NCBI RefSeq assembly: GCF_032716425.1
Contig: NZ_CP090420.1
Span: forward strand, 1 to 64,000
DNA length: 64,000 nt
From: Pseudoalteromonas sp. N1230-9
GTDB taxonomy: Bacteria > Pseudomonadota > Gammaproteobacteria > Enterobacterales > Alteromonadaceae
Direction of reading: 5' to 3'
Position 1 is the stretch's first letter. Every line of letters begins with the position of its first letter. Both the position numbers and the translations under genes were made by a program. Positions 1 to 64,000 of the stretch are shown piece after piece. The notes beneath the pieces were generated by a model. It was not told where the DNA came from and made no database searches. It was given only the letters and a program-made list of their open reading frames with translations.

Positions 1-502
1 AATCAATTAACCCTTGGTAGCTGGCACTTAGTGGATCAAATACATCATATAACTCTTTGACGAATGTATTTGAAGGGATTGCCTTAAACTCATCATTTTT
101 AACTTGATTCAATAAAGCCGTCAGTTTTTGTTGGACCACAGTTAAGCGCTTTTCTACAACGCTAACGAGCCGCGCCTCTTCTGTCGTAAGCTTTGTACTT
201 AGGTAACTTTGCCATTTTCTATCAGCGATATTCTTTGCTTCAGTAACTGAAGTCAAAAACTCACTTTTAGCTATTTGATTCGCGCGGTACTTATGAAATA
301 AATCAACAATATTAACTGCATAGTTGTCAGATACTGACTTTATCTGCTCAAGTGGGACGACCCTGTCTTCATATAAGCTGTCTATCCCTTTGACCATACT
401 CGACATTATAGACATTGCAAAAAATGAAGTGATCACAAAAACAGTAACCGGTAACAAAGCCAAAACGGCTAATCGCGTACGAACGGTGTAGTTATTTAAC
501 AT
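1..502 (-). CDS. Methyl-accepting chemotaxis protein, N-terminal part (cut by window edge)
   Basis: The reading frame opens with ATG at 502-500 on the minus strand and stays open to the left edge, giving about 167 residues. It begins MLNNYTVRTRLAVLALLPVT, a positively charged stub followed by one membrane helix (about residues 9-32). The rest is a mostly helical, hydrophilic region that looks like the periplasmic four-helix-bundle ligand domain of chemoreceptors (4HB_MCP type). The second membrane helix, HAMP and signalling domain would lie off the window. A histidine kinase or diguanylate cyclase with the same sensor domain cannot be excluded, because the cytoplasmic half is missing. Confidence 0.7.
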   Translation of the reverse strand, partial: MLNNYTVRTRLAVLALLPVTVFVITSFFAMSIMSSMVKGIDSLYEDRVVPLEQIKSVSDNYAVNIVDLFHKYRANQIAKSEFLTSVTEAKNIADRKWQSYLSTKLTTEEARLVSVVEKRLTVVQQKLTALLNQVKNDEFKAIPSNTFVKELYDVFDPLSASYQGLID

Positions 503-645
503 GGTTGGAATACAAACTTTAATAAGGACTTATTATTAAAGCTAATAGAGAAATATATTTAATCAAGTTTTTGCAATAGTAAATGTGAGAGCGGTTAAAT
601 CGAGGATGTACAAGATGGTGACTACTAAAGCTTCAAGTACTAGTT

Positions 646-999
646 TTAGTTTTGAACTTTAAGTTGCTTATTGCCTTCAATGTACAAAGTATCGCCATCC
701 CAACCTTGAAATATTGCGGGGTTAATGTGGTCTATGGCAGTACTTCCTCTAGGGGATAGTGTCATTCTTCCCTTATAAGCAATATCTCCGGATGCATAAT
801 ATATTTTGGCAAAGTATTCATCTGGCTCTAAATTTTTATTTTTTGCAATTAAGACAAATACGCCGCCATCCAAACCGCCCACCCAAAATGCTTTATCTGG
901 TACTGCACTTGGTTTATTCGGCACATTAAGGTCAGTTTGTTGAGCATCGCAAGCACAGAGAAATAACATGGTTAATACTAAAAGCAGTATTTTTTTCAT
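646..999 (-). CDS. Small putative lipoprotein of unknown function
   Basis: The 117-residue product starts MKKILLLVLTMLFLCACDAQ, a classic type II signal peptide with lipobox LCAC, so Cys17 is the probable lipidated residue. The Asp following the cysteine is the residue known in Enterobacteria to favour retention in the inner membrane; whether this applies here is inferred. The mature part is about 100 residues, rich in Gly and Asp, probably beta-rich, with no motif I recognise. An AG-rich sequence (AGGAGAG) precedes the start. It stands alone, with about 145 bp on its left and 97 bp on its right. Function unknown. Confidence 0.75.
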   Translation of the reverse strand: MKKILLLVLTMLFLCACDAQQTDLNVPNKPSAVPDKAFWVGGLDGGVFVLIAKNKNLEPDEYFAKIYYASGDIAYKGRMTLSPRGSTAIDHINPAIFQGWDGDTLYIEGNKQLKVQN

Positions 1000-1096
1000 T
1001 TAATCTCTCCTAACCCTTCTATTTTTAGAGTTTTACTTTTTGGAACATATATGAATACGGTTAAGCTAGATTCATTTGTAGGGCTTTGATTTATTT

Positions 1097-1933
1097 TTAA
1101 GCCGCTTGAGTTAAAAATTGTTGCCCTGCATCAATGCCCATACTGTATCCCGAAGATAATTTGGCAAACGATTTGGTGGTACGGCCGACAGCAAATGTAG
1201 GTGGCGGAGCAATAATATCAATATGACAATCACTAGGTGGGTTCATTATAAAATCAATGCTCTGATTGTAGTTTTCGGCACGATGTAAGGTGGCCATAGC
1301 AAGCGCGGGGTTGTCTTTGTACAGGCGTTTTACAAGCCAAGGGGCTTTTGATGGTTTTTTCTTGTAGCCTAAAGGTTGAGAGAGAATAACCGTGATATCT
1401 TTATTACCCATCTCATAAGCTTTTCGAACTGGAATAGAGTCAGCAACACCGCCATCAGCAAGCTGAAGATTGTTCACTATTGGGTATTGACGATAAGCAA
1501 TAGGCAAAGCACAGGATGCTTTTAATTGCTCTTCGAGGGACTGAGCATGACCTTTAAGATATTCTGCTTTTCCAGTATTTATGTTGGTGGCAACAATGTA
1601 AAACTCAGCAGCTTGCTTCTCAAAGGTTTCTAAATCGAGACGAATATCTCGCATGGTTTCTTGCCATAGCCAATCCAAATCAAATAAATGGCCACCTTTA
1701 ATAAAACGAACAAAATCGATGAACTCTGGACGGCACGAATAATCAGTAATAACGGCATGATTACGTTTGTATTGAGCACATAAGTAAGCTGCAATATTTG
1801 TCGCTCCCGCCGATACACCATAACATTGTTTGAAAGGTTGATAGTGCGCTTCTAAAAAGGCATCAAGTACCCCTGTAGCAAAAATACCGCGCATAGCGCC
1901 GCCTTCTACAACCAGAGCTTTGTTAATTGTCAT
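1097..1933 (-). CDS. Patatin-like phospholipase (YjjU/RssA-type)
   Basis: Serine lipid acyl hydrolase of the patatin family, 278 residues from the start chosen here. The oxyanion-hole motif GGAMRG is at residues 11-16, the nucleophile motif GVSAG has Ser41, and the second catalytic residue is Asp160 in the DGG motif. There is no signal peptide, so it should act in the cytoplasm, presumably on membrane phospholipids or lysolipids. The open frame extends 15 codons upstream, but ATG at 1933 has AAGG at good spacing and places the conserved GGxR loop near the N-terminus, as in relatives. It appears monocistronic. The natural substrate cannot be read from the sequence. Confidence 0.88.
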   Translation of the reverse strand: MTINKALVVEGGAMRGIFATGVLDAFLEAHYQPFKQCYGVSAGATNIAAYLCAQYKRNHAVITDYSCRPEFIDFVRFIKGGHLFDLDWLWQETMRDIRLDLETFEKQAAEFYIVATNINTGKAEYLKGHAQSLEEQLKASCALPIAYRQYPIVNNLQLADGGVADSIPVRKAYEMGNKDITVILSQPLGYKKKPSKAPWLVKRLYKDNPALAMATLHRAENYNQSIDFIMNPPSDCHIDIIAPPPTFAVGRTTKSFAKLSSGYSMGIDAGQQFLTQAA

Positions 1934-2152
1934 AATAGCTACCTTGCTTTCAAACTGTTTATACCCAAACCATAGCAAACACAGGCTAAAAACAAAATAG
2001 AGTTTTGGCTCTAATTATAAAAAATTGCATTTGCTCATTTTGCCACAACTAAATAACTATAAATGTGTGTACTTAAATAATATACATAGGAAAAGAGAAG
2101 TAGCTTGCTTATGTAAATGCGCCCCAAGTTAGGCGCATAAATAGAGGGATGA

Positions 2153-3046
2153 TCAGCTTTGGAGTTTTTTCAAAGTATGGGCTTGTTTATTCTCATGGGC
2201 ATTAAATAAGGTACAAAACACATAACCTGTTATAAACATTAGTATGCTGTATGTAGCGCCCGGAATGGCCATGACTGAGTTTTTAATTAAGCTACTGGCG
2301 ATTAGAATGGCGAGCGTACCATTTTGTAGCCCCACTTCTACCGCAATGCTCATTTGCTGTTTATGAGAAAGGCCCGATAATTTGGCAAAGAATAATCCTA
2401 GTAATAGCGTGCTTATGTTCAATGTGAAGGTCGCAATGCCACTGGCTGCAAAAAAGCCTAACATTTGTTCCGCATTTTTATAGATGATTGCTAAAACAAT
2501 AATCACTAAAAAGATACTAGAAAAGCGCCGTATTATGGGTTCAATTTTCAAGCTAATTAGTGAGTTATAATGATTGAACAGCATCCCAAGGCTAACGGGT
2601 AACACGGTTATAATCAGCATTTGAGAGATTGTTTTTATAATAGGTAACTGAAACTCATGACCTGGAACACTAAATTGTTCCATTGCGAAATGCAGTATCA
2701 GTGGCAAGGTAAATGGTGAGATGAATGTTGCTAGAGTCGTTAGGCTTATTGATAAAGCAACATCTCCTTTGAATAAGTAGGTATATAAGTTTGATGTTAC
2801 GCCACCTGGGCAGCAAGCAACGAGTATTAAGCCAATGGCTAGCTCAGGTGGTAAGTTCAAGCTTATCGCTAACAAAAAGGCGACAGCAGGTAAAAGTAAT
2901 AGTTGGCAGCTTAAGCCTATAGTCAAGGCTTTAGGGCTTATGAACAAAGCCCCAAAATCTTTCTTTTTTAGCCCAAGACCCATGCCAAACATAATGATAA
3001 ACAGCGCTAAAGGAAGCACTATTTTGGTCATAATATCTATTTGCAT
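2153..3046 (-). CDS. Bile acid:sodium symporter (BASS/SBF) family transporter
   Basis: Polytopic inner-membrane protein of 297 residues with about nine to ten hydrophobic helices and the SBF-family signature regions, including CCPGGVTSNL in the substrate/sodium-binding crossover helix. Family members carry organic anions (bile acids, pantoate, pyruvate and related carboxylates) with sodium. The AAGGA ribosome site lies inside the last codons of the upstream aldolase gene, and only 9 bases separate the two, so they are co-transcribed. Its place beside a class II aldolase suggests that it imports a hydroxy- or keto-acid consumed by that enzyme; this is inference. Substrate unknown. Confidence 0.85.
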   Translation of the reverse strand: MQIDIMTKIVLPLALFIIMFGMGLGLKKKDFGALFISPKALTIGLSCQLLLLPAVAFLLAISLNLPPELAIGLILVACCPGGVTSNLYTYLFKGDVALSISLTTLATFISPFTLPLILHFAMEQFSVPGHEFQLPIIKTISQMLIITVLPVSLGMLFNHYNSLISLKIEPIIRRFSSIFLVIIVLAIIYKNAEQMLGFFAASGIATFTLNISTLLLGLFFAKLSGLSHKQQMSIAVEVGLQNGTLAILIASSLIKNSVMAIPGATYSILMFITGYVFCTLFNAHENKQAHTLKKLQS

Positions 3047-3055
3047 GGCAAATCC

Positions 3056-3805
3056 TTATTGATTGTAGCCTGGGCTTCTTTCATCCAGTAAACGCAACAA
3101 CGCAGGCCATGCAATTGCACCACCAAGCCCCTTTGTGGCTATGTCAGTTTGGCCTTGAATACCGTTTATAATGCTACTTGGCACTTGCACGAGTTGTTCG
3201 GTATTTTGTGAAGTACGGGTTTGTATGGCGCACGCTGCTTCAAATACATACATAAACAAGAAAGCATCAGCGACGGTTTTTCCTGTTGTTAATAGGCCAT
3301 GGTTGCGCAGCATTAAGAAGTTGTTAGTGCCTAAATCATTTACTAAACGGTCTTGTTCAGCAGGGTTCAAGGCAATGCCTTCGTAGTCGTGATAGCTAAG
3401 CCCTGAATGAACAACAACAGCTTGTTGAGAAATAGGTAATAAACCTTCTTTGTTGGCTGATACCGCAGTGCCATTGAGTGAATGTGTGTGTATTACGCAA
3501 TGGGCATCTTCTCGTGCCATATGAATACAGCTATGAATATTGAAACCCGCAGGATTAACAGGGTATTCGCTGTCATGTAGTTTATTACACTGCTGATCCA
3601 CTTTAATGAGACTCGATGCTGTGATTTCGTGAAACATCATGCCGTAAGGGTTTATTAAAAACTCGTTGTCTGTGCCAGGTACACGCATAGAAATATGCGT
3701 AAAAATGAGGTCATCCCAGCCATATAAAGCAACAAGGCGGTAAGCGGCCGCAAGTTCAACGCGAGCTTGCCATTCTTGCTCTGATACTGTGTGTTTTATA
3801 GTCAT
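3056..3805 (-). CDS. Class II aldolase/adducin family protein
   Basis: Cytosolic metal-dependent aldolase-fold protein of 249 residues. The zinc ligands expected for the family are visible as HTH (His106, His108) and His169 in the RNHGLL motif. The N-terminal half carries the usual phosphate- or carboxylate-loop region. Close relatives are annotated only as class II aldolase/adducin proteins, and the usual catalytic Glu is not obvious, so the reaction could be an aldol cleavage, a decarboxylation or an epimerisation. GGAAG lies at the right distance from the ATG. It is the middle gene of an apparent three-gene operon, 9 bases after the Mpo1-like gene and 9 bases before the symporter gene. Confidence 0.85.
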   Translation of the reverse strand: MTIKHTVSEQEWQARVELAAAYRLVALYGWDDLIFTHISMRVPGTDNEFLINPYGMMFHEITASSLIKVDQQCNKLHDSEYPVNPAGFNIHSCIHMAREDAHCVIHTHSLNGTAVSANKEGLLPISQQAVVVHSGLSYHDYEGIALNPAEQDRLVNDLGTNNFLMLRNHGLLTTGKTVADAFLFMYVFEAACAIQTRTSQNTEQLVQVPSSIINGIQGQTDIATKGLGGAIAWPALLRLLDERSPGYNQ

Positions 3806-3814
3806 AGTTACTTC

Positions 3815-4135
3815 CTAAAATGGGACCTTACGAACAATAATGTCTTTAAACATCACCCAGTCGCCAATAAAGCTATAAAAAGGGTGAGTAAATGTGGCGG
3901 GGCGGTTTTTTTCAAAAAAGAAGTGACCTACCCAAGCAAAACCGTAGCCGATTAGCGGGCAGAAAATGAGCCAACTGTATTGTTGTTGGTAAAGTGCAGC
4001 AAATAAGATAGCCAACACAAACCAGCTGCCAATGAAGTGTAAGCGTCGACATACCTTATTTTTGTGTTCTTGTAAGTAGTAAGGGTAAAACTCTTTAAAG
4101 TTCGCGAACTCGCGTTTACTTGCGACGGTGCCCAT
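3815..4135 (-). CDS. Mpo1-like (DUF962) membrane protein
   Basis: Small 106-residue membrane protein with two central hydrophobic helices and the conserved DUF962/YGL010w features: an early His region (CRRLHFIGSW) and the C-terminal motif WVGHFFFEKNRPATF. Yeast Mpo1 is an iron-dependent dioxygenase that removes one carbon from 2-hydroxy fatty acids; the histidines that bind iron there appear conserved here. GGAGA lies 8 bases before the ATG. First gene of the operon with the aldolase and symporter, divergent from an AraC regulator. Its bacterial substrate is not known to me. Confidence 0.82.
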   Translation of the reverse strand: MGTVASKREFANFKEFYPYYLQEHKNKVCRRLHFIGSWFVLAILFAALYQQQYSWLIFCPLIGYGFAWVGHFFFEKNRPATFTHPFYSFIGDWVMFKDIIVRKVPF

Positions 4136-4232
4136 ATTGTTGTCTCCGTTGTTAATTACAGGTTAACAATAGGCTTTTATTTTCTAACTTACTTGATATT
4201 ATAGGTCATTAAATTGTTTATTTGAGACACAT

Positions 4233-5192
4233 ATGCGTACCTTATCAAGCTGGTGGTTACGCGCCATGGCTGAGTCATTCAAGTGGCAAGGCTTACCCAT
4301 CAATGCGCTATTTTCACAAGCTCATATATCGCTGAATGATCTAAGCAGCCAAACAGCTCGTTATCCGCAAGCCAGTGTTAGTACGCTTTGGAAGCAAGCT
4401 CAGGCGATGTTGCCTGATATTCATTTAGGCATATATGTTGGTAGTAATATGAATGTGCGAGCCATACCTGTGGTAGGGATGGCGATTATTCAGTCAACGC
4501 AGTTACTCAGTGCCTTTCGGCTTATTTTACGCTATCAAAAGTTGATAGGTGATACGCATAATGTGTCGTTAATTGATCATGGTGCTGAGTATGAATTGCG
4601 CTTTAATTTTAGTGATGGTGAGCGTGATATGTCATTGTTAAGTTACGAGGCACCAATGGCATTTTGTTTGAAAATAGCGCGTACCGTAAAAGGAAAAAAC
4701 TGGCATCCATCGCGTATTTGTTTACAGCGCAAAGAGCATCTTGCTGAAATAAACGAGCATTTTAATTGCCCTGTCGAGTACGGAGCCAAAACTCACAGCT
4801 TATTTTTTTGTGAGCAAACCGATGCGCAACCGTTTATTGCGGGTCAAATCAAAGTTGCTACACAAAGTAATGTGAGTCATGTTTTGCGTATTTTACTTGA
4901 AGAGCATTTAACCTTAGGGGAGTGTGGTTGCAAAGATATGGCTAAGGCGCTCAATATGAGTGAAAAAACCTTGCAACGGCGTCTTGCTAAAGAAGGAACT
5001 AACTTCAGTCAAGAACTGGCGAATTTAAGACAACAAAGAAGCACTACACTTTTAGTTGAAACAGACTTATCACTTACTGAAATAGCGTTTTTATGTGGTT
5101 ACTCAGAAGTGAGCGCATTTTATCATGCATTCAATCGTTGGCACGGAATGTCACCTAAAATATACAGACAACAAATAAAGATGCATGAATAA
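4233..5192 (+). CDS. AraC-family transcriptional regulator
   Basis: Transcription factor of 319 residues. The N-terminal two thirds match the arabinose-binding-like (Arabinose_bd) domain typical of the OruR/ArgR-type AraC subgroup; the C-terminal 90 residues hold the double helix-turn-helix, with the signature LSLTEIAFLCGYSEVSAFYH near residues 275-295 followed by FNRWHGMSPKIYR. It is transcribed away from the Mpo1-aldolase-symporter operon across 97 bp, so it is the obvious candidate to control it in response to that pathway's substrate (inference). A strong bidirectional hairpin follows the stop codon. Confidence 0.92.
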   Translation: MRTLSSWWLRAMAESFKWQGLPINALFSQAHISLNDLSSQTARYPQASVSTLWKQAQAMLPDIHLGIYVGSNMNVRAIPVVGMAIIQSTQLLSAFRLILRYQKLIGDTHNVSLIDHGAEYELRFNFSDGERDMSLLSYEAPMAFCLKIARTVKGKNWHPSRICLQRKEHLAEINEHFNCPVEYGAKTHSLFFCEQTDAQPFIAGQIKVATQSNVSHVLRILLEEHLTLGECGCKDMAKALNMSEKTLQRRLAKEGTNFSQELANLRQQRSTTLLVETDLSLTEIAFLCGYSEVSAFYHAFNRWHGMSPKIYRQQIKMHE

Positions 5193-5220
5193 ACCGAGTG
5201 CATTGCAGCACTCGGTTTTT
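5191..5220. terminator. Bidirectional Rho-independent terminator
   Basis: Perfect stem ACCGAGTGC / GCACTCGGT with a 6-base loop, flanked by A residues on the left and a run of T on the right. It sits between the convergent AraC regulator gene and the TonB receptor gene and could stop both. Confidence 0.88.
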
Positions 5221-5235
5221 ATCGCATCCTATTTG

Positions 5236-7416
5236 TTAAAATTGATAGCTCACACTTGCAGAAATATTACGTCCTGCGCTTTCTAAGCCCTCTAAACTGT
5301 CTGATGCTGAGTGGTCAGTAAGGCTACCATGCTGATAGTAGGTTTTGTCGAATAGGTTACGTACTGCGATGTTTAAACTTGCTTGACCAAAGTTAGCGCG
5401 TGCTAACCAATCGACTGTCCCATACCCTGGGGTTTGATATTTACCTGGATTTACCTTCGTCATTTTCTTCGCGAAATTAATGATTAAATCACTGCCGTAA
5501 ATATCCCCTTGGAAAGAGAGACCTAAATTACCTGATAATGGACTAATTGAACTGATGTATTCATCGGTTTCATCATTTTTACCGTCTTGGTAACTGGCAT
5601 TCAAAAATACAGAGAGTGTGTCCGATGCGTAGTAGGTTGTTGAAAATTCAGCCCCTTTAATCGTTACTGACTCAATATTTTTATACTGATATTGGTCATG
5701 AATATAGGCAAGTGAACCATCATTATTGAAAACGGTTTCGCGCTGGATTAGTTCAGTTGCTAAAAAGTCATCAAACTCGTTATAGAATAAAGCGGCTGAT
5801 ACTGTGAAATCACCTAGGTGACCACGAAGACCAAGCTCATAAGTGTCACTTTTTTCAGGATCCAAGTCATCTGCTGGTAAAACTTCATAAATGTACTCAG
5901 CCGTGGGCTGGTTGTAGTGCTCAATGTAAGCTAGGTCGTAGGCAGGTACTTTAAAGCCCTGGCCGTATTGTGCATAAGCACTAAGCATATCATTGATATA
6001 ATATAGGCCACCTAAATTAAACGAGACATTATGTTCATCAATTTTAGCGTATTCTTCACCATCTGTTTTTAGTACCCCGTTAGGATCCATACTGTAGTAA
6101 TCGAAACGAGCGCCTGGGGTAATAACAAGTGTGTCGTTTAGTAGTTTGATTTCGTCATTTATGAATATGCCAGCGCGTAAAGTGTCATTTTTAGGGAACT
6201 TTTGGCTGGTGTCGTCTTTGGTTGTTTCACCTTCAACTTCACGATATTCATGCACAGTACGCAAGCTTTCAGTTGTTTCAATATCAACGCCATAACCAAG
6301 AGTATGCTGCTTATTTAGTGCTTTACTAGCGTGTGAAATTAAGCCATAAGTCGTTTGCTCATATGTACCTGTTTTCCACATATCACGCATTTCAACAGTG
6401 CCGAACATGGGCGCGTTAATATCAAGTAAGGCATATTCTTGGTCGTCTTGGCGATTATTAGTATAGTACGCGTTGAATTGAGCCGAATCCCAAAAAGCAT
6501 TGCCACTATTGTTATTGTAACTAATGCGGTATGAATCACTGTCTTTTTCAGTTTGGGTATTTTCTTGTGCAATATTGTAGCCGTACTGAGCTAATCCTCT
6601 GAAGTAAGAAAGTAAACCGTCAGCGCTATCACCATTGACATCTTGGCGCCATAAATCCGCTGCGAAGCTGAGATAATCTTGCTCGTTTAAATTGTATTTC
6701 AATTTATAAAGTAAGCTTTGAGAGTCAATATCGAACGGCGCATTGTTGCTGTGTTTGGTTTGCTCTTCTTCGCCATCACGAGCGGTAATGCTAAGTAAAT
6801 GGTCAAAGTTACCGTGCTGAGCATATAGGGTTGCTCCTAGGCTTGCTTGGCTGTCAAGGTCGCTGTAACCCAACTTTACACGAGCACCAAATTGTTCACT
6901 CTCTTTTAAGTAATCACTCGCATCTTTAGTTGTAAAAACAACGATACCTCCTAAAGCATCAGAACCATACAGGGAGGAGGCAGCTCCTTTAGCGATTTCT
7001 ACCTGCTTTAGAGTCTCTGTATCGATAAATCCGCGGCCAACAATATCATTCAGACCATCGGCACCATAGCCTTCATTCATGCGCATGCCGTCTTTAATCA
7101 TCAAAATACGGTCAGATCCCATACCACGCACCTGAATATTTTGTGCTCCACCAACTCGACCAGTAATTTGGATACTAGGATCATACATAAATAATTGGCT
7201 CATATCGGTAACGACTTGTTGCTGGATATCTTCACTGCTTAAAACAGAGATACTTGCGGCAACATCTTTTAACGGTTTTTCTGTGCGAGAGCCACTAACA
7301 ACAATGACTTCTAGGTCATCGTTTTTGATATTTTCGTCTGCAAATACAGGCATTGCGGAGCCGGCAATAATTGTTGCGATTAACATGCTAAGCGTATTTG
7401 GTTTTGTATAGCGCAT
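5236..7416 (-). CDS. TonB-dependent receptor, haem/haemoglobin type
   Basis: Outer-membrane active transporter of 726 residues with a signal peptide (cleavage probably after PVFA, about residue 26). A TonB box-like stretch (DLEVIVVSGSR) is followed by the plug domain (about 50-170, with GMGSDRILMIKDGMR) and a 22-strand barrel ending in the C-terminal aromatic SYQF. The segment YGQGFKVPAYDLAYIEHYN corresponds to the FRAP-NPNL region of haem receptors, in the haemoglobin/transferrin/lactoferrin receptor family. It is divergent from an ExbB-like/DUF2149/CobN-like operon, an arrangement like the hmu haem operons. Haem as ligand is inferred; cobalamin or another tetrapyrrole is the main alternative. 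Confidence 0.85.
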   Translation of the reverse strand: MRYTKPNTLSMLIATIIAGSAMPVFADENIKNDDLEVIVVSGSRTEKPLKDVAASISVLSSEDIQQQVVTDMSQLFMYDPSIQITGRVGGAQNIQVRGMGSDRILMIKDGMRMNEGYGADGLNDIVGRGFIDTETLKQVEIAKGAASSLYGSDALGGIVVFTTKDASDYLKESEQFGARVKLGYSDLDSQASLGATLYAQHGNFDHLLSITARDGEEEQTKHSNNAPFDIDSQSLLYKLKYNLNEQDYLSFAADLWRQDVNGDSADGLLSYFRGLAQYGYNIAQENTQTEKDSDSYRISYNNNSGNAFWDSAQFNAYYTNNRQDDQEYALLDINAPMFGTVEMRDMWKTGTYEQTTYGLISHASKALNKQHTLGYGVDIETTESLRTVHEYREVEGETTKDDTSQKFPKNDTLRAGIFINDEIKLLNDTLVITPGARFDYYSMDPNGVLKTDGEEYAKIDEHNVSFNLGGLYYINDMLSAYAQYGQGFKVPAYDLAYIEHYNQPTAEYIYEVLPADDLDPEKSDTYELGLRGHLGDFTVSAALFYNEFDDFLATELIQRETVFNNDGSLAYIHDQYQYKNIESVTIKGAEFSTTYYASDTLSVFLNASYQDGKNDETDEYISSISPLSGNLGLSFQGDIYGSDLIINFAKKMTKVNPGKYQTPGYGTVDWLARANFGQASLNIAVRNLFDKTYYQHGSLTDHSASDSLEGLESAGRNISASVSYQF

Positions 7417-7500
7417 GGTTGAATTCCTTTAGGTGCTTTATTTGTATACAGCGAGCTGCTTCATTTTTTGGGGAATAATACGCTTATTGTTAGAAAGATC

Positions 7501-7531
7501 AATGCAAATAATAATTGTTCCTATTTGCATT
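7501..7531. promoter_or_regulatory. Perfect inverted repeat in divergent promoter region
   Basis: Ten-base arms AATGCAAATA and TATTTGCATT match perfectly across an 11-base spacer. The element sits midway between the divergent haem-type receptor and the ExbB-like/CobN-like operon, so a single dimeric regulator could control both. It is A+T rich like a Fur site, but by eye only about 11 of 19 positions fit the Fur consensus, so another regulator is possible. Confidence 0.5.
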
Positions 7532-7592
7532 ATTGTAATCTTTCATTAATTGCCGTACATTTGCTGTCGAAGAAATCTAACAAGGTATTAAT

Positions 7593-8120
7593 GTGAATAT
7601 CCAAATAATCGAACAACTTATGGCTGATGTCTCTGCGCTTTTAATGGCACCTGTCATCTTAGTTATATCTGTACTTTTTATTTATGCGTTTTTTGCCGCA
7701 GGACGATTTGTCTCTGAATATTTAATCAGAAGAAAAAACCAACTTGCTTATCAAAAAGATATAGATAACAAAGCTGTAAATAATTATAACGGCTTTGATG
7801 TTCATAACTATTTTGTGGCAAATCCAGATGCATCAGAAGATGAATTAGAGGTTTTTGCGCTTAAAAAGCTTGAAGTACTCAGAGTTGTTACCCGTATTGC
7901 GCCAATGCTTGGCCTTATTGCAACGATGATTCCGATGGGACCAGCGCTAAAAGCGCTGGCAGATGGGAATATTCAGGGCATTAGTGAGAATTTGATCATT
8001 GCTTTCGCTGCGGTTATCTGGGGTTTGGTTATCTCTACTCTAACCTTTTGGCCAGCATCAATTAAAAAACGCTGGTGCGCTCAAGAGCTCATTAATATTC
8101 GTAAATTAAGAGGGCTGTAA
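7593..8120 (+). CDS. MotA/TolQ/ExbB-family proton channel protein
   Basis: Inner-membrane protein of 175 residues with three hydrophobic helices (about 15-40, 95-120 and 130-155) and the family pattern VTRIAPMLGLIATMIPMGPA, matching the conserved TolQ/ExbB helix region LGLLGTVxGM. ExbB, TolQ and MotA proteins form proton-conducting pentamers that drive a partner with one membrane helix. The start is GTG at 7593 with AAGG seven bases upstream; no ATG fits better. It lies one base before the DUF2149 gene and upstream of the CobN-like gene, so the three are one operon. It is not next to a normal exbD or tonB, so it probably serves this cluster specifically (inference). Confidence 0.85.
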   Translation: MNIQIIEQLMADVSALLMAPVILVISVLFIYAFFAAGRFVSEYLIRRKNQLAYQKDIDNKAVNNYNGFDVHNYFVANPDASEDELEVFALKKLEVLRVVTRIAPMLGLIATMIPMGPALKALADGNIQGISENLIIAFAAVIWGLVISTLTFWPASIKKRWCAQELINIRKLRGL

Positions 8121-8121
8121 T

Positions 8122-8466
8122 ATGCGTTTTTTAGACGAAGATGAAGAATTAAACCCGATTGTGAGTGCCGTAAATTTAGTGGATGTATTTTTAGTCATTA
8201 TCGCGGCGTTGTTGATTGCTATTGCGCAAAACCCTTTAAGTCCGTTTACAGCAGAAAATGTGACTGTTGTTAAAAATGCGGGTGAGCCAAATATGGAAGT
8301 AATTGTTAAAGAAGGCAAAGAGATTAAGCAGTATAAATCGAATGGGGAAATAGGTTCAGGTGAAGGTATGCGTGCTGGAGTCGCTTATAAAATGGCCGAT
8401 GGTAGTTTTGTTTATATACCTGAAAAAGGCGAAGCCACAACCAGTAGGCAAGAGAGCGGACAATGA
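8122..8466 (+). CDS. DUF2149 domain protein, ExbD-like partner
   Basis: Protein of 114 residues with a short acidic cytoplasmic N-terminus, one membrane helix (about 18-37, NLVDVFLVIIAALLIAIA) and a hydrophilic domain of about 70 residues that should face the periplasm. The topology mirrors ExbD/TolR, and the helix carries an Asp (VNLVD) as in those stator partners. DUF2149 genes are known beside ExbB-like and CobN-like genes in haem-uptake operons (hmuV position). Only one base separates it from the ExbB-like stop, and its own TGA overlaps the ATG of the CobN-like gene, so translation is coupled. Exact role unknown. Confidence 0.85.
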   Translation: MRFLDEDEELNPIVSAVNLVDVFLVIIAALLIAIAQNPLSPFTAENVTVVKNAGEPNMEVIVKEGKEIKQYKSNGEIGSGEGMRAGVAYKMADGSFVYIPEKGEATTSRQESGQ

Positions 8467-11400
8467 TGAGAATACTAACATTCCTGTTGCTTTTATTGAG
8501 CTCATTAAATACATATGCAGAGCAAAAGCCAGAGGTACTGATCATGATGTCGGGCCACGTAGCTAAATCAAAAGGTGCGTTGCTAACAAGGCTTTCTGAA
8601 GATCAGCCGTTTACGTTCACAAATTTTAGTAGTAAAGGCAAAACTGACGAGGAAATTAAACTCGCGTGGCAAAATGCAGATCTGATTTTGCTAGATGGTA
8701 TTAACCCTGCGCTTTCAAAATATATGTTTACTAAATATCAGCCCTATTTAAGTGAATACCCCAATGTGCCAGTCATTTCACTTGGGGATATGGACAATTC
8801 TGCAATGAATACAGGCTTATCTGAGCAGCAGCATACTCGCCTTGGCAGCTATTACAATAATGCCGGTCGCGATAATTACCGAAATATGATGCTTTATATT
8901 GCCAATGCAATTTTTAAATTATCAGATGTGCCTGCAGAGCCTGTTAAAGTGATTCCAGACGTTGGTTTATATCACCCTGAGTTTGACGGCCATGTGAGTG
9001 CTGACGAAACTCGCTTTTTTAACTGGTTAGATGTTAAAAGTACGCAACCAGTGATAGCGATAGCGGTACATCGCTCTGTGATTGATTATGAGCAACAGCA
9101 AGTCGTAGATGGGTTAATTTCTGGGCTTGAAAATAAAGGAGCAAAAGCATTTGCATTCTTCTTTGAAGGGAATGACGAGGCGCTCACCTACCCAGAGTTA
9201 CTGACAGATGAAGCTGGTGCTCGGGTTGACCTAATAATTAATTATCGCTCTTTGCATTATGTAGAAAAACGCCGTGCTGAGTTTATGAAAATAGGTGTAC
9301 CTGTGATCCATGCTCTTAACTACACCGATGGCGATGAGCAAGCATTTGACCAAGATCATACGGGTGTATCACCTTCACTGACTCCGTTTTTTTTGGTCAT
9401 GCCAGAAGATACAGGAAGTACCGACCCAATCATTATCGCAGCAAATGATAAAGGCCGCAAAGTGGCTATTCGTTATCAACTTGATGCACTGATTGAACGT
9501 GCATTTAATCACGCGAACCTTGCACATATTAATAATGCGGATAAAAAAGTCGCTACTTTTATATGGAATTACCCGCCAGGAGAAAAAAATATTGGCGCTG
9601 CTTTTTTAGATGTTCCAAGCTCAATTGCTAATATAGCAAAAGCCATGCAAGCAAAAGGTTATCAAGTTAAGCAAACTGATACAGCAAGTTTAGTCGAGCA
9701 AGCGGGCAAATTATTGCGGCCGTATTATCGTGGTGAAGATGCCGAAATGCTTGTTGAAATGGGGCTTGCTGATTATTTACCACTCACTACATATCAAACA
9801 TGGTTTGATACACTACCTAATGAAGTGACTCAACCTATTATTGATAAGTATGGGCAGCCCAATGAAAGCACTATGCTGAGAATGCATAACGGACAAATGA
9901 TGTTTGTGATTCCACGTATGGAGTTAGGCAATATGATTGTGCTGCCACAAGGTGTGCGCGGTGAGACAGCCAAAGAGCATGCGGCCCAGTATCACAGTAC
10001 AAAATCGGTTATAAATCATAGTTACTTGGCTATTTATTTATATGCACGTGACGTATTTAACGCTGATGCAATTGTGCATTTAGGCACGCATGGCTCACAA
10101 GAGTGGTTAAGTGGCAAAGAGCGGGGCTTATCGGTTTATGATGCTCCTAATTTGGCAATCGGTAATATCCCTGTTTTCTATCCATACATTATCGATAATG
10201 TGGGAGAAGCCATGCAAGCAAAGCGTCGTGGACGTGCCACCATGATAAGCCATCTAACTCCAGGTTTTGCAAAAGCGGGCTTATACAGCGAAGTTGCAAA
10301 ACTGAATGAGCTGATCACCAACTATTTAATGTTGGATAATGGGCAAACAAAATCAAATACGCAGCAAGAGATAGTTAAGCTTGCTAAGCAGTTAAATATG
10401 TTAAAAGATCTAGAGCTCGATGACGCGACACTCACCGCTCAATTTGCCAATAAAGTGACTGTACTACAAGATCACCTCAATACACTTGCGCAAATGAGTC
10501 AACCTCTGGGTATTCATACATTTGGCGAACTACCCGTTGATGCACACCTTTACACCACTATTTTGCAAATGCTGGGTGACGAATTTACGCAAAAAGCGGG
10601 TGAATTTGAGCGTGAAATAGGTATAGCAATAGCTCCCTCTGAGCATGAAGATGAGCGTAAAGTAATAAAGTTACAAGCCTTAGATGGTTTTCAGTTGCTT
10701 GCTCGTGTGCTTGGCGATAACCCTGACTTCGTTATTCCTCCATCATTACAAAGCGATGTCACTTTAGCTAAAGAATATTGGCAAAACTTTCATAAGAGCG
10801 AAGAAATATCAGGGCTATTGAATGGTCTTGATGGTCAATATATTCCTGTTAGCCATGGTAATGATCCAATTAGAAACCCGTCAGCAGTGCCCACAGGACG
10901 TAACTTAATTGGTTTTAATCCCGCTAAAGTTCCGTCTAAAGAAGCGTATGAGGCTGGGGTGAAAATGTTGGATCAAACAATTGCCCAGTATCAGGCTGAA
11001 CAGGGGCGTTACCCTAAAAAGCTCGCTTTTTCATTGTGGTCACTTGAAACCATGCGCCACCAAGGCGCGTTAGAAGCACAAATTCTTCATGCCATGGGTA
11101 TTAAGCCAAAATGGAATAAGCAAGGCAACATTGTTGGAACAGAGATTATTCCTTACTCAGAACTTGGTAGGCCACGTATCGATGTGGTGGTCTCTGCAAC
11201 AGGCTTATACCGTGATGCATTTCCTAACGTCATGTTATGGATTGCAGAAGCGATAGATAAAGTTGCAAAAATGAAAGAAGACAATAACTTTGTGTATCGT
11301 CACTCAATGTCTTTAAAGCAAAACTTATTAGACCAAGGGAAAAGTGAAGAAGACGCAGATTATCTCTCATCATTGCGTATTTTCTCTAACGAAACCGGTG

Positions 11401-12365
11401 CATATGGAACTGGCCTAGCTGGTGGAAGTCTTGCATCTGATACTTGGCAAGACGATAGTAAACTCGCTAATTTGTATCTTGAGCGAATGGGCTTTGGTTT
11501 TGGTAAAGACGAAGCTCGTTGGAGTGAAAACCTGTCTGACACGGGCTTGTATAGTAAGGTGTTGTCTGGCACTGATGGAGTGGTCTTTTCTCGTTCGAGT
11601 AATTTGTATGCGTTAATGACTAATGATGATCCGTTTCAGTATTTTGGCGGCATAGGCTTGGCTGTGCGTCATATTGATGGAAAAACGCCACAAATGTATG
11701 TCTCTAACTTGCGACGTAAAGGCGATGAAAAAGTACAGACGCTCGAACAGTTCATTAGTAATGAAATGCGCAGTCGCTATTTCCACCCTCGTTGGATAAA
11801 AGCGATGCAAGATTCAGGTTATGCGGGGGCTACAGCGATGCTAGATCGTATGAATAACATGTGGGGCTGGGAAGTAATGACACCTGAAGCCGTAAGAGAT
11901 GACCAATGGCAAGAATTCTTCGAGGTCTATGTTGATGATAAGTATCAAATGCAAATACGAGAATTTTTTGAGCAACATAATCCAGAAGCATTAGCGCAGA
12001 TGATTGAACGTATGCTGGAGGCTGTTAGAAAAGGCTATTGGCAAGCCTCGCCTGAGACCTTACAGAAACTGCTTGAAAGATATACTGAGATAGCTAATCA
12101 GCATGATGTTGCTACAGACAATCAAACCTTTGTTGATTACGTGAAAGAGCAAAATGCTGGTTTTGGGCTCGCTCCCTTAATACCTAATCAAACATCCGAT
12201 ATAACCGCAAACTCCAGTGCGCAAACACAGCAAGTGAGTGGTCAAAAGCTTGAACAAATAGAGCAAAGTGAGCCTTTCGAGACTGATTACAAGTTATGGT
12301 GGTTGCTGGCAGGTATTTTCTTTGCTGGAATGGTAAGTCCATTCTTTTCACGAAGAGCTGTGTAA
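8463..12365 (+). CDS. CobN/BchH-like chelatase, membrane-anchored and exported (HmuS-like)
   Basis: Large protein of 1300 residues homologous to the big subunit of cobalt and magnesium chelatases. Family motifs include HLGTHGSQEWLSGKERGLS near residue 538 and ETGAYGTGL followed by SLASDTWQDD near 980-1000. Unlike cytosolic CobN, it begins with a signal peptide (MMRILTFLLLLLSSLNTYA) and ends with one helix (WWLLAGIFFAGMVSPFF) plus a basic tail, so the catalytic body should sit in the periplasm, tethered to the inner membrane. No CobS/CobT or ChlI/ChlD ATPase is near; the operon instead has an ExbB-like/DUF2149 pair. By analogy with HmuS of hmu operons it may insert or remove the metal of an imported tetrapyrrole, probably iron from haem. 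Annotation as cobaltochelatase would be misleading. Confidence 0.85.
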   Translation: MMRILTFLLLLLSSLNTYAEQKPEVLIMMSGHVAKSKGALLTRLSEDQPFTFTNFSSKGKTDEEIKLAWQNADLILLDGINPALSKYMFTKYQPYLSEYPNVPVISLGDMDNSAMNTGLSEQQHTRLGSYYNNAGRDNYRNMMLYIANAIFKLSDVPAEPVKVIPDVGLYHPEFDGHVSADETRFFNWLDVKSTQPVIAIAVHRSVIDYEQQQVVDGLISGLENKGAKAFAFFFEGNDEALTYPELLTDEAGARVDLIINYRSLHYVEKRRAEFMKIGVPVIHALNYTDGDEQAFDQDHTGVSPSLTPFFLVMPEDTGSTDPIIIAANDKGRKVAIRYQLDALIERAFNHANLAHINNADKKVATFIWNYPPGEKNIGAAFLDVPSSIANIAKAMQAKGYQVKQTDTASLVEQAGKLLRPYYRGEDAEMLVEMGLADYLPLTTYQTWFDTLPNEVTQPIIDKYGQPNESTMLRMHNGQMMFVIPRMELGNMIVLPQGVRGETAKEHAAQYHSTKSVINHSYLAIYLYARDVFNADAIVHLGTHGSQEWLSGKERGLSVYDAPNLAIGNIPVFYPYIIDNVGEAMQAKRRGRATMISHLTPGFAKAGLYSEVAKLNELITNYLMLDNGQTKSNTQQEIVKLAKQLNMLKDLELDDATLTAQFANKVTVLQDHLNTLAQMSQPLGIHTFGELPVDAHLYTTILQMLGDEFTQKAGEFEREIGIAIAPSEHEDERKVIKLQALDGFQLLARVLGDNPDFVIPPSLQSDVTLAKEYWQNFHKSEEISGLLNGLDGQYIPVSHGNDPIRNPSAVPTGRNLIGFNPAKVPSKEAYEAGVKMLDQTIAQYQAEQGRYPKKLAFSLWSLETMRHQGALEAQILHAMGIKPKWNKQGNIVGTEIIPYSELGRPRIDVVVSATGLYRDAFPNVMLWIAEAIDKVAKMKEDNNFVYRHSMSLKQNLLDQGKSEEDADYLSSLRIFSNETGAYGTGLAGGSLASDTWQDDSKLANLYLERMGFGFGKDEARWSENLSDTGLYSKVLSGTDGVVFSRSSNLYALMTNDDPFQYFGGIGLAVRHIDGKTPQMYVSNLRRKGDEKVQTLEQFISNEMRSRYFHPRWIKAMQDSGYAGATAMLDRMNNMWGWEVMTPEAVRDDQWQEFFEVYVDDKYQMQIREFFEQHNPEALAQMIERMLEAVRKGYWQASPETLQKLLERYTEIANQHDVATDNQTFVDYVKEQNAGFGLAPLIPNQTSDITANSSAQTQQVSGQKLEQIEQSEPFETDYKLWWLLAGIFFAGMVSPFFSRRAV

Positions 12366-12378
12366 TACATTGATTAGG

Positions 12379-12410
12379 CAAAGTAATACGTGATAGAGCG
12401 TATTACTTTG
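12379..12410. terminator. Long perfect hairpin after chelatase operon
   Basis: Twelve-base perfect arms, CAAAGTAATACG and CGTATTACTTTG, with an 8-base loop start 13 bases after the chelatase stop. There is no run of T on either side, so this is either a weak or factor-assisted terminator or a 3' stabilising structure. Confidence 0.5.
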
Positions 12411-12546
12411 CGTTAATAGTGAATTTTCTGTCTTCTTTATTGCAATAAATAAAATAGCGATTGCTAAACAATTAGTTGTTATCTAAAATTAGCCCGTAAG
12501 GATTATATATACACGAAAAACACTATCAAAGTATGAGGCTTGCTTA

Positions 12547-14481
12547 ATGCGAAACCTATCGCTACGCACTATTTTTATTAGTTTTGTATTAATCGCATTA
12601 TTTATTGTTACGGTAGTCAGTGCCTTAATCAATACGAGTCAATTTTCTAAACTCTATTATCAACAAACCGAAAAACAACTCTTACCTGATGCGGTAGGCA
12701 AGGTTGCCGCACAAATTGATGCGCAAATGCGTTATCCAATCTCAGTGTCACAGTCATTGGCAGAAAATCAAATGCTGCATACTTGGATGAACGAAGGAGA
12801 GAAGCGCTCGCCTATTCATCAGCGTGTAATGTCATACTTTGCTGACTTACAAAAGAAGAGCGGTGCATCATCGGTTTTTTGGGTGAGCAGTGATTCGATG
12901 AGTTATTACACTCAAGAGGGCTTTTTTAAGTCAATTTCGAGTAGTGAGCCACGAGATAGTTGGTTTTTTGATTTTTTAAATTCAGATAAACGCCAAGTCT
13001 TAGCTCTAGATGTGAGTGAGCAAGGCGGTCATCTGACTTTATACGTTAATACGTTGGTAGAAATTGCGGGTAAGCGCCTTGGCGTTGCGGGGCTTGGCTA
13101 TGATATTTCAGATATCTCAAATATTGTTACTTCACGTAAAATTGGTCAGCAAGGTTATTTATTTTTAATTGATGACTCTAAACGCATTATTGCTCACGAA
13201 AATGATGCATTTATTGGTAAGCAGATTTCAAATATTGCATCTTTAAGTGCGTTGCAAAACGTAACAAGTAGCAAAAGTGATGAATTTTCATTATCCCAAG
13301 CTGAATTAAATGGTCAGCAAGTATATGCCGGTGTAATGCCAATTACTGGTATGGGGCTGACTTTGGTTGCTGTGCAACCGAAAGAAGAAATTTCGAGCGC
13401 AATCAACGCTGTCGTTCTTATGTCAATTTTAGTGAGTGTGGTGCTTGCCGCTGTTTTTCTGATCCTTACTTTGTATTTTGCTAATTGGCTAAGCACTAAA
13501 ATACGCCGTGTGGGTGACGAGTTGTTAGGTATGGCAGGACAAGGGGGGGATCTAAGTAAACGTTTAGACGACAGTGTTGATAACGAGCTAGGTCATCTTG
13601 CTAAAGGCTTCAATGCTATCATAGGTAAAGTTGCAGAGCTGGTAGATGAAATTAGTGTGACTGAACGAGCGATGCGTGAAGGTATTGAAGAGTTGGCCAC
13701 GTTTGCTAATAAAACATTTGCTGCAACCGAAGATCAGCGTGCGCAAACAGATCAAGTTGCAACTGCGATTACAGAGATGGGCCAAACTATCAATGAAGTG
13801 TCTGATATTGCTCATCGTACAGCAAGCGACACCGAAGAAGCGGTAAAAGAAACTGTTGAAACGAACCATAGTATGGCCACAACAGCTAAAACAATGACTG
13901 AACTGAATGAAATTTTGCTCAATGTTGATAAAAGTATTGGTGAGTTTGCAAGCCAAGCTGCGGAAATAAACTCCGTGGTTGAAGTGATTAACGCTATCTC
14001 TGAACAAACAAACCTATTGGCATTAAATGCGGCCATTGAAGCGGCAAGAGCGGGTGAGCAAGGGCGTGGGTTTGCGGTCGTAGCAGATGAAGTACGTTCT
14101 CTTGCAAAGCGCACTCAAACTTCTACCTCGGAAATTCGCGAACAGGTCACACGATTACAAAGTTCTTCACTTCAATCTCAACAAGCAATCGCAGAAGGAA
14201 CACAAAGTAGTCAAAAAGTGACAGAGCTCACTCAGGTTGCTGTATCTGCATTGCAATCAATTCAACAAAAATTTGAAGTTATTAGCCAAGGGAATCATCA
14301 AGTTGCAGCAGCAACCGAAGAGCAGGGTACGGTTGTTGAGCATATTAATCAATCGGCTCATGACATTTCAGACAGTGCAACATCAATTCATGACAATGCT
14401 GAGCAACAACAGCAGGGTACGCAAAGCTTGTTATCGCGTGCACAGCACTTAAAAGACTTAGTAAGCCAGTTTAAGGTGTAA
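12547..14481 (+). CDS. Methyl-accepting chemotaxis protein with Cache sensor
   Basis: Transmembrane chemoreceptor of 644 residues. A first membrane helix (about 8-30) is followed by a large periplasmic domain (about 35-275) of Cache type, with the typical [20 protein letters not shown] stretch. A second helix (about 282-308), HAMP (about 308-365) and the signalling domain (about 370-640) come next. The conserved hairpin tip reads [20 protein letters not shown]. It should bind a small molecule in the periplasm and control CheA; Cache domains commonly bind amino acids or organic acids, but the ligand is not predictable here. No C-terminal CheR-binding pentapeptide is seen. Monocistronic. Confidence 0.93.
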
Positions 14482-14504
14482 GATTTTTAAAACTTACAGT
14501 GAAA

Positions 14505-15950
14505 TTACTCAGCAATTTTTTCTATGCGGTTACGACCATTTTGCTTTGCTCTGTACAGTGCTTTGTCGGCCATAATAAGAGTATGATCAGCCTCGCTGTG
14601 TTCATTAGGTTGGCATGAATAAATACCAAAACTTAATGTCAGTAACGGGCTTACTTTAGAATTAGGGTGTTCAATTGCTAGTTGTTTTATCGCTAGCTGT
14701 AATTTTTGGCAGAATAATGAGGCTTCTTGCTTGTTAGTGGCGGGGAGAATAATAGCGAACTCTTCACCACCGTATCTGGCTGCTAAGTCTCCTGGACGCT
14801 GACAATTTTCTTCAAGCGCTTTAGCAACGAGCTTTAATGCTTGATCACCTTGTTGATGACCTAGCGTATCGTTATATAATTTAAACGAGTCAATATCACA
14901 CAGAATTAAGCTTAGCGAGAGTTCACTACGTGCACAGCGTTTTAATTCTTGTTGTAGGGTAGAATCGAGCTGTCGACGATTAGCAATTTCGGTCAGACTG
15001 TCTCTATAAGCTTGCTCATGCAGCTCTTTATTAGCTGTAAGTAACAGCTTTTGTATCTTTTCAAGTTTATGTTTATATTGCATATTTTTTAATGCATTTG
15101 TGATCATGTCGCCGACTAGTTTTATTCTTAACAAATCCGTTTGAGACCATTGACGGGCTTTATTAACGCAGTCACAACCAATGAAGCCAAATAATGTTTT
15201 CTCGACGACTAAGCCAATACATAAAACAGATTGAATCCCCTCGTTAGTAAACTCTATTTTTTCTGCGCTGGCTTCAGGGGGTAATTCAGCTGTATTTGAT
15301 GCGTTAAAAATATGCTGTGTGTGCATTTGCTGGAAAAAATAAGGTAAAGAGTCTTTTGGGATATTCTGAAGGTGTTCCTTAAAGGGTGTAATACCGTCGT
15401 TTACCCACTCGTAGGTGTTACTCATCGATAATCCGTCATCACTAAATTCAAAAATGTAAGTACGGTCAGCATGGCAATTTAAGCCTATTGTTTGCAGTGC
15501 CTTCTCTATTTGCTGACTCATATTTTCGTTTTGGATATCGATAAGTTCTGTTGAAATCTGAGAAATCAGCTCATCGAAGTCTTGGCTTTGAGCCTGGCTA
15601 GGTAATGTACGAGGCTCACACACAGTGATATAAAGGTAATCACAAAGTGTTGCAAATTTTAGGTCGAGCAGTTTGGCTGAGTGAGTATGTCGGTTGGTTA
15701 GCGTTACAAACAAGGGATGTGTGTTGTACGAACTTGGCAATAACTCGGTAATGCCCAGTGATTCGCTGCTTAGCGCGTTATTAAGTGCAAGATGAGTTAG
15801 GTTGAGTTCATCTGAGCTTAGTTGCTCTTCAATTGAGAATAGCGACTGTGCCGGTAAGTTAAAATAGAAACGATTGTGTTGCTGATCAAACATGATGATA
15901 GCTATCGGTAATGCAGCGAGAGTCTGCCATGTTTGCTCAATTGAACTCAT
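14505..15950 (-). CDS. GAF-GGDEF diguanylate cyclase
   Basis: Cytoplasmic c-di-GMP synthase of 481 residues from the chosen start. An N-terminal PAS-like segment (about 1-115) and a GAF-like sensor (about 130-305) precede a GGDEF domain (about 325-480). The active-site motif is intact as RYGGEEFAIILP, and an RxxD inhibitory site (RPGD) lies exactly five residues before it, so product inhibition is expected. There is no membrane helix. The open frame continues 17 codons upstream, but ATG at 15950 begins the MSSIEQTW segment and has AGG about 10 bases before it. The sensed signal is unknown. Convergent with the Cache chemoreceptor. Confidence 0.9.
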   Translation of the reverse strand: MSSIEQTWQTLAALPIAIIMFDQQHNRFYFNLPAQSLFSIEEQLSSDELNLTHLALNNALSSESLGITELLPSSYNTHPLFVTLTNRHTHSAKLLDLKFATLCDYLYITVCEPRTLPSQAQSQDFDELISQISTELIDIQNENMSQQIEKALQTIGLNCHADRTYIFEFSDDGLSMSNTYEWVNDGITPFKEHLQNIPKDSLPYFFQQMHTQHIFNASNTAELPPEASAEKIEFTNEGIQSVLCIGLVVEKTLFGFIGCDCVNKARQWSQTDLLRIKLVGDMITNALKNMQYKHKLEKIQKLLLTANKELHEQAYRDSLTEIANRRQLDSTLQQELKRCARSELSLSLILCDIDSFKLYNDTLGHQQGDQALKLVAKALEENCQRPGDLAARYGGEEFAIILPATNKQEASLFCQKLQLAIKQLAIEHPNSKVSPLLTLSFGIYSCQPNEHSEADHTLIMADKALYRAKQNGRNRIEKIAE

Positions 15951-16160
15951 TAAAAAACGACCTAAAACCAATACACGGTATAAGGTTACATATTTTAACA
16001 AAAAATTGATATAAAATTTTCTTTTCTCTTGATTTGAAAGCTTAAAATCCTCGTAAATTGAGCGATAGGTAAGTTTTTAGTGCGTTTAGTGGCGTCACGT
16101 ATTACAATTGCGACTGTATATCATTACTCTTTTTCCAGCGAATAGGTTTTTCTTTTCTTC

Positions 16161-17054
16161 ATGACAGATATTACGACTCACCAAGCATCTAGACGTCGCT
16201 TGTTAATTGCGTTAGCCATTACTTGCTCGTTTATGGTAATTCAGATCATTGGTGCGTATTTTTCAAACTCGTTAGCAGTGCTTGCTGATGCAGGGCATTT
16301 GTTTGTCCATAATAGTTCTTTATTCATCGCTTTAATAGCGTCGTCTATGGCGATACATTTTGCCAAAAACTTTAATGATGGCTATCAACGTGCAGAACTA
16401 ACAGGCGGTTTAATTAACGGCATTTTATATTTAAGTATCAGCCTGGTTATTTTATACGAAGGTGGAGAGCGATACCTACACCATAATGAAGGTAATCATC
16501 TCGAAATTAATAGCTATTTAATGTCTGTTATTTCAGCTATTGGCTTTTTATTTCATGGTGCCGCAGCTTGGGTTCTTTATAAAGGTCGAAAAGCGAGTAT
16601 CAATGTATACGCCGTATTTCTTCATTCGTTTTTTGATTTAATTTCAACGGTTTCAACTTTCTTTGCAGGAATTTTGATTTACCTTACTGGCTGGGCTGAA
16701 ATCGATATTATTTCAAGCATGCTAATTGCTTCTTTTGTTTTATTCACGGGAGTTAAAGTAATAATACGTTGTATCAAAGGCTTAGCTGAAAATAACAGCA
16801 AACTGCCTAATGTGGTAGACGTTGAAAAAAGCATTGCCTCTATTGAACATGTTGAAAATGTGCATAATGTGACGGTTGTTCGTCAGGATAACGTTGTCAT
16901 TGTTGGCGCGCATGTCGTGTTAAAACAACATTGTACAGTAGAAAAACATGATGAAGCGTGTCGTCTAAAGGTCGAAAAGCTTTTACTTTCGCGCTTTAAA
17001 GTTGCGAAAAGTGTCTTACAAATTGAAAGTCATGAATGCCACCCTATTAATTAA
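16161..17054 (+). CDS. Cation diffusion facilitator (CzcD/ZitB-type) with HxxxH site
   Basis: Inner-membrane metal/proton antiporter of 297 residues with six helices and a cytosolic C-terminal domain (about 210-297). In helix 5 the metal site is the expected HSFFD (His155, Asp159). In helix 2 the family normally has HxxxD, but here it reads HLFVH (His46, His50), so one aspartate is replaced by histidine. The C-terminal tail ends HECHP, giving possible extra metal ligands. Family members export Zn, Co, Cd, Fe or Mn; the altered site makes the ion uncertain. It stands alone, with a weak hairpin after the stop. Confidence 0.88.
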   Translation: MTDITTHQASRRRLLIALAITCSFMVIQIIGAYFSNSLAVLADAGHLFVHNSSLFIALIASSMAIHFAKNFNDGYQRAELTGGLINGILYLSISLVILYEGGERYLHHNEGNHLEINSYLMSVISAIGFLFHGAAAWVLYKGRKASINVYAVFLHSFFDLISTVSTFFAGILIYLTGWAEIDIISSMLIASFVLFTGVKVIIRCIKGLAENNSKLPNVVDVEKSIASIEHVENVHNVTVVRQDNVVIVGAHVVLKQHCTVEKHDEACRLKVEKLLLSRFKVAKSVLQIESHECHPIN

Positions 17055-17116
17055 GGTGGCAAATTACCTCTTTTTCTTTTAATTTAAAGGTATCACTATA
17101 AGATAGGGTACCGCCT

Positions 17117-19903
17117 TTGCTAGTTCATAAACCGCCATATTTTAGCTTTTTAGCAGCAGTGCTGTTAGGAGCCGTTGCGGGTGTAACTAATCTACTCCCT
17201 ATTTTTTTCTTAGATAGTTCCGAATTTTTGCTTGGGCAGTTTTTTGTCATCTTAAGCTTACTGCTATTTGGTTGGCGATTTGCACTCATCACATTTGTAA
17301 TAAGCACAGGTTTTATTTTTTATCGTTGGGGGCATGCTTGGCCTTCAGTTGTATTTGCCCTTGAACTAATTTTTTTGCACGTTTTCTGCTTGAGTAAAGC
17401 TCGGCCTGTATTCCTTCGCGGTATGATATTTTGGTTTATAGTCGGCTTGCCTTTGCTTTGGGGCTTTGGTCATTTCATATTGGGTTTACCTATTTTGACT
17501 ATTGCGATTGCACTGGCAAAATACTGCCTCAATGCCGTAATTTACTTGTCAGTCATTGATTTATTGAGTTTCTTTTTTAGTCGCTATTCATGGCATAAAT
17601 ACTACTCGTCGTTATATAAAATACTGAATTATGTTGTAACTTTACTCATTATTTTAGTGGTTATTTTAACGTCTATTGTGTTAACCAATAATCATTATTC
17701 ACGCATAGAATATGAAATAAATTCTCAACTTTACGAAAAAGCACAAGAAATATCGCAAACCATAGATACTCATTTAGAGCATCATAAAAAAGGTGTTCTT
17801 TTAACTGCTAGAAGTATTGCTTTGGGGGCGCCTAAGCAAGCAAGCTTAGAAAATATGGCGCAGTTATACCCTGATTTTAGAACGCAAATCGTTACAAATG
17901 CAGTTGCAGACGTGACTCACTTTTTCCCTCAATCTTTAGCAATTAGTCTGGAGCAATCTATGATTCGGCCCAATGTTGCAGACAGGGATTACTTCATTAA
18001 TGCACCAAATAATAGACAAGGCTATGTGTCTTCTATTTTTAAAGGGCGTGGGTTTGGTGCGCTTCCCATCGTGGCCGTTTCTGCCCCCATTTATATTGAA
18101 GATACTTTTACAGGGGTTGTTGAAGGCTCTTTGATGTTCGATTACTTCTCAAGGCTACGGCCAAGTTTATTCAGCCATCAAGGTGAATTAGTCGTATTAG
18201 ATTCAACAAACAAAGTGGTCTACAGCTCACTGAATAATTTTGTTGAATTACAGGAAATTACGGACGATGAATTGAGTGGATTTACAGGTGAAACCCGTTT
18301 TAAGAGGCTAAACCAAGATAACGAACAGCAGTTTTATGCCCGTGTAGCATACTCGTCAGAGCACAATTGGGTAGTGTTGACCATGCTTAATCGTAAGTAT
18401 GCTAACGATGTTGCGGTGCATGCTTGGGGGCAATCGATTGTTATGATTGTGTTTATTATTTTATTAACCAGTATTTTTATAACTCAGTTAAGCCGTTGGT
18501 TAATAAAACCTATTTTAAAATTAGCGGAACAAATCGATAAGTTTGAGCCTGAACAAGCAAATACAGATACCTATTTACCTGATACTTGGCTTGAAGTAAG
18601 CAGGTTACAATCACAATTTTCTAATTTAGCGAATAAACTGACACTGAGCTTTAGCCGTCTACGTCAAGTGAATCATGAAAATGAGCATCTTAACAGCAAG
18701 CTAAAGGATTTTAATGCGCAATTGGAACGCCAGGTTAGTGATAAGACGAATGAGCTGGTAAAGGCTGTAAGAGCAGCAAATCATGCTAACAAAACAAAAT
18801 CGCAATTCTTAGCCAATATGAGCCATGAAATAAGGACGCCGTTGAATGGCATTTTAGGCATGACGCAGCTACTTTTAGACAATGAAACTTTACCAGAAAA
18901 AGAACGCGAAGAGCTGACAATGGTGCATCAAAGTGCCAATAATTTATTATTGATTCTTAACGATATTTTAGATTTTTCAAAAATAGAAGCAGGGGCGCTA
19001 AAACTTGAATATCGTGCTGTGGAGGTGAAAAAGCTACTACATAAGTTAGCGCAAGTGTTTAGTAATACCAGTGTGAAGCCTAACGTTTCGTTTGCGCTTG
19101 ATATATCAGATGATATTCCCGATTACATTAGTTTAGATCCGCTTCGCTTTAGCCAAGTTATTAATAATATTTTAAGTAATGCGGGTAAATTTACCGAATC
19201 CGGTGAAATTACTTTATCTAGTCATTACAAAAATGGCACGCTTGAAGTATGTATTCGTGACACGGGCATTGGTATTTCACCCGATCAACAGGCTAAACTT
19301 TTTACTGAATTTACTCAGGCTGATATTTCTACAACACGAAAATATGGCGGTACTGGGCTTGGTTTAACAATTTCAAAGCGCATTGTGGAATTAATGAACG
19401 GTGAGCTGAAACTAGAAAGCGAACAGGGTAAAGGCAGTGTGTTTACACTTTGTGTACCTGTTCAAATGAGTGAATCCACGCTTGTAGATAATCAATCTGC
19501 TCAGAAACCCGAGCTACAAGGTGTGAATGTACTAATAGTTGAGGATAACCCTGTGAACCAACTTGTACTCAATAAAATGATGCATGAAACTCAGTGTACA
19601 ATTAAGCAAGCCAGTGATGGCGTAGAAGCACTTAAAGCCTTAGAGAGCTTTGTGGCAGACATTATTTTAATGGACTGTCAGATGCCGCATATGGATGGTT
19701 ATCAGTGTACTCAAGCGATTAAATCTGAGCCAGATCGTTATGGCAAAGCAGTCATCATTGCTATTACCGCAAACGCTTTTGAAGATGATCAAAAGCGTTG
19801 CCTTGAAGCGGGAATGGATGATTTTATTTCTAAACCAATTAATAAAGATGAGCTGTATCATTGTTTAAATAAGTGGTTTAAAGCGCGTTTAAACGGCCAA
19901 TAA
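17117..19903 (+). CDS. Hybrid sensor histidine kinase/response regulator
   Basis: Membrane kinase of 928 residues. The N-terminal 190 residues hold about six to seven helices (MASE-like integral sensor), followed by a Cache-like extracytoplasmic domain (about 195-435) and another helix (about 440-465). A coiled linker leads to HisKA with [12 protein letters not shown] (phospho-His570), HATPase (about 680-790, with DTGIGI and [10 protein letters not shown]) and a receiver domain (about 805-925) with acceptor Asp853 in [11 protein letters not shown]. There is no Hpt domain, so a separate phosphotransfer protein is needed. The start is TTG with GGG eight bases before; no ATG fits. The end overlaps the convergent GGDEF-EAL gene by 26 bases. 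Confidence 0.9.
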
Positions 19904-22900
19904 TCGCTTCAATTGTGGATTCTTTATTAAGCTCATCTACCAGCATGGGCTTAGCAAAATAATACCCTTGTAGGTCTTCACAACCCATTTTTTCTAAGAA
20001 CTTAATTTGTTCTGTGGTTTCGACACCTTCAGCAATACAATAAAGCCCTAAATTTGTCGATAGCGCATGAATGGTTTTGATAATTGACTCGTTACTTTTA
20101 TCTTGGCCAATGTTACGCACAAAGCTTTGATCTATTTTTATAACATCAATAGGAAATTGGCTTAAATAGGTTAATGAAGAATAACCTGTCCCAAAGTCAT
20201 CCAATAACAGTTTAAATCCCGCATTTTTTAATTTTTGTAACTGCTTTGACGCTTTTATTTTATCTTCAAGTAAGGTGCTCTCAGTGATCTCTAGACGCAG
20301 CTGAATTGGTTTTACCAAATGATTATTCAGTATCATCAATAAACGCTCAGTGAGGTTTGACTTCAAAATATGCATCGGTGATAAGTTTAACGACAAATAA
20401 AAGCGAGGGTTTGCCCGTAAAAGAGGCTTGAGCTCTGTTAAAGCGCGATCAAGGGCTTGCTCTGTTAAAACATCAATTAAACCGATTTCTTCAGCAATAG
20501 GAATAAATTCGGCGGGGGAGACAAATCCTTGCTCGTTTTTCCAGCGCATTAAAAGCTCAACACCATTGATAGTTTTAGTCCTTGCATTAACAATCGGCTG
20601 GTAGTTATTAAATAACTCGTCATCTTTGAAAGCATCTTTAAGTGCATTTTCGAGTAACAACTTCTTAGTTAGCTGATTATTCATTTGCTCTGTGAAATAC
20701 TTAAAGTTGTTACGCCCAGACTGTTTTGCATGCATCATTGCAATATCGGCGTTACGAATTAAGTCATCCGCCGTTGTCGCATCAAATGGATACAAAGCAA
20801 CGCCGATGCTGGCCGATATATTGATAGAAAAATCTTCAATAACCACTTTATTACCTAGTTCATCAGTGAGTGATTTAACTAAAGTGCTTAAGCTTTGAGG
20901 TGAGTGTAAGTCTTGCACTAGCACTAAAAATTCATCACCACTTTGACGGCCTATTATCGCATTGTCAGGTAAAATGAGATCAACTCTTCTAGTGATGTTG
21001 CACAGTAACTGATCGCCCACGGCATGGCCAAAAGAGTCATTAACAGGTTTAAATTTATCTAGATCGATAAATAACAAAGCGGCTAATTTATTCTCTTTGC
21101 TGGCATTATCAATACACGTATTTATTTTAGAATGCATTAACGTACGATTAGGTAAACCTGTTAAAGGGTCATAGTTAGCAAGGTATCTAAGCTCATCTTC
21201 GGCACGTTTTTGCTCTGTTAGATCTGATATTACGATAACGTAGTAATTAATCGTTTGCTGATCTCTTGCGACTGCTGTGACACTTATGTGAACAGGATGC
21301 GCGGGACTTTTTAAGGTGCGAATAAACGCCTCAGTCTTCCAATTTTGCTTGGGTTTGAGAGTTTTTAAAACGGTTAAAAATTCAACGTAGTGCGCTTTTC
21401 CTATCGCACCTAAGAAGTCTTTTAAGCTCAAATCAGCAATATTACTCGGTGTGGCAAAGGCTTCGCTGAAACTCGCATTAGCTGAAAATGGCTTTAATTG
21501 GTTATCTAAAATAAGCAACCAATCGTTTATTTGGCTAAAAGCTTCCCCAAGCACGGCTGCTTGTTGAGCATTTGCTTTTTGCTCAGTTATATTAGTGTAT
21601 ATTCCCGATATTTTAAGCGGTGTATTATTATCATCCGCCTCAACTACGCGGCCAAGATCTTGGTACCATAGCCATTGACCTGTTTTGTGTTTTAAACGGT
21701 AGGTTACATTCCACTGTTGTTGGTTAAGTTGTTTAGAAAAAGATTCCCACTGATTGATAAATAAGCGTCGATCATGAGGGTGAATGAGGTTTAAAAACTC
21801 GGTGAGTTTAATTGTATCTTCATATTCTTTATAACCTAACTCAGCCGCTATACGGTTATTGTGTATAGTCATTTTTTTAAGGTTAGCTTCCCAAACGCCA
21901 CTATTATTGCTACTCAATGCAAGCTCAGTTTGTTGCTGGGATTTTACGATTTCATCATGCGCTTTTCGGATCGTTTGCTGACGAGCACGATACTGCCAAA
22001 AAATAATAAATAAAATAGCCAAAACAATCACCGTGTAGCAAGCGATTGCAAGCGGTGAGGACCACATTGCATAAGCAACGTTGAACTTTAACTGGCGGGT
22101 TGCAGTGTCAGCGTTAGTTAACTCTGAAGTAGATGAAACTGAAACCGACAACACATAATCACCAGGAGGAAGCTTTGTGAAAAGTACCTTATTGGTCGTT
22201 AGTTTATCGTATTGTAATGACGTAGGGCCTTCTAAAGTCACTTTATATCGTGTGGTGTCTTTATTTAATGTGTCAAAGTTAGAAAAAGTAACCTCTAGGC
22301 CTATATCATCTGCGGTGAGTTGCAGCGCATTATCAGCAAATTTATAGGGGTGATAATTAAGCTCTCTTGATAAGAGTGAGACACTGGTAATTTCAGCTGA
22401 GTTTTTCTGCGTACTGATTGGCGAAGACAGAAAATCTTCTGGCGAAACAAGTAACACGCCACGGGTTGAACCAAATGCAATTTGCCCATTGGCGAGTGTT
22501 GTATCTGCATCTATATTAAATTCATTAACGGATAAACCGTCTCGGATAAAATAGCGATCTAACGCAAATGAGCTCAAATCTAAACGATATAAGCCGTTTT
22601 GAGAGCTAAACCATAAAAACCCAAAACGATCTATTTGAAGCCCAAAAACTGATTTAGCTTGAAGGCCTGAGCTCTGATTGATGCGATGCTTTATTTCATA
22701 GCTTTCAGCGTCTAAGCCAATTAACCCTTCATGTGATGAAGCCAGCCATAACACATTGTTGTGATCGATGACCCAGTCATCTACTAGAAAAAAAGCTAAA
22801 GGGTTATAGTTTTCAACTTGATATATTAGCGTTAACTTTTCTGTCGACTCATTGTAACGATAGAGCTTACCGGACATATTAAGAACATATTCATCAGGGT

Positions 22901-24419
22901 AATTAGGTAACGGTTTTAAAAATGAATTTGCATTGATTATATCTACTTGCTCTTTAAGCCCTTTTATGACATTTAATTCGCCAGTTTTTCCGTTATAAGT
23001 GTAAAACTCATCATTCGTTATAAAAGCAAATTGATCAGGTTTCATAACGTGAAAGCCCCAACTAGGCTCTGTTGATAAAAATGTCGTTGTTTTTTCACTG
23101 CCATTAATGGCTATTGTCTTGCCTGTTTTTTTGTCAAACAGCGTCAAGCCAACATACTTCATTAGCCATAGGTAACGGTTATTATCATCTAATTGTGCTT
23201 TGGCAATACCATAAATACCATGCTCACCATGAAATGCTTTTTCGTCATTATTTACTAAGTATGCAGTGGTTTTTTTAGTTAACTGGTTGTATTTCATTAA
23301 GCCGTTATCGGTACCAATCCAAAGGGTGTTATTGTCATCTTGGACAATAGACCAAATGTTATTGTCGTAATAACTTTGCTCATTTTTTAATTGAATATGC
23401 TTAAAACGTTTTGCCAGAGTAGACCAAGTAAATACCCCTTGTGATCGCGAAGCAAGCCAAAGAAGGCCTGTTTTATCTACCATGACATCAGGTATGGTGT
23501 TATCGGTCATGTTGAATTTGCTTTGATCGAAACGCAAAACAAACTCAGCACTCAATGTTTGCCGATTAAATTCAAATAAGCCCTTTTCGGTAACGATGTA
23601 CTCACCAAAAGGACTGTTTGTATAATCCCATATATTGAGCGTAGGAATGAGTAGCTTAGCTTTATCAAATTCAAGTAGTTCCCTGCTATCAAAAGGGATG
23701 TTATACATTCCTTCCACAGTTCCGACTAGCAGCCCTAACTGTTTATCGACATGTAAAAATTTGACGTTTTTGTTGTCATCGTTAATGTTTTTTTGATCTG
23801 CCAATGGAATATACGAAATATGCTCATCAGCGAGATTCTTAGAAAACAGCCCGTTAGAGGTACCAATAAATATAAAGTTTTCATGAAGCTTTAGGGAGCG
23901 AATAATGTGCTCTTGTTTATTGATTGAAAATTCATGTAAAAACTTTTTTGATTGCTTGTGGTACGAGTAAACATGTTGGTTTATAGCAAAAAAGTAGTCG
24001 TTATCACTTTCATCTAAAGCCAGTATAGGAGAGAAAAAATTATCTTCAGGGTTTAGCTTTCCTGAATAGATTTTTTCAACATGCAAAGATTTTGGGTCAA
24101 TTAAAAAAGCCCCTGAAAACTCGGTACTTACAAATAGTTTTCCATTGTTAGTTTTTGCCATGAAGGCAATTTGTCGTTGATCGAGTATGTGCTCTCCTGA
24201 AAATGGAGATACTTGGTAACCATCATAACGATTTAAACCTTGATAAGTACCAATCCATATAAAACCGAGATCATCTTGAACAACTTTAGTAACAGAGCCT
24301 TGAGTTAAGCCTTCATCTGTTGAAAGTCGCTGAATTTGCAAAGCATAGTTTTGCGCATTCGCAATGTTAGGGAATACTAATAGGATAAAAATGAAAACTA
24401 AGAGGAAGTGTTTAGGCAC
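19878..24419 (-). CDS. Propeller-PAS-GGDEF-EAL c-di-GMP sensor protein
   Basis: Very large membrane protein of 1513 residues. A signal peptide (ending about residue 22) is followed by two seven-bladed Reg_prop beta-propellers (about 25-690, repeats such as [16 protein letters not shown]), a Y_Y_Y domain (about 700-790), one membrane helix (about 793-815), two PAS domains (about 840-1085), GGDEF (about 1090-1250) and EAL (about 1260-1505). The GGDEF motif reads SGDEF, so cyclase activity is uncertain. The EAL half has ELLMRW and [10 protein letters not shown], compatible with phosphodiesterase activity. Propeller sensors of this kind are known for polysaccharide sensing in Bacteroidetes hybrid systems; ligand unknown here. 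Overlaps the kinase gene tail to tail. Confidence 0.9.
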
Positions 24420-24588
24420 CGAATGTTGAACCCTAAATTATTATTTGCACAAAACTTTTAGTAAAATATAGCACAAATATGCACGTAATTAACGAGTAAG
24501 AGAAGATAGTTTAGCACAATGTTAATTAAGGTACACAAATGTATCTATGTGCTATAAATACTTTAATTAAAAATGACCAAGGCCTTTT

Positions 24589-25143
24589 ATGCGTCACCCA
24601 TTTATATGTCAAAAAACGCAAACTATTTTACTTATCATTGATGAACAAGCAGGGCTATCTCCTGTTATTAGCGAGTTTGCAGAGGTTGTTAATAATACCG
24701 AAAAGCTTTTAACAGGGGCATCTCTTTTTGATATTCCAGTGGTTTTTACGGAGCAAAACCCTGAAAAACTGGGCGCAACCGACCCATCGCTTGCTCACTT
24801 TATGGCAACAAGCTGTAACATAGAAAAAATACATTTTAGTGCCTGTTTAGAGCCAAACTTCATAGAGTCGCTATCGCGCTTTAATCGTCCCCAAATTGTT
24901 GTTGCAGGAACTGAAGCGCATGTGTGTGTTTTACAAACGTGTTTGGATTTATTAGCTGCCGGTTTTAAATTGTTTATTGTGGATGACGCTATCGCATCGC
25001 GTAACTCACACCATAAAAACATAGCAACAAAGCAACTTACACAGGCTGGAGCTATAATAACATGTACCGAAAGTGTGTTATTTCAATGGTTAGAAAAAGC
25101 AGGAACTCAACAATTTAGAGCATTATTGCCATTAATAAAGTGA
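24589..25143 (+). CDS. Isochorismatase-family cysteine hydrolase
   Basis: Cytosolic cysteine hydrolase of 184 residues. The catalytic triad is visible as Asp18 (LLIIDEQ), Lys80 (EKIHFSA) and Cys113 (GTEAHVCV), with the family's non-proline cis-peptide region just before the cysteine. The length and the GTEAHVCVLQT motif fit the YcaC/nicotinamidase-like subgroup rather than siderophore isochorismatases. The substrate (an amide, isochorismate or another small molecule) cannot be told. Monocistronic, between a divergent sensor gene and a chemoreceptor gene. Confidence 0.88.
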   Translation: MRHPFICQKTQTILLIIDEQAGLSPVISEFAEVVNNTEKLLTGASLFDIPVVFTEQNPEKLGATDPSLAHFMATSCNIEKIHFSACLEPNFIESLSRFNRPQIVVAGTEAHVCVLQTCLDLLAAGFKLFIVDDAIASRNSHHKNIATKQLTQAGAIITCTESVLFQWLEKAGTQQFRALLPLIK

Positions 25144-25219
25144 ACCATGATACGCATCAAACCGTATAGGCTCGGTTAATTGTATTTTTGTAAATTATTT
25201 AATAATTAAGGCTTTAACT

Positions 25220-26686
25220 ATGACGAGTGTGCGCCGTCTTTTTACGTATTTGTTTCTTCTTTTATTTGTAGAGTCTTTGGTCTTAGGGTTTATCTACTCA
25301 ACCTTGTTAACCGGTGTGGTCACAGGCTTACTTTTGCTGTCTTTGCCGCTTTGGATGCTGTACCGCTACCCAGGTAGCAAATTGACCGCTCATGTGGTTG
25401 CTGCCGGCTGCATGATGTTTTCGTTTTTACACATCCAACAAAGCTATGGACTTATTGAAGTTCACTTTGAAATTTTTATATTGATGGCTGTGCTAATCAT
25501 GTTTGTTGAGTGGCGAGTGTTTATTACCGCACTTGCATTTGTAGCCGTTCATCATTTGAGCTTTTATTTTTTACAAATCAATGAAATGGGTTTATATGTT
25601 TTTGACCCTGACCGATTATATTTTAGTACCGTACTTATCCATGCAGTGTATGCCATCGTGGAAGCTATTGTTGCGGGCTACATCGCTAAAACATTGCACC
25701 GTGAACGTAGTGCAGGGCTCTCGTTAAGTAATACTACAGAGCAAATTATGGCGAATGAAAACAGCATTAATATTAGTCTAAGAGCCGATGAAAGTCACAG
25801 TGAAGCGGTGGCGGGTTTTAATCGTCTTCTTGGTTTTGTTTCAAGTGTAATTGGTGATGTACAAAGCCAAAGTAGCGTTTTAAAAAATCAGTCTAAACAA
25901 TTGCTTGAAGTACATGATGAACTGCACCAACAAGCACTGCACCGAGAGCAGTTATCGGCCGATATTGCACAATCAGGGGAGCGCGTTGCTGAAGGCTTTG
26001 CCCATGTTGAGCAAGAAAGTAATGAACTACAAACCCAGTTTGAAAAGCTTCATTTAAGTGCGAGCGAGGCATTAAATGAGGTGGCGAATACAGACAATAA
26101 AACCGCTGAACTGGCTAATAATCTTAAAGAGGCAGATCAGAACATTGCACAATTAGTAAGTGCATGTAGCCATATTTCAGACTTACTGAATGAGATTTCA
26201 TCGATTGCTGAGCAAACCAATCTCCTTGCTTTAAACGCAGCTATTGAAGCGGCTCGTGCCGGTGAGCAGGGGCGTGGTTTTGCTGTGGTCGCAGATGAAG
26301 TTAGAAACCTTGCAACGCGTAGCAAACACACCACAGATAAAATAACGACAACCCTTGAAAGTTTGATGCAAAATAGTGCTTCATCGACTCAATCAATGCA
26401 AGGGAGTGTCACTTTGATTGAGCAACTATCGGCAATTAGCACGCAAATGAAGCAACAAATTACAGAAATGACGGAGCAAGTAAACAGTGCCGCTACAAGC
26501 TCACAATCGGTTGCGCATGTAGTGCAAAATCAAGCGGGTAACACCCGTGCAATAGCCGAGAACTCACAAGCCTTAATTGCTAATCAAGAGAATGATAACC
26601 ATATGATTGAAAAGCTAACTGATCGTGTGCAGTTAATTGATGTCAGTATTGATGTGCTGGAGCAAGGTATTGCTAAATTCAAATAG
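25220..26686 (+). CDS. Methyl-accepting chemotaxis protein with polytopic membrane sensor
   Basis: Chemoreceptor of 488 residues with no periplasmic domain. The first 160 residues form about six membrane helices containing conserved-looking histidines (EVHFEIF and AVHHLSFY), a membrane sensor domain also found on other bacterial signalling proteins. The rest is a cytoplasmic helical signalling domain with hairpin [20 protein letters not shown] and [10 protein letters not shown]. The membrane histidines could bind a metal or cofactor, or sense the energy state (inference). Its 3' end overlaps the next gene, suggesting co-translation. Confidence 0.92.
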
Positions 26687-27185
26687 CATAAGATTAACAG
26701 TGGCAACCCTTTTATGGGTTATCATTGTGGTTGCTACTTTAGTCTTTGCTTACACCCAGCAAACAGACACATTTGACCCTGATAACACGCTGTCGCAACC
26801 AAACTGGTTGTCATTGTTTCAAAATACCGTTGGGCTTAATGCAGTCGAAGGCGATACTTTGTATATTGTGGATGAAAACACCTGTGTCTGTTCCGCGCGC
26901 TCACAGGCGCACATTCAGAGCTTAACAGACTATGCTATCGAGCAGGGGGTAAAAGTCGTAAAACTAGCCCCGAGTACGGCTTTGTCTTTACTTATACCCG
27001 CGCAACCCGCTGCTGTGCTTATTTCAGATAATCAAGAGCTGGCATATGCAGGCCCATTATCAAAAGGCTTAGCGTGCTCGAGTCAGAACGGTTTTGTTGA
27101 GTTGGTAATTAAAAATTTACGTGCTGGCTTTAATAGTCAGTTCGTTAATTCGAATGCCGAAGGGTGTTATTGCAAGACAGGTTGA
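26670..27185 (+). CDS. DUF6436-like membrane-anchored thioredoxin-fold protein
   Basis: Small protein of about 171 residues with an N-terminal membrane anchor ([18 protein letters not shown]) and a periplasmic domain of about 145 residues. A CxC pair ([10 protein letters not shown]) sits where thioredoxin-like folds carry their redox cysteines, and more cysteines lie near the C-terminus (LACSS and CYCK). The best start is TTG at 26670, with GGAG seven bases upstream inside the end of the chemoreceptor gene; GTG 26700 and ATG 26652 are alternatives. The 17-base overlap implies translational coupling with the chemoreceptor. DUF6436 membership is from memory of similar proteins; function unknown. 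Confidence 0.7.
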
Positions 27186-27200
27186 ATTCACCTTTTACGA

Positions 27201-27226
27201 AAAGAGGCCAAAGTTACATTGGCCTC
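27201..27226 (-). terminator. Rho-independent terminator of the CHRD gene
   Basis: On the minus strand the stem GAGGCCAA / TTGGCCTC with a 7-base loop is followed by TTTT. It lies about 35 bases beyond the stop of the CHRD lipoprotein gene and may also serve the convergent small-protein gene. Confidence 0.75.
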
Positions 27227-27259
27227 AGAACAACTAGGATTAACAGGGTTAGGAATTGA

Positions 27260-29420
27260 TTATTGGATCTGGCCTCTAATTTCCCCATTCGGGTTAGCAG
27301 GCGTATGTACGTTTACATAATGACCGCCAGAAGCGAGTACTGAGAATATATCGGCATCAATCATCAAGCCGGTGCTGCTCATCCAGCGATTCATATCATC
27401 GCTATCTTGCACAAGGCCAACTAATACAGGGCCATTTTCACCGGCTACACCAGTATGAATATGCGCTGCGCTGGCGTCACTCACGCCAGAGGTGAGTATT
27501 TGTAATTCAGCACTGTAATCATGGGTGTTCACTAATGCATAGCCATCACCAGATGCGTCTGTCACAACACTTGGTACTTCTTGGGCGCCGCTTAGTGGGA
27601 AGGTCACAAATACATAGTTATCAGTTAAAATTTGCCCACGTAACTCACCGCTAGGATTCGCCGGTGTGTGCACGTTAACGTAATGGCCTCCTGATGCGAG
27701 TATTGCAAACGTTTCTGCATCGATCATGGTGTTTTCAGGTGTTTGCCATAGGTTCATGTTATCGCTTGACTGCTCTAATGCTGCAAGTACATCACCATTC
27801 ATACCGATGCGGCCAGTGTGGATATGCGCTGCTGTTGCATCACTTACACTCTCTGTTAATGCTCTTAACTCTATGTGGTAATTATCCATATTGACCAGTG
27901 CGTAACCGCTGCCTGACGCCATGGTATCGACTGCGGGTACTTCTTGCATACCAGTTAATGGAAAAGTCACTAATTGATAATTATCCGTCAGAATTTGACC
28001 TCTAATTTCACCACTTGTGTTGGCAGGTGTATGGACATTTACATAGTGACCACCTGAAGCGAGCACTGCAAAAATATCTGCGTTTATCATCGTATTGGCA
28101 GGTGTTACCCAAGTGCCGGCATCAGTTGTTGACTGCTCAAGTGCCACAAGTACATCACCATTTGTACCAATTCGACCTGTGTGAATATGAGCGCCTGTTG
28201 CGTCATCTACGCCTGTTGTATTTACACGAAGTTCGAGGTCGTAATTATTCATATTAATGAGAGCATACGCTTCACCACTGGCATTGGTGGTCACAGCTGG
28301 TACTTCTTGCTCGCCATTGAGTGTAAAGCTTGTGAATGCGAAATTGTTGGTAAGTATTTGACCTCGTAATTCTCCGCCAGCATTATCAGGTGTATGAACA
28401 TTTACATAATGACCTCCGGATGCAAGTACAGCAAAAATATCAGCATCTATCATAGTATTTGCAGGAGTCATCCAAATATTACTGTCATCCATTGATTGTT
28501 CAAGAGCGACGAGTACATCACCATTACTGCCAATTCGACCTGTGTGGATATGTGCTGCAGTTGCATCGTCTAAGTTTGAAGTAACAACCGTGAGTTCTAC
28601 GCTGTAGTCAGTTGTATCTACTAATGCATAACCATCACCACTGGCCATGGTGGTCACCATAGGCACTTCTTGCTCACCACTAAGATCAAACGTTGCCACT
28701 GCGTAGTTATCCGTCAGGATTTGTCCGCGAATTTCGCCATTCGCAAATTCAGGCGTGTGAATATTCACATAATGTCCACCATCTAAGAGCACCGTAAGGG
28801 TATCACTGTCAATGGTGGTGCCCTCAGGCACCACCCAATCAGTCAAAATTTCATCGTCTTGCTCTAAAACCACAAACACATCACCGTTTGAACCTAATTT
28901 GCCTGTGTGGATGTGCGCTGCTGTTGCATCATCTACACCCATAGTGACTGCGCGGAGTTTAAGTTCTGTACTGGCACTGTCGTAAGATGCGTAACCGTAA
29001 CCCATCGCATCGGTGTCGTTCATGGGAACTTGCTGTTCACCATTTAAGGCGAAAGTGATGATGCTAGTTGTATCAGGCACTATTTGTGCGCGTAACTCGC
29101 CGTCTGCAAATGCTTCAGTATGGAGGTTGATATACCAATCACCCTCCATCAGATCTTCGATAAGGGATTCATTAAGATCGGTAATAGCCACTTCATACAT
29201 ACCTTCGCTTGTTGCTTCAAATGCAAATGCAACGTCGCCATTCTCACCCAAATCACCATCATGAATGTGCGCAGCACTAAACCCTTCTACTGAACTTGCA
29301 TCTAGCGTTGCACGAAATTGCATTAAACTTTCATCAAGCTCTACGGTTGCTGTGGCGGTTTGCATTGAGTTATTCATTGGTACTTCTTGCTTACCGCTCA
29401 AAGTGACAGAGTAGGTCTTA
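27260..29420 (-). repeat. Tandem intragenic repeat, six units of about 357 bp
   Basis: The coding sequence of the CHRD lipoprotein is built of six in-frame repeat units. The stretches encoding GHYVNVHTPAN and AAHIHTGRIG recur in the last four units with mostly synonymous changes, so the array could vary in copy number by recombination. Confidence 0.8.
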
Positions 29421-29530
29421 CTTGGGCTAAATTCTTGTACTGGGGGAGGGGTAATCACTTCATTATCGTCGTCATCATCGCTACACGCAGTGATGAAAAG
29501 TAAGCTGCTTACCAAGAGTATGTATTTCAT
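27260..29530 (-). CDS. Lipoprotein with six tandem CHRD domains
   Basis: Exported lipoprotein of 756 residues. The signal peptide MKYILLVSSLLFITAC has lipobox ITAC (Cys16), followed by an acidic SDDDDDN linker. Six CHRD (chordin-type) repeats of about 119 residues follow; each starts with a (S/N)GxQEVP-like motif and contains AAHIHTG-type and GHYVNVHTP-type motifs. With three or more histidines per repeat, the protein offers an array of possible metal sites (inference). Cell-surface or periplasmic location is likely; function of bacterial CHRD proteins is largely unknown. Near-identical repeats 3 to 6 suggest expansion by duplication. It ends in a hairpin terminator. Confidence 0.9.
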   Translation of the reverse strand: MKYILLVSSLLFITACSDDDDDNEVITPPPVQEFSPSKTYSVTLSGKQEVPMNNSMQTATATVELDESLMQFRATLDASSVEGFSAAHIHDGDLGENGDVAFAFEATSEGMYEVAITDLNESLIEDLMEGDWYINLHTEAFADGELRAQIVPDTTSIITFALNGEQQVPMNDTDAMGYGYASYDSASTELKLRAVTMGVDDATAAHIHTGKLGSNGDVFVVLEQDDEILTDWVVPEGTTIDSDTLTVLLDGGHYVNIHTPEFANGEIRGQILTDNYAVATFDLSGEQEVPMVTTMASGDGYALVDTTDYSVELTVVTSNLDDATAAHIHTGRIGSNGDVLVALEQSMDDSNIWMTPANTMIDADIFAVLASGGHYVNVHTPDNAGGELRGQILTNNFAFTSFTLNGEQEVPAVTTNASGEAYALINMNNYDLELRVNTTGVDDATGAHIHTGRIGTNGDVLVALEQSTTDAGTWVTPANTMINADIFAVLASGGHYVNVHTPANTSGEIRGQILTDNYQLVTFPLTGMQEVPAVDTMASGSGYALVNMDNYHIELRALTESVSDATAAHIHTGRIGMNGDVLAALEQSSDNMNLWQTPENTMIDAETFAILASGGHYVNVHTPANPSGELRGQILTDNYVFVTFPLSGAQEVPSVVTDASGDGYALVNTHDYSAELQILTSGVSDASAAHIHTGVAGENGPVLVGLVQDSDDMNRWMSSTGLMIDADIFSVLASGGHYVNVHTPANPNGEIRGQIQ

Positions 29531-29823
29531 CGTTCTTCCTTATATCTTCGTATGTTCGGACGGTACGACGTGTCCATTTCAATAAGGCTTACGATAGGTG
29601 TTTAAAAAGCGATCACAAAAGGTTATTGAAAAGTTAAAACACACTCCTTTAGGATTGATTTTTGACGAGTTTAAGAAGTAAAAGTTAGATAGCAATTATA
29701 TGCAAAGATAATTTGAACAGAGATAGCAACTTAATTTAGTGCTGATAGGTTTTGATATAGGTACGGGCTATGCATTATTTTAATTTCTCAGTTAAACGTC
29801 AAAAAATTCACGATAGGAAAACT

Positions 29824-30231
29824 ATGCAGCTAACTTCATACACACCTTCATTACTAACAGAGTCATTATTAGGCCAGAAAAATAAAAATGAGCTAAACAA
29901 CGAGAGTGAAAAGGCTGCAAACCATCCACGCTCGAAACAACAAGAAACTGATGTTGCCCCTGACCCAGATACGCAAGCGAAATCAAAAACACAGCAAGAG
30001 TTAGTAGTTAAAATAAAGGAGCTACAAAATAAGATTGATAGTTTAACAAGTAACGAAGACCTAGCTCCAGAACAACGAGAAAGTCAGTTACTAGAGTTAA
30101 ATAAACAGCTTGATGAAGAAATTAATGCAGTTCAGCTTACAGTAAAAAGGAATGTTTCTACGATGATTAACTCTTTATTCGCACCTACGTCCAGTATTCA
30201 CTCTGGCATGCTGTTTAATAATAAAGCATAA
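29824..30231 (+). CDS. Hypothetical coiled-coil protein
   Basis: Cytosolic hydrophilic protein of about 135 residues from ATG 29824, which has AGGA at good spacing; an 18-codon upstream extension lacks a ribosome site. The first 50 residues are low-complexity and polar, and residues about 55-115 form a predicted coiled coil (KIKELQNKIDSL, LLELNKQLDEEI). No signal peptide, no membrane helix. The layout loosely recalls FlxA-like proteins, but I cannot assign it to a family with confidence. No operon partner. Confidence 0.6.
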   Translation: MQLTSYTPSLLTESLLGQKNKNELNNESEKAANHPRSKQQETDVAPDPDTQAKSKTQQELVVKIKELQNKIDSLTSNEDLAPEQRESQLLELNKQLDEEINAVQLTVKRNVSTMINSLFAPTSSIHSGMLFNNKA

Positions 30232-30369
30232 GTAAGTGGTGGTCTCTTCAGATATGTTTTGTAAGAAAGCATTGTTTCAGCATCCAGCTACAAAATTTTA
30301 TCGCTGTAACCGTAGGCAGAGTACTGGTAATTTGCAGTTGCTTTGTCAATTGCATATTTATTACGTTCG

Positions 30370-31068
30370 CTAAATAACATACTTTATAAGTGAATGTATG
30401 AGAATACATATAAAAACAAATAGGAAGAACCATTTAGTGTGAATCGTTATAGGTGACCCGCGTTTGGCTGTTCTTATCATGGTTACTGGGTAATTATATT
30501 CAACAAGTGTTTTGAATAGTTCAGGATGCTCTATACTCCAGTCATTTAAAGGAATCGAGTTACCATAACGAGTTTTAAAAATAACAGAAAATAGGTAAGC
30601 TCGCCTTGGCTCTGGGTCGTTAATGTCGTAGCCGCTTTTAGAGCGTGTGAAATTCCATACGGCTTCAACATTAAGTAAATCCTCTCTTTCAAGTATCCGT
30701 GCTTTTCTGTCATCAAATAAAAGAGCTGGTAAGTAAATTTGTTCTTGGTTAATTTTAATTTCGCATAGTGGGGACTCTTGAATAAAGTAACGTTTATTGG
30801 CGATAAACATCTGAATTAAAAAGTAGCTAAGATAGGTAACGATCGCAGCGCCAATAGCGACTGCACCGGATTGTGTTTGCCAAACAAGTAGACATGCGAT
30901 AATCAAAATAGCGGCAGTGATTATTTTTGCTTGTAATCTTTGTGCTTTAGGTAAGGGCACAGCACATCTTAAAATAGGTATCTCAGGCTGCACTTTTGTT
31001 TTTATCAAAGTCTGAAAAAAGATGGATTTAAAATTGTCGCGTGTTAATTCAATAGTAGGCGCTTCCAT
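30370..31068 (-). CDS. Hypothetical membrane protein (STM3941-like)
   Basis: Protein of about 232 residues from ATG 31068, chosen because GAGG lies 4-5 bases before it; the frame is open 14 codons further up. Two adjacent helices (about 45-90) precede a cytosolic beta-rich domain (about 95-205) that resembles a PH-like fold (DLLNVEAVWNF, GNSIPLNDWSIEHPELF), and a third helix lies at the C-terminus (WFFLFVFICILIHSLI). The layout is like STM3941-family proteins of unknown role, but the match is by general appearance only. Function unknown. Confidence 0.6.
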   Translation of the reverse strand: MEAPTIELTRDNFKSIFFQTLIKTKVQPEIPILRCAVPLPKAQRLQAKIITAAILIIACLLVWQTQSGAVAIGAAIVTYLSYFLIQMFIANKRYFIQESPLCEIKINQEQIYLPALLFDDRKARILEREDLLNVEAVWNFTRSKSGYDINDPEPRRAYLFSVIFKTRYGNSIPLNDWSIEHPELFKTLVEYNYPVTMIRTAKRGSPITIHTKWFFLFVFICILIHSLIKYVI

Positions 31069-31110
31069 GTGTCCTCGTTTAAAAATCAAGCATTTGAGAT
31101 AAAATAGCAA

Positions 31111-31489
31111 AAACAGAGTTTTATTATCAACTAACGTGTTAACTATCGTTTGTTATTTATAAAGAGTTTATTATCTTAACACTGAACCCTTGAAAGTGAG
31201 TATGCCTTGTCATTCAAAGTTGTTCACTCAAGCTCAGCTATTCGTTAAATCCTTTACAAAACCTGATAACCTCTTTTCTCATAAGCTAAAACATATCTAA
31301 ACGTTGAAAATTTTTTGTGTACTCGTCATCAACTAACCACTCAAAATATAAGAAGAAATTTTCAGCTGTATGCCATTTAGGAGGTTCCAGTATGAAAGTT
31401 ATACAAATTTTGACTAAAACACTATTGCGAACTATTACCGTTTAGATTAATATGCTGACCATCAAGAGAAATGAGAGTGGTTTGCATTC
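31111..31489. other. Intergenic region, mostly unassigned
   Basis: No convincing gene is present; the longest frames are under 35 codons and lack ribosome sites. The right end carries a promoter for bfd (separate entry). The remainder is A+T rich and shows nothing I can name. Confidence 0.5.
31410..31438 (+). promoter_or_regulatory. Sigma-70 promoter for bfd
   Basis: TTGACT and TATTAC are separated by exactly 17 bases, about 50 bases upstream of the bfd start codon. No clear Fur box overlaps it, although bfd is commonly iron-repressed in relatives. Confidence 0.55.
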
Positions 31490-31684
31490 ATGTATATCTG
31501 TTTATGTCATGGTGTGACTGATAAAAAAATCGAACAAACAATTGATGATGGCGCAATGACGATGCGCGATCTGTCAAAAGAGCTACAAGTTGGTAGCCAA
31601 TGTGGTAAATGTTGCGGTTGTTGTAAAAAGATTCTTAACCGTAAGCTCATTGAAATTGCAGACATCACAGAGCAAGTAGCATAA
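31490..31684 (+). CDS. bfd: Bacterioferritin-associated ferredoxin
   Basis: Small [2Fe-2S] protein of 64 residues that, in characterised bacteria, docks on bacterioferritin and passes electrons to release stored iron. The cluster ligands follow the Bfd pattern: Cys4 and Cys6 (CLC) and Cys38 and Cys41 (CGKC). Three further cysteines (Cys42, Cys44, Cys45) are additional to the usual four. Length and the start MYICLCHGVTDK are typical. No bacterioferritin gene lies in this window. It has its own promoter. Confidence 0.93.
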   Translation: MYICLCHGVTDKKIEQTIDDGAMTMRDLSKELQVGSQCGKCCGCCKKILNRKLIEIADITEQVA

Positions 31685-31838
31685 TTATTTGCTCTTAAAC
31701 GTGTTTATTTAACAATTTTTCTTACCTTTCCTACTTATCTTTATCACTTCCGTACGCGTTTTATTTGCTTTTAACCCCCTCATTTATTAGGGTTATATCA
31801 AAGCAATGTGTGTATCACACAGTCACTGGTAGGAAGCC

Positions 31839-33380
31839 ATGATAATTGACTCTCCCAAATATCTTTTTTGTGCAATTTTTTTTATGGTAGTGGCAGGCTG
31901 TGCGCAATTACCTTCTAGGGAGTCTATCCAACCAAGTTATGCTATTGCAGCTGATACACCCAGTACAATAGGAGATGCAGTGGGGAATGTTCATCCTGGT
32001 TTATCAGGATTTTATCCTTTAGTAGATGGAGTTGATGCCTTTGTTGCAAGGTTGGCGCTCATTGATTCTGCAGAGCACACCATTGATGTGCAGTATTATT
32101 TATATCACAGGCAGCAAACAACAATTTTATTCACCGCTTTTTTACTCAAAGCGGCTGATCGCGGAGTAAGAGTAAGATTATTACTTGATGACCTATCTCA
32201 AGCCGATAGTGAAATTGATTTAGCAGCGTTGGCTGTCCATCCCAATATTGAAGTGAGATTATTTAACCCGTTTCCTAATCGCCGTTTTAGAGCATTGGGT
32301 TTTGTGAGTAATTACAGCCTGCTTTCAAGACGAATGCATAACAAAAGCTTTATTGTTGATAATAAAGTTTTTATCACTGGCGGCAGAAATATTGGTAATG
32401 CATATTTTTCCGCGGAAGATCACTCAGAGTTTATTGATTTAGACGTAATGAGCGCAGGTGACATTGTACCCAAAGCATCAAAAGCGTTTGATTTATATTG
32501 GAATCATCAATTATCGTACCCCGTTGAAGATTTGCATGGCAGTCGTGATGAACAATCTCTCGTTAATATCACAGAAAGCTTACGAACCTATGTTTTGCAA
32601 AACCAAGACAGCAACTATGTAGAGCAACTTCGTGAAAGTGAGTTTGTGAAGCGTTTACAAAACGATGAGATCCAGTTTGATTGGCAAGAGTCGACTTTAT
32701 TCTTCGACCATCCTGATAAGCTGCTCAATGATGTGAGTGAAAAATCAGCTAATATGTCGCCATCTTTATTCAAAGAGATGGGTCAACCAGAGCATAAAGC
32801 AATTATAGTCTCACCATATTTTATCCCTAAAGAACAGGGCGTTGAGTTGCTTACCAGTTGGGTAAAAAAAGGGGTTGATGTTACCGTACTGACTAACTCA
32901 TTAGCAGCGACTGATGTTTCTGCTGTGCATGCGGGTTACAAGAAGTATCGTGCAGATTTAATTCGTGGTGGCGTTAAACTTTGGGAATTAAAACCTAGCG
33001 ACTTAGTTGCTATTAAACGCAAAGCAGGGCGCAAGGTGACAGGCTCATCACAGGCAAGCCTTCATGCAAAAACAATGACGGTCGATGATAAGAAAATTTT
33101 CGTTGGCACCATGAATCTCGATCCGCGCTCTTTTGACCTAAATACTGAAATGGGCGTATTAATTAATAGTGAAAAACTCAGTCATTTTTTAGCGCACTGG
33201 GTTGATAAAAAAATGCCAGACTACGCTTGGAAAGTAGAATTGAAGAATCCAAACGATGACCAGCTAATTTGGCTTGATACAGTAAACAACAAGCAGTTTG
33301 AAAAAGAGCCACAAACCTCATCATGGCGGCGTTTTCAAGTTTGGTTTATATCGCTGTTCCCGATTGAGGATGAACTCTAG
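31839..33380 (+). CDS. Phospholipase D/cardiolipin synthase C-like lipoprotein
   Basis: PLD-superfamily enzyme of 513 residues. A lipoprotein-type signal (VVAGCAQ lipobox, Cys21) suggests membrane tethering on the periplasmic side. Two HKD motifs are intact: MHNKSFIVDNK with GGRN in the first half (about 167-182) and LHAKTMTVDDK with GTMN in the second (about 408-425). Architecture and the opening LPSRE...HPGLSGFYPL resemble E. coli ClsC (YmdC), which makes cardiolipin from PE and PG together with YmdB; no ymdB-like gene is adjacent. Ends at a strong terminator. Confidence 0.88.
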   Translation: MIIDSPKYLFCAIFFMVVAGCAQLPSRESIQPSYAIAADTPSTIGDAVGNVHPGLSGFYPLVDGVDAFVARLALIDSAEHTIDVQYYLYHRQQTTILFTAFLLKAADRGVRVRLLLDDLSQADSEIDLAALAVHPNIEVRLFNPFPNRRFRALGFVSNYSLLSRRMHNKSFIVDNKVFITGGRNIGNAYFSAEDHSEFIDLDVMSAGDIVPKASKAFDLYWNHQLSYPVEDLHGSRDEQSLVNITESLRTYVLQNQDSNYVEQLRESEFVKRLQNDEIQFDWQESTLFFDHPDKLLNDVSEKSANMSPSLFKEMGQPEHKAIIVSPYFIPKEQGVELLTSWVKKGVDVTVLTNSLAATDVSAVHAGYKKYRADLIRGGVKLWELKPSDLVAIKRKAGRKVTGSSQASLHAKTMTVDDKKIFVGTMNLDPRSFDLNTEMGVLINSEKLSHFLAHWVDKKMPDYAWKVELKNPNDDQLIWLDTVNNKQFEKEPQTSSWRRFQVWFISLFPIEDEL

Positions 33381-33404
33381 CTATAACTGCAAACCTAACC
33401 TTCG

Positions 33405-33431
33405 GCCCAACTTTTTTAGTTGGGCTTTTTT
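33405..33431 (+). terminator. Rho-independent terminator
   Basis: Stem GCCCAAC / GTTGGGC with a 7-base T-rich loop followed by six T residues, 25 bases after the ClsC-like stop codon. Confidence 0.9.
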
Positions 33432-33555
33432 GTATTCGAACTTTAGTTGTTAATATTTTCGGGATAAAAATGCCAATTGAGCGTACATGTGTAAGTTTAA
33501 TATATTCAAGTGCTTAGCATCATTAAGAAAATTAAATATAAAAAAATGTTAAAAA

Positions 33556-33572
33556 AACTGGTTGGACCAATT
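33556..33572. promoter_or_regulatory. FadR-like operator 1 upstream of fadE
   Basis: AACTGGTTGGACCAATT fits the Enterobacteria/Vibrio FadR consensus ANCTGGTCNGACNNGNT at 11 of 13 defined positions. It contains the dyad TGGT/ACCA. It lies 60 bases before the fadE start codon, suitable for repression relieved by acyl-CoA. Confidence 0.6.
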
Positions 33573-33611
33573 GATCTATTGTTCAATTTATGACGTAATG
33601 TAGGTATTACT

Positions 33612-33628
33612 ATCTGGTCGGATGAGTT
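33612..33628. promoter_or_regulatory. FadR-like operator 2 upstream of fadE
   Basis: ATCTGGTCGGATGAGTT fits the same FadR consensus at 12 of 13 defined positions. It ends 4 bases before the fadE ATG, so bound repressor would block elongation, or the resemblance is partly due to the ribosome-site region. Confidence 0.5.
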
Positions 33629-33632
33629 TATT

Positions 33633-35888
33633 ATGAGCTTACGTACAAAATTAAAAAAAGTATTACCTAGTATTTCAATTACAGAACAAGAAGCGTTAGA
33701 TGCAGGTGATGTTTGGTTAGAAGGTTCAATCTACCAAGGTAAACCTGATTTCGATGCACTTCGTGATGTGCCAGCTGCTAAGCTGAGCGCTGAAGAGCAA
33801 GCATTCTTAGATGGTCCAGTGAAAGAATTATTATCAATGATTGATGATTCTGAAATTCAAAATGGTGTTCATCTTCCTGACTACATCCTTGATTTCTTGA
33901 AAAAAGAGCGCTTTTTCTCGCTTATCATTCCTAAATCATTCGGCGGTTTAGAATTCAGCCCTTATGCAAACTCAACAATTGTTGCGACTATCGCGACTAA
34001 GAGTTCTGCGGTTGCGGTAACCGTGATGGTTCCTAACTCATTAGGCCCAGGTGAGCTATTACTTCACTTTGGTACTAAAGAGCAACAAGATCACTACTTA
34101 CCGCGTCTTGCAAATGGTCGTGATATTCCATGTTTCGCATTAACTAGCCCAGAAGCGGGTTCTGATGCGGGTGGCATTCCTGATATTGGTGTTGTTAAAC
34201 GTGGCCAGTTCAATGGCGAGGAAGTGTTAGGGTTAGAAATTACTTGGGACAAACGCTACATCACACTCGCGCCAATTGCGACAGTATTAGGTTTAGCATT
34301 TAAAGTAGTTGACCCTGATGGTCTACTAGGTGGTAAAGAAAACCTAGGTATTACTTGTGCGCTTATCCCTAAAGATCACCCAGGTGTTGAACTTGGTAAT
34401 CGTCATGATCCTATGGGTATCCGTTTTTACAACGGTACGACTCGCGGTGAAAAAGTATTTGTACCAATGGACTTCATCATTGGTGGTCAAAAGAACATCG
34501 GCCGTGGCTGGCAAATGCTGGTTAGCTGTTTAGGTGCAGGCCGTGGTATCTCGTTACCAGCACTAGGTGTTAGCTCATCACAAGTGGCATTCAAAGGTGC
34601 TTCTGAGTACGCAGCAGTACGTGAGCAGTTTGGTCTGGCGATTGGTCAATTCGAAGGTATCCAAGAGAAGCTTGCTGATATCGCAGGTAAAACGTATCTT
34701 CAAGAAGCAATGCGTGTATTAACAACAGAAGGTTTAGGCATGGGCTTAAAACCATCTGTAGTCACGGCGATTGCTAAATACCACATGACAGAAATTGGTC
34801 GTAACGTGCTTGATTCAGCAATGGATATTCAAGCAGGTAAAGCGATTCAAAATGGTCCACAAAACACATTAGCAAGTGGTTATGTTGCACAACCAATCGC
34901 AATCACGGTTGAGGGTGCAAACATTCTTACTCGTAACCTAATGATTTTTGGTCAAGGTGTAATGCGTTGTCACCCATATCTACAAACTATGGTTGAGTCT
35001 ATCCACAGCGAAGACAAAAATGCAGATAAAGAATTCAACAGCATTTTACGTAAAACAGTGGGCTACAGCGTAGCTAACAGTTTACGTGCTTTCCGCTTAG
35101 GTGTATTGCCGTTTACTGCGGGAGCTAAATCGTCATTACCAGAAGTACGTGAATACGAAAAAGCAGCACATAAACTATCTGCAAAACTTGCAGTTTACGC
35201 TGACTTCTCGTTATTAGTACTTGGCGGCAAGCTTAAACAAGCAGAAATGTTATCTGCACGTTTAGGTGACGTAATGAGTTTCTTATACGCAGCGATGGCG
35301 TCGATTAAATACTACGAGCAAAAAGTAGCAAGCAGTGAACGTGAGCAAGCTGCGCCTTATTTCCATTATGCGACTCGATTTGCACTACAAAGCGCTGAAG
35401 AAGCATTGCATAAGTTCTTAGATAACTTCCCTGCAAGTGGTACTCGTAAATTTATGCGTTTCATTACGATGAACTACTCAATGAAAATGCCTAAGATCAG
35501 TGATGATTTAATCCGTGAACTTGCGACTCAAGCGCAAATGGATACGGCATTTAAAGCGCAAATCACTCACTTGGTTAAACCAATTGAAGGTGATGGTCAT
35601 CACATCAATGAGCAAGCGTACAAAGCGAAAATGGCATGCCTTGATTTACTTGCAAAAGTTAAAAAAGCACTGCGTGCTAAGACTATCAAGCCAGGCGTTC
35701 GTTTTGCAGAAACACTTGATAATGCACTTGTGGCAAGTGTTATTAACGAAGAAGAGTATGCAAAACTGATTGATTACAACAAGAAACGTGAAAAAGCGAT
35801 TCGTGTTGATGAGTTCGACTTTGATATGAACTTACTGGATGACAATGCAAAGCCAGTTAACCCACTTAAAAGTGTGGTAAACGAGTAA
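33633..35888 (+). CDS. fadE: Acyl-CoA dehydrogenase, FadE type
   Basis: FAD enzyme of 751 residues for the first step of fatty acid beta-oxidation. It has the acyl-CoA dehydrogenase N-terminal, middle (CFALTSPEAGSDAG) and C-terminal domains (about 80-480) plus the extra 270-residue C-terminal region (DUF1974-type) that marks the long FadE class. Opening motifs PKSFGGLEFSPYANS and VTVMVPNSLGPGELL are characteristic. Codon use is strongly biased toward common codons, suggesting high expression. Two FadR-like sites precede it and a strong terminator follows, so it is a single-gene unit. Confidence 0.93.
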   Translation: MSLRTKLKKVLPSISITEQEALDAGDVWLEGSIYQGKPDFDALRDVPAAKLSAEEQAFLDGPVKELLSMIDDSEIQNGVHLPDYILDFLKKERFFSLIIPKSFGGLEFSPYANSTIVATIATKSSAVAVTVMVPNSLGPGELLLHFGTKEQQDHYLPRLANGRDIPCFALTSPEAGSDAGGIPDIGVVKRGQFNGEEVLGLEITWDKRYITLAPIATVLGLAFKVVDPDGLLGGKENLGITCALIPKDHPGVELGNRHDPMGIRFYNGTTRGEKVFVPMDFIIGGQKNIGRGWQMLVSCLGAGRGISLPALGVSSSQVAFKGASEYAAVREQFGLAIGQFEGIQEKLADIAGKTYLQEAMRVLTTEGLGMGLKPSVVTAIAKYHMTEIGRNVLDSAMDIQAGKAIQNGPQNTLASGYVAQPIAITVEGANILTRNLMIFGQGVMRCHPYLQTMVESIHSEDKNADKEFNSILRKTVGYSVANSLRAFRLGVLPFTAGAKSSLPEVREYEKAAHKLSAKLAVYADFSLLVLGGKLKQAEMLSARLGDVMSFLYAAMASIKYYEQKVASSEREQAAPYFHYATRFALQSAEEALHKFLDNFPASGTRKFMRFITMNYSMKMPKISDDLIRELATQAQMDTAFKAQITHLVKPIEGDGHHINEQAYKAKMACLDLLAKVKKALRAKTIKPGVRFAETLDNALVASVINEEEYAKLIDYNKKREKAIRVDEFDFDMNLLDDNAKPVNPLKSVVNE

Positions 35889-35931
35889 TTCAACAATGCA
35901 AGTCCTGAGCAGTATTAGGACTTTATCTTCG

Positions 35932-35958
35932 AAAACCCGTGTTTAGCACGGGTTTTTT
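35932..35958 (+). terminator. Rho-independent terminator of fadE
   Basis: Ten-base stem AAAACCCGTG / CACGGGTTTT with a 5-base loop and a short T run, 43 bases after the fadE stop. Confidence 0.9.
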
Positions 35959-36082
35959 ATTATCTAAACTTCCTTTATAAATATACGCAATCTAGGTGAG
36001 TTACAAAGAGAATAGAAGCACTACAATCCTTACATAGAAAGCGCTTTAAAGTGCGCGCATTATCACAGACTACAATGGTTGC

Positions 36083-37063
36083 GTGACCACCCAACGCAAC
36101 TATGACCCATTTGGTAAACCATGTTTAGCCAGTGGTGGCTTAATGCCGGTTGGAAACGCAAAGCTAAATGACTTAGCAGATGCAAAAACACGACGTGGCT
36201 TTACTGACCATGAGCATTTGGATGATATTGAGCTTATTCATATGAACGGTCGGGTGTACGATTATAACCTTGGTCGATTTATGTCAGTTGACCCTGTTAT
36301 TCAAAGCCCAACGAATGACCAAAGCATTAACCCTTATTCTTACATAATGAATAATCCGTTGGCGGGGGTAGATCCAACAGGGTATTCTGCAGTCTGTGCT
36401 TCTAGCGGGACATGCCCAATTGACACGGTGGTTACAACTAAGAGTGGTGAAGAAAAATCAGTTAAAATGACTGAAGCTGCATTCAAAAAAATTAATTCTC
36501 AGATACAAAAAAATGGAAGCTCTTCAATAAAAGTTACAGCTAAAAATAAAGGAACTATTAGTGATATCGGGAGTTCTACAAGCAATCAAAAAGAAGCTAT
36601 AAACGAACCCAATAGCTTTTCAGAAACAAGCAAAGAGAAGAGTTCTAAATTAAGTGGTTTTGATTTAGATATCGATAGGGTAGGAGGTATATCGAATGAA
36701 TACTTTGGAAGTGTAAATGCTTCATATAGTGATTTTAAAGAGGATGAAGATGGAAATACAATTCAGGCAACTAGTACTTGCGACTCTGTTTGTCAGAAAG
36801 AGGCTATCGACCAAGGGCGAATAACCTCAACTGACATTTCACGTAGTATCATGAGATTAAGAATGAGGGAGTATCAGGGGTATGCAGCAGGTTACTCCTC
36901 AATTTGGGCTGCAGGCTCTGCGAGACATATAATTTATAATATATCTTCATTTACATTTAAGCAGTTTAGAAAGTTCAACGAACTTCCAACAAAACAGAAA
37001 GAAGCTTGTATAAGTATGTTTCTGGGGTTGTGCGCCCAGGAAGTGCTGCGGATGAACTTTTGA
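36083..37063 (+). CDS. Truncated RHS-core C-terminal tip with variable domain
   Basis: Product of 326 residues whose first 105 are the end of an RHS repeat core: QRNYDPFGKP, GFTDHEHLDDIELIHMNGRV, YDYNLGRFMSVDP and NPYSYIMNNPLAGVDPTGY. RHS-like sequence (ARIITDYNG) continues upstream of the GTG start to a stop codon at 36047-36049, so the gene has lost its 5' body. After the conserved PTGY comes a 220-residue variable region, A+T rich and without a toxin motif I recognise. RHS proteins are delivered polymorphic toxins; this piece alone cannot be exported. Alternative-frame coding after the stop suggests further decay. Probably a pseudogene or a displaced toxin cassette. Confidence 0.65.
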   Translation: MTTQRNYDPFGKPCLASGGLMPVGNAKLNDLADAKTRRGFTDHEHLDDIELIHMNGRVYDYNLGRFMSVDPVIQSPTNDQSINPYSYIMNNPLAGVDPTGYSAVCASSGTCPIDTVVTTKSGEEKSVKMTEAAFKKINSQIQKNGSSSIKVTAKNKGTISDIGSSTSNQKEAINEPNSFSETSKEKSSKLSGFDLDIDRVGGISNEYFGSVNASYSDFKEDEDGNTIQATSTCDSVCQKEAIDQGRITSTDISRSIMRLRMREYQGYAAGYSSIWAAGSARHIIYNISSFTFKQFRKFNELPTKQKEACISMFLGLCAQEVLRMNF

Positions 37064-37186
37064 AACCAAAAGTTCCTTATTCAACACCGAAGCCTGGACC
37101 TAGCAAGTATGAACCTGCTGGAAGTGTAGTTTTGGATCCCAAAAGGTTTATATACGAAAACATGGTAACAAGGTAACTATCATAAA

Positions 37187-37714
37187 ATGCCAATATTCTC
37201 ATTTTCTCAAAAATGGAAAAATATTCTTATTTTAACTTTATTTTTCCTAGTAGGGATCTTTCTTATAGAACCAATGCAAACGGGGTGCTTTTTGTTAATT
37301 GCTATTTTACTTTCTAGGTTTATAGCAAAAGAGTATAAATCAACAGATACATATCTTGATGAACAATCGCTCTGCGAGTTCAGTAAAGTGTATTACTATG
37401 CTTATTATCGAATGGTTCTGTCTGGGCTTTATGTAATTATAATGTTTAGAAATGGTGAGCTACTAACATTGGATATTACTTTTTTTCTTATTTGGTTTGT
37501 TGGTTCGTCCTTTTTATGGTTCACAGCTTTTTTCATTCCTTCAGACGGGGTGATTGAAAGTAAATTCAATATATTTGCTTTCATGTTCATCTTAGTTGTT
37601 GGTATAAGTAATCTATCTATTATAGCTTGGTTGTTAACCATGAATGATGGCTTTGCTTGGTTTAGCCCCTTAATTGTAGAAAGCTCTAAAACTTTTTTAG
37701 AAAATTTTACCTAA
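37187..37714 (+). CDS. Small four-helix membrane protein, candidate RHS immunity
   Basis: Product of 175 residues with about five hydrophobic segments (roughly 12-30, 33-48, 70-90, 98-117, 125-150). No known domain is recognised. A+T-rich composition matches the preceding variable RHS tip rather than fadE. Position right behind an RHS C-terminal tip is where immunity genes are found, so it may protect against a membrane-active toxin; this rests on position only. No good ribosome site precedes the ATG (ACTATCATAAA). Confidence 0.5.
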   Translation: MPIFSFSQKWKNILILTLFFLVGIFLIEPMQTGCFLLIAILLSRFIAKEYKSTDTYLDEQSLCEFSKVYYYAYYRMVLSGLYVIIMFRNGELLTLDITFFLIWFVGSSFLWFTAFFIPSDGVIESKFNIFAFMFILVVGISNLSIIAWLLTMNDGFAWFSPLIVESSKTFLENFT

Positions 37715-37942
37715 ATAGAAATGGCTCTGAATATGACAATTACAATCAAGCGCGCAGCCACTCCCAGTAAAACTGCGCACTTGTTACCAGCGGTCAGTGC
37801 AAAATTTGTCAGTGCCACCAATTAGTGGCGCTGGCTCAAATAGCTTGATGCTTGCATGTGATTTACCACAGCAGCACTTTAACGTGACAAAATACATCAA
37901 CACGGTCTACGCTTAATTTTGTTCTAAAACTTTGAGGTTGCC

Positions 37943-38212
37943 ATGATGAATCATTTTGCGCTTTTGACTAAATAACTTCGGTTGGCTGCCCAATACTAGG
38001 CTCAACAACAGCGTAAATCAGATGGCTCACCCTACATTAACCATTTAATCGAAGTTGTCGATATACTTGTTAATATTGCTCATGTTCAAGATGAAAATGA
38101 GCTATGCGCCGCCGCTCTTCATGACAGCCTAGAAGATGCAGAAATTACCAAGGAGCAAATTGCAAATGAACTTGGTATTTGTGTGCTCAAATGCAAAGCG
38201 CTAACAAATTAA
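37943..38212 (+). pseudogene. Decayed SpoT/MESH1-type HD phosphohydrolase fragment
   Basis: One reading frame starting ATGATG, with GAGG five bases upstream, encodes an HD-domain fragment interrupted by TAA at 37973 and TAG at 37997. Recognisable segments are QQRKSDGSPYINHLIEVVDI and AAALHDSLEDAEITKEQIA, which match the N-terminal half of small (p)ppGpp hydrolases (RKxxGxPYxNH and LHDxxED motifs). The frame ends at TAA 38210, about half the usual domain length. Two nonsense changes plus 3' loss mark it as a dead gene. Confidence 0.8.
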
Positions 38213-38385
38213 AAGTCCTGTCATCATCAGCGTACCCGGCCAGCTTGCTACTAACCCCTCTTGAGTACAGTGTATTTAACGTACTGATAATCTGGAGCTA
38301 TCCCTATAATTAATAAGCTTTAAAATTTATTACTAACTAAGTTCGTTTTTTGGTTTCATTTTGTCTCACATACCCAAAATAAAAT

Positions 38386-38404
38386 TGAAATGATAATTAT
38401 TTTT
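38386..38404 (+). promoter_or_regulatory. Fur box upstream of siderophore receptor
   Basis: The 19 bases beginning TGAAATGATAATTATT match 13 of 19 positions of the Fur consensus GATAATGATAATCATTATC, with the core ATGATAAT intact. It lies 40 bases before the receptor start codon, consistent with iron repression. Confidence 0.7.
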
Positions 38405-38443
38405 AATTAATCTTTTGCTATTTTATAGGTACAAGGAAGGAAA

Positions 38444-40528
38444 ATGAAAATTAAAAAATTGGCTTTACTAATATCAGCTGTATTCGTTACAACACAAGCG
38501 GTGTCGCAAACACAAAAGCAACCAAGCAAAAAAGCACTTTCTGATATTGAAGTAATAGAGGTTTTAGGGCGAAGCTCGCAAACAACATTCTCTGATTACA
38601 GTTATTCTGTTACCCGCACTGCTGCTGATATTCTTGAGATCCCGCAATCAGTAAGCGCAGTAACCAAGGAGGTGATACAAGATCAAGCAATGATGCGCTT
38701 AAACGATGTTACTCCTTTTATTAGCGGCGCGAATGAATACTCTGTGTATGATGACATTACAATTCGGGGGTTTCGTAGCCAAGACGATCGCCGCGTCAAT
38801 GGTATGCGTACTCATAATAACTTTTGGAATCAAACCTTAATTGCTCATGTTGAACGTGTCGAAGTTATTAAAGGGCCAGCTTCTGCTGTATTTGGTGATG
38901 CAAGCCCAGGTGGCACGGTTAATACAGTAACTAAAAAACCGCTTGGTGAAAGCCGCCATAGCATTAGTGCTCGCCTTGGTAGTTATTCTGATAAATATGT
39001 CGCATTAGACACAACAGGCAAGGTAGCTAGCAATGATCGTTGGCTTTATCGATTTAATGCTGGCTACGAAGATTCAGAAACGTTCAGAAATAATATTTTT
39101 AATGAGAGTTTATTACTCTCACCCAGTTTTACATATTTACTAAGCGACGATACTAAAATTAATGTTGAGGTGGTTTACTCTGACAGCAAGGGGTTACTCG
39201 ACCGCGGTCAACCCAATTTACGTAACGCGACCGATTTATCTCAGGTGCCTATATCTTTATCGTCAAATCAGCCAGGGGATAAGCTAGATACAACCTCGTT
39301 ATCATCAAGTGTGACTTTAGACCATCATTTTAATGATTACTGGTCATTGGGTTTTAAATACATGCATTTAGATAGTGAGCAAAAGCTGGTTGAGCATCGT
39401 GCAGCGACATATGTTGATGGATCAGACTCCGTATTTAATGTTTGGTATACAGACCGTGATATTGATGCCGATTCAGATAATGTGACTGCTTACATAACAG
39501 GCAAAGTTTATACCGGTGATGTTGAGCACAATATTGTCATCGGTGGCGATTACATTGATAACCATAAACTCAATGCGCAACGAATGAGTCGCTCAGCAGG
39601 TACATTTGATATTTTAAACCCAACCTATGAGCAACCCGACATAGCAAGTTACAATTTAGGCGACCGTTTTGAATTTGGTGGTGGATTAAAGAGTAACGGT
39701 CTTTACATTCAAGATCATATTAAATTCGATGACTGGTCAATTTTAGCCAGTGTACGTCGCGAAGATTATAAGTTAACAGATCTAAATGGCAATGAAAGTT
39801 CAGACAGTGATTTTTTACCTCGCTTAGGTGTTGTTTATAATCTTACTCAAGACTCAAGTGTCTATGCCAGTTGGGTAACCGGCTTTGAACCCCCATCCAC
39901 ATTTTTAAATACCGAAGAGCAAGGTGGGCCATTTGGACCAATCGACAGTTACCTCTACGAAATTGGTTATAAGGCAAAGTTATTTGACGAAAAGGTGTTG
40001 CTAACAACGTCCATCTACCAAATAACAAAACAGAATGTGTTAGTGCAGGATTTTGCCCGTTCACAGCAATTAGGTTACCGAGTTTTTCGTCAAAGGGGTG
40101 AGGAGCAAGCCACAGGTTTCGAAATCGATATTAACGGGCAGCTCTCTGATAATTGGTTAGTGATTGCTAATTACGCCTACAATAGGGCGGAAATAACTGA
40201 AGACACGAATACGCTTTTAATTGGTAAACAAAAAGAAAATGCACCAAAAAATTCAGCCACACTATGGAGTAAATATAGCTTAAACGATACATGGCAGTTA
40301 GCGGTGGGGGCAAGTTATGTTGATAAGCGTAATACAACCGACGAAGCTGTTTTGCCATCGTATACACTGTTGCAAGCAGGTGTATATTTCAAGAAACCAA
40401 GTTGGAATGCTGCATTGCTTGTTGATAATGCACTCGATAAACAGCACTGGAGTGGTGGTTATGGTTACGGGCAGTTATTTGTGGGTGATCCACGTACCGT
40501 CAGTTTGACCGTAAACTACACGTGGTAG
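38444..40528 (+). CDS. TonB-dependent siderophore receptor
   Basis: Outer-membrane receptor of 694 residues of the FhuA/FhuE/FpvA-like siderophore family. Signal peptide cleaved about residue 22 (TQAVSQ), TonB box-like IEVIEVLGR, plug domain (about 60-165) with IPQSVSAVTKEVI, DDITIRGFR and GPASAVFGDASPGG, then a barrel ending in VNYTW with a terminal aromatic. The IPQSVSVVT motif is a hallmark of hydroxamate-type receptors, but the ligand is not certain. A Fur box precedes it and a terminator follows, so it is an independent iron-regulated unit. Confidence 0.92.
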   Translation: MKIKKLALLISAVFVTTQAVSQTQKQPSKKALSDIEVIEVLGRSSQTTFSDYSYSVTRTAADILEIPQSVSAVTKEVIQDQAMMRLNDVTPFISGANEYSVYDDITIRGFRSQDDRRVNGMRTHNNFWNQTLIAHVERVEVIKGPASAVFGDASPGGTVNTVTKKPLGESRHSISARLGSYSDKYVALDTTGKVASNDRWLYRFNAGYEDSETFRNNIFNESLLLSPSFTYLLSDDTKINVEVVYSDSKGLLDRGQPNLRNATDLSQVPISLSSNQPGDKLDTTSLSSSVTLDHHFNDYWSLGFKYMHLDSEQKLVEHRAATYVDGSDSVFNVWYTDRDIDADSDNVTAYITGKVYTGDVEHNIVIGGDYIDNHKLNAQRMSRSAGTFDILNPTYEQPDIASYNLGDRFEFGGGLKSNGLYIQDHIKFDDWSILASVRREDYKLTDLNGNESSDSDFLPRLGVVYNLTQDSSVYASWVTGFEPPSTFLNTEEQGGPFGPIDSYLYEIGYKAKLFDEKVLLTTSIYQITKQNVLVQDFARSQQLGYRVFRQRGEEQATGFEIDINGQLSDNWLVIANYAYNRAEITEDTNTLLIGKQKENAPKNSATLWSKYSLNDTWQLAVGASYVDKRNTTDEAVLPSYTLLQAGVYFKKPSWNAALLVDNALDKQHWSGGYGYGQLFVGDPRTVSLTVNYTW

Positions 40529-40537
40529 CACATAACG

Positions 40538-40564
40538 AATAGGCCTTAATAGGCCTATTTTTTT
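40538..40564 (+). terminator. Rho-independent terminator of siderophore receptor
   Basis: Nine-base stem AATAGGCCT / AGGCCTATT with loop TAAT, followed by T residues, about 10 bases past the stop. Confidence 0.88.
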
Positions 40565-40613
40565 ATTAGTTTGCCTGACATAATCTGGCTGTGTATTTTT
40601 ATATTGTTTGTTG

Positions 40614-41576
40614 ATGTCAGAATTTTATTCCTTATTAAAAAATAACTATCAAGATATTGAAGTTATTAATGTGATTAGCACTCTATGGAGCGGCTGTGGC
40701 GAAATTGTTCGTTGCCGGTTAGACGGTGAAACGCGGGTCATTAAATTGATTTCTATGCCTGATTTCATTGAACACTCGCGAATTAAGCAAAGTCAATTTG
40801 CGCTAGCCAGAAAGCAGCAATCTTATTTAGTTGAATACAATTGGTATAAGCAATACAGCTCATCTTTACCAGACCAAGCTGCCGCCATTCCTTGTTTTAA
40901 TCAGATACAGAAGCAAAATCAATTTGCTTTAATTTTTGATGATTTTACAGCGTTTGGCTATCAACAAGCTCAAGAACACACTCAACATATTCATGCAATA
41001 CTTAAATGGTTAGCGCACTTTCATGCTTTTCATTTATCAACGTCGGGCGAGGGGTTATGGCCTCGAGGCAGTTATTGGCATTTAGCCACGCGTCCTGATG
41101 AATACGCGCGAATGCCCGACTCGTCCCTCAAAGCCGCAGCTGAACATATTGATTGCGCAATTTATCAATGCAAATATCAAACACTAATACATGGGGATGC
41201 AAAGCGTGCTAATTTTGCTATTAACTCACAGACTAATCATGTACTTGGTTATGACTTTCAATATGTTGGAAAAGGGATTGGCGTTATCGATGTAATGTAC
41301 TTTTTGGGAAGTTGTTTAAATGAGAGCGCACTGAAGTTAAATGCGCAAACCTACCTAAATCGATATTTCGCAGAGTTAAATGCAGCACTTAAACAGTATC
41401 AGGGCACTATAAATGCAGACGATTTGATCAGTAGTTGGCGTGAACTGTGGTGTTATGTATGGGCTGATTTTTATCGGTTTTTATCAGGTTGGAGCCCTCA
41501 GCATGTAAAGATAAATGGTTATATGCAAAACCAATTCAATGAATACCTGAACAAAAATAAGGAATATGATGAATAA
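40614..41576 (+). CDS. Aminoglycoside/ecdysteroid-kinase-like phosphotransferase
   Basis: Cytosolic kinase-fold protein of 320 residues from ATG 40614 (two TTG codons lie just before). The catalytic loop reads LIHGDAKRANFAI and the metal-binding motif is YDFQYVGKG, a pattern close to the EcKL/choline-kinase-like phosphotransferases (HGD...N and DFQ). A Lys for ATP binding is likely in TRVIKLI. The substrate is a small alcohol or sugar of unknown identity. Its last codons overlap the start of the oxidoreductase gene, so the two are translated together. Confidence 0.8.
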   Translation: MSEFYSLLKNNYQDIEVINVISTLWSGCGEIVRCRLDGETRVIKLISMPDFIEHSRIKQSQFALARKQQSYLVEYNWYKQYSSSLPDQAAAIPCFNQIQKQNQFALIFDDFTAFGYQQAQEHTQHIHAILKWLAHFHAFHLSTSGEGLWPRGSYWHLATRPDEYARMPDSSLKAAAEHIDCAIYQCKYQTLIHGDAKRANFAINSQTNHVLGYDFQYVGKGIGVIDVMYFLGSCLNESALKLNAQTYLNRYFAELNAALKQYQGTINADDLISSWRELWCYVWADFYRFLSGWSPQHVKINGYMQNQFNEYLNKNKEYDE

Positions 41577-42540
41577 GCCTATTCGTTTTGCCATTATTGG
41601 CTGTGGAGCGGTAACTGAGGTAAAAAGTGGCCCTGCTTATCAGCAAGTAAAGGGTATTGAACTTATTGGCGTTACACGCAGAGATTTAAACAAAGCGCAT
41701 GATTATGCTACACGCCATACTGTACCCAAAGTATTCGCAACTAACAGCGAGCTAATAAACGATGAAATGGTTGATGCTGTTTATATAGCAACGCCACCCG
41801 ATAGTCATAAAGACTTGGCGCTTGAAGTTGCCAAAGCAGGCAAACCTTGCTGCATCGAAAAGCCACTCGCTCCTAGTTACGAAGAGAGCTATGCAATTGT
41901 TGAGGCGTTTAAAGGTGCTAAACAACCATTATTTGTCGCTTACTATCGACGCTCTTTACCACGGTTTAATAAGGTTAAAGAACTTATTCAAAATGGTAAA
42001 ATTGGCCAAGTACGCCATGTAAGTTGGCACTTAAGTAAAGTGCCAAGCGAACTTGATTTGTCCGGTGAATATAATTGGCGCACTGATAAATGCATTGCTC
42101 GTGGTGGCTACTTTGATGACTTAGCGAGTCATGGCTTAGATTTATTCGCTTACTTACTGGGCGAGTTTACTCGGGTTCATGGTTTTAGTTCAAATCAACA
42201 AGGATTGTACTCAGCATTTGATGCTGTTACAGCTCATTGGCAGCACAGTTCTGGTGTGACAGGTGTTGGCAGTTGGAATTTTGCCTCTGCTAAGCGTTTC
42301 GATGATGTGGTTATTTATGGCAGCAAAGGTGAAATACGCTTTAGTGTATTTGATGAAAAGCCAATTGAGCTCAATAACCTTGCTGGTAAGTGTAGATTTC
42401 CCATCGAAAACCCCGTTCATATTCAACAGTTTCATGTTGAAAATATAGCGAGGTTTTTTGACCAAGGGGCACCACACCCATCGACAGGAGAGTCAGCACT
42501 TCATACAAGTTGGGTAATGGAACAAATTCTAGCTAATTAA
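41566..42540 (+). CDS. Gfo/Idh/MocA family oxidoreductase
   Basis: NAD(P)-dependent sugar or inositol-type dehydrogenase of 324 residues. The Rossmann motif is IIGCGAVTEVKSGPAY (residues about 9-24), the cofactor- and substrate-binding motif is CIEKPLAPSYEE (about 103), and the C-terminal domain has the GGYFDDLASHGLDLF stretch with the catalytic-type Asp/His. The start overlaps the kinase stop (ATGATGAATAA), with GGA just before. Paired with the kinase, it suggests oxidation of a phosphorylated or phosphorylatable polyol (inference). Its stop overlaps the convergent gene by four bases. Confidence 0.9.
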   Translation: MMNKPIRFAIIGCGAVTEVKSGPAYQQVKGIELIGVTRRDLNKAHDYATRHTVPKVFATNSELINDEMVDAVYIATPPDSHKDLALEVAKAGKPCCIEKPLAPSYEESYAIVEAFKGAKQPLFVAYYRRSLPRFNKVKELIQNGKIGQVRHVSWHLSKVPSELDLSGEYNWRTDKCIARGGYFDDLASHGLDLFAYLLGEFTRVHGFSSNQQGLYSAFDAVTAHWQHSSGVTGVGSWNFASAKRFDDVVIYGSKGEIRFSVFDEKPIELNNLAGKCRFPIENPVHIQQFHVENIARFFDQGAPHPSTGESALHTSWVMEQILAN

Positions 42541-43364
42541 TGCACGTAAGCATTATTAAATGCCTCAATAATGACTTTTTGTTCAGGAGCTGGAAACAGC
42601 TCCGATAGCCGTTTGCTAATAAGAGTTTTGACTCTTTCACTTTGAAGCGCACGGTCAAATAACGCAATGGCTTGCCTTCCTTGCGGCGAAGGTGAACATG
42701 CTATATAACCAAAAACAGCTGCTTGGTCAGGCTCAATGGTTAAATAACGTATTTTATCCGTCCTAGCAGCGCGTTGATATCGGTTTATAAACACGTCTCT
42801 ATATTCAATAATGGCATCTATTTTGTTTTGAAAGAGCATCTGCCCCAAGCGACTCGCATTGGTTGCGCCTTCAAGTTTAAAAAAGTGTTTTTCATTATTT
42901 TTAATAAAGGTATCAATATCCGCGGAATACGAGCGTCCACTTGTTACGCCAATCGTGAGGTCGTAGTCATTGATTGCTTTTTCCAGTGACAGTGAATCAG
43001 GTAATGTAGGCATATTAAATACAATGAGCCTATTTGCAGGAAATGCCATAATTGGGTAGCGAGTAAATAGGGCATTAGCCTTTCGTTCAGGTGTTTTTAA
43101 CTTGTTATACAAGCAAACATCAGGGAGCATGCTGAGTTGTTTCCACTCTCGCAATCTGCTTGCGGGAACAAACTGGATGTTTATTTCATTCTGTATTTCT
43201 TTTACAGCTTCGAGTAAGAAAATAGTTGCTTCATTTCTCGGCTTTCCATTTGCTTGCGGAATAAAGTCATCCATCACTTTTATTTCTAAAGGCTCAGAAT
43301 TAGCTGTTGAACTTAAAAAAGCGAGGTTAAATAGTATTAAAAAAACGAGCGAATATGTTTTCAT
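42537..43364 (-). CDS. Periplasmic solute-binding protein, family 3-like
   Basis: Exported protein of 275 residues from ATG 43364 (signal peptide MKTYSLVFLILFNLAFLSST). The body resembles SBP_bac_3 proteins seen as stand-alone genes in marine Alteromonadales: LEIKVMDDFIPQA at the front, a middle GVTSGRSY and a C-terminal AIALFDRAL stretch. No permease or ATPase is near, so it may feed a sensor or a distant transporter. The frame is open 16 codons upstream, but the signal peptide defines the start. Ligand unknown. Confidence 0.8.
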   Translation of the reverse strand: MKTYSLVFLILFNLAFLSSTANSEPLEIKVMDDFIPQANGKPRNEATIFLLEAVKEIQNEINIQFVPASRLREWKQLSMLPDVCLYNKLKTPERKANALFTRYPIMAFPANRLIVFNMPTLPDSLSLEKAINDYDLTIGVTSGRSYSADIDTFIKNNEKHFFKLEGATNASRLGQMLFQNKIDAIIEYRDVFINRYQRAARTDKIRYLTIEPDQAAVFGYIACSPSPQGRQAIALFDRALQSERVKTLISKRLSELFPAPEQKVIIEAFNNAYVH

Positions 43365-43560
43365 GCTACGTTGATACCCAAAAATTAAATAAACCATGAT
43401 GTTGTGCCACACCAGTTTGTTGCAAAAAAATTAATATTTTGGCCTTTTGATTAATATTAGACCTATTAACGAAATTAATGCAATAACAATGCATTTTTTG
43501 CGGTAGTGCGGCCTATTATACGCTAAAATAGGCGTAATTTATTTCATTTAGGTTCTACTT

Positions 43561-44190
43561 ATGTCTATCCATGTAATTACTCATCCGTTAGTTCAACACA
43601 AACTTGGCCTTATGCGCGCAGAAGGTATTAGTACAAAAAGTTTCCGTGAGCTAGCGTCTGAAGTAGGTACTTTGCTTACTTACGAAGCAACTAAAAACCT
43701 ACCATTAGAAAGCGTGCAAATCACAGGATGGGATGGTTCAACATTAGATGTAGAGCACATTAAAGGTAAAAAAATTACTGTTGTGCCAATTTTACGTGCC
43801 GGCCTTGGCATGATGGATGGCGTGATGCAATTATTACCCGCTGCAAAAGTGAGTGTTGTGGGTCTTCAGCGTAACGAAGAAACACTCGAGCCAGTGCCTT
43901 ATTTTGAAAAGCTGGTTGGCAAAATTGATGAGCGTTTAAGCCTTGTTATTGATCCAATGCTGGCAACGGGTGGCTCGATGATCGCCACTATCGATATGCT
44001 GAAAAAAGCAGGCTGTAAAGATATTAAAGTGATTGTATTAGTGGCAGCACCAGAAGGCGTAGAAAAAACCCTTGCAGCGCACCCAGATGTTGAAATTTTC
44101 ACTGCATCTTTAGACAGTCACTTAAACGAAAAAGGATATATCATTCCAGGCTTAGGAGATGCCGGTGACAAGATTTTTGGCACAGTGTAA
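43561..44190 (+). CDS. upp: Uracil phosphoribosyltransferase
   Basis: Salvage enzyme of 209 residues converting uracil and PRPP to UMP. Conserved elements: [14 protein letters not shown] at the N-terminus, [11 protein letters not shown], the PRPP loop [12 protein letters not shown] and the C-terminal uracil-binding [12 protein letters not shown]. Full family length. Ten bases separate it from the uracil permease gene, the usual upp-uraA operon. Confidence 0.98.
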
Positions 44191-44199
44191 GGCGCTCAC

Positions 44200-45435
44200 G
44201 TGGAAAATCATCAACCATTTTCGTTAAAAACCATTTTAACTGGCGCGCAAATGCTGTTTGTCGCATTTGGCGCACTGGTACTTGTGCCGTTACTGACAGG
44301 CCTTGATCCCAATGTGGCTTTATTTACCGCAGGTTTGGGGACTTTACTGTTTCATGTGGTTACCAAAGGCCAAGTTCCTATCTTTTTAGCATCGTCTTTT
44401 GCTTTCATCGCACCTATTATCGCCTCGGTACAAATGTGGGGGATTCCCGCAACTATGGGTGGTTTAATGGTGGCAGGCTTTTGCTATTTTGCGCTTAGCT
44501 TGATTGTAAAATTTAAAGGCGTGAATGCGCTGCACAAGGTGTTACCACCTGTGGTTGTTGGCCCTGTCATAATGGTGATTGGTTTAGCCTTAGCACCCGT
44601 CGCTGTGAATATGGCAATGGGTAAAGCAGGGGATGGCAGTGCACAATTAATCCCTTATGAGCAAGCTATTTGGGTTTCAGCTTTATCATTACTGGTTACG
44701 CTGATTTTTGCGGTATGGGGCAAAGGTGTATTTAAACTTATTCCTATTCTTGCTGGGGTGGTTGCAGGTTACCTTGCTTCGTTATTGTTAGGGATTGTTG
44801 AATTTAATGCGGTCACTGAAGCAAACTGGTTTGCTGTGCCGGCATTTACTTACCCTGAGTTTAAATGGCAAGCTATTTTGTTTATGGTGCCTGTGGCCAT
44901 TGCGCCAGCTATTGAACATATTGGCGACATGATGGCTATTAGCCAAGTCACGGGTAAAGACTATTTAAAGAAACCAGGTTTACACCGAACCTTATTAGGC
45001 GATGGCCTCGCAACCTCTGCGGCATCGGTTTTTGGTGGTCCACCTAATACAACGTACTCTGAAGTAACGGGGGCGGTAATGCTCACCCGTAACTTCAACC
45101 CTCGCGTGATGCTTTGGACTGCAATCATCGCTATTGTGCTCGCGTTTGTGGCAAAAATGGGCGCGGGTTTACAAACGATTCCGGTGCCTGTGATGGGTGG
45201 CATCATGATATTACTATTCGGTTCAATTGCTGTGGTTGGTTTAAATACCTTAGTAAAATCGGGGGAAGACCTTACAGCTCCTAGAAACTTGACCATCATT
45301 GCGCTTATTTTAGTATTTGGTATTGGTGGCATGCATATTGGCGGTGACGAGTTTAGCTTACAAGGTGTGAGCCTATGCGCAATTTTGGGGATTATCTTAA
45401 ATGCCGTCCTCCCCAAAGCAGTGCAAGAATCATAG
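44200..45435 (+). CDS. uraA: Uracil permease (NCS2 family)
   Basis: Uracil:proton symporter of 411 residues with about 14 membrane segments. NCS2 hallmarks include AIEHIGDMMAIS (substrate-binding Glu) and GGPPNTTYSEVTG. GTG start at 44200, 10 bases after upp. The position behind upp supports uracil rather than xanthine as substrate. Ends in a strong terminator. Confidence 0.95.
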   Translation: MENHQPFSLKTILTGAQMLFVAFGALVLVPLLTGLDPNVALFTAGLGTLLFHVVTKGQVPIFLASSFAFIAPIIASVQMWGIPATMGGLMVAGFCYFALSLIVKFKGVNALHKVLPPVVVGPVIMVIGLALAPVAVNMAMGKAGDGSAQLIPYEQAIWVSALSLLVTLIFAVWGKGVFKLIPILAGVVAGYLASLLLGIVEFNAVTEANWFAVPAFTYPEFKWQAILFMVPVAIAPAIEHIGDMMAISQVTGKDYLKKPGLHRTLLGDGLATSAASVFGGPPNTTYSEVTGAVMLTRNFNPRVMLWTAIIAIVLAFVAKMGAGLQTIPVPVMGGIMILLFGSIAVVGLNTLVKSGEDLTAPRNLTIIALILVFGIGGMHIGGDEFSLQGVSLCAILGIILNAVLPKAVQES

Positions 45436-45466
45436 TTGATATTAATTAGCATTGAATATTTGCACC

Positions 45467-45496
45467 AAAAAAGCGCATTTAATATGCGCTTTTTTT
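45467..45496 (+). terminator. Rho-independent terminator of upp-uraA
   Basis: Stem GCGCAT / ATGCGC extended by A:T pairs, loop TTAAT, flanked by six A and seven T residues; could act in both directions. Confidence 0.9.
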
Positions 45497-45576
45497 GTAA
45501 CTAATTAAAAAGTAAGGAATTAAAAAACTGGTCTACTAACTGCATTTATCTCTATGTCATACTGGTAGGAGCGATT

Positions 45577-47319
45577 ATGCAAGAGGCAAATGTTGTGGAT
45601 ATTACCCCGTTTTTAGCGAAGCATCAGTTACCGCTGAAGTATCAATATTTAAGTGAGCAGTTTTTTATACCCCTCGCGCACGATGTCTTAAGCGCAAAAA
45701 TAACCGGCCAACCTATGTTGGTGGCTATCAACGGCTGCCAGGGCTCAGGAAAAACAACCCTCGCTGATTTTTTAGTGACCTGGGTAAATAGCAATACCGA
45801 ATTTAATAGCGTGTCATTATCAATCGATGACTTTTATTTAAGCCGCGATGCACGCACTGAGCTTGCTAAAGACGTTCATCCTTTGTTTGTAAGTCGTGGT
45901 GTACCAGGCACCCATGATACGCAATTAATGGAGCAAACCTTATCAGCCTTGTTGGCAGGCAAGGTGGATGTGCCATTATCTCAATTTGATAAGCTAACAG
46001 ATGATCCAGTGCCAAAAGACCAGTGGCCTCGTAATCAAAAGCCGATTGATATCGTGTTTTTTGAAGGCTGGTGTGTAGCCAGTACACCCCAGCAGCCTTA
46101 TCAGCTACAAACTCCAATTAATGAATTAGAACAACTAGAAGATGCCGATGGCATTTGGCGCCGTTGTGTTAATAGTTGTTTAGCCAATGAATATCAACAT
46201 GTATTCGCGATGGCTGATTACACCATTATGTTAAAAGCCCCTTCATTCGAAGATGTGTATGCGTGGCGCTTAGAGCAAGAGCATAAGTTAATTGCCAAAA
46301 AAGGCCAAGGACAGGGCACGTTTGACGAAGTGAGCTTAAAGCGTTTTATCTCTCATTTTGAACGCATTACGCGTGAAAACTTAGCCACGCTTGCGCACAG
46401 CGTGGATGCGTTATTATTGCTTGATACTGAGCGTGATATTACCAAGATGGAACTATTGGCTGACCAAATTGCACAACCACTGATTTTTACTGATTTAGAC
46501 GGAACATTACTTGATCACGATAGTTACGAGTGTGAGGTGATTAAACCTTTTTTGGCAAAGTTGAATGGCAGTGGTGTTAATGTCATTTTTAACACCAGTA
46601 AAACTTTTGCTGAAGTGACTGATATTCAAAAAGGGTTAAATCACCATCAACCTTTTATTGTTGAAAATGGCGCGGCCGTTTATATCCCAAAAGACTATTT
46701 TAAAACAAAGCCGATTGGCTGTGATGACTATAAAGGTTATTGGCGTTTTGCCATGACGCAAAGTACCGATAAATTGCATGACGACCTTAAACAATATGCC
46801 AGTCAATTTAGTCATTGTGTACGCTTATTTAGTCAATTTAGTGCACATGAAATAGCCGAGTTAACAGGACTCCCCGTCGATAAAAGTGAACTGGCTCTAA
46901 AGCGCCAGTACTCAGATCCGGTTTGTTTCTCGGGCAGTGATGAAGAAAAGCAAGGTTTGATAGATACTATGAGCCAAGCAGGCTACGAAGTGCTTGTTGG
47001 CGGACGTTTTATCCATTTAACCAAAGGTAACAATAAAGGTCTTGCACAAAAATGGCTGTTAAATCAGTTTAAAAAAGCCTATCGCAATCCATTTACTGTG
47101 ATAGCCCTCGGCGACAGTCAAAACGATGTAGCCATGTTAAAAGCGGCCGACACCGCTATTTTAATCAATAATCCTGGCAGCCAAGTGCAATCACAAATAT
47201 TACAAAAAGCCTGGCAGCTCAGCGAAAAACCAGCCCCAGCAGGTTGGGTTCAAGAAGTTTCTGCGTTAACTATCATCAAAGCGCGTTTTGCAGCAAAACA
47301 GGAGCAATCTCATGGCTGA
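45577..47319 (+). CDS. Fused D-glycerate 3-kinase / glucosyl-3-phosphoglycerate phosphatase
   Basis: Bifunctional protein of 580 residues. Residues 1-295 are a P-loop kinase of the GLYK type: Walker A GCQGSGKTT (about 53-61), SIDDFYLSR, GVPGTHD and QFDKLTDDP, as in D-glycerate 3-kinases. Residues 300-580 are a HAD-IIB phosphatase of the mannosyl-3-phosphoglycerate phosphatase family with nucleophile Asp306 in FTDLDGTLLD, NTSKT and GDSQNDVAML. GGAG lies six bases before the ATG. Together with the next two genes it handles glucosylglycerate: the phosphatase finishes its synthesis and the kinase returns released glycerate to 3-phosphoglycerate. The fusion's function is inferred from domains and context. 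Confidence 0.88.
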   Translation: MQEANVVDITPFLAKHQLPLKYQYLSEQFFIPLAHDVLSAKITGQPMLVAINGCQGSGKTTLADFLVTWVNSNTEFNSVSLSIDDFYLSRDARTELAKDVHPLFVSRGVPGTHDTQLMEQTLSALLAGKVDVPLSQFDKLTDDPVPKDQWPRNQKPIDIVFFEGWCVASTPQQPYQLQTPINELEQLEDADGIWRRCVNSCLANEYQHVFAMADYTIMLKAPSFEDVYAWRLEQEHKLIAKKGQGQGTFDEVSLKRFISHFERITRENLATLAHSVDALLLLDTERDITKMELLADQIAQPLIFTDLDGTLLDHDSYECEVIKPFLAKLNGSGVNVIFNTSKTFAEVTDIQKGLNHHQPFIVENGAAVYIPKDYFKTKPIGCDDYKGYWRFAMTQSTDKLHDDLKQYASQFSHCVRLFSQFSAHEIAELTGLPVDKSELALKRQYSDPVCFSGSDEEKQGLIDTMSQAGYEVLVGGRFIHLTKGNNKGLAQKWLLNQFKKAYRNPFTVIALGDSQNDVAMLKAADTAILINNPGSQVQSQILQKAWQLSEKPAPAGWVQEVSALTIIKARFAAKQEQSHG

Positions 47320-48532
47320 TTTTTATCAAAATGGCATTATCACGACCTTACACAATATTGCTGACCGCCCAGTAGAAGAGCTAGAAAAAGAGTTGTTGGA
47401 CTTTTCAAAACAACGTCCAATGGGCCTGATTTTACCGTCGCTTTACAGTGAGTTAGAAGGGCCTGCTTTGCAAAATATTATTGCTGAGCTCAAACATGTG
47501 CCTTATTTATCGCAAATTACCATTGGCCTAGATCGTGCCGACGAAAGCCAATATCGCCATGCACTACAGTTTTTTGCTGAGCTTGATCAGCCTCATAAAG
47601 TACTTTGGAATGATGGCCCGCGTTTACAAGCGCTCGATAAAGAACTACAAAAACTGGGCGTTGCGCCACGAGAGCTAGGTAAAGGTCGTAATGTTTGGTA
47701 TTGCATGGGTTATAAACTGGCAACCTCAAAAGTTGAATCTATTGCGCTGCATGACTGTGATATTTTGACTTACGACAGAGCGCTTTTAGCACGCTTAATT
47801 TACCCCGTTGCTCATCCTCGTTTTAACTATGAATTTTGTAAGGGCTTTTACCCGCGTACCGCTGAGGGCAAAATTAATGGCCGCGTGTCACGTTTGCTGG
47901 TAACGCCGTTATTGCGCTCATTTAAAACAATTTTAGGCAGTAATGATTATTTAGAATACATGGACTCGTTTCGTTATCCTTTAGCGGGGGAGTTTTCGTT
48001 TCGCCGTGATGTACTCAACGATATTCGTATTCCAAGTGATTGGGGCTTAGAAATTGGCGTGCTATCAGAGATGTATCGCAACTACTCGCATAACCGTTTA
48101 TGTCAGGTCGATATTGCAGATAATTACGATCATAAACACCAAGATTTATCGTTACAGAATCAAGCAACCGGTTTGTCGAAAATGTCGATTGATATCACCA
48201 AAGCCTTATTTAGAAAGCTGGCTACACAAGGGGTTACCTTTACAACAGAAACAATTCGTTCATTAAAAGCAACCTATTACCGTATTGCACTCGATTTTAT
48301 CGAAACCTATCACAACGATGCGCTCATGAATGGCTTAACGCTTGATATTCACCATGAAGAAAAGGCCGTTGAAATGTTTGCACAGAATATTATGAATGCA
48401 GGTCAGCACTTTTTAGAGAACCCAATGGAAGCACCGTTTGTACCAAGTTGGAACCGTGTTGCCTCTGCCATGCCTGATGTGTTTGCTCGCTTAGAAGAAG
48501 CTGTAGAGCTTGATAATAAAGATTATATTTAA
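47312..48532 (+). CDS. Glucosyl-3-phosphoglycerate synthase (GpgS-like GT)
   Basis: GT-A glycosyltransferase of 406 residues, GT81-like, joining an NDP-sugar to 3-phosphoglycerate. The metal-binding DxD motif is DCD in SIALHDCDILTYD (about residue 150), and GEFSFRRDVL and WGLEIGVL motifs are typical. ATG 47312 has GGAG seven bases before it and overlaps the upstream stop by eight bases; an upstream start in the same frame is unlikely. Glucose rather than mannose is inferred from the following glucosylglycerate phosphorylase gene. Confidence 0.88.
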   Translation: MADFYQNGIITTLHNIADRPVEELEKELLDFSKQRPMGLILPSLYSELEGPALQNIIAELKHVPYLSQITIGLDRADESQYRHALQFFAELDQPHKVLWNDGPRLQALDKELQKLGVAPRELGKGRNVWYCMGYKLATSKVESIALHDCDILTYDRALLARLIYPVAHPRFNYEFCKGFYPRTAEGKINGRVSRLLVTPLLRSFKTILGSNDYLEYMDSFRYPLAGEFSFRRDVLNDIRIPSDWGLEIGVLSEMYRNYSHNRLCQVDIADNYDHKHQDLSLQNQATGLSKMSIDITKALFRKLATQGVTFTTETIRSLKATYYRIALDFIETYHNDALMNGLTLDIHHEEKAVEMFAQNIMNAGQHFLENPMEAPFVPSWNRVASAMPDVFARLEEAVELDNKDYI

Positions 48533-48544
48533 CGGGGAAGGCAC

Positions 48545-50314
48545 GTGACTTTAGAGCTTTTACAACAACGGGTTATACAGCATTTAACCTGTATTTATGC
48601 TGAGGTTGAACTACCAACAACCCTTGAACAACTTGCAGACAGGCTGATCAACACCATGCAAGGTGATGATCCTGTCCGTGACCCGACGCCCCATAAAAAC
48701 CGTTGGGATGAGCAAGATATGATTTTAATTGCCTACGGTGATTCAATTATTCGTCATGCTAATACGGATGACGCAGTTGCTAAGCCTGAAGAGCCGCCTT
48801 TGCATACCTTGCATCGCTTTGTTAAAAACCAATGTTTGCCTGAACTTAATGCACTACATATCTTGCCATTTTATCCGTACAGCTCAGATGAAGGCTTTGC
48901 GGTGATGAACTATGTTCAAGTAAATGAAGCGCTTGGCAATTGGCAACATATTCGTGACATTTCAGCGGATGTCAGGTTGATGGCTGATTTGGTGATCAAT
49001 CACTGTTCTAGCCGCAGTGTCTGGTTTGAAAACTTTATTCAAGGCAAAGAGCCTGGGAAAGGGTACTTTAAAACAGCGAGCCCAAGTGATGATCTTATTC
49101 AAGTTGTTCGCCCGCGCACATCGCCTCTTTTACAAGCGGTTGAAACTAAAGACGGTTTGCAACATGTGTGGTGTACCTTTAGTCATGACCAAGTCGATTT
49201 TGATTTTGCCAACCCAGATGTGCTCAATGAATTTGTGAGCATTATTCGTCATTACTTAGACAATGGTGTGCGTATTTTTCGCCTTGATGCCGTGGCATTT
49301 TTATGGAAAAAGCTCAATACCCGCTGCATTAACCTACCCGAAACTCACGAGGTGATCAGGTTGCTTCGCACCCTTATAGAGCATGTTGAACCTAACGTGA
49401 TTATTATCACAGAAACCAACATACCTAACCGAGAAAACCTGTCGTACTTTGGTAATGCCAACGAAGCGCACTGTATTTATAATTTTTCATTGCCACCGCT
49501 GTTATTACATACTTTACTCAGTGGTGACAGCACCGCCCTAAAACATTGGATGATGAGTATGCCGCCAGCCCAGCACGGAACGGCTTACTTCAACTTTATT
49601 GCTTCTCACGATGGTATTGGCTTACGTCCTGTTGAAGGCTTGCTTGATCAAGTACAAATAGCTGAAATGGTCAGCACGACCGCTAAATATGGTGGTAAAG
49701 TGTCATTACGAACTGCACCAGATGGCACCAATACCCCTTATGAATTAAATATCGCTTTATTTGATGCATTGCAAGGTACGCATCAAGGACCAGACAAATG
49801 GGGCGTTGAACGTTTTTTATGTGCGCATGCCATAATGTTTGCGCTTGAAGGAATTCCAGGTTTATACATTCATAGTTTGCTTGGCACTACCAACGATTAC
49901 GAGCGCTTTGAAAATAGCCAGCATAATCGAGCGATTAACCGCCATCGCTGGCAAGAGTCAGATCTATTGGCAAAACTTAGCAATGAAAATGCCCATCATC
50001 GTACCGTGTTTAAAGCAATGAAAAACCTGATGGCTATTCGTAAGGCGCAAAGCGCATTTCATCCTAATGCAACGCAATACACCTTGCACATTAGTGATGG
50101 GCTATTTGGCTTTTGGCGACAAAGTATTAATCGTTCACAGAGCATGTTTTGTATTTATAACATTACTGATGAATCAAAGACCCTTACATTAGCTGATCTA
50201 AATCTGATTGAAACTGAAAGCTGGAAAGATTTGATTTCAGGGCAAGTTATAGAAGAAAACACGCAAAATATAGTGTTGTTACCTTATCAAGCTATTTGGC
50301 TAAGTAATAAGTAG
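48545..50314 (+). CDS. Glucosylglycerate phosphorylase (GH13_18)
   Basis: Sucrose-phosphorylase-like glycoside hydrolase family 13 enzyme of 589 residues. The nucleophile is Asp248 in [11 protein letters not shown], the acid/base is Glu290 in IITETNIP, and the late SHDGIG motif holds the transition-state stabiliser. N-terminal [12 protein letters not shown] is typical of subfamily 18, whose members near GpgS-like genes phosphorolyse glucosylglycerate to glucose 1-phosphate and glycerate. GTG start with GGGGAAG upstream. It completes a synthesis-and-reuse operon. Sucrose phosphorylase is the alternative, less supported by context. Confidence 0.85.
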
Positions 50315-50319
50315 TTTTT

Positions 50320-50352
50320 ATAAGCTGTAAATGCCCTTTACAGCTTATTTTT
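50320..50352. terminator. Bidirectional Rho-independent terminator
   Basis: Perfect 12-base stem ATAAGCTGTAAA / TTTACAGCTTAT, loop TGCCC, followed by T residues. It lies between the convergent phosphorylase and binding-protein genes. Confidence 0.9.
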
Positions 50353-50357
50353 AAAGG

Positions 50358-51377
50358 CTAGGGGAGGAGTGCTGCTATGGAGAACGGCTCAGAATTCTGC
50401 TCGGTTTTACTAAATTTCTTAAAATCTATCGCCAAACTATTGCTATGAATTTGCTCAACGAACGTGATTGTTTTAGCTGTGTGAGGCGTAAAAATAGCAA
50501 TGCTTTGATGTAGCTCCAAAGGCTGTTGGTGGAATATGTCATATATGTTTACCATTGCTAGAGCACCAAGTGTGACATGCCCCCCGATACAAATGTCGAT
50601 TTTTTCTGACGCAGCTTTGAGTGGCCAATTAATCGCGCCTACTAAGACTTTATCGCGTATCTTATTGTCATTGAGTGCTCTAATCGCTCCAAGTGCAATC
50701 GCATCATTAGCACTCCAAATAATGTTTATTTGTTTTTGGTGATTTAAAAAGCCAATGCTTTGGCGGTAAGCTTGCGTTGCAGACCAATTGGCAACACTTT
50801 GTGCGACTAATTTTGCGTTATTTGTTTTTGAAATATAATCAGTTATGCCTTGTTGTCTATCAATAGATGCGTGAGTTGTATAGTCACCATGAATTGCATA
50901 AATGTTAGCTTGTCCGTTATTTTTTTCTACGAGCTTTTGAGCTAACAACTTTCCTGCTTGAACATTGTTTGGCACAACACTGCCCGAAATATTAAGCCCT
51001 TTACTACTTAAGACTGCAAGTTCATCGTCAGTAGGACGATTTAGTAAAAAGTATATCGGGGTATCAAACTTTGGCAGATCTAATAGTAGTTGGCTGAGTA
51101 CACTTTTTTCATCCACTAAAATCAGCATATCAGGTTTAGTGTCTATCGCTTCAACAACAAGCGATTTCATTAAAATATGATTACGATTAGCGTACTCAAT
51201 TGTTAAATCTATATCTAAATCATCTGCTGCATCGCGCATGAGCTCAGATACTTCAAACCAAAAAGGCCCTGTGGTATTGGTATCGGCGTAACCCGGATTG
51301 ATAAAAATAACTTTATGCTGTGCTAAAACACTGGGAATGCAAAATAAACAAAATAAAAAAGAAAGGGCCTTTGGCAT
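50358..51377 (-). CDS. Periplasmic sugar-binding protein-like (type 1 PBP)
   Basis: Exported protein of 339 residues with signal peptide MPKALSFLFCLFCIPSVLAQ and the two-lobe fold of ribose/LuxP-type binding proteins (GNxxAGKLLAQKL-like NNVQAGKLLAQKL, WSANDAIALGAIRAL, VLVGAINW). No ABC transporter genes accompany it, so it may serve a sensor protein. Members of this type with a motif YADTNTTGPFWFEV near the start are common in sensor-rich marine bacteria. ATG 51377 is used; a TTG two codons earlier is possible. Ligand unknown. Confidence 0.8.
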   Translation of the reverse strand: MPKALSFLFCLFCIPSVLAQHKVIFINPGYADTNTTGPFWFEVSELMRDAADDLDIDLTIEYANRNHILMKSLVVEAIDTKPDMLILVDEKSVLSQLLLDLPKFDTPIYFLLNRPTDDELAVLSSKGLNISGSVVPNNVQAGKLLAQKLVEKNNGQANIYAIHGDYTTHASIDRQQGITDYISKTNNAKLVAQSVANWSATQAYRQSIGFLNHQKQINIIWSANDAIALGAIRALNDNKIRDKVLVGAINWPLKAASEKIDICIGGHVTLGALAMVNIYDIFHQQPLELHQSIAIFTPHTAKTITFVEQIHSNSLAIDFKKFSKTEQNSEPFSIAALLP

Positions 51378-51587
51378 AAACAACTAAAAACAATACAACA
51401 ATGAAGTGAGTATAGCGCTTATTGGCAGAAGTTTCGATTAGCTGTTTGGCTTATAAAATAGCTTGGCTCAGCTTTTGTAGTGATTTGAGATAGATATTAA
51501 AGAGTGTTCGATTGCAGGCTAATTTATTCGTTTCCAACCAGTAAAAAGGATATAATTAACGGCAAGTCGGTTTTAAGTGGATGTAGT

Positions 51588-51974
51588 ATGAAAGTTGTTT
51601 TGAGTATCCTTTTTTTCGTTACCTCTTTATCTAGCTTTGCTAAAGGTATTGATTTGGAAGCTAACATGAAAAATATGGGGTTAGCATACAAAAATGCTGT
51701 GCAAGCGAGTGAATTGAGCGAGTTTAACCACGCAATTGATGAGTTTATTCAACTATTAGAGAAAGCAAAAACGGCTGACTTTAAACAGCATCAATCTGCT
51801 TCTATTGAGGGTATTGATAAAGTTATTCATAAAGCAGAAGATGCTAAAAAGCTCGCCAATAAACAGGGGATACTAGCGGCAAAGGCACCATTAAAAGAAA
51901 TTGATACTTTACGCAAAAAGTACCATGAACTTCATGAGCCACCCGGTTTTTGGGAGCTACTATTTGGCAAATAA
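51588..51974 (+). CDS. Cytochrome b562-family protein
   Basis: Small periplasmic helical protein of 128 residues with a signal peptide (ending SSFA, about residue 18). The mature N-terminus IDLEANMKNMG offers the Met haem ligand and the C-terminal helix LRKKYHELHE offers His, the positions used by E. coli cytochrome b562. No CxxCH, so haem would be non-covalent. The C-terminal PPGFWELLFGK tail is extra. ATG 51588 chosen because it starts the signal peptide. Physiological partner unknown. Confidence 0.82.
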   Translation: MKVVLSILFFVTSLSSFAKGIDLEANMKNMGLAYKNAVQASELSEFNHAIDEFIQLLEKAKTADFKQHQSASIEGIDKVIHKAEDAKKLANKQGILAAKAPLKEIDTLRKKYHELHEPPGFWELLFGK

Positions 51975-51997
51975 AAAAGGTGCTTTTGCACCTTTTT
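51974..51997. terminator. Bidirectional Rho-independent terminator
   Basis: Perfect stem AAAAAGGTGC / GCACCTTTTT with loop TTTT between the convergent cytochrome b562 and rpmJ2 genes; its right edge touches the rpmJ2 stop codon. Confidence 0.9.
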
Positions 51998-52133
51998 AAC
52001 GTTTTTTCTTTTTCCCTTGTACGGCTTTAAAGCGTGGGTTTTCTTTGTTAATCACGTACACGCGCCCTTTGCGTTTTACGATCTGACACCCAGGTCTATT
52101 TTTTGCGCTTTTTAATGAACTTAATACTTTCAT
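51996..52133 (-). CDS. rpmJ2: Ribosomal protein L36, type B (zinc-free paralogue)
   Basis: Small gene of 45 codons. The product begins [20 protein letters not shown] and ends QGKKKKR, the type B bL36 (YkgO) pattern: only the GCQIVKRKG cysteine remains and the zinc-binding CxxC...C/H set is lost. It lies 12 bases after rpmE2, AGGAG precedes the ATG, and in relatives the pair is turned on by zinc starvation to replace the zinc-binding paralogues. Confidence 0.93.
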
Positions 52134-52145
52134 TTAATTCTCCTT

Positions 52146-52397
52146 TTATTTGCTCGCTAAATTTTTAAAGCGGCGATTAAACGCAGCAACTCGACCATCA
52201 CTTGCTACAGCTTTTTGTTTACCAGTATAAAAAGGGTGTGAGTCACTCGATACATCGATAGGCACATAGGGGTAGGTCTTGCCTTCAAGCTCTACTGTTC
52301 GCGATGTTTTAATTGTTGAACCTATAATAAAGTAGCTATCTGCTGCTGTATCATGAAAGGCGACTTGCTGATAATCAGGGTGTATATTCGGTTTCAT
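52146..52397 (-). CDS. rpmE2: Ribosomal protein L31, type B
   Basis: Product of 83 residues starting [20 protein letters not shown], the type B bL31 (YkgM) without the zinc-binding CxxC motif. The open frame runs upstream for about 95 codons, but the family start at 52397 has AAAAGG before it, so the extension is not coding. Co-transcribed with rpmJ2. A Zur-like palindrome lies 17-33 bases upstream of the start codon, in line with zinc-starvation induction. Confidence 0.95.
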
Positions 52398-52413
52398 TAT
52401 ATAACCTTTTGCT

Positions 52414-52430
52414 ATGTGATAATGTATCAA
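52414..52430. promoter_or_regulatory. Zur-like operator upstream of rpmE2-rpmJ2
   Basis: ATGTGATAATGTATCAA fits ATGTTATANTATAACAT at 12 of 16 defined positions, with a perfect inner palindrome TGATA-ATG-TATCA. Position just upstream of the zinc-free ribosomal protein genes agrees with known Zur control of these genes in other gammaproteobacteria. Confidence 0.55.
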
Positions 52431-52433
52431 ATG

Positions 52434-52450
52434 GTAATCGTTCACATTAC
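52434..52450. promoter_or_regulatory. Second dyad in the rpmE2 upstream region
   Basis: GTAAT and ATTAC flank seven bases (CGTTCAC) directly next to the Zur-like palindrome. It could be an additional operator or chance symmetry. Confidence 0.3.
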
Positions 52451-52606
52451 TAAGATCAAGATAAAAATAATTCTTATTTAATATTTGTGGTTCGATTTTA
52501 GCCAGTCTGAACAAACTCTGACCACTTAAATTCAAAAAGCTGGCTATTGTTAATAAGGCTGTTATAACTAGGTATGTGTGCTCATATAATAAGAAGGAGT
52601 AAGGCA

Positions 52607-52873
52607 GTGAACGATGAAATTCAAACTGAGCAATTGGACCAAAATGTAATGAATACGCTTCGTGATAAAGATCATTCGACACTTGCGAGCCATGTCGATA
52701 CTTTAAGCTTCAGTCACAATGAGATAATTGAACTCTTAGCACAGTACCTTGCTCTGGGTGAGCAGGATGATGATGAGCGTTTTGATACTTGGTTTGATAA
52801 TCTCACTAAAGAGCAGCATACGGTAGTGAAAACCTTTGAAGTGTACCGTGGTCACTATGAGCACTTAGACTAA
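52607..52873 (+). CDS. Hypothetical small acidic protein
   Basis: Cytosolic acidic product of 88 residues. GTG 52607 is the start because GGAG lies seven bases upstream; the frame is open 11 codons further but without a site. Mostly helical, with the segment [20 protein letters not shown] and no recognisable domain. Divergent from rpmE2 across about 210 bp that holds the Zur-like site, so shared control is possible but unproven. Function unknown. Confidence 0.6.
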
Positions 52874-53086
52874 TTTAATAAATAGAAGAGTATAAAACTC
52901 CCAATGAGGGCGTGTGTATTATCTATATACATGTTTATAGGTAATCTTGAGCAATTTAGGAAGTACTTATTTACGGTGAATAATTTCCTGTTAAGTTAAC
53001 TTATTTTAAATCCCTCCTTGAAACTCTAAAATTTGGCCTCAGTGAAGTAAGTAAGCTTATAACGAATTACTTCAAAAGGAGAGGTT

Positions 53087-53902
53087 ATGTCACAACATGT
53101 TATTGAAATGCCAGATTTAGGTATTGGTACATTTCGCATAGAAGGAAAGACAGCTTACAATTCAGTTCAAATGGCTCTTGATATTGGCTTTAGACACATA
53201 GATACAGCGCAAATTTATGGTAATGAAGAGCAAGTCGGTAAAGCAATTAAAGACAGCTCTGTGCCCCGCAGTGAAATTTTTATTACTACCAAGGTCTGGA
53301 ATGACAAACTAAACAAAGCCAAGTTTGTTGATAGTGTTAAACAGAGCCTTGAAAAGCTTCAACTAGATTATGTTGATTTGTTACTTATTCATTGGCCTTC
53401 TCCCAGTAATGGAGAAAAAATGAGTGAATATTTAACTGAGCTCAAAAAAGTAAAAGAACTTGGTTTAGCAAAACACATTGGTGTTTCAAACTTTACTATT
53501 GCCAACTTAAAAGAGGCGATGCAAACGCTCGACGCGAGAGAAATTTTCACCAATCAAATTGAAGTTCATCCGTATCTTACCAATACTAAATTGCGTGCTT
53601 TTTGTGGACAACATGATATCCATGTTACAGCCTATATGCCGTTTGCCGTAGGTGAAGCCCTCAAAGACGATGTGATATTGGATATAGCGAAAAAACATAA
53701 CGCCACACCTGCGCAAATCGTACTTGCTTGGGTAAATGCAAATGAGATGACGACGATTCCTTCATCAACTAAGCGAGAAAATTTGGCTGATAATTTTGAT
53801 GATTCAGTGAAACTTGATCATGAAGACATAGATAGAATTAATGCGTTAGACCAAAACAAACGTTTAGCGAACCCTGATTTTGCACCACAGTGGGATCAAT
53901 AA
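53087..53902 (+). CDS. dkgB: 2,5-diketo-D-gluconate reductase B (aldo/keto reductase)
   Basis: NADPH-dependent aldo/keto reductase of 271 residues. The tetrad is Asp39, Tyr44, Lys69 and His102 (HIDTAQIYGNE, TTKVW, LLIHWPSP), and IPSSTKRENL near the C-terminus binds the cofactor. Resemblance to E. coli DkgB is close throughout, including the ending PQWDQ. In E. coli the enzyme reduces methylglyoxal and keto-aldehydes. GGAGAGG precedes the ATG. Monocistronic with its own terminator. Confidence 0.93.
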   Translation: MSQHVIEMPDLGIGTFRIEGKTAYNSVQMALDIGFRHIDTAQIYGNEEQVGKAIKDSSVPRSEIFITTKVWNDKLNKAKFVDSVKQSLEKLQLDYVDLLLIHWPSPSNGEKMSEYLTELKKVKELGLAKHIGVSNFTIANLKEAMQTLDAREIFTNQIEVHPYLTNTKLRAFCGQHDIHVTAYMPFAVGEALKDDVILDIAKKHNATPAQIVLAWVNANEMTTIPSSTKRENLADNFDDSVKLDHEDIDRINALDQNKRLANPDFAPQWDQ

Positions 53903-53913
53903 ATAAAAAGGTT

Positions 53914-53936
53914 AAGCCGCCATTTGGCGGCTTTGT
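53914..53936. terminator. Rho-independent terminator
   Basis: Stem AAGCCGCC / GGCGGCTT with loop ATTT and a short T-rich tail, between convergent dkgB and the DUF6058 gene. Confidence 0.85.
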
Positions 53937-54590
53937 TTATTTTACAGATAGATCATATTTACAAACAACTTCTTCAATATATTTGTGACGCAGGGTGTTT
54001 TTACCTTCGTTGCCAGTACCGTGACTCAATGCTTTGTTCATAAGCTTTAAAGCTTTGTGGAGTGCTTGGCGCTCATCGACTGTTAAGCCTGTTTTCGTAC
54101 GAAGCTCGGTAATATCATCAATGAGTAGCTTTGCAACATCAAGTTGCACGGCTTCTTCAATCAACCCATTTTGGGTTAACACCCCATATTTGCTGCATAA
54201 AAACTGCTGCCAAACTTGTTGTAAATGTTCGTCAATCTCAGAACCAAATAAGTCTTCATTAAGGGCGTAACCTTGCTCGGCTAGTTTACTAAGTTGAGTC
54301 GAATATTGTTGGGCAAAGTGATTGAAGGCTTGGCATGATGATTTTACATCATGTTTAATAATGTGCTGGCCCCAGCTAGAAGCACCACGAGGATAAAAGT
54401 CTTGATATTCCTCACATTGATAAATACCTGAGTAAGAGCTGCATTCTAATTGGCTTTGTAAGCAGTAACTTGGTTTTGGGAATAGCCCTTTTTGTTGCCA
54501 ATCAGTTAGTGTTTCTTCATCAATTGATAGTGCATGACAAAGCTCCTCTGTGGTGTAAAAGTAATTAGCCAAAAATTTTGAAAGTTGCAT
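53937..54590 (-). CDS. DUF6058-like protein
   Basis: Cytosolic protein of 217 residues. The first 45 residues look like a MerR-type helix-turn-helix (FYTTEELCHALSIDEETLTDWQQKG), followed by a Cys-containing segment (CSSYSGIYQCEEY) and a helical C-terminal domain. I recall this family as DUF6058, sometimes labelled natural-product biosynthesis protein, but no activity can be read from it. ATG 54590 used; a TTG two codons earlier is possible. Divergent from the DapA-like gene, which it might regulate (inference). Confidence 0.7.
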   Translation of the reverse strand: MQLSKFLANYFYTTEELCHALSIDEETLTDWQQKGLFPKPSYCLQSQLECSSYSGIYQCEEYQDFYPRGASSWGQHIIKHDVKSSCQAFNHFAQQYSTQLSKLAEQGYALNEDLFGSEIDEHLQQVWQQFLCSKYGVLTQNGLIEEAVQLDVAKLLIDDITELRTKTGLTVDERQALHKALKLMNKALSHGTGNEGKNTLRHKYIEEVVCKYDLSVK

Positions 54591-54750
54591 TATCAATTAC
54601 TCGCAATAAGCACTGGTTATTTATACAGTGCTTAATTCTGGCTTACCCTAAACATTTTATCAAGTATTTTTATTTATTAGCATGTACTACTCGGAAAATG
54701 CCTGCATTTATGTTACAACTAGCGCAAATTTTCCAAACATAAAAATAGTT

Positions 54751-55665
54751 ATGCGCAGCCTAGAAACAATTAAACAAGCAAGTTTGATCACAGCAATTAA
54801 AACACCTTATCTCAGCAACGGTGATATTGATCTGGCTTGTTACGATGAGCTTGTTGAACAACAAATTTCAGCAGGAGTCGATGGGATTATTGTTGGTGGT
54901 ACCACAGGTGAAGGCCAACTAATGAATTGGGAAGAGCACTTGATGCTTATTGCACATAGTGTAAGTAAATTTTCAGATCGTCTAGTCATCATAGGTAACA
55001 CAGGTAGTAATAATACCCGTGAAGCTATTAAAGCTACCGAGTATGGCTTTGCAACGGGTATGGATGCAGCGCTGCAAATTAATCCATATTATGGTCGTAC
55101 TTCTCTTCTTGGGGTGAAAGAGCATTTTAAACGTTTATTAGATATTGGACCTGCGTTTATCTATAACGTGGCTGGTCGCACTGGCCAAGATCTAACGCCT
55201 GATATTATCGAACCTTTAGCAGCGCATGAAAACTTTATTGGTGTTAAAGAGTGTGGTGGAAATGAGCGAATCGCCCATTATGAACAACAAGGTATTGCGT
55301 GTTGGTCAGGCAATGATGATGAAAGTCATGATGCTCGCCATATCCATAATGCTCATGGTGTTATTTCGGTAACTTCCAACTTAATTCCAGGCTTGTTCCG
55401 TCAGTTAATGGATAACAAAAACGATAGTCTTAACACTCAGTTACAGCCGTTAATGCAGTGGTTATTCTGTGAGCCAAACCCAATTGCAATTAATACTGCT
55501 TTAATGATGACCGGCGCAGTAAATAGCGTTTTCCGTTTACCTTATGTGCCGTTAACGCAAGCACAACAAGCGATTGGTCAACGCCTTATTAATGAGCTTA
55601 ATGTTGCTGATATTGTAGGCGATAAAGCTCAACTTTTAGACGAAAAAGCGGTTATCTTACGATAA
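54751..55665 (+). CDS. Dihydrodipicolinate synthase-family aldolase
   Basis: Class I TIM-barrel lyase of 304 residues from the start used. The Schiff-base lysine lies in FIGVKECGG, the substrate-binding Tyr in FIYNVAGRTG, and the TTGEGQ loop near residue 45 binds the keto acid. Sequence is closer to the plant-like DapA branch (PDIIEPLA, TGQD) than to E. coli DapA. The true lysine-pathway role is possible, but the gene is not beside other lysine or purine genes. Neither ATG 54751 nor ATG 54682 has a clear ribosome site; the later one matches family length. Confidence 0.85.
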   Translation: MRSLETIKQASLITAIKTPYLSNGDIDLACYDELVEQQISAGVDGIIVGGTTGEGQLMNWEEHLMLIAHSVSKFSDRLVIIGNTGSNNTREAIKATEYGFATGMDAALQINPYYGRTSLLGVKEHFKRLLDIGPAFIYNVAGRTGQDLTPDIIEPLAAHENFIGVKECGGNERIAHYEQQGIACWSGNDDESHDARHIHNAHGVISVTSNLIPGLFRQLMDNKNDSLNTQLQPLMQWLFCEPNPIAINTALMMTGAVNSVFRLPYVPLTQAQQAIGQRLINELNVADIVGDKAQLLDEKAVILR

Positions 55666-55672
55666 AACTGAA

Positions 55673-55713
55673 TTGACACTTAATTCTGGTTACAATTAAG
55701 TGTCAAAGTTTTA
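55673..55713 (+). terminator. Rho-independent terminator before the aryl-polyene operon
   Basis: Perfect 13-base stem TTGACACTTAATT / AATTAAGTGTCAA with an 8-base loop and a T-rich tail follow the DapA-like gene and insulate the pigment operon starting at 55773. Confidence 0.85.
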
Positions 55714-55772
55714 CTTTTTTGTGGACAATGGGTAAAATTAGCAATCGATTAGCGCTAAAAGAATAAACGTTT

Positions 55773-56483
55773 GTGAAATTTGTTGTTAATAATGTGTGTT
55801 TATGGGTTGCACCCGGGCAACAAATACCTGAACGATTAGTACCAAGCTCCAGCGAACTTGATTTAAGCTGGATCCCTGCCATGCAACGCCGTAGGTTAAG
55901 CCCTTACATGAAAATGGCATTGCATACCCTACGTAGTGCACAAGCCGAACATTCCCAGGTTGCTGTAAATTTTTCATCACGTCATGGTGACTTGCCTAAA
56001 ACAGCTAAGTTACTTAACACCCTTGTTGAACAAGCGCCTTTATCTCCGACTGCGTTCGGGTTAAGTGTGCATAATGCGACGACGGGGATTTTCTCGATAA
56101 CGGGTCAAAACAGAGCAGCAATGAATGCTATTGCCGGCGGTGCAGAGAGTATCATTGATGCGATCACAGATGGCTATGCCCGCGTCAAATCAGGTCTTGA
56201 AAGTCAAATTCTAATCAACCATACAGACAGTGTGCTACCTGAGGAATACCTTTGCTTTGCAGATGAGTTGCAGATTGATCATAGTGTGTCGTTTATGCTT
56301 TCAACACAACTTGGTAACGATGCATATTTTGAACTAAACAAGTTATCAAATCATGATGTGTCTCATTCTTGTGATTGTTTACCATTGAGCGTACAACTTG
56401 CAGATGCGTTTATTCGCAAGGAACCGAAAACAGTGCTTGTACATCAACAGTCGGCTTGGATGCTTCAATACCATGCTCATTAA
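55773..56483 (+). CDS. Ketosynthase-like chain-length-factor protein of aryl-polyene operon
   Basis: Product of 236 residues, similar to the N-terminal half of beta-ketoacyl synthases. The nucleophile region reads VHNATTGIFSITGQN, with no catalytic Cys, so it cannot condense by itself and should act as a chain-length-factor-like partner (ApeC position in aryl-polyene clusters). GTG start; no strong ribosome site. First gene of the pigment operon. Role inferred from family and gene order. Confidence 0.8.
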   Translation: MKFVVNNVCLWVAPGQQIPERLVPSSSELDLSWIPAMQRRRLSPYMKMALHTLRSAQAEHSQVAVNFSSRHGDLPKTAKLLNTLVEQAPLSPTAFGLSVHNATTGIFSITGQNRAAMNAIAGGAESIIDAITDGYARVKSGLESQILINHTDSVLPEEYLCFADELQIDHSVSFMLSTQLGNDAYFELNKLSNHDVSHSCDCLPLSVQLADAFIRKEPKTVLVHQQSAWMLQYHAH

Positions 56484-57249
56484 CTCACTGGGCAAAGCGT
56501 GGCGTATCTTTGCAACAGGGCTTTGTTTTACTGTTTTCGGTATTGGTGGCATTGTTTTAACTTTGCTGGTATTTCCGTTGCAGCGTTGTATTGAGCCCTC
56601 GGCCCTTAAACAAAAGCAAAAAGCACGTATCACAGTGCATTACACATTTAAGTTTTTTGTTGCTTTAATGCACTACACAGGCGCTATTCATTTTTCTGTG
56701 CATGATAGGGCGCGTTTTAAACAACTTAAAGGTCAACTCGTGTTGGCTAATCATCCATCTTTGATTGATGTCGTAGTGCTCATATCAGTCATTAAAAATG
56801 CAGATTGTGTCGTTAAAGCACATTTATTTAAAAACCCGTTTATGCGTGGAGTTATAAAGGGAACGGGTTATATTAGTAACGAAGATCCACAAGAGTTATT
56901 AGAGGAATGTGCGGCGTCACTCTCATCAGGTCATAATTTAATTATTTTTCCTGAAGGAACGAGAACAACGCCTAACGAACCATTAAAATTCAAACGCGGT
57001 GCGGCAAATATTGCAACGCGTTGTCGAGCACCCATAACGACGGTAATGATTAGCATGAAACCAAGTACACTAACTAAAGACACACCTTGGTATAAAGTCG
57101 CTCCCACGAAAGCGCATTTTATGATGCGTTTTGCTAATCAACAATTTACATACACAGGCTCATTTAAAGGTGAGCAACCTGCAATGCAAGCGCGACAATT
57201 AACCCGTGATTTACAGCATTATTTTACAGAGGAACTCAGGCAACTATGA
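56473..57249 (+). CDS. 1-acyl-glycerol-3-phosphate acyltransferase-like (PlsC family)
   Basis: Inner-membrane acyltransferase of 258 residues with an N-terminal helix, the catalytic HPSLID (HxxxxD) motif and the substrate motif FPEGTRT. In aryl-polyene clusters (ApeD position) such enzymes are thought to attach the polyene to a lipid or glycan anchor. ATG 56473 overlaps the previous stop by 11 bases; the frame is open further upstream inside that gene. Ends with a four-base ATGA overlap into the first ACP gene. Confidence 0.87.
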   Translation: MLINSLGKAWRIFATGLCFTVFGIGGIVLTLLVFPLQRCIEPSALKQKQKARITVHYTFKFFVALMHYTGAIHFSVHDRARFKQLKGQLVLANHPSLIDVVVLISVIKNADCVVKAHLFKNPFMRGVIKGTGYISNEDPQELLEECAASLSSGHNLIIFPEGTRTTPNEPLKFKRGAANIATRCRAPITTVMISMKPSTLTKDTPWYKVAPTKAHFMMRFANQQFTYTGSFKGEQPAMQARQLTRDLQHYFTEELRQL

Positions 57250-57503
57250 CTGAACTAAAGAATCAAATAAAACAATTAATCATTAGCAGCTTAGACCTTG
57301 AAGACATTAGCATTGATGATATCGAGAATGACCAACCGTTATTCGTTGATGGCTTAGGGCTGGATAGTATTGATGCGCTTGAACTAGGTTTAGCCATCAA
57401 GAAAGAGTTTAATGTGAAAATTGACGCGAACTCAGAACAAACAAAAGCGCATTTTGCTTCAGTAGATGCACTTGCTGATTTTATTAATCAAAACAAATCG
57501 TAA
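57246..57503 (+). CDS. Acyl carrier protein 1 of aryl-polyene operon
   Basis: Acidic carrier protein of 85 residues. The phosphopantetheine attachment site is Ser41 in LGLDSIDALEL. Overlap ATGA with the upstream acyltransferase gene implies coupled translation. Aryl-polyene clusters carry two distinct ACPs (ApeE/ApeF positions); which step this one serves is not visible. Sequence differs clearly from the neighbouring ACP. Confidence 0.93.
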   Translation: MTELKNQIKQLIISSLDLEDISIDDIENDQPLFVDGLGLDSIDALELGLAIKKEFNVKIDANSEQTKAHFASVDALADFINQNKS

Positions 57504-57528
57504 TATAGACTTAGAAGTAGGAAAAAGC

Positions 57529-57774
57529 ATGAAAACCGCTGCCGAAATTTACACCGTTTTACAGGGCATTTTAGTTGATGAGTTTGAAATCGATGCTGAT
57601 GACATCAGCCTTGATGCAAATTTATATCAAGATCTTGACCTTGATAGTATTGATGCTGTTGATTTGGTCGTTAAATTACGCGAAATTACGGGTAAAAAAA
57701 TTGAGCCGGATGCGTTTAAGCAAGTACGCACAGTGCAAGATGTTGTTAGCGAAGTAGAAAAACTAGTTTCTTAA
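57529..57774 (+). CDS. Acyl carrier protein 2 of aryl-polyene operon
   Basis: Carrier protein of 81 residues with attachment Ser40 in LDLDSIDAVDLVV and a lysine-containing helix (LREITGKKIEPDAF) reminiscent of the AcpP recognition face. ATG 57529 has GGA about 7 bases before it. Likely the carrier of the growing polyene or of the starter unit. It follows ACP 1 by 25 bases. Confidence 0.93.
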   Translation: MKTAAEIYTVLQGILVDEFEIDADDISLDANLYQDLDLDSIDAVDLVVKLREITGKKIEPDAFKQVRTVQDVVSEVEKLVS

Positions 57775-57783
57775 TTTAGCAAC

Positions 57784-58347
57784 ATGCTTAAAGCAATTAC
57801 CACTACGTTAATTATCATCGGCTTATCTTTATACCCATTCATTGTGTATTTTGGTTTGCAGCACAGTTCAATTAAGCAGGTTAGTCTAGTACTGATTGCT
57901 TTATTAATTTTACGATTGATACTTAGCAAGCGCTTAGCGAATAAAATGCCATGGATAAAACCAGCCTCTGTACTAGCAATTGTGGCGTTAGTGGTAACAC
58001 AGGTTTTTAATAGCGAATTAGGATTAAAGCTTTATCCTGTGATTATTAACAGCGTCATGGCAGCTACTTTTTTATATTCGCTAAAAAAGGGGCCTCCAGT
58101 CATTGAGAGTTTAGCGCGGTTAAAGGAAGGTGAGCTCGATGAAAACGGTGTACGTTACACGCGTCAAGTGACGAAAGTATGGAGTGTATTTTTCCTGCTT
58201 AACGCCTCAGTGGCTTTATATACATGTCTATTCACCTCGTTATCAGTGTGGACGCTTTACAATGGTTTAATCGCATACATACTTATCGCTGGTTTAATGC
58301 TAGTTGAGTGGTTGATCCGACAAAAGGTAAAAAATAATGTTGGCTAA
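57784..58347 (+). CDS. Polytopic membrane protein of aryl-polyene operon (COG4648-like)
   Basis: Membrane protein of 187 residues with about five to six helices and a charged central loop (EGELDENGVRYTRQVTKVW). It matches by size, topology and position the conserved membrane protein (ApeG position) in aryl-polyene clusters; no catalytic motif is seen. Its end overlaps the ligase gene by 11 bases. Possibly an assembly or transport partner (inference). Confidence 0.78.
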   Translation: MLKAITTTLIIIGLSLYPFIVYFGLQHSSIKQVSLVLIALLILRLILSKRLANKMPWIKPASVLAIVALVVTQVFNSELGLKLYPVIINSVMAATFLYSLKKGPPVIESLARLKEGELDENGVRYTRQVTKVWSVFFLLNASVALYTCLFTSLSVWTLYNGLIAYILIAGLMLVEWLIRQKVKNNVG

Positions 58348-59695
58348 TAACTTACAATTTCACCCAAACGGTGCTTTTGTTGTCTCAGATAAAATCGTTA
58401 ACCACCAGCAATTTTTTGCTGACATAGCGGCCTTTAAAGCGAAATTACATACGTTAAAAAGCCCATGTCATGTTGTTTTATTTCACCCTGATACTTATCA
58501 ATTTGCTGTTCGGTTGTTTGCACTTGCTTGTGCTGGGCATAATGTCATTTTACCGCCCAATGGACAACCTGAAACATTACGCTTATTGTTGGCTCAAGCC
58601 CCCGTATTTGCAGGAGATACTGCAGATTTAGATACGCAGTTTTCTATTACGAACCTTGAGCAGCAAGCATCTTGTGCGCCTACACCGTTAACTCAGCTCC
58701 AGTGGCCTACAAACACCGCGGTGATTTTTTATACCTCAGGTTCCTCTGGGCAATCCAAGCCGATTGTAAAGCCATGGCGCGTGTTAAATCGTGAACTGTC
58801 AGTGTTATCTATGGCCTTTGATTTAAAGGGGCAATTTACATTTTTAGCAACAGTGTCACATCAGCATATTTATGGGTTGTTATTCAGGTTACTTTGGCCT
58901 TTGGCGAAAGGGCACATTATTGATAGTACACAAATCCAGTACCCAGAGCACATAGTGCAAAAGCTGAAAAAGACCCAACAAGCTGTATTGATTTCGAGCC
59001 CCGCACAGCTTGGACGCTTATGCTTAGACAATGTACTGATACCCGAGCGAGCACGCATAAAGTGGCTTTTTTCATCGGGTGGTCCGTTAAATAATCAGCA
59101 CGCAGAGACGCTTTTTAATCAATTGGCTCGTCCAGTCACACAAGTTTTTGGTAGTACAGAAACGGGCGGCATTGCTTATAGGCAAGTTACTCAAGCAGCG
59201 GTTGAGGTTCCATGGCAGCCTTTTAGCGGTAATTACTTATCAATTAATCAAGAAGGTCGTTTAATACTCGACTCTTATATTCTAGAGCAATCTGGCTTTG
59301 CGCTAGATGACAGGGCACAGGTGCACAGCAATGGCCAATTTAAATTATTAGGACGTATTGATAGAACCATTAAAATTGAAGAAAAACGCCTAAATTTAGA
59401 CGATTTAGAAAATTACTTAATAAGTCATACTTGGGTGAAAGAGGCTAAAGTTGTCGTCTTACCTGCGAAAAGAGTACAAATAGGTGCTGTTGTTGTATTA
59501 ACAGATGATGGAAATAGTGAACGCCTTAAACAAGGGAAGCTAATCATAAACCGTACTTTACAAAATTATTTATCTAATCGGTTTGAACGCATATGCCTGC
59601 CACGTAAATGGCGCTATATCGATGCGCTTCCTTTTAACAGCCAAGCTAAATTAAGCATCAAAATATTGGAGCAGTACTTTGCCAAGTCTGAATAA
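58337..59695 (+). CDS. AMP-forming acyl-CoA/acyl-ACP synthetase for aryl starter
   Basis: ANL-family adenylating enzyme of 452 residues, short for the family. The P-loop-like A3 motif reads FYTSGSSGQSKPIVK, the A5 motif is FGSTETGGIAYRQ, and the C-terminal lysine region is KLSIKILEQYF. In aryl-polyene operons (ApeH position) this enzyme activates the aromatic acid starter and loads it on an ACP. The gene overlaps both neighbours, by 11 bases upstream and 17 bases downstream. Confidence 0.9.
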   Translation: MLANNLQFHPNGAFVVSDKIVNHQQFFADIAAFKAKLHTLKSPCHVVLFHPDTYQFAVRLFALACAGHNVILPPNGQPETLRLLLAQAPVFAGDTADLDTQFSITNLEQQASCAPTPLTQLQWPTNTAVIFYTSGSSGQSKPIVKPWRVLNRELSVLSMAFDLKGQFTFLATVSHQHIYGLLFRLLWPLAKGHIIDSTQIQYPEHIVQKLKKTQQAVLISSPAQLGRLCLDNVLIPERARIKWLFSSGGPLNNQHAETLFNQLARPVTQVFGSTETGGIAYRQVTQAAVEVPWQPFSGNYLSINQEGRLILDSYILEQSGFALDDRAQVHSNGQFKLLGRIDRTIKIEEKRLNLDDLENYLISHTWVKEAKVVVLPAKRVQIGAVVVLTDDGNSERLKQGKLIINRTLQNYLSNRFERICLPRKWRYIDALPFNSQAKLSIKILEQYFAKSE

Positions 59696-60032
59696 TGTTA
59701 CGCCACAGGTGAGTGTTTTATCACAAGCAAAAGATAGCGTCAGCTTAGCGTTAACGATTACGGCTGATTTAGATTATTTTCGGGGACACTTTCCTAATGC
59801 GCCTATCTTAGCAGGGGTCGTACAGTTAGATTGGGCTGTTAAATATGCGCAGCAATACCTTGGTTTTGGCTCTTTAGTGCAAGACCTGGAAATATTGAAA
59901 TTTCAAGTGGTTACTACGCCTGATATGACGGTTAACTTAAGCTTAGAACGCAATGCAAAAGGCAAATGTTTATTTAGTTATTCCTCTGACAAAGGTCAGC
60001 ATGCATCTGGCCGAATCGTATTTTGTGATTAA
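59679..60032 (+). CDS. 3-hydroxyacyl-ACP dehydratase (FabZ-like, ApeI position)
   Basis: Hotdog-fold protein of 117 residues with the FabZ-type motif GHFPNAPILAGV holding the catalytic His. Forms the double bonds of the polyene, probably with a second dehydratase gene beyond the window. The start is TTG 59679: GGAG lies exactly seven bases before it and no ATG exists in frame nearby. It overlaps the ligase gene by 17 bases. Confidence 0.87.
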   Translation: MPSLNNVTPQVSVLSQAKDSVSLALTITADLDYFRGHFPNAPILAGVVQLDWAVKYAQQYLGFGSLVQDLEILKFQVVTTPDMTVNLSLERNAKGKCLFSYSSDKGQHASGRIVFCD

Positions 60033-60035
60033 ACG

Positions 60036-60773
60036 ATGAACCAGTTTTGTATTGTTATTCCAAATTACAATCACACCCATGCTATCGCTGCGGTACTTGA
60101 TGAGCTAAAGGCATTACAACTGCCGATCATTATGGTTGATGATGGCAGTGACGAAAGTGCGAAACAAGTATTTTCAGCACTTGACGCCGAGTACGATTTT
60201 TTAACGTTGCTCACCCATGCTCAAAATCAAGGTAAGGGCGGGGCTGTTCAAACGGGTTTAATGTATGCGCTTAAGCAGGGCTTTAGTCATGCGATTCAAG
60301 TTGATGCCGATGGCCAGCATTCACTCGATGATATTACAAAGTTAATTGAGTTAAGTCACTGCGCTCCCAATAATGTGATCAGTGGTTGTCCTATTTATGA
60401 TAGCTCTGTGCCAAAACACCGTTATTTAAGTCGCTACATTACTCATTTTTGGGTGTGGGTTGAAACTTTAAGCTTTGATATTGTCGATTCGATGTGTGGC
60501 TTTCGCGTTTATCCACTTTCGGCTGTTGAAGAATTAATGTCTAAACAGACGTTAGGCAAACGCATGGACTTTGATATCGAAATTCTAGTTAGACTATATT
60601 GGCAAGGTGTGAAGGTTACTTTCTTGCCAACCCAAGTGATCTACCCCGAAAATGGCGTATCTCACTTTCGAGCCTTACACGATAATGTGGGTATTTCTTG
60701 GCTGCATACGCGTTTATTCTTTGGCATGTTACTGCGCTCACCTAAGTTACTTTGGCGTAAGGTGGTTGGCTGA
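60036..60773 (+). CDS. Glycosyltransferase family 2 protein of aryl-polyene operon
   Basis: GT-A fold transferase of 245 residues similar to dolichol-phosphate mannosyltransferases. Motifs: VIPNYNHTHAI at the N-terminus, MVDDGSDE, VDADGQH (metal-binding DxD) and CGFRVYPL. No membrane helices of its own except a weak C-terminal one. It may glycosylate the polyene or its lipid anchor. TGA overlaps the next ATG (TGATG), so the two are coupled. Confidence 0.9.
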   Translation: MNQFCIVIPNYNHTHAIAAVLDELKALQLPIIMVDDGSDESAKQVFSALDAEYDFLTLLTHAQNQGKGGAVQTGLMYALKQGFSHAIQVDADGQHSLDDITKLIELSHCAPNNVISGCPIYDSSVPKHRYLSRYITHFWVWVETLSFDIVDSMCGFRVYPLSAVEELMSKQTLGKRMDFDIEILVRLYWQGVKVTFLPTQVIYPENGVSHFRALHDNVGISWLHTRLFFGMLLRSPKLLWRKVVG

Positions 60774-61741
60774 TGGCTGTTAAGCACTGGTCTAAAATGC
60801 AAGAGCGTGGTAATTGGCTCGGCATGCAAATTTTATTAATTTGCTATCGTGTTTTTGGCCGTTCAGGCTTATGGCTTGTATTGTTTCCAGTCGTGTTTTA
60901 TTTGTTTTTAACAGGTAAAACAGCTCGTGAAGCATCTTATGCATTTTTAACTCAAGCACGTAAGGTAAATGGTAACCATAAAGCGGTTACATGGCGCGAT
61001 AGTTTTCGCCACTTTCGCGCTTTTGCTGACAGTGCGTTTGATAAAATTGATGCTTGGCTTGGTCGTATTCAGCAAAGCGATATTATCTATACTAATGAAG
61101 CACTATTTAAAGAGCTTGACGAGCAACAGCAAGGGGCCATTTTTATTGGCTCACACTTGGGTAATTTAGAAGTTTGTCGTGCACTTAGTCAACATCGCTA
61201 TCGTAAAGTTATTAATGTATTGGTATTTACCCATCATGCGGTTGAATTTAACAAATTACTCAAAAGCATAAACCCTGATGTAGGCATTAACTTAATTCAA
61301 GTCACTGATCTTGGGCCAGACATGGCGATTATGCTCAAAGATAAAGTAGAGCAGGGCGAAATCGTTGTCATTGTAGGAGATAGAACCAGTACTACAACGG
61401 CTGGGCGTGTGGTTGAGGCTGACTTTTTAGGAAAACCAGCGCCATTTTCACAGGGCCCTTTTATATTAGCAGCCTTATTAGATTGCCCTGTTTTTCACTT
61501 ATTCTGTTTAAAAGATAAGTCGGCAGAAGGCAAGAGGGTTTATCGGGTGGTGTTTGAAAAATACGCAGACAAACTTACGCTGCCACGCAAAACTAGGCAG
61601 CAAACATTACAAAAAATTGTGAGCGATTATGCACAAAGGCTGAGCTATTACGCGGCTTCCTATCCATATCAATGGTTTAATTTTTATGATTTTTGGCAAA
61701 ATGACGAGCAAGTGTCTCGCGACCAAAACAAGGAGAACTAA
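60773..61741 (+). CDS. LpxL/HtrB-like acyltransferase of aryl-polyene operon
   Basis: Membrane-associated acyltransferase of 322 residues. An N-terminal membrane helix (FGRSGLWLVLFPVVFYLFL) precedes the catalytic motif SHLGNLEVCRAL (His with Glu five residues on), and GDRTSTT contributes to the substrate site. Similar to COG4261 predicted acyltransferases, which in some clusters are fused to the preceding glycosyltransferase (ApeJ position). Here they are separate genes joined by a one-base overlap. Confidence 0.87.
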   Translation: MAVKHWSKMQERGNWLGMQILLICYRVFGRSGLWLVLFPVVFYLFLTGKTAREASYAFLTQARKVNGNHKAVTWRDSFRHFRAFADSAFDKIDAWLGRIQQSDIIYTNEALFKELDEQQQGAIFIGSHLGNLEVCRALSQHRYRKVINVLVFTHHAVEFNKLLKSINPDVGINLIQVTDLGPDMAIMLKDKVEQGEIVVIVGDRTSTTTAGRVVEADFLGKPAPFSQGPFILAALLDCPVFHLFCLKDKSAEGKRVYRVVFEKYADKLTLPRKTRQQTLQKIVSDYAQRLSYYAASYPYQWFNFYDFWQNDEQVSRDQNKEN

Positions 61742-61742
61742 A

Positions 61743-63287
61743 GTGTCAGAGCACACGACTACATTATTTGGTGAGCAACGTTTATCTATTGAAGATATTG
61801 TTCATATTGCCTTGCAGAAAGGGGCTGTTGCATTAACCTCAGATCACCAATTTGCCAAAAAAATCGACAGTGCCGTAGCATTTTTAGATAAACTCTTAGA
61901 AGACGATGGCGTAATTTATGGTGTCACCACAGGTTATGGTGACTCGGTGACTGTAAAAGTACCTCTTGATTTGGTTAATGAACTTCCTCTTCACCTCACT
62001 CGATTTCATGGTTGTGGTCTGGGCAATACATTTAACTTAACTCAAGGACGCGCTATTTTAGCGACTCGCCTAGCTTCACTGTCGCAAGGATACTCAGGCG
62101 TTAGCTGGGATATGCTTAATTTATTACGTGATTTTTTAAATCACAATATCGTGCCAGTGATTCCCGAAGAAGGTTCTGTGGGTGCCAGTGGTGACCTCAC
62201 ACCGCTTTCGTATGTCGCGGGGGCTATGGTTGGCGAGCGTGATGTGTATTACAAAGGCGAAATTAAAAACAGTTTAGCCGTTATGCAATCACTTGGCTTA
62301 AAGCCATTAAAGCTTCGCCCTAAAGAGGGGCTTGCGGTGATGAATGGTACTGCCGTAATGACTGCTTTGGCATGCCTTGCTTTCGATAGAGCCGACTACC
62401 TTGCTAAATTAACCAGCCGAATTACAGCGCTTGCCAGTCTTGCTTTAAAAGGTAATAGTCATCATTTTGATGATATTTTGTTTTCGGTAAAACCTCACCC
62501 AGGCCAACAGCAAGTGGCTGCGTGGATCCGTGGTGACTTAAACCATGTAGAGCACCCACGTAATGCTGACCGCTTACAAGATAGATATTCAATCCGCTGT
62601 GCGCCACATGTCATTGGTGTATTACAAGATAGCCTCCCTTGGTTTAGGCAAATGATTGAAAATGAGCTTAATTCGGCGAATGATAACCCAATCATCGATG
62701 GTGAAGGTGAGCACGTATTGCATGGCGGTCATTTCTATGGTGGCCACATTGCAATGGTTATGGATAGTATGAAAACGGCGGTGGCTAATTTAGCTGATTT
62801 AGCAGACAGGCAAATCGCTTCACTTGTAGATACTCGTTATAACAATGGTTTAGCTTCAAACTTGTCAGCAAGCACAGATGAACGTCGTTACATTAATCAC
62901 GGTTTTAAAGCGGTGCAAATTGGTGCCAGTGCCTATACCGCTGAGGCACTAAAGTTGACCATGCCTGCTAGTGTATTTTCGCGCTCAACCGAATGTCATA
63001 ATCAAGACAAAGTAAGCATGGGAACTATTGCGGCACGTGATTGTTTACGTGTGCTCCAGTTAACCGAGCAAGTCGTTGCCAGTACACTGTTAGCTTGTAT
63101 ACAAGGTTTACGTTTGCGTATTAATAACGGTGAGCTTGACTACGCAAGTTTAACCCCTGAAGTGCAGAGTATGTATCAAGATATTAGTGAGTTTTTCCCA
63201 CAGCTTGATGAAGATCGCCCACTTGAGGCGGTGTTACGTTTTACCGTTGATGCTATTCAAACTAAACGTTGGAGTTTATATGCATAG
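61743..63287 (+). CDS. Aromatic amino acid ammonia-lyase (HAL/TAL/PAL family)
   Basis: MIO-dependent lyase of 514 residues. The self-cyclising triad Ala148-Ser149-Gly150 lies in SVGASGDLTPLSY and a catalytic Tyr in IYGVTTGYG. The substrate-selecting positions, aligned by eye, read RF (Arg87-Phe88 in HLTRFHGCG), neither the classic Ser-His of HAL nor the His-Leu of tyrosine lyases. In pigment operons this enzyme should make coumarate- or cinnamate-type starters. GTG 61743 has GGAG seven bases upstream; the open frame extends 19 codons before it. Confidence 0.92.
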   Translation: MSEHTTTLFGEQRLSIEDIVHIALQKGAVALTSDHQFAKKIDSAVAFLDKLLEDDGVIYGVTTGYGDSVTVKVPLDLVNELPLHLTRFHGCGLGNTFNLTQGRAILATRLASLSQGYSGVSWDMLNLLRDFLNHNIVPVIPEEGSVGASGDLTPLSYVAGAMVGERDVYYKGEIKNSLAVMQSLGLKPLKLRPKEGLAVMNGTAVMTALACLAFDRADYLAKLTSRITALASLALKGNSHHFDDILFSVKPHPGQQQVAAWIRGDLNHVEHPRNADRLQDRYSIRCAPHVIGVLQDSLPWFRQMIENELNSANDNPIIDGEGEHVLHGGHFYGGHIAMVMDSMKTAVANLADLADRQIASLVDTRYNNGLASNLSASTDERRYINHGFKAVQIGASAYTAEALKLTMPASVFSRSTECHNQDKVSMGTIAARDCLRVLQLTEQVVASTLLACIQGLRLRINNGELDYASLTPEVQSMYQDISEFFPQLDEDRPLEAVLRFTVDAIQTKRWSLYA

Positions 63288-63705
63288 TCGTGGCTCTTTA
63301 TTGAGTACTTATGTAGAAATTGAAATCCCTTTTCATGATTGTGATCCTATGAACGTGGTATGGCATGGTAATTACCCACGTTATTTAGAGGTGGCACGTT
63401 GCGAATTACTGCGTTTATTTGATTATGATTACGGGCAAATGCAGGAGTCTGGCTATGCGTGGCCTATTATTGATATGCATATTAAATATGTGGGTTCTGC
63501 ATTATTTACGCAAAAGATACGGATTGATGCATATTTGAAAGAATATGAAACGCGATTGCGTATTGATTATATTATCAGCGATGTTGCGACGGGCAAAAAG
63601 TTGACGAAAGCGACGACTATTCAGGTGGCGGTTGATATAGAAAACAAAGAGATGCAATTTGTATCACCGCCTGTACTGCATGAGAAATTACAAAAGGTGA
63701 TCTAA
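63280..63705 (+). CDS. Acyl-CoA/ACP thioesterase of YbgC-like type
   Basis: Hotdog thioesterase of 141 residues with the 4HBT-type motif FHDCDPMNVVWHGNYPRYLE (catalytic Asp and His-Asn-Tyr). ApeK position in aryl-polyene clusters, where it releases or proofreads thioester intermediates. ATG 63280 overlaps the ammonia-lyase stop by eight bases; the frame is open upstream inside that gene. TAA overlaps the ATG of the next gene. Confidence 0.9.
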   Translation: MHSRGSLLSTYVEIEIPFHDCDPMNVVWHGNYPRYLEVARCELLRLFDYDYGQMQESGYAWPIIDMHIKYVGSALFTQKIRIDAYLKEYETRLRIDYIISDVATGKKLTKATTIQVAVDIENKEMQFVSPPVLHEKLQKVI

Positions 63706-64000
63706 TGCGAATGAGCATTTTTCTACTATGTAGTATGTTTTTTATAACGCCGGCTCTTGCTAAGAATGTGATAGAGCATGGCTCATTCAGCCAAGAAAAA
63801 CACTTTAAGGGCTTTAGCAAGCCCTTTATTTCAAAAGGCATTTTTGAACTTAATGAAGAGAGCTTAACATGGCAAGTGCAATCACCGGTAAAAAGCACTT
63901 TATTTATTAAACAGGGCCAAGTTTATACTCTTGACAGTCAAGGAAACGAACAATTACAAAAAGGGGCTGAGCCCTATGTGAGCCTGCTACGAGCAATTTT
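63705..64000 (+). CDS. LolA-like periplasmic carrier, N-terminal part (cut by window edge)
   Basis: Open frame from ATG 63705 to the right edge, 98 complete codons. Signal peptide MRMSIFLLCSMFFITPALAK, then a beta-rich stretch FISKGIFELNEESLTWQV and STLFIKQGQVYTL that matches the LolA fold used by lipoprotein carriers. In aryl-polyene operons this gene (ApeL position) is thought to carry the lipid-linked polyene across the periplasm. TAATG junction with the thioesterase gene. Confidence 0.82.
   Translation, partial: MRMSIFLLCSMFFITPALAKNVIEHGSFSQEKHFKGFSKPFISKGIFELNEESLTWQVQSPVKSTLFIKQGQVYTLDSQGNEQLQKGAEPYVSLLRAI

Follow-up and report, generated by a model that had tools for sequence, protein, structure and literature searches.

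In the 64,000-nucleotide stretch of DNA analysed here (the window), genes for an ExbB-like protein, a DUF2149 protein and a CobN homologue form an operon that diverges from a haem-family receptor gene, with a conserved Fur-like operator between them. The set stands in for HutBCD-HugZ-like sets in the host family, and DUF2149 accompanies mostly tail-anchored CobN-like proteins far beyond it. We read the whole as a Fur-type-regulated periplasmic module for extracting iron from haem with a proton-coupled chelatase, a reading to which we give about even chances. HmuS and BtuS of Bacteroidota (the latter reportedly named by Rodionov in 2003) were already known and are cousins of the window system. 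The new points are the DUF2149-CobN association across phyla, the tail anchoring of the linked CobN proteins, the conserved palindrome and the near-exclusion of HugZ.

Operon layout and sub-types in the host family

The window is the start of contig 2 (0.90 Mb) of a two-contig, 4.63 Mb genome. Open reading frames and Pfam searches confirmed the three genes and, with them, the gene content of the original prediction, whose divergent receptor was also recovered (Table 1). The ExbB-like and DUF2149 frames are 1 bp apart, and the DUF2149 and CobN-like frames overlap by 4 bp. Pfam assigned MotA_ExbB (PF01618, 2.3e-8), DUF2149 (PF09919, 7.5e-29) and CobN-Mg_chel (PF02514, E=0, 1034 bits, model positions 2-1090 of 1090) to the respective products. 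Between 5236 and 12365 there was no additional frame of at least 90 residues, and hmuY and hmuT are thus absent from the operon; its frames included no permease-like gene, and the frame list and Pfam showed no corrin genes beside the CobN-like gene.

Table 1. Features of the module and their positions in the window
Feature	Coordinates	Strand	Basis
TonB-dependent receptor, haem/haemoglobin family	5236..7416	-	TIGR01785, TIGR01786; PhuR match; tree
Fur-like 27-bp palindrome between divergent genes	7503..7529		matrix from relatives
ExbB/TolQ-like membrane protein, 175 aa, GTG start	7593..8120	+	PF01618; hhalign
DUF2149 protein, 114 aa, one predicted membrane helix, invariant Asp21	8122..8466	+	PF09919; alignment
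CobN-like chelatase, 1300 aa, predicted tail-anchored and extracytoplasmic	8463..12365	+	full-length PF02514; HmuS 9d26 nearest
Putative signal sequence of CobN-like protein, residues 1-19	8463..8519	+	by eye
His32, N-terminal (head) part, candidate haem ligand	8556..8558	+	row alignment
His265, neck part, candidate haem ligand	9255..9257	+	row alignment
His543, counterpart of catalytic HmuS His538	10089..10091	+	alignment to HmuS
Asp1056 at HmuS His1209 position	11628..11630	+	alignment
C-terminal membrane helix, residues 1278-1296	12294..12350	+	hydropathy

Among 147 genomes of the host family, 43 carried CobN-like genes and 42 DUF2149. Of the 49 DUF2149 genes, 48 had a CobN-like gene no more than 3 kb away; in the exception (G134) the two were on different contigs. 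Conversely, 50 of the 55 CobN genes or gene pieces lay near DUF2149. Three of the other five came from fragmented assemblies (G073 and G076), one was that of G134, and one (L065) encodes a soluble 1313-residue CobN with no hydrophobic stretch, beside CobW and tetrapyrrole methylase genes. The original prediction had overstated how unusual such a set is in a gammaproteobacterium, given these numbers and the PA1922-PA1925 genes of Pseudomonas aeruginosa (PMC4542158). Within the host genus, four of five sampled genomes had no CobN-like match, so the set is patchy and may have been acquired.

We sorted the family loci into sub-types with labels of our own. The A type is that of the window, with a divergent receptor. 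The B type has a receptor, an HmuY-like gene (in L062, the only locus tested for it; PF14064), ExbB, DUF2149 and CobN, with two CobN genes in tandem in L062 and L073. L064 is the H type, a receptor-HmuS-ExbB-DUF2149 set with true HmuS motifs, and L074 is the E type. The D type comprises CobN-ExbB-DUF2149 sets with other neighbours. These include corrinoid genes in L071 (CobB, CobO, CbiB and CobC), L069 (CobB and CobO) and L070 (CbiZ), while none was among the annotated genes of L068 and L076; a receptor was present in L063 and missing from the other five of the six D-type family loci read. We therefore rejected the notion that all D-type loci are corrinoid clusters without a receptor, because corrinoid genes were found in those three only and L063 has a receptor.

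Location and active site of the CobN-like protein

The CobN-like protein begins with MMRILTFLLLLLSSLNTYA-EQ, a signal sequence that was read by eye and was not flagged at the hydropathy cut-off used (1.6 over 19 residues); only the C-terminal stretch passed it. In 16 DUF2149-linked CobN proteins of the host family, the same cut-off picked up N-terminal stretches in 11 and C-terminal ones in 14, the remainder having shorter cores by eye. These sequence features support an extracytoplasmic, C-terminally tail-anchored protein, and the predicted signal peptide and membrane helix were both borne out.

The homology to CobNST/ChlHID class I chelatases extends across the full CobN model, and NCBIfam (NF004644) names the protein cobN. 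It is nevertheless hardly credible that it is an ordinary cytosolic cobaltochelatase that has been misread. It has a signal sequence and a tail helix, no corrin genes adjoin it, and CobT was found in none of the 17 genomes searched, including the window's own. The gene is the sole CobN/ChlH-family match in that genome. In contrast to CobNST/ChlHID, a channel may here take the place of the AAA+ motor. A periplasmic CobN is, however, less surprising than originally held, since HmuS is membrane-bound and BtuS1/2 are predicted to be periplasmic and membrane-anchored (PMC12583661, PMC6460266).

The proposed parallel with the Bacteroidota hmuYRSTUV operon was supported. Both have a membrane-bound (here predicted) CobN-superfamily protein, MotA/TolQ/ExbB and DUF2149 genes and a haem receptor, and HmuS (9d26) was the nearest solved structure by sequence. 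The catalytic HmuS His538 is kept as His543, whose motif HLGTHG fits HmuS HFG(T/A)HG and which was His in 118 of 118 alignment rows; some genes occupy two rows (three in A, four in B/E and at least two in the remainder), and distinct counts are given below where available. Other signature residues differ. At the position of HmuS His1209 the window protein has Asp1056, as in CobN; the HmuS motif LSLDHxxEFMGG (His1209, Glu1212) is absent, with MTNDDPFQYFGG in its place; His254-Gly-Arg (HGR) is also absent, and the Met79 region of HmuS was alignable only to the HmuS-type L064. Because these residues are missing, the window protein (1300 residues, versus 1469 in HmuS) is not HmuS itself; that Met79, His254 and His1209 are without counterparts also weighs against the main reading. 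The operon further differs from hmuYRSTUV in its divergent layout, in lacking HmuY and HmuT and in the loss of ExbB Thr141.

His32, Arg262 and His265 form a further conserved set. All 26 A rows (23 distinct genes) have them, as do 10 of 12 B/E rows, representing 7 of 8 genes with the E type as the exception; none of the 80 other rows does. They lie in the parts of the protein, head and neck, that in HmuS hold the haem ligands Met79 and His254, and we propose His32 and His265 as a candidate bis-His haem site.

Regulation, substrate and exchange with HugZ

The receptor scored 372 bits against TIGR01785 and 375 bits against TIGR01786, both above the NCBIfam cut-offs, and its best PDB match was PhuR (2e-52). 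Each of 18 A-type relatives examined has a 27-bp palindrome, located -82 to -131 from ExbB (17 distinct sites). This recovery is not independent of its seed, which was typed by hand from a Fur-like core together with the flanks of one relative. A matrix from these relatives ranked the window site first in the 64 kb, at 23.9 bits, and none of 2000 shuffles scored as high. The site was found solely by this matrix and not by a 19-bp E. coli Fur box, whose match was 12 of 19 positions in the intergenic region of the window (112 of 200 shuffles were equally good) and 12 to 15 in the A-type relatives. For hmuYRSTUV, induction by low iron is known; the Fur-like site of the window is known from its sequence. 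Passages from a study of Fur in Shewanella mentioned no haem or TonB genes beyond the ordinary ones (PMC3790847).

A different substrate was considered. The PA1922-PA1925 set of P. aeruginosa resembles the window, by its published description rather than by sequence, in having genes for a TonB receptor, a CobN-like protein, an ExbD-annotated protein and DUF2149 (PMC4542158); it differs in belonging to the Zur regulon, and it is induced by zinc depletion (PMC4542158, PMC9431628). The window module could likewise acquire zinc, cobalt or corrinoids, and the D-type sets within the corrinoid clusters L069, L070 and L071 would fit this. We regard it as quite unlikely here, because the receptor is of the haem family and the window site is Fur-like and not Zur-like: the best Zur match in the intergenic region reached 14 of 23 positions of the consensus, as 90 of 200 shuffles did. 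Nor was there a cobalamin riboswitch, as Rfam had no match in 4000-13000.

HutBCD-HugZ systems import haem through an ABC transporter and open its ring in the cytosol, and HugZ relatives may reportedly act on b- or c-type haem. HugZ-like genes (TIGR04109) were detected in 29 of the 147 genomes, all scoring below the model cut-off. Haem-type CobN genes occurred in 40 genomes, and the overlap was a single genome, that of the window, against 7.9 expected (P=0.0005); TIGR04110 coincided with them in 2 genomes against 9.0 expected (P=0.0009). This non-D set left out G046, G084 and G100; when all 43 CobN genomes were kept, the overlap was 2 of the 29 HugZ genomes, with 8.5 expected (P=0.0016). Genomes are not independent, and at the genus level the exclusion weakens (4 shared genera, 6.9 expected, P=0.075). 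In genera g15, g18 and g30, each listed member has either one system or the other; neither is present in roughly half of the 147 genomes. This weakening and the presence of both systems in the host genome itself are points against the main reading.

We read 25 of the 29 HugZ loci. Twenty-three were SBP-FecCD permease-HugZ sets, and 15 had a receptor matching that of the window with at least 220 bits. The receptor of L223, a HugZ locus, is 53% identical to the window's and was sister to the A-type receptors in the tree (100/100), and the B-type receptors included two HugZ-linked ones; the tree had 33 rows and left out the weak receptors of L232, L235, L244 and L247. Since HugZ-linked and CobN-linked receptors are mixed in the tree, closely related receptors feed either module, and the two presumably serve the same purpose. 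The haem role of the module is thus well supported: haem is the likely substrate, as originally predicted, in view of the receptor family, the Fur-like site and the replacement of HutBCD-HugZ-like sets. The HmuY-like gene of the L062 set points the same way.

The module replaces the ABC importer as well as HugZ, which would also suit a scheme in which the three proteins carry haem or porphyrin through the inner membrane, with the CobN-like protein as a periplasmic binding protein or chaperone. This is unlikely, given the operon's lack of a permease-like gene and the invariance of His543; moreover, tetrapyrroles are not known to pass through ExbB-type channels. In its favour, inner-membrane haem transport by HmuTUV has been proposed in Porphyromonas gingivalis (PMC13227078), and protoporphyrin IX (PPIX) is still released by btuS1 btuS2 mutants of B. 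fragilis (PMC6460266). The persistence of PPIX release also speaks against the main reading. In B. fragilis, the released iron is taken up by FeoAB (PMC6460266). FeoB was considered as an exit route for freed iron in the host and was not found: its genome had no match to FeoB_C, again a point against the main reading.

The ExbB-DUF2149 pair and its partner

We searched with a DUF2149 alignment against one genome per species (84,980 species), obtaining a sample of at least 80 loci. Among the matches listed, a CobN-like gene lay near DUF2149 at 70 of 80 loci, within 650 bp at 69 of them. Of the other ten listed loci, two began at a contig end; the remaining eight came from Clostridia or Coriobacteriia, short contigs accounting for three of them, and where neighbours could be read they included dockerin, Big_2 or unknown surface proteins. 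The 61 full CobN-like proteins of the listed loci had a C-terminal hydrophobic stretch in 58 cases, an N-terminal one in 54 and a mid-protein one in 4.

In 113 genomes of one Clostridia-type class, CobN or part of it was no further than 4 kb from 16 of 17 strong DUF2149 genes, compared with 2 of 33 weak ones. Those two adjoin half-CobN proteins of 456 and 486 residues that have helices at both ends; the half-CobN of L203 has 564 residues. The weak-type sets L212-L214 carry a protein of about 420 residues with a C-terminal helix; in L212 this protein matches Big_2, and the set also has an ABC_cobalt component. The eight CobN-less loci among the scan matches listed and the 31 of 33 weak Clostridia-type genes without CobN nearby count against the main reading. 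Thirteen of the 47 long CobN genes in this class were near DUF2149. Both helices were present in five of six linked full-length proteins read (L202, counted as linked, has no tail in the called frame; the half-CobN of L203 was left out), and neither in any of five unlinked ones. By these readings, DUF2149-linked CobN proteins are mostly tail-anchored and the unlinked ones examined soluble. DUF2162 was found in all 15 Clostridia-type genomes with the set that were tested. Methanogenic archaea have DUF2149 as well: it is named in Methanobrevibacter and Methanosphaera records, and the Methanosarcina acetivorans genome had matches to both DUF2149 and CobN.

No TonB plug domain was found in any of ten monoderm genomes with DUF2149, five of which have the CobN set and five ExbB or DUF2149 beside other neighbours; five diderm genomes had 1 to 67. 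As the pair is kept with CobN in genomes without a plug domain, serving an outer-membrane receptor is not its general job. This agrees with the original prediction, which tied the pair to the chelatase. What these sets have in common is a tail-anchored protein outside the cytoplasm, in most cases CobN-like, and we infer that this protein is what the pair acts on.

In B. thetaiotaomicron, HmuU/HmuV are described as serving the receptor (PMC10100974, PMC12583661), and the window pair might similarly energise the adjacent receptor with TonB from elsewhere, leaving the CobN-like protein as an independent dechelatase. The receptor is indeed the operon's divergent neighbour, and a receptor match above 50 bits lay near 30 of the 70 CobN loci among the matches listed, by a profile built from ten receptors that may miss some. 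We nevertheless judge this explanation unlikely. The set persists without any plug domain, DUF2149 is present in archaea, and the host already has four ordinary ExbD/TolR genes for its 67 plug domains; no receptor match appeared in the stretch examined at 40 of the 70 listed loci, nor at five of the six D-type family loci read. The receptors near D-type L063 and near those 30 listed loci are also points against the main reading.

The channel features are mixed. The AF2 model of the ExbB-like protein has long helices (pLDDT 90); its top PDB matches in Foldseek were TolQ and ExbB, with a best E of 0.008 and none at or below 0.001, and hhalign against the ExbB/TolQ-type proteins of its own genome gave 94% and 1.4e-7. 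ExbB Thr111 was kept in 35 of 35 proteins. Position 141, on the other hand, is Val in all 12 A/B/E types and Thr in the 23 others aligned, including HmuS-type L064, and in the ordinary ExbB of the host. This would mean a different use of the gradient in the haem types or a loss of transport by their pair, and Val141 is the chief internal evidence against simple proton coupling.

The DUF2149 model has a single helix (12-36) at low confidence (pLDDT 61), with no ExbD-like domain. Pro12, Asn18, Asp21, Val25, Leu30, Gly86 and Gly94 were kept in 58 of 58 rows, and Asp21 lies within the membrane helix, a feature shared with ExbD/TolR. Homology to ExbD was not supported by profile comparison: although the Asp was aligned, the similarity was not significant (hhalign 0.5%, E 0.11), which counts against the main reading. 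The window set also differs from ExbB-ExbD and TolQ-TolR stators in having the CobN-like protein where TonB or TolA would be.

In the mechanism that we propose, the receptor, judging by its family, would bring haem into the periplasm, where the exported CobN-like protein, held by its C-terminal helix, would bind it between head and neck (candidates His32 and His265). By analogy with HmuS, iron would be removed in the body cavity around His543 and Asp1056. Together, the ExbB-like protein and DUF2149 may make up a stator-type channel whose proton flow is coupled, through that helix, to the CobN-like protein and not to the receptor. Such a stator would do outside the cytoplasm what the AAA+ motor does for CobN and ChlH, and the module would stand in for haem import plus the HugZ haem oxygenase.

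Our literature search, with limited coverage of subscription papers, returned no proposal of a proton-driven chelatase. The nearest precedent found for the pair acting on the chelatase is in P. gingivalis, where the authors left it possible that HmuT, HmuU and HmuV affect HmuS activity (PMC13227078); in B. fragilis, a protein group, possibly a complex, is described (PMC6460266). Conversion of haem to PPIX by recombinant HmuS in the presence of NADH has been reported (PMC12583661), an observation against proton coupling.

More broadly, and with somewhat less than even confidence, ExbB-DUF2149 may be a proton-driven stator whose dedicated partners are the tail-anchored, extracytoplasmic CobN-like proteins of diderms, monoderms and perhaps archaea. 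It would be a third way, beside the CobN and ChlH AAA+ motors, to energise the removal of metal from tetrapyrroles or its insertion into them, with haem as the substrate in the window and corrinoids in the D-type clusters, and with half-CobN and other tail-anchored clients in Clostridia. The finding bears on how HmuS-type dechelatases obtain energy and reductant outside the cytoplasm. The literature accessible to us places the ExbB/DUF2149 pair with the receptor or with haem transport; the monoderm cases speak against the receptor as its general client and in favour of a proton-powered chelatase. The near-exclusion of HugZ suggests that much of this marine family obtains iron from haem with no need to open its ring or to import it.

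Probable haem-type CobN-like proteins and their genomic setting

The motif G[QK][KQ]L[ED] preceded the tail helix, within the last 120 residues, in CobN-like proteins of the window type (A), the receptor-ExbB-DUF2149-CobN type (B) and the L074 type (E). It was detected in 32 of 38 A/B/E rows but in none of 80 other rows, with some genes counted twice. At L062 and L073, a single ExbB-DUF2149 pair was followed by two different tandem CobN-like genes. G134 carried the pair on one contig and CobN with the receptor on another (L066 and L067), the sole such split among the 147 family genomes.

The Pseudoalteromonas genome itself encoded 67 TonB plug domains but 4 ExbD/TolR genes. On its contig 1, the putative haem oxygenase HugZ accompanied SBP-FecCD-ATPase genes (L220); a genome search for FeoB_C gave no match.

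D-type sets

Cobalamin synthesis or CbiZ salvage genes surrounded three CobN-ExbB-DUF2149 (D-type) sets (L069-L071), which possibly perform an extracytoplasmic corrinoid step. An HLGRHST motif was observed in D-type sets L068-L071 and L076.

Clostridia-type partners

In Clostridia-type genomes, half-length CobN proteins (456-564 aa) adjoined ExbB-DUF2149 at three loci; they matched only the C-terminal part of the CobN model and had one helix at either end.

Features of Clostridia-type loci
Feature	Locus	Positions
Half-length CobN	L203	6414-8108
Half-length CobN	L209	9856-11226
Half-length CobN	L210	5005-6465
~420-aa protein, C-terminal helix, Big_2	L212	11313-12599

At L198 (G205), a strong-type ExbB-DUF2149 pair without adjoining CobN preceded a 136-aa one-helix protein. 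Other ExbB-DUF2149 pairs neighboured ~420-aa proteins with a C-terminal helix at L212, L213 and L214; Big_2 was found in that of L212, whose set also held an ABC_cobalt component. These ~420-aa proteins may be ExbB-DUF2149 clients distinct from CobN.
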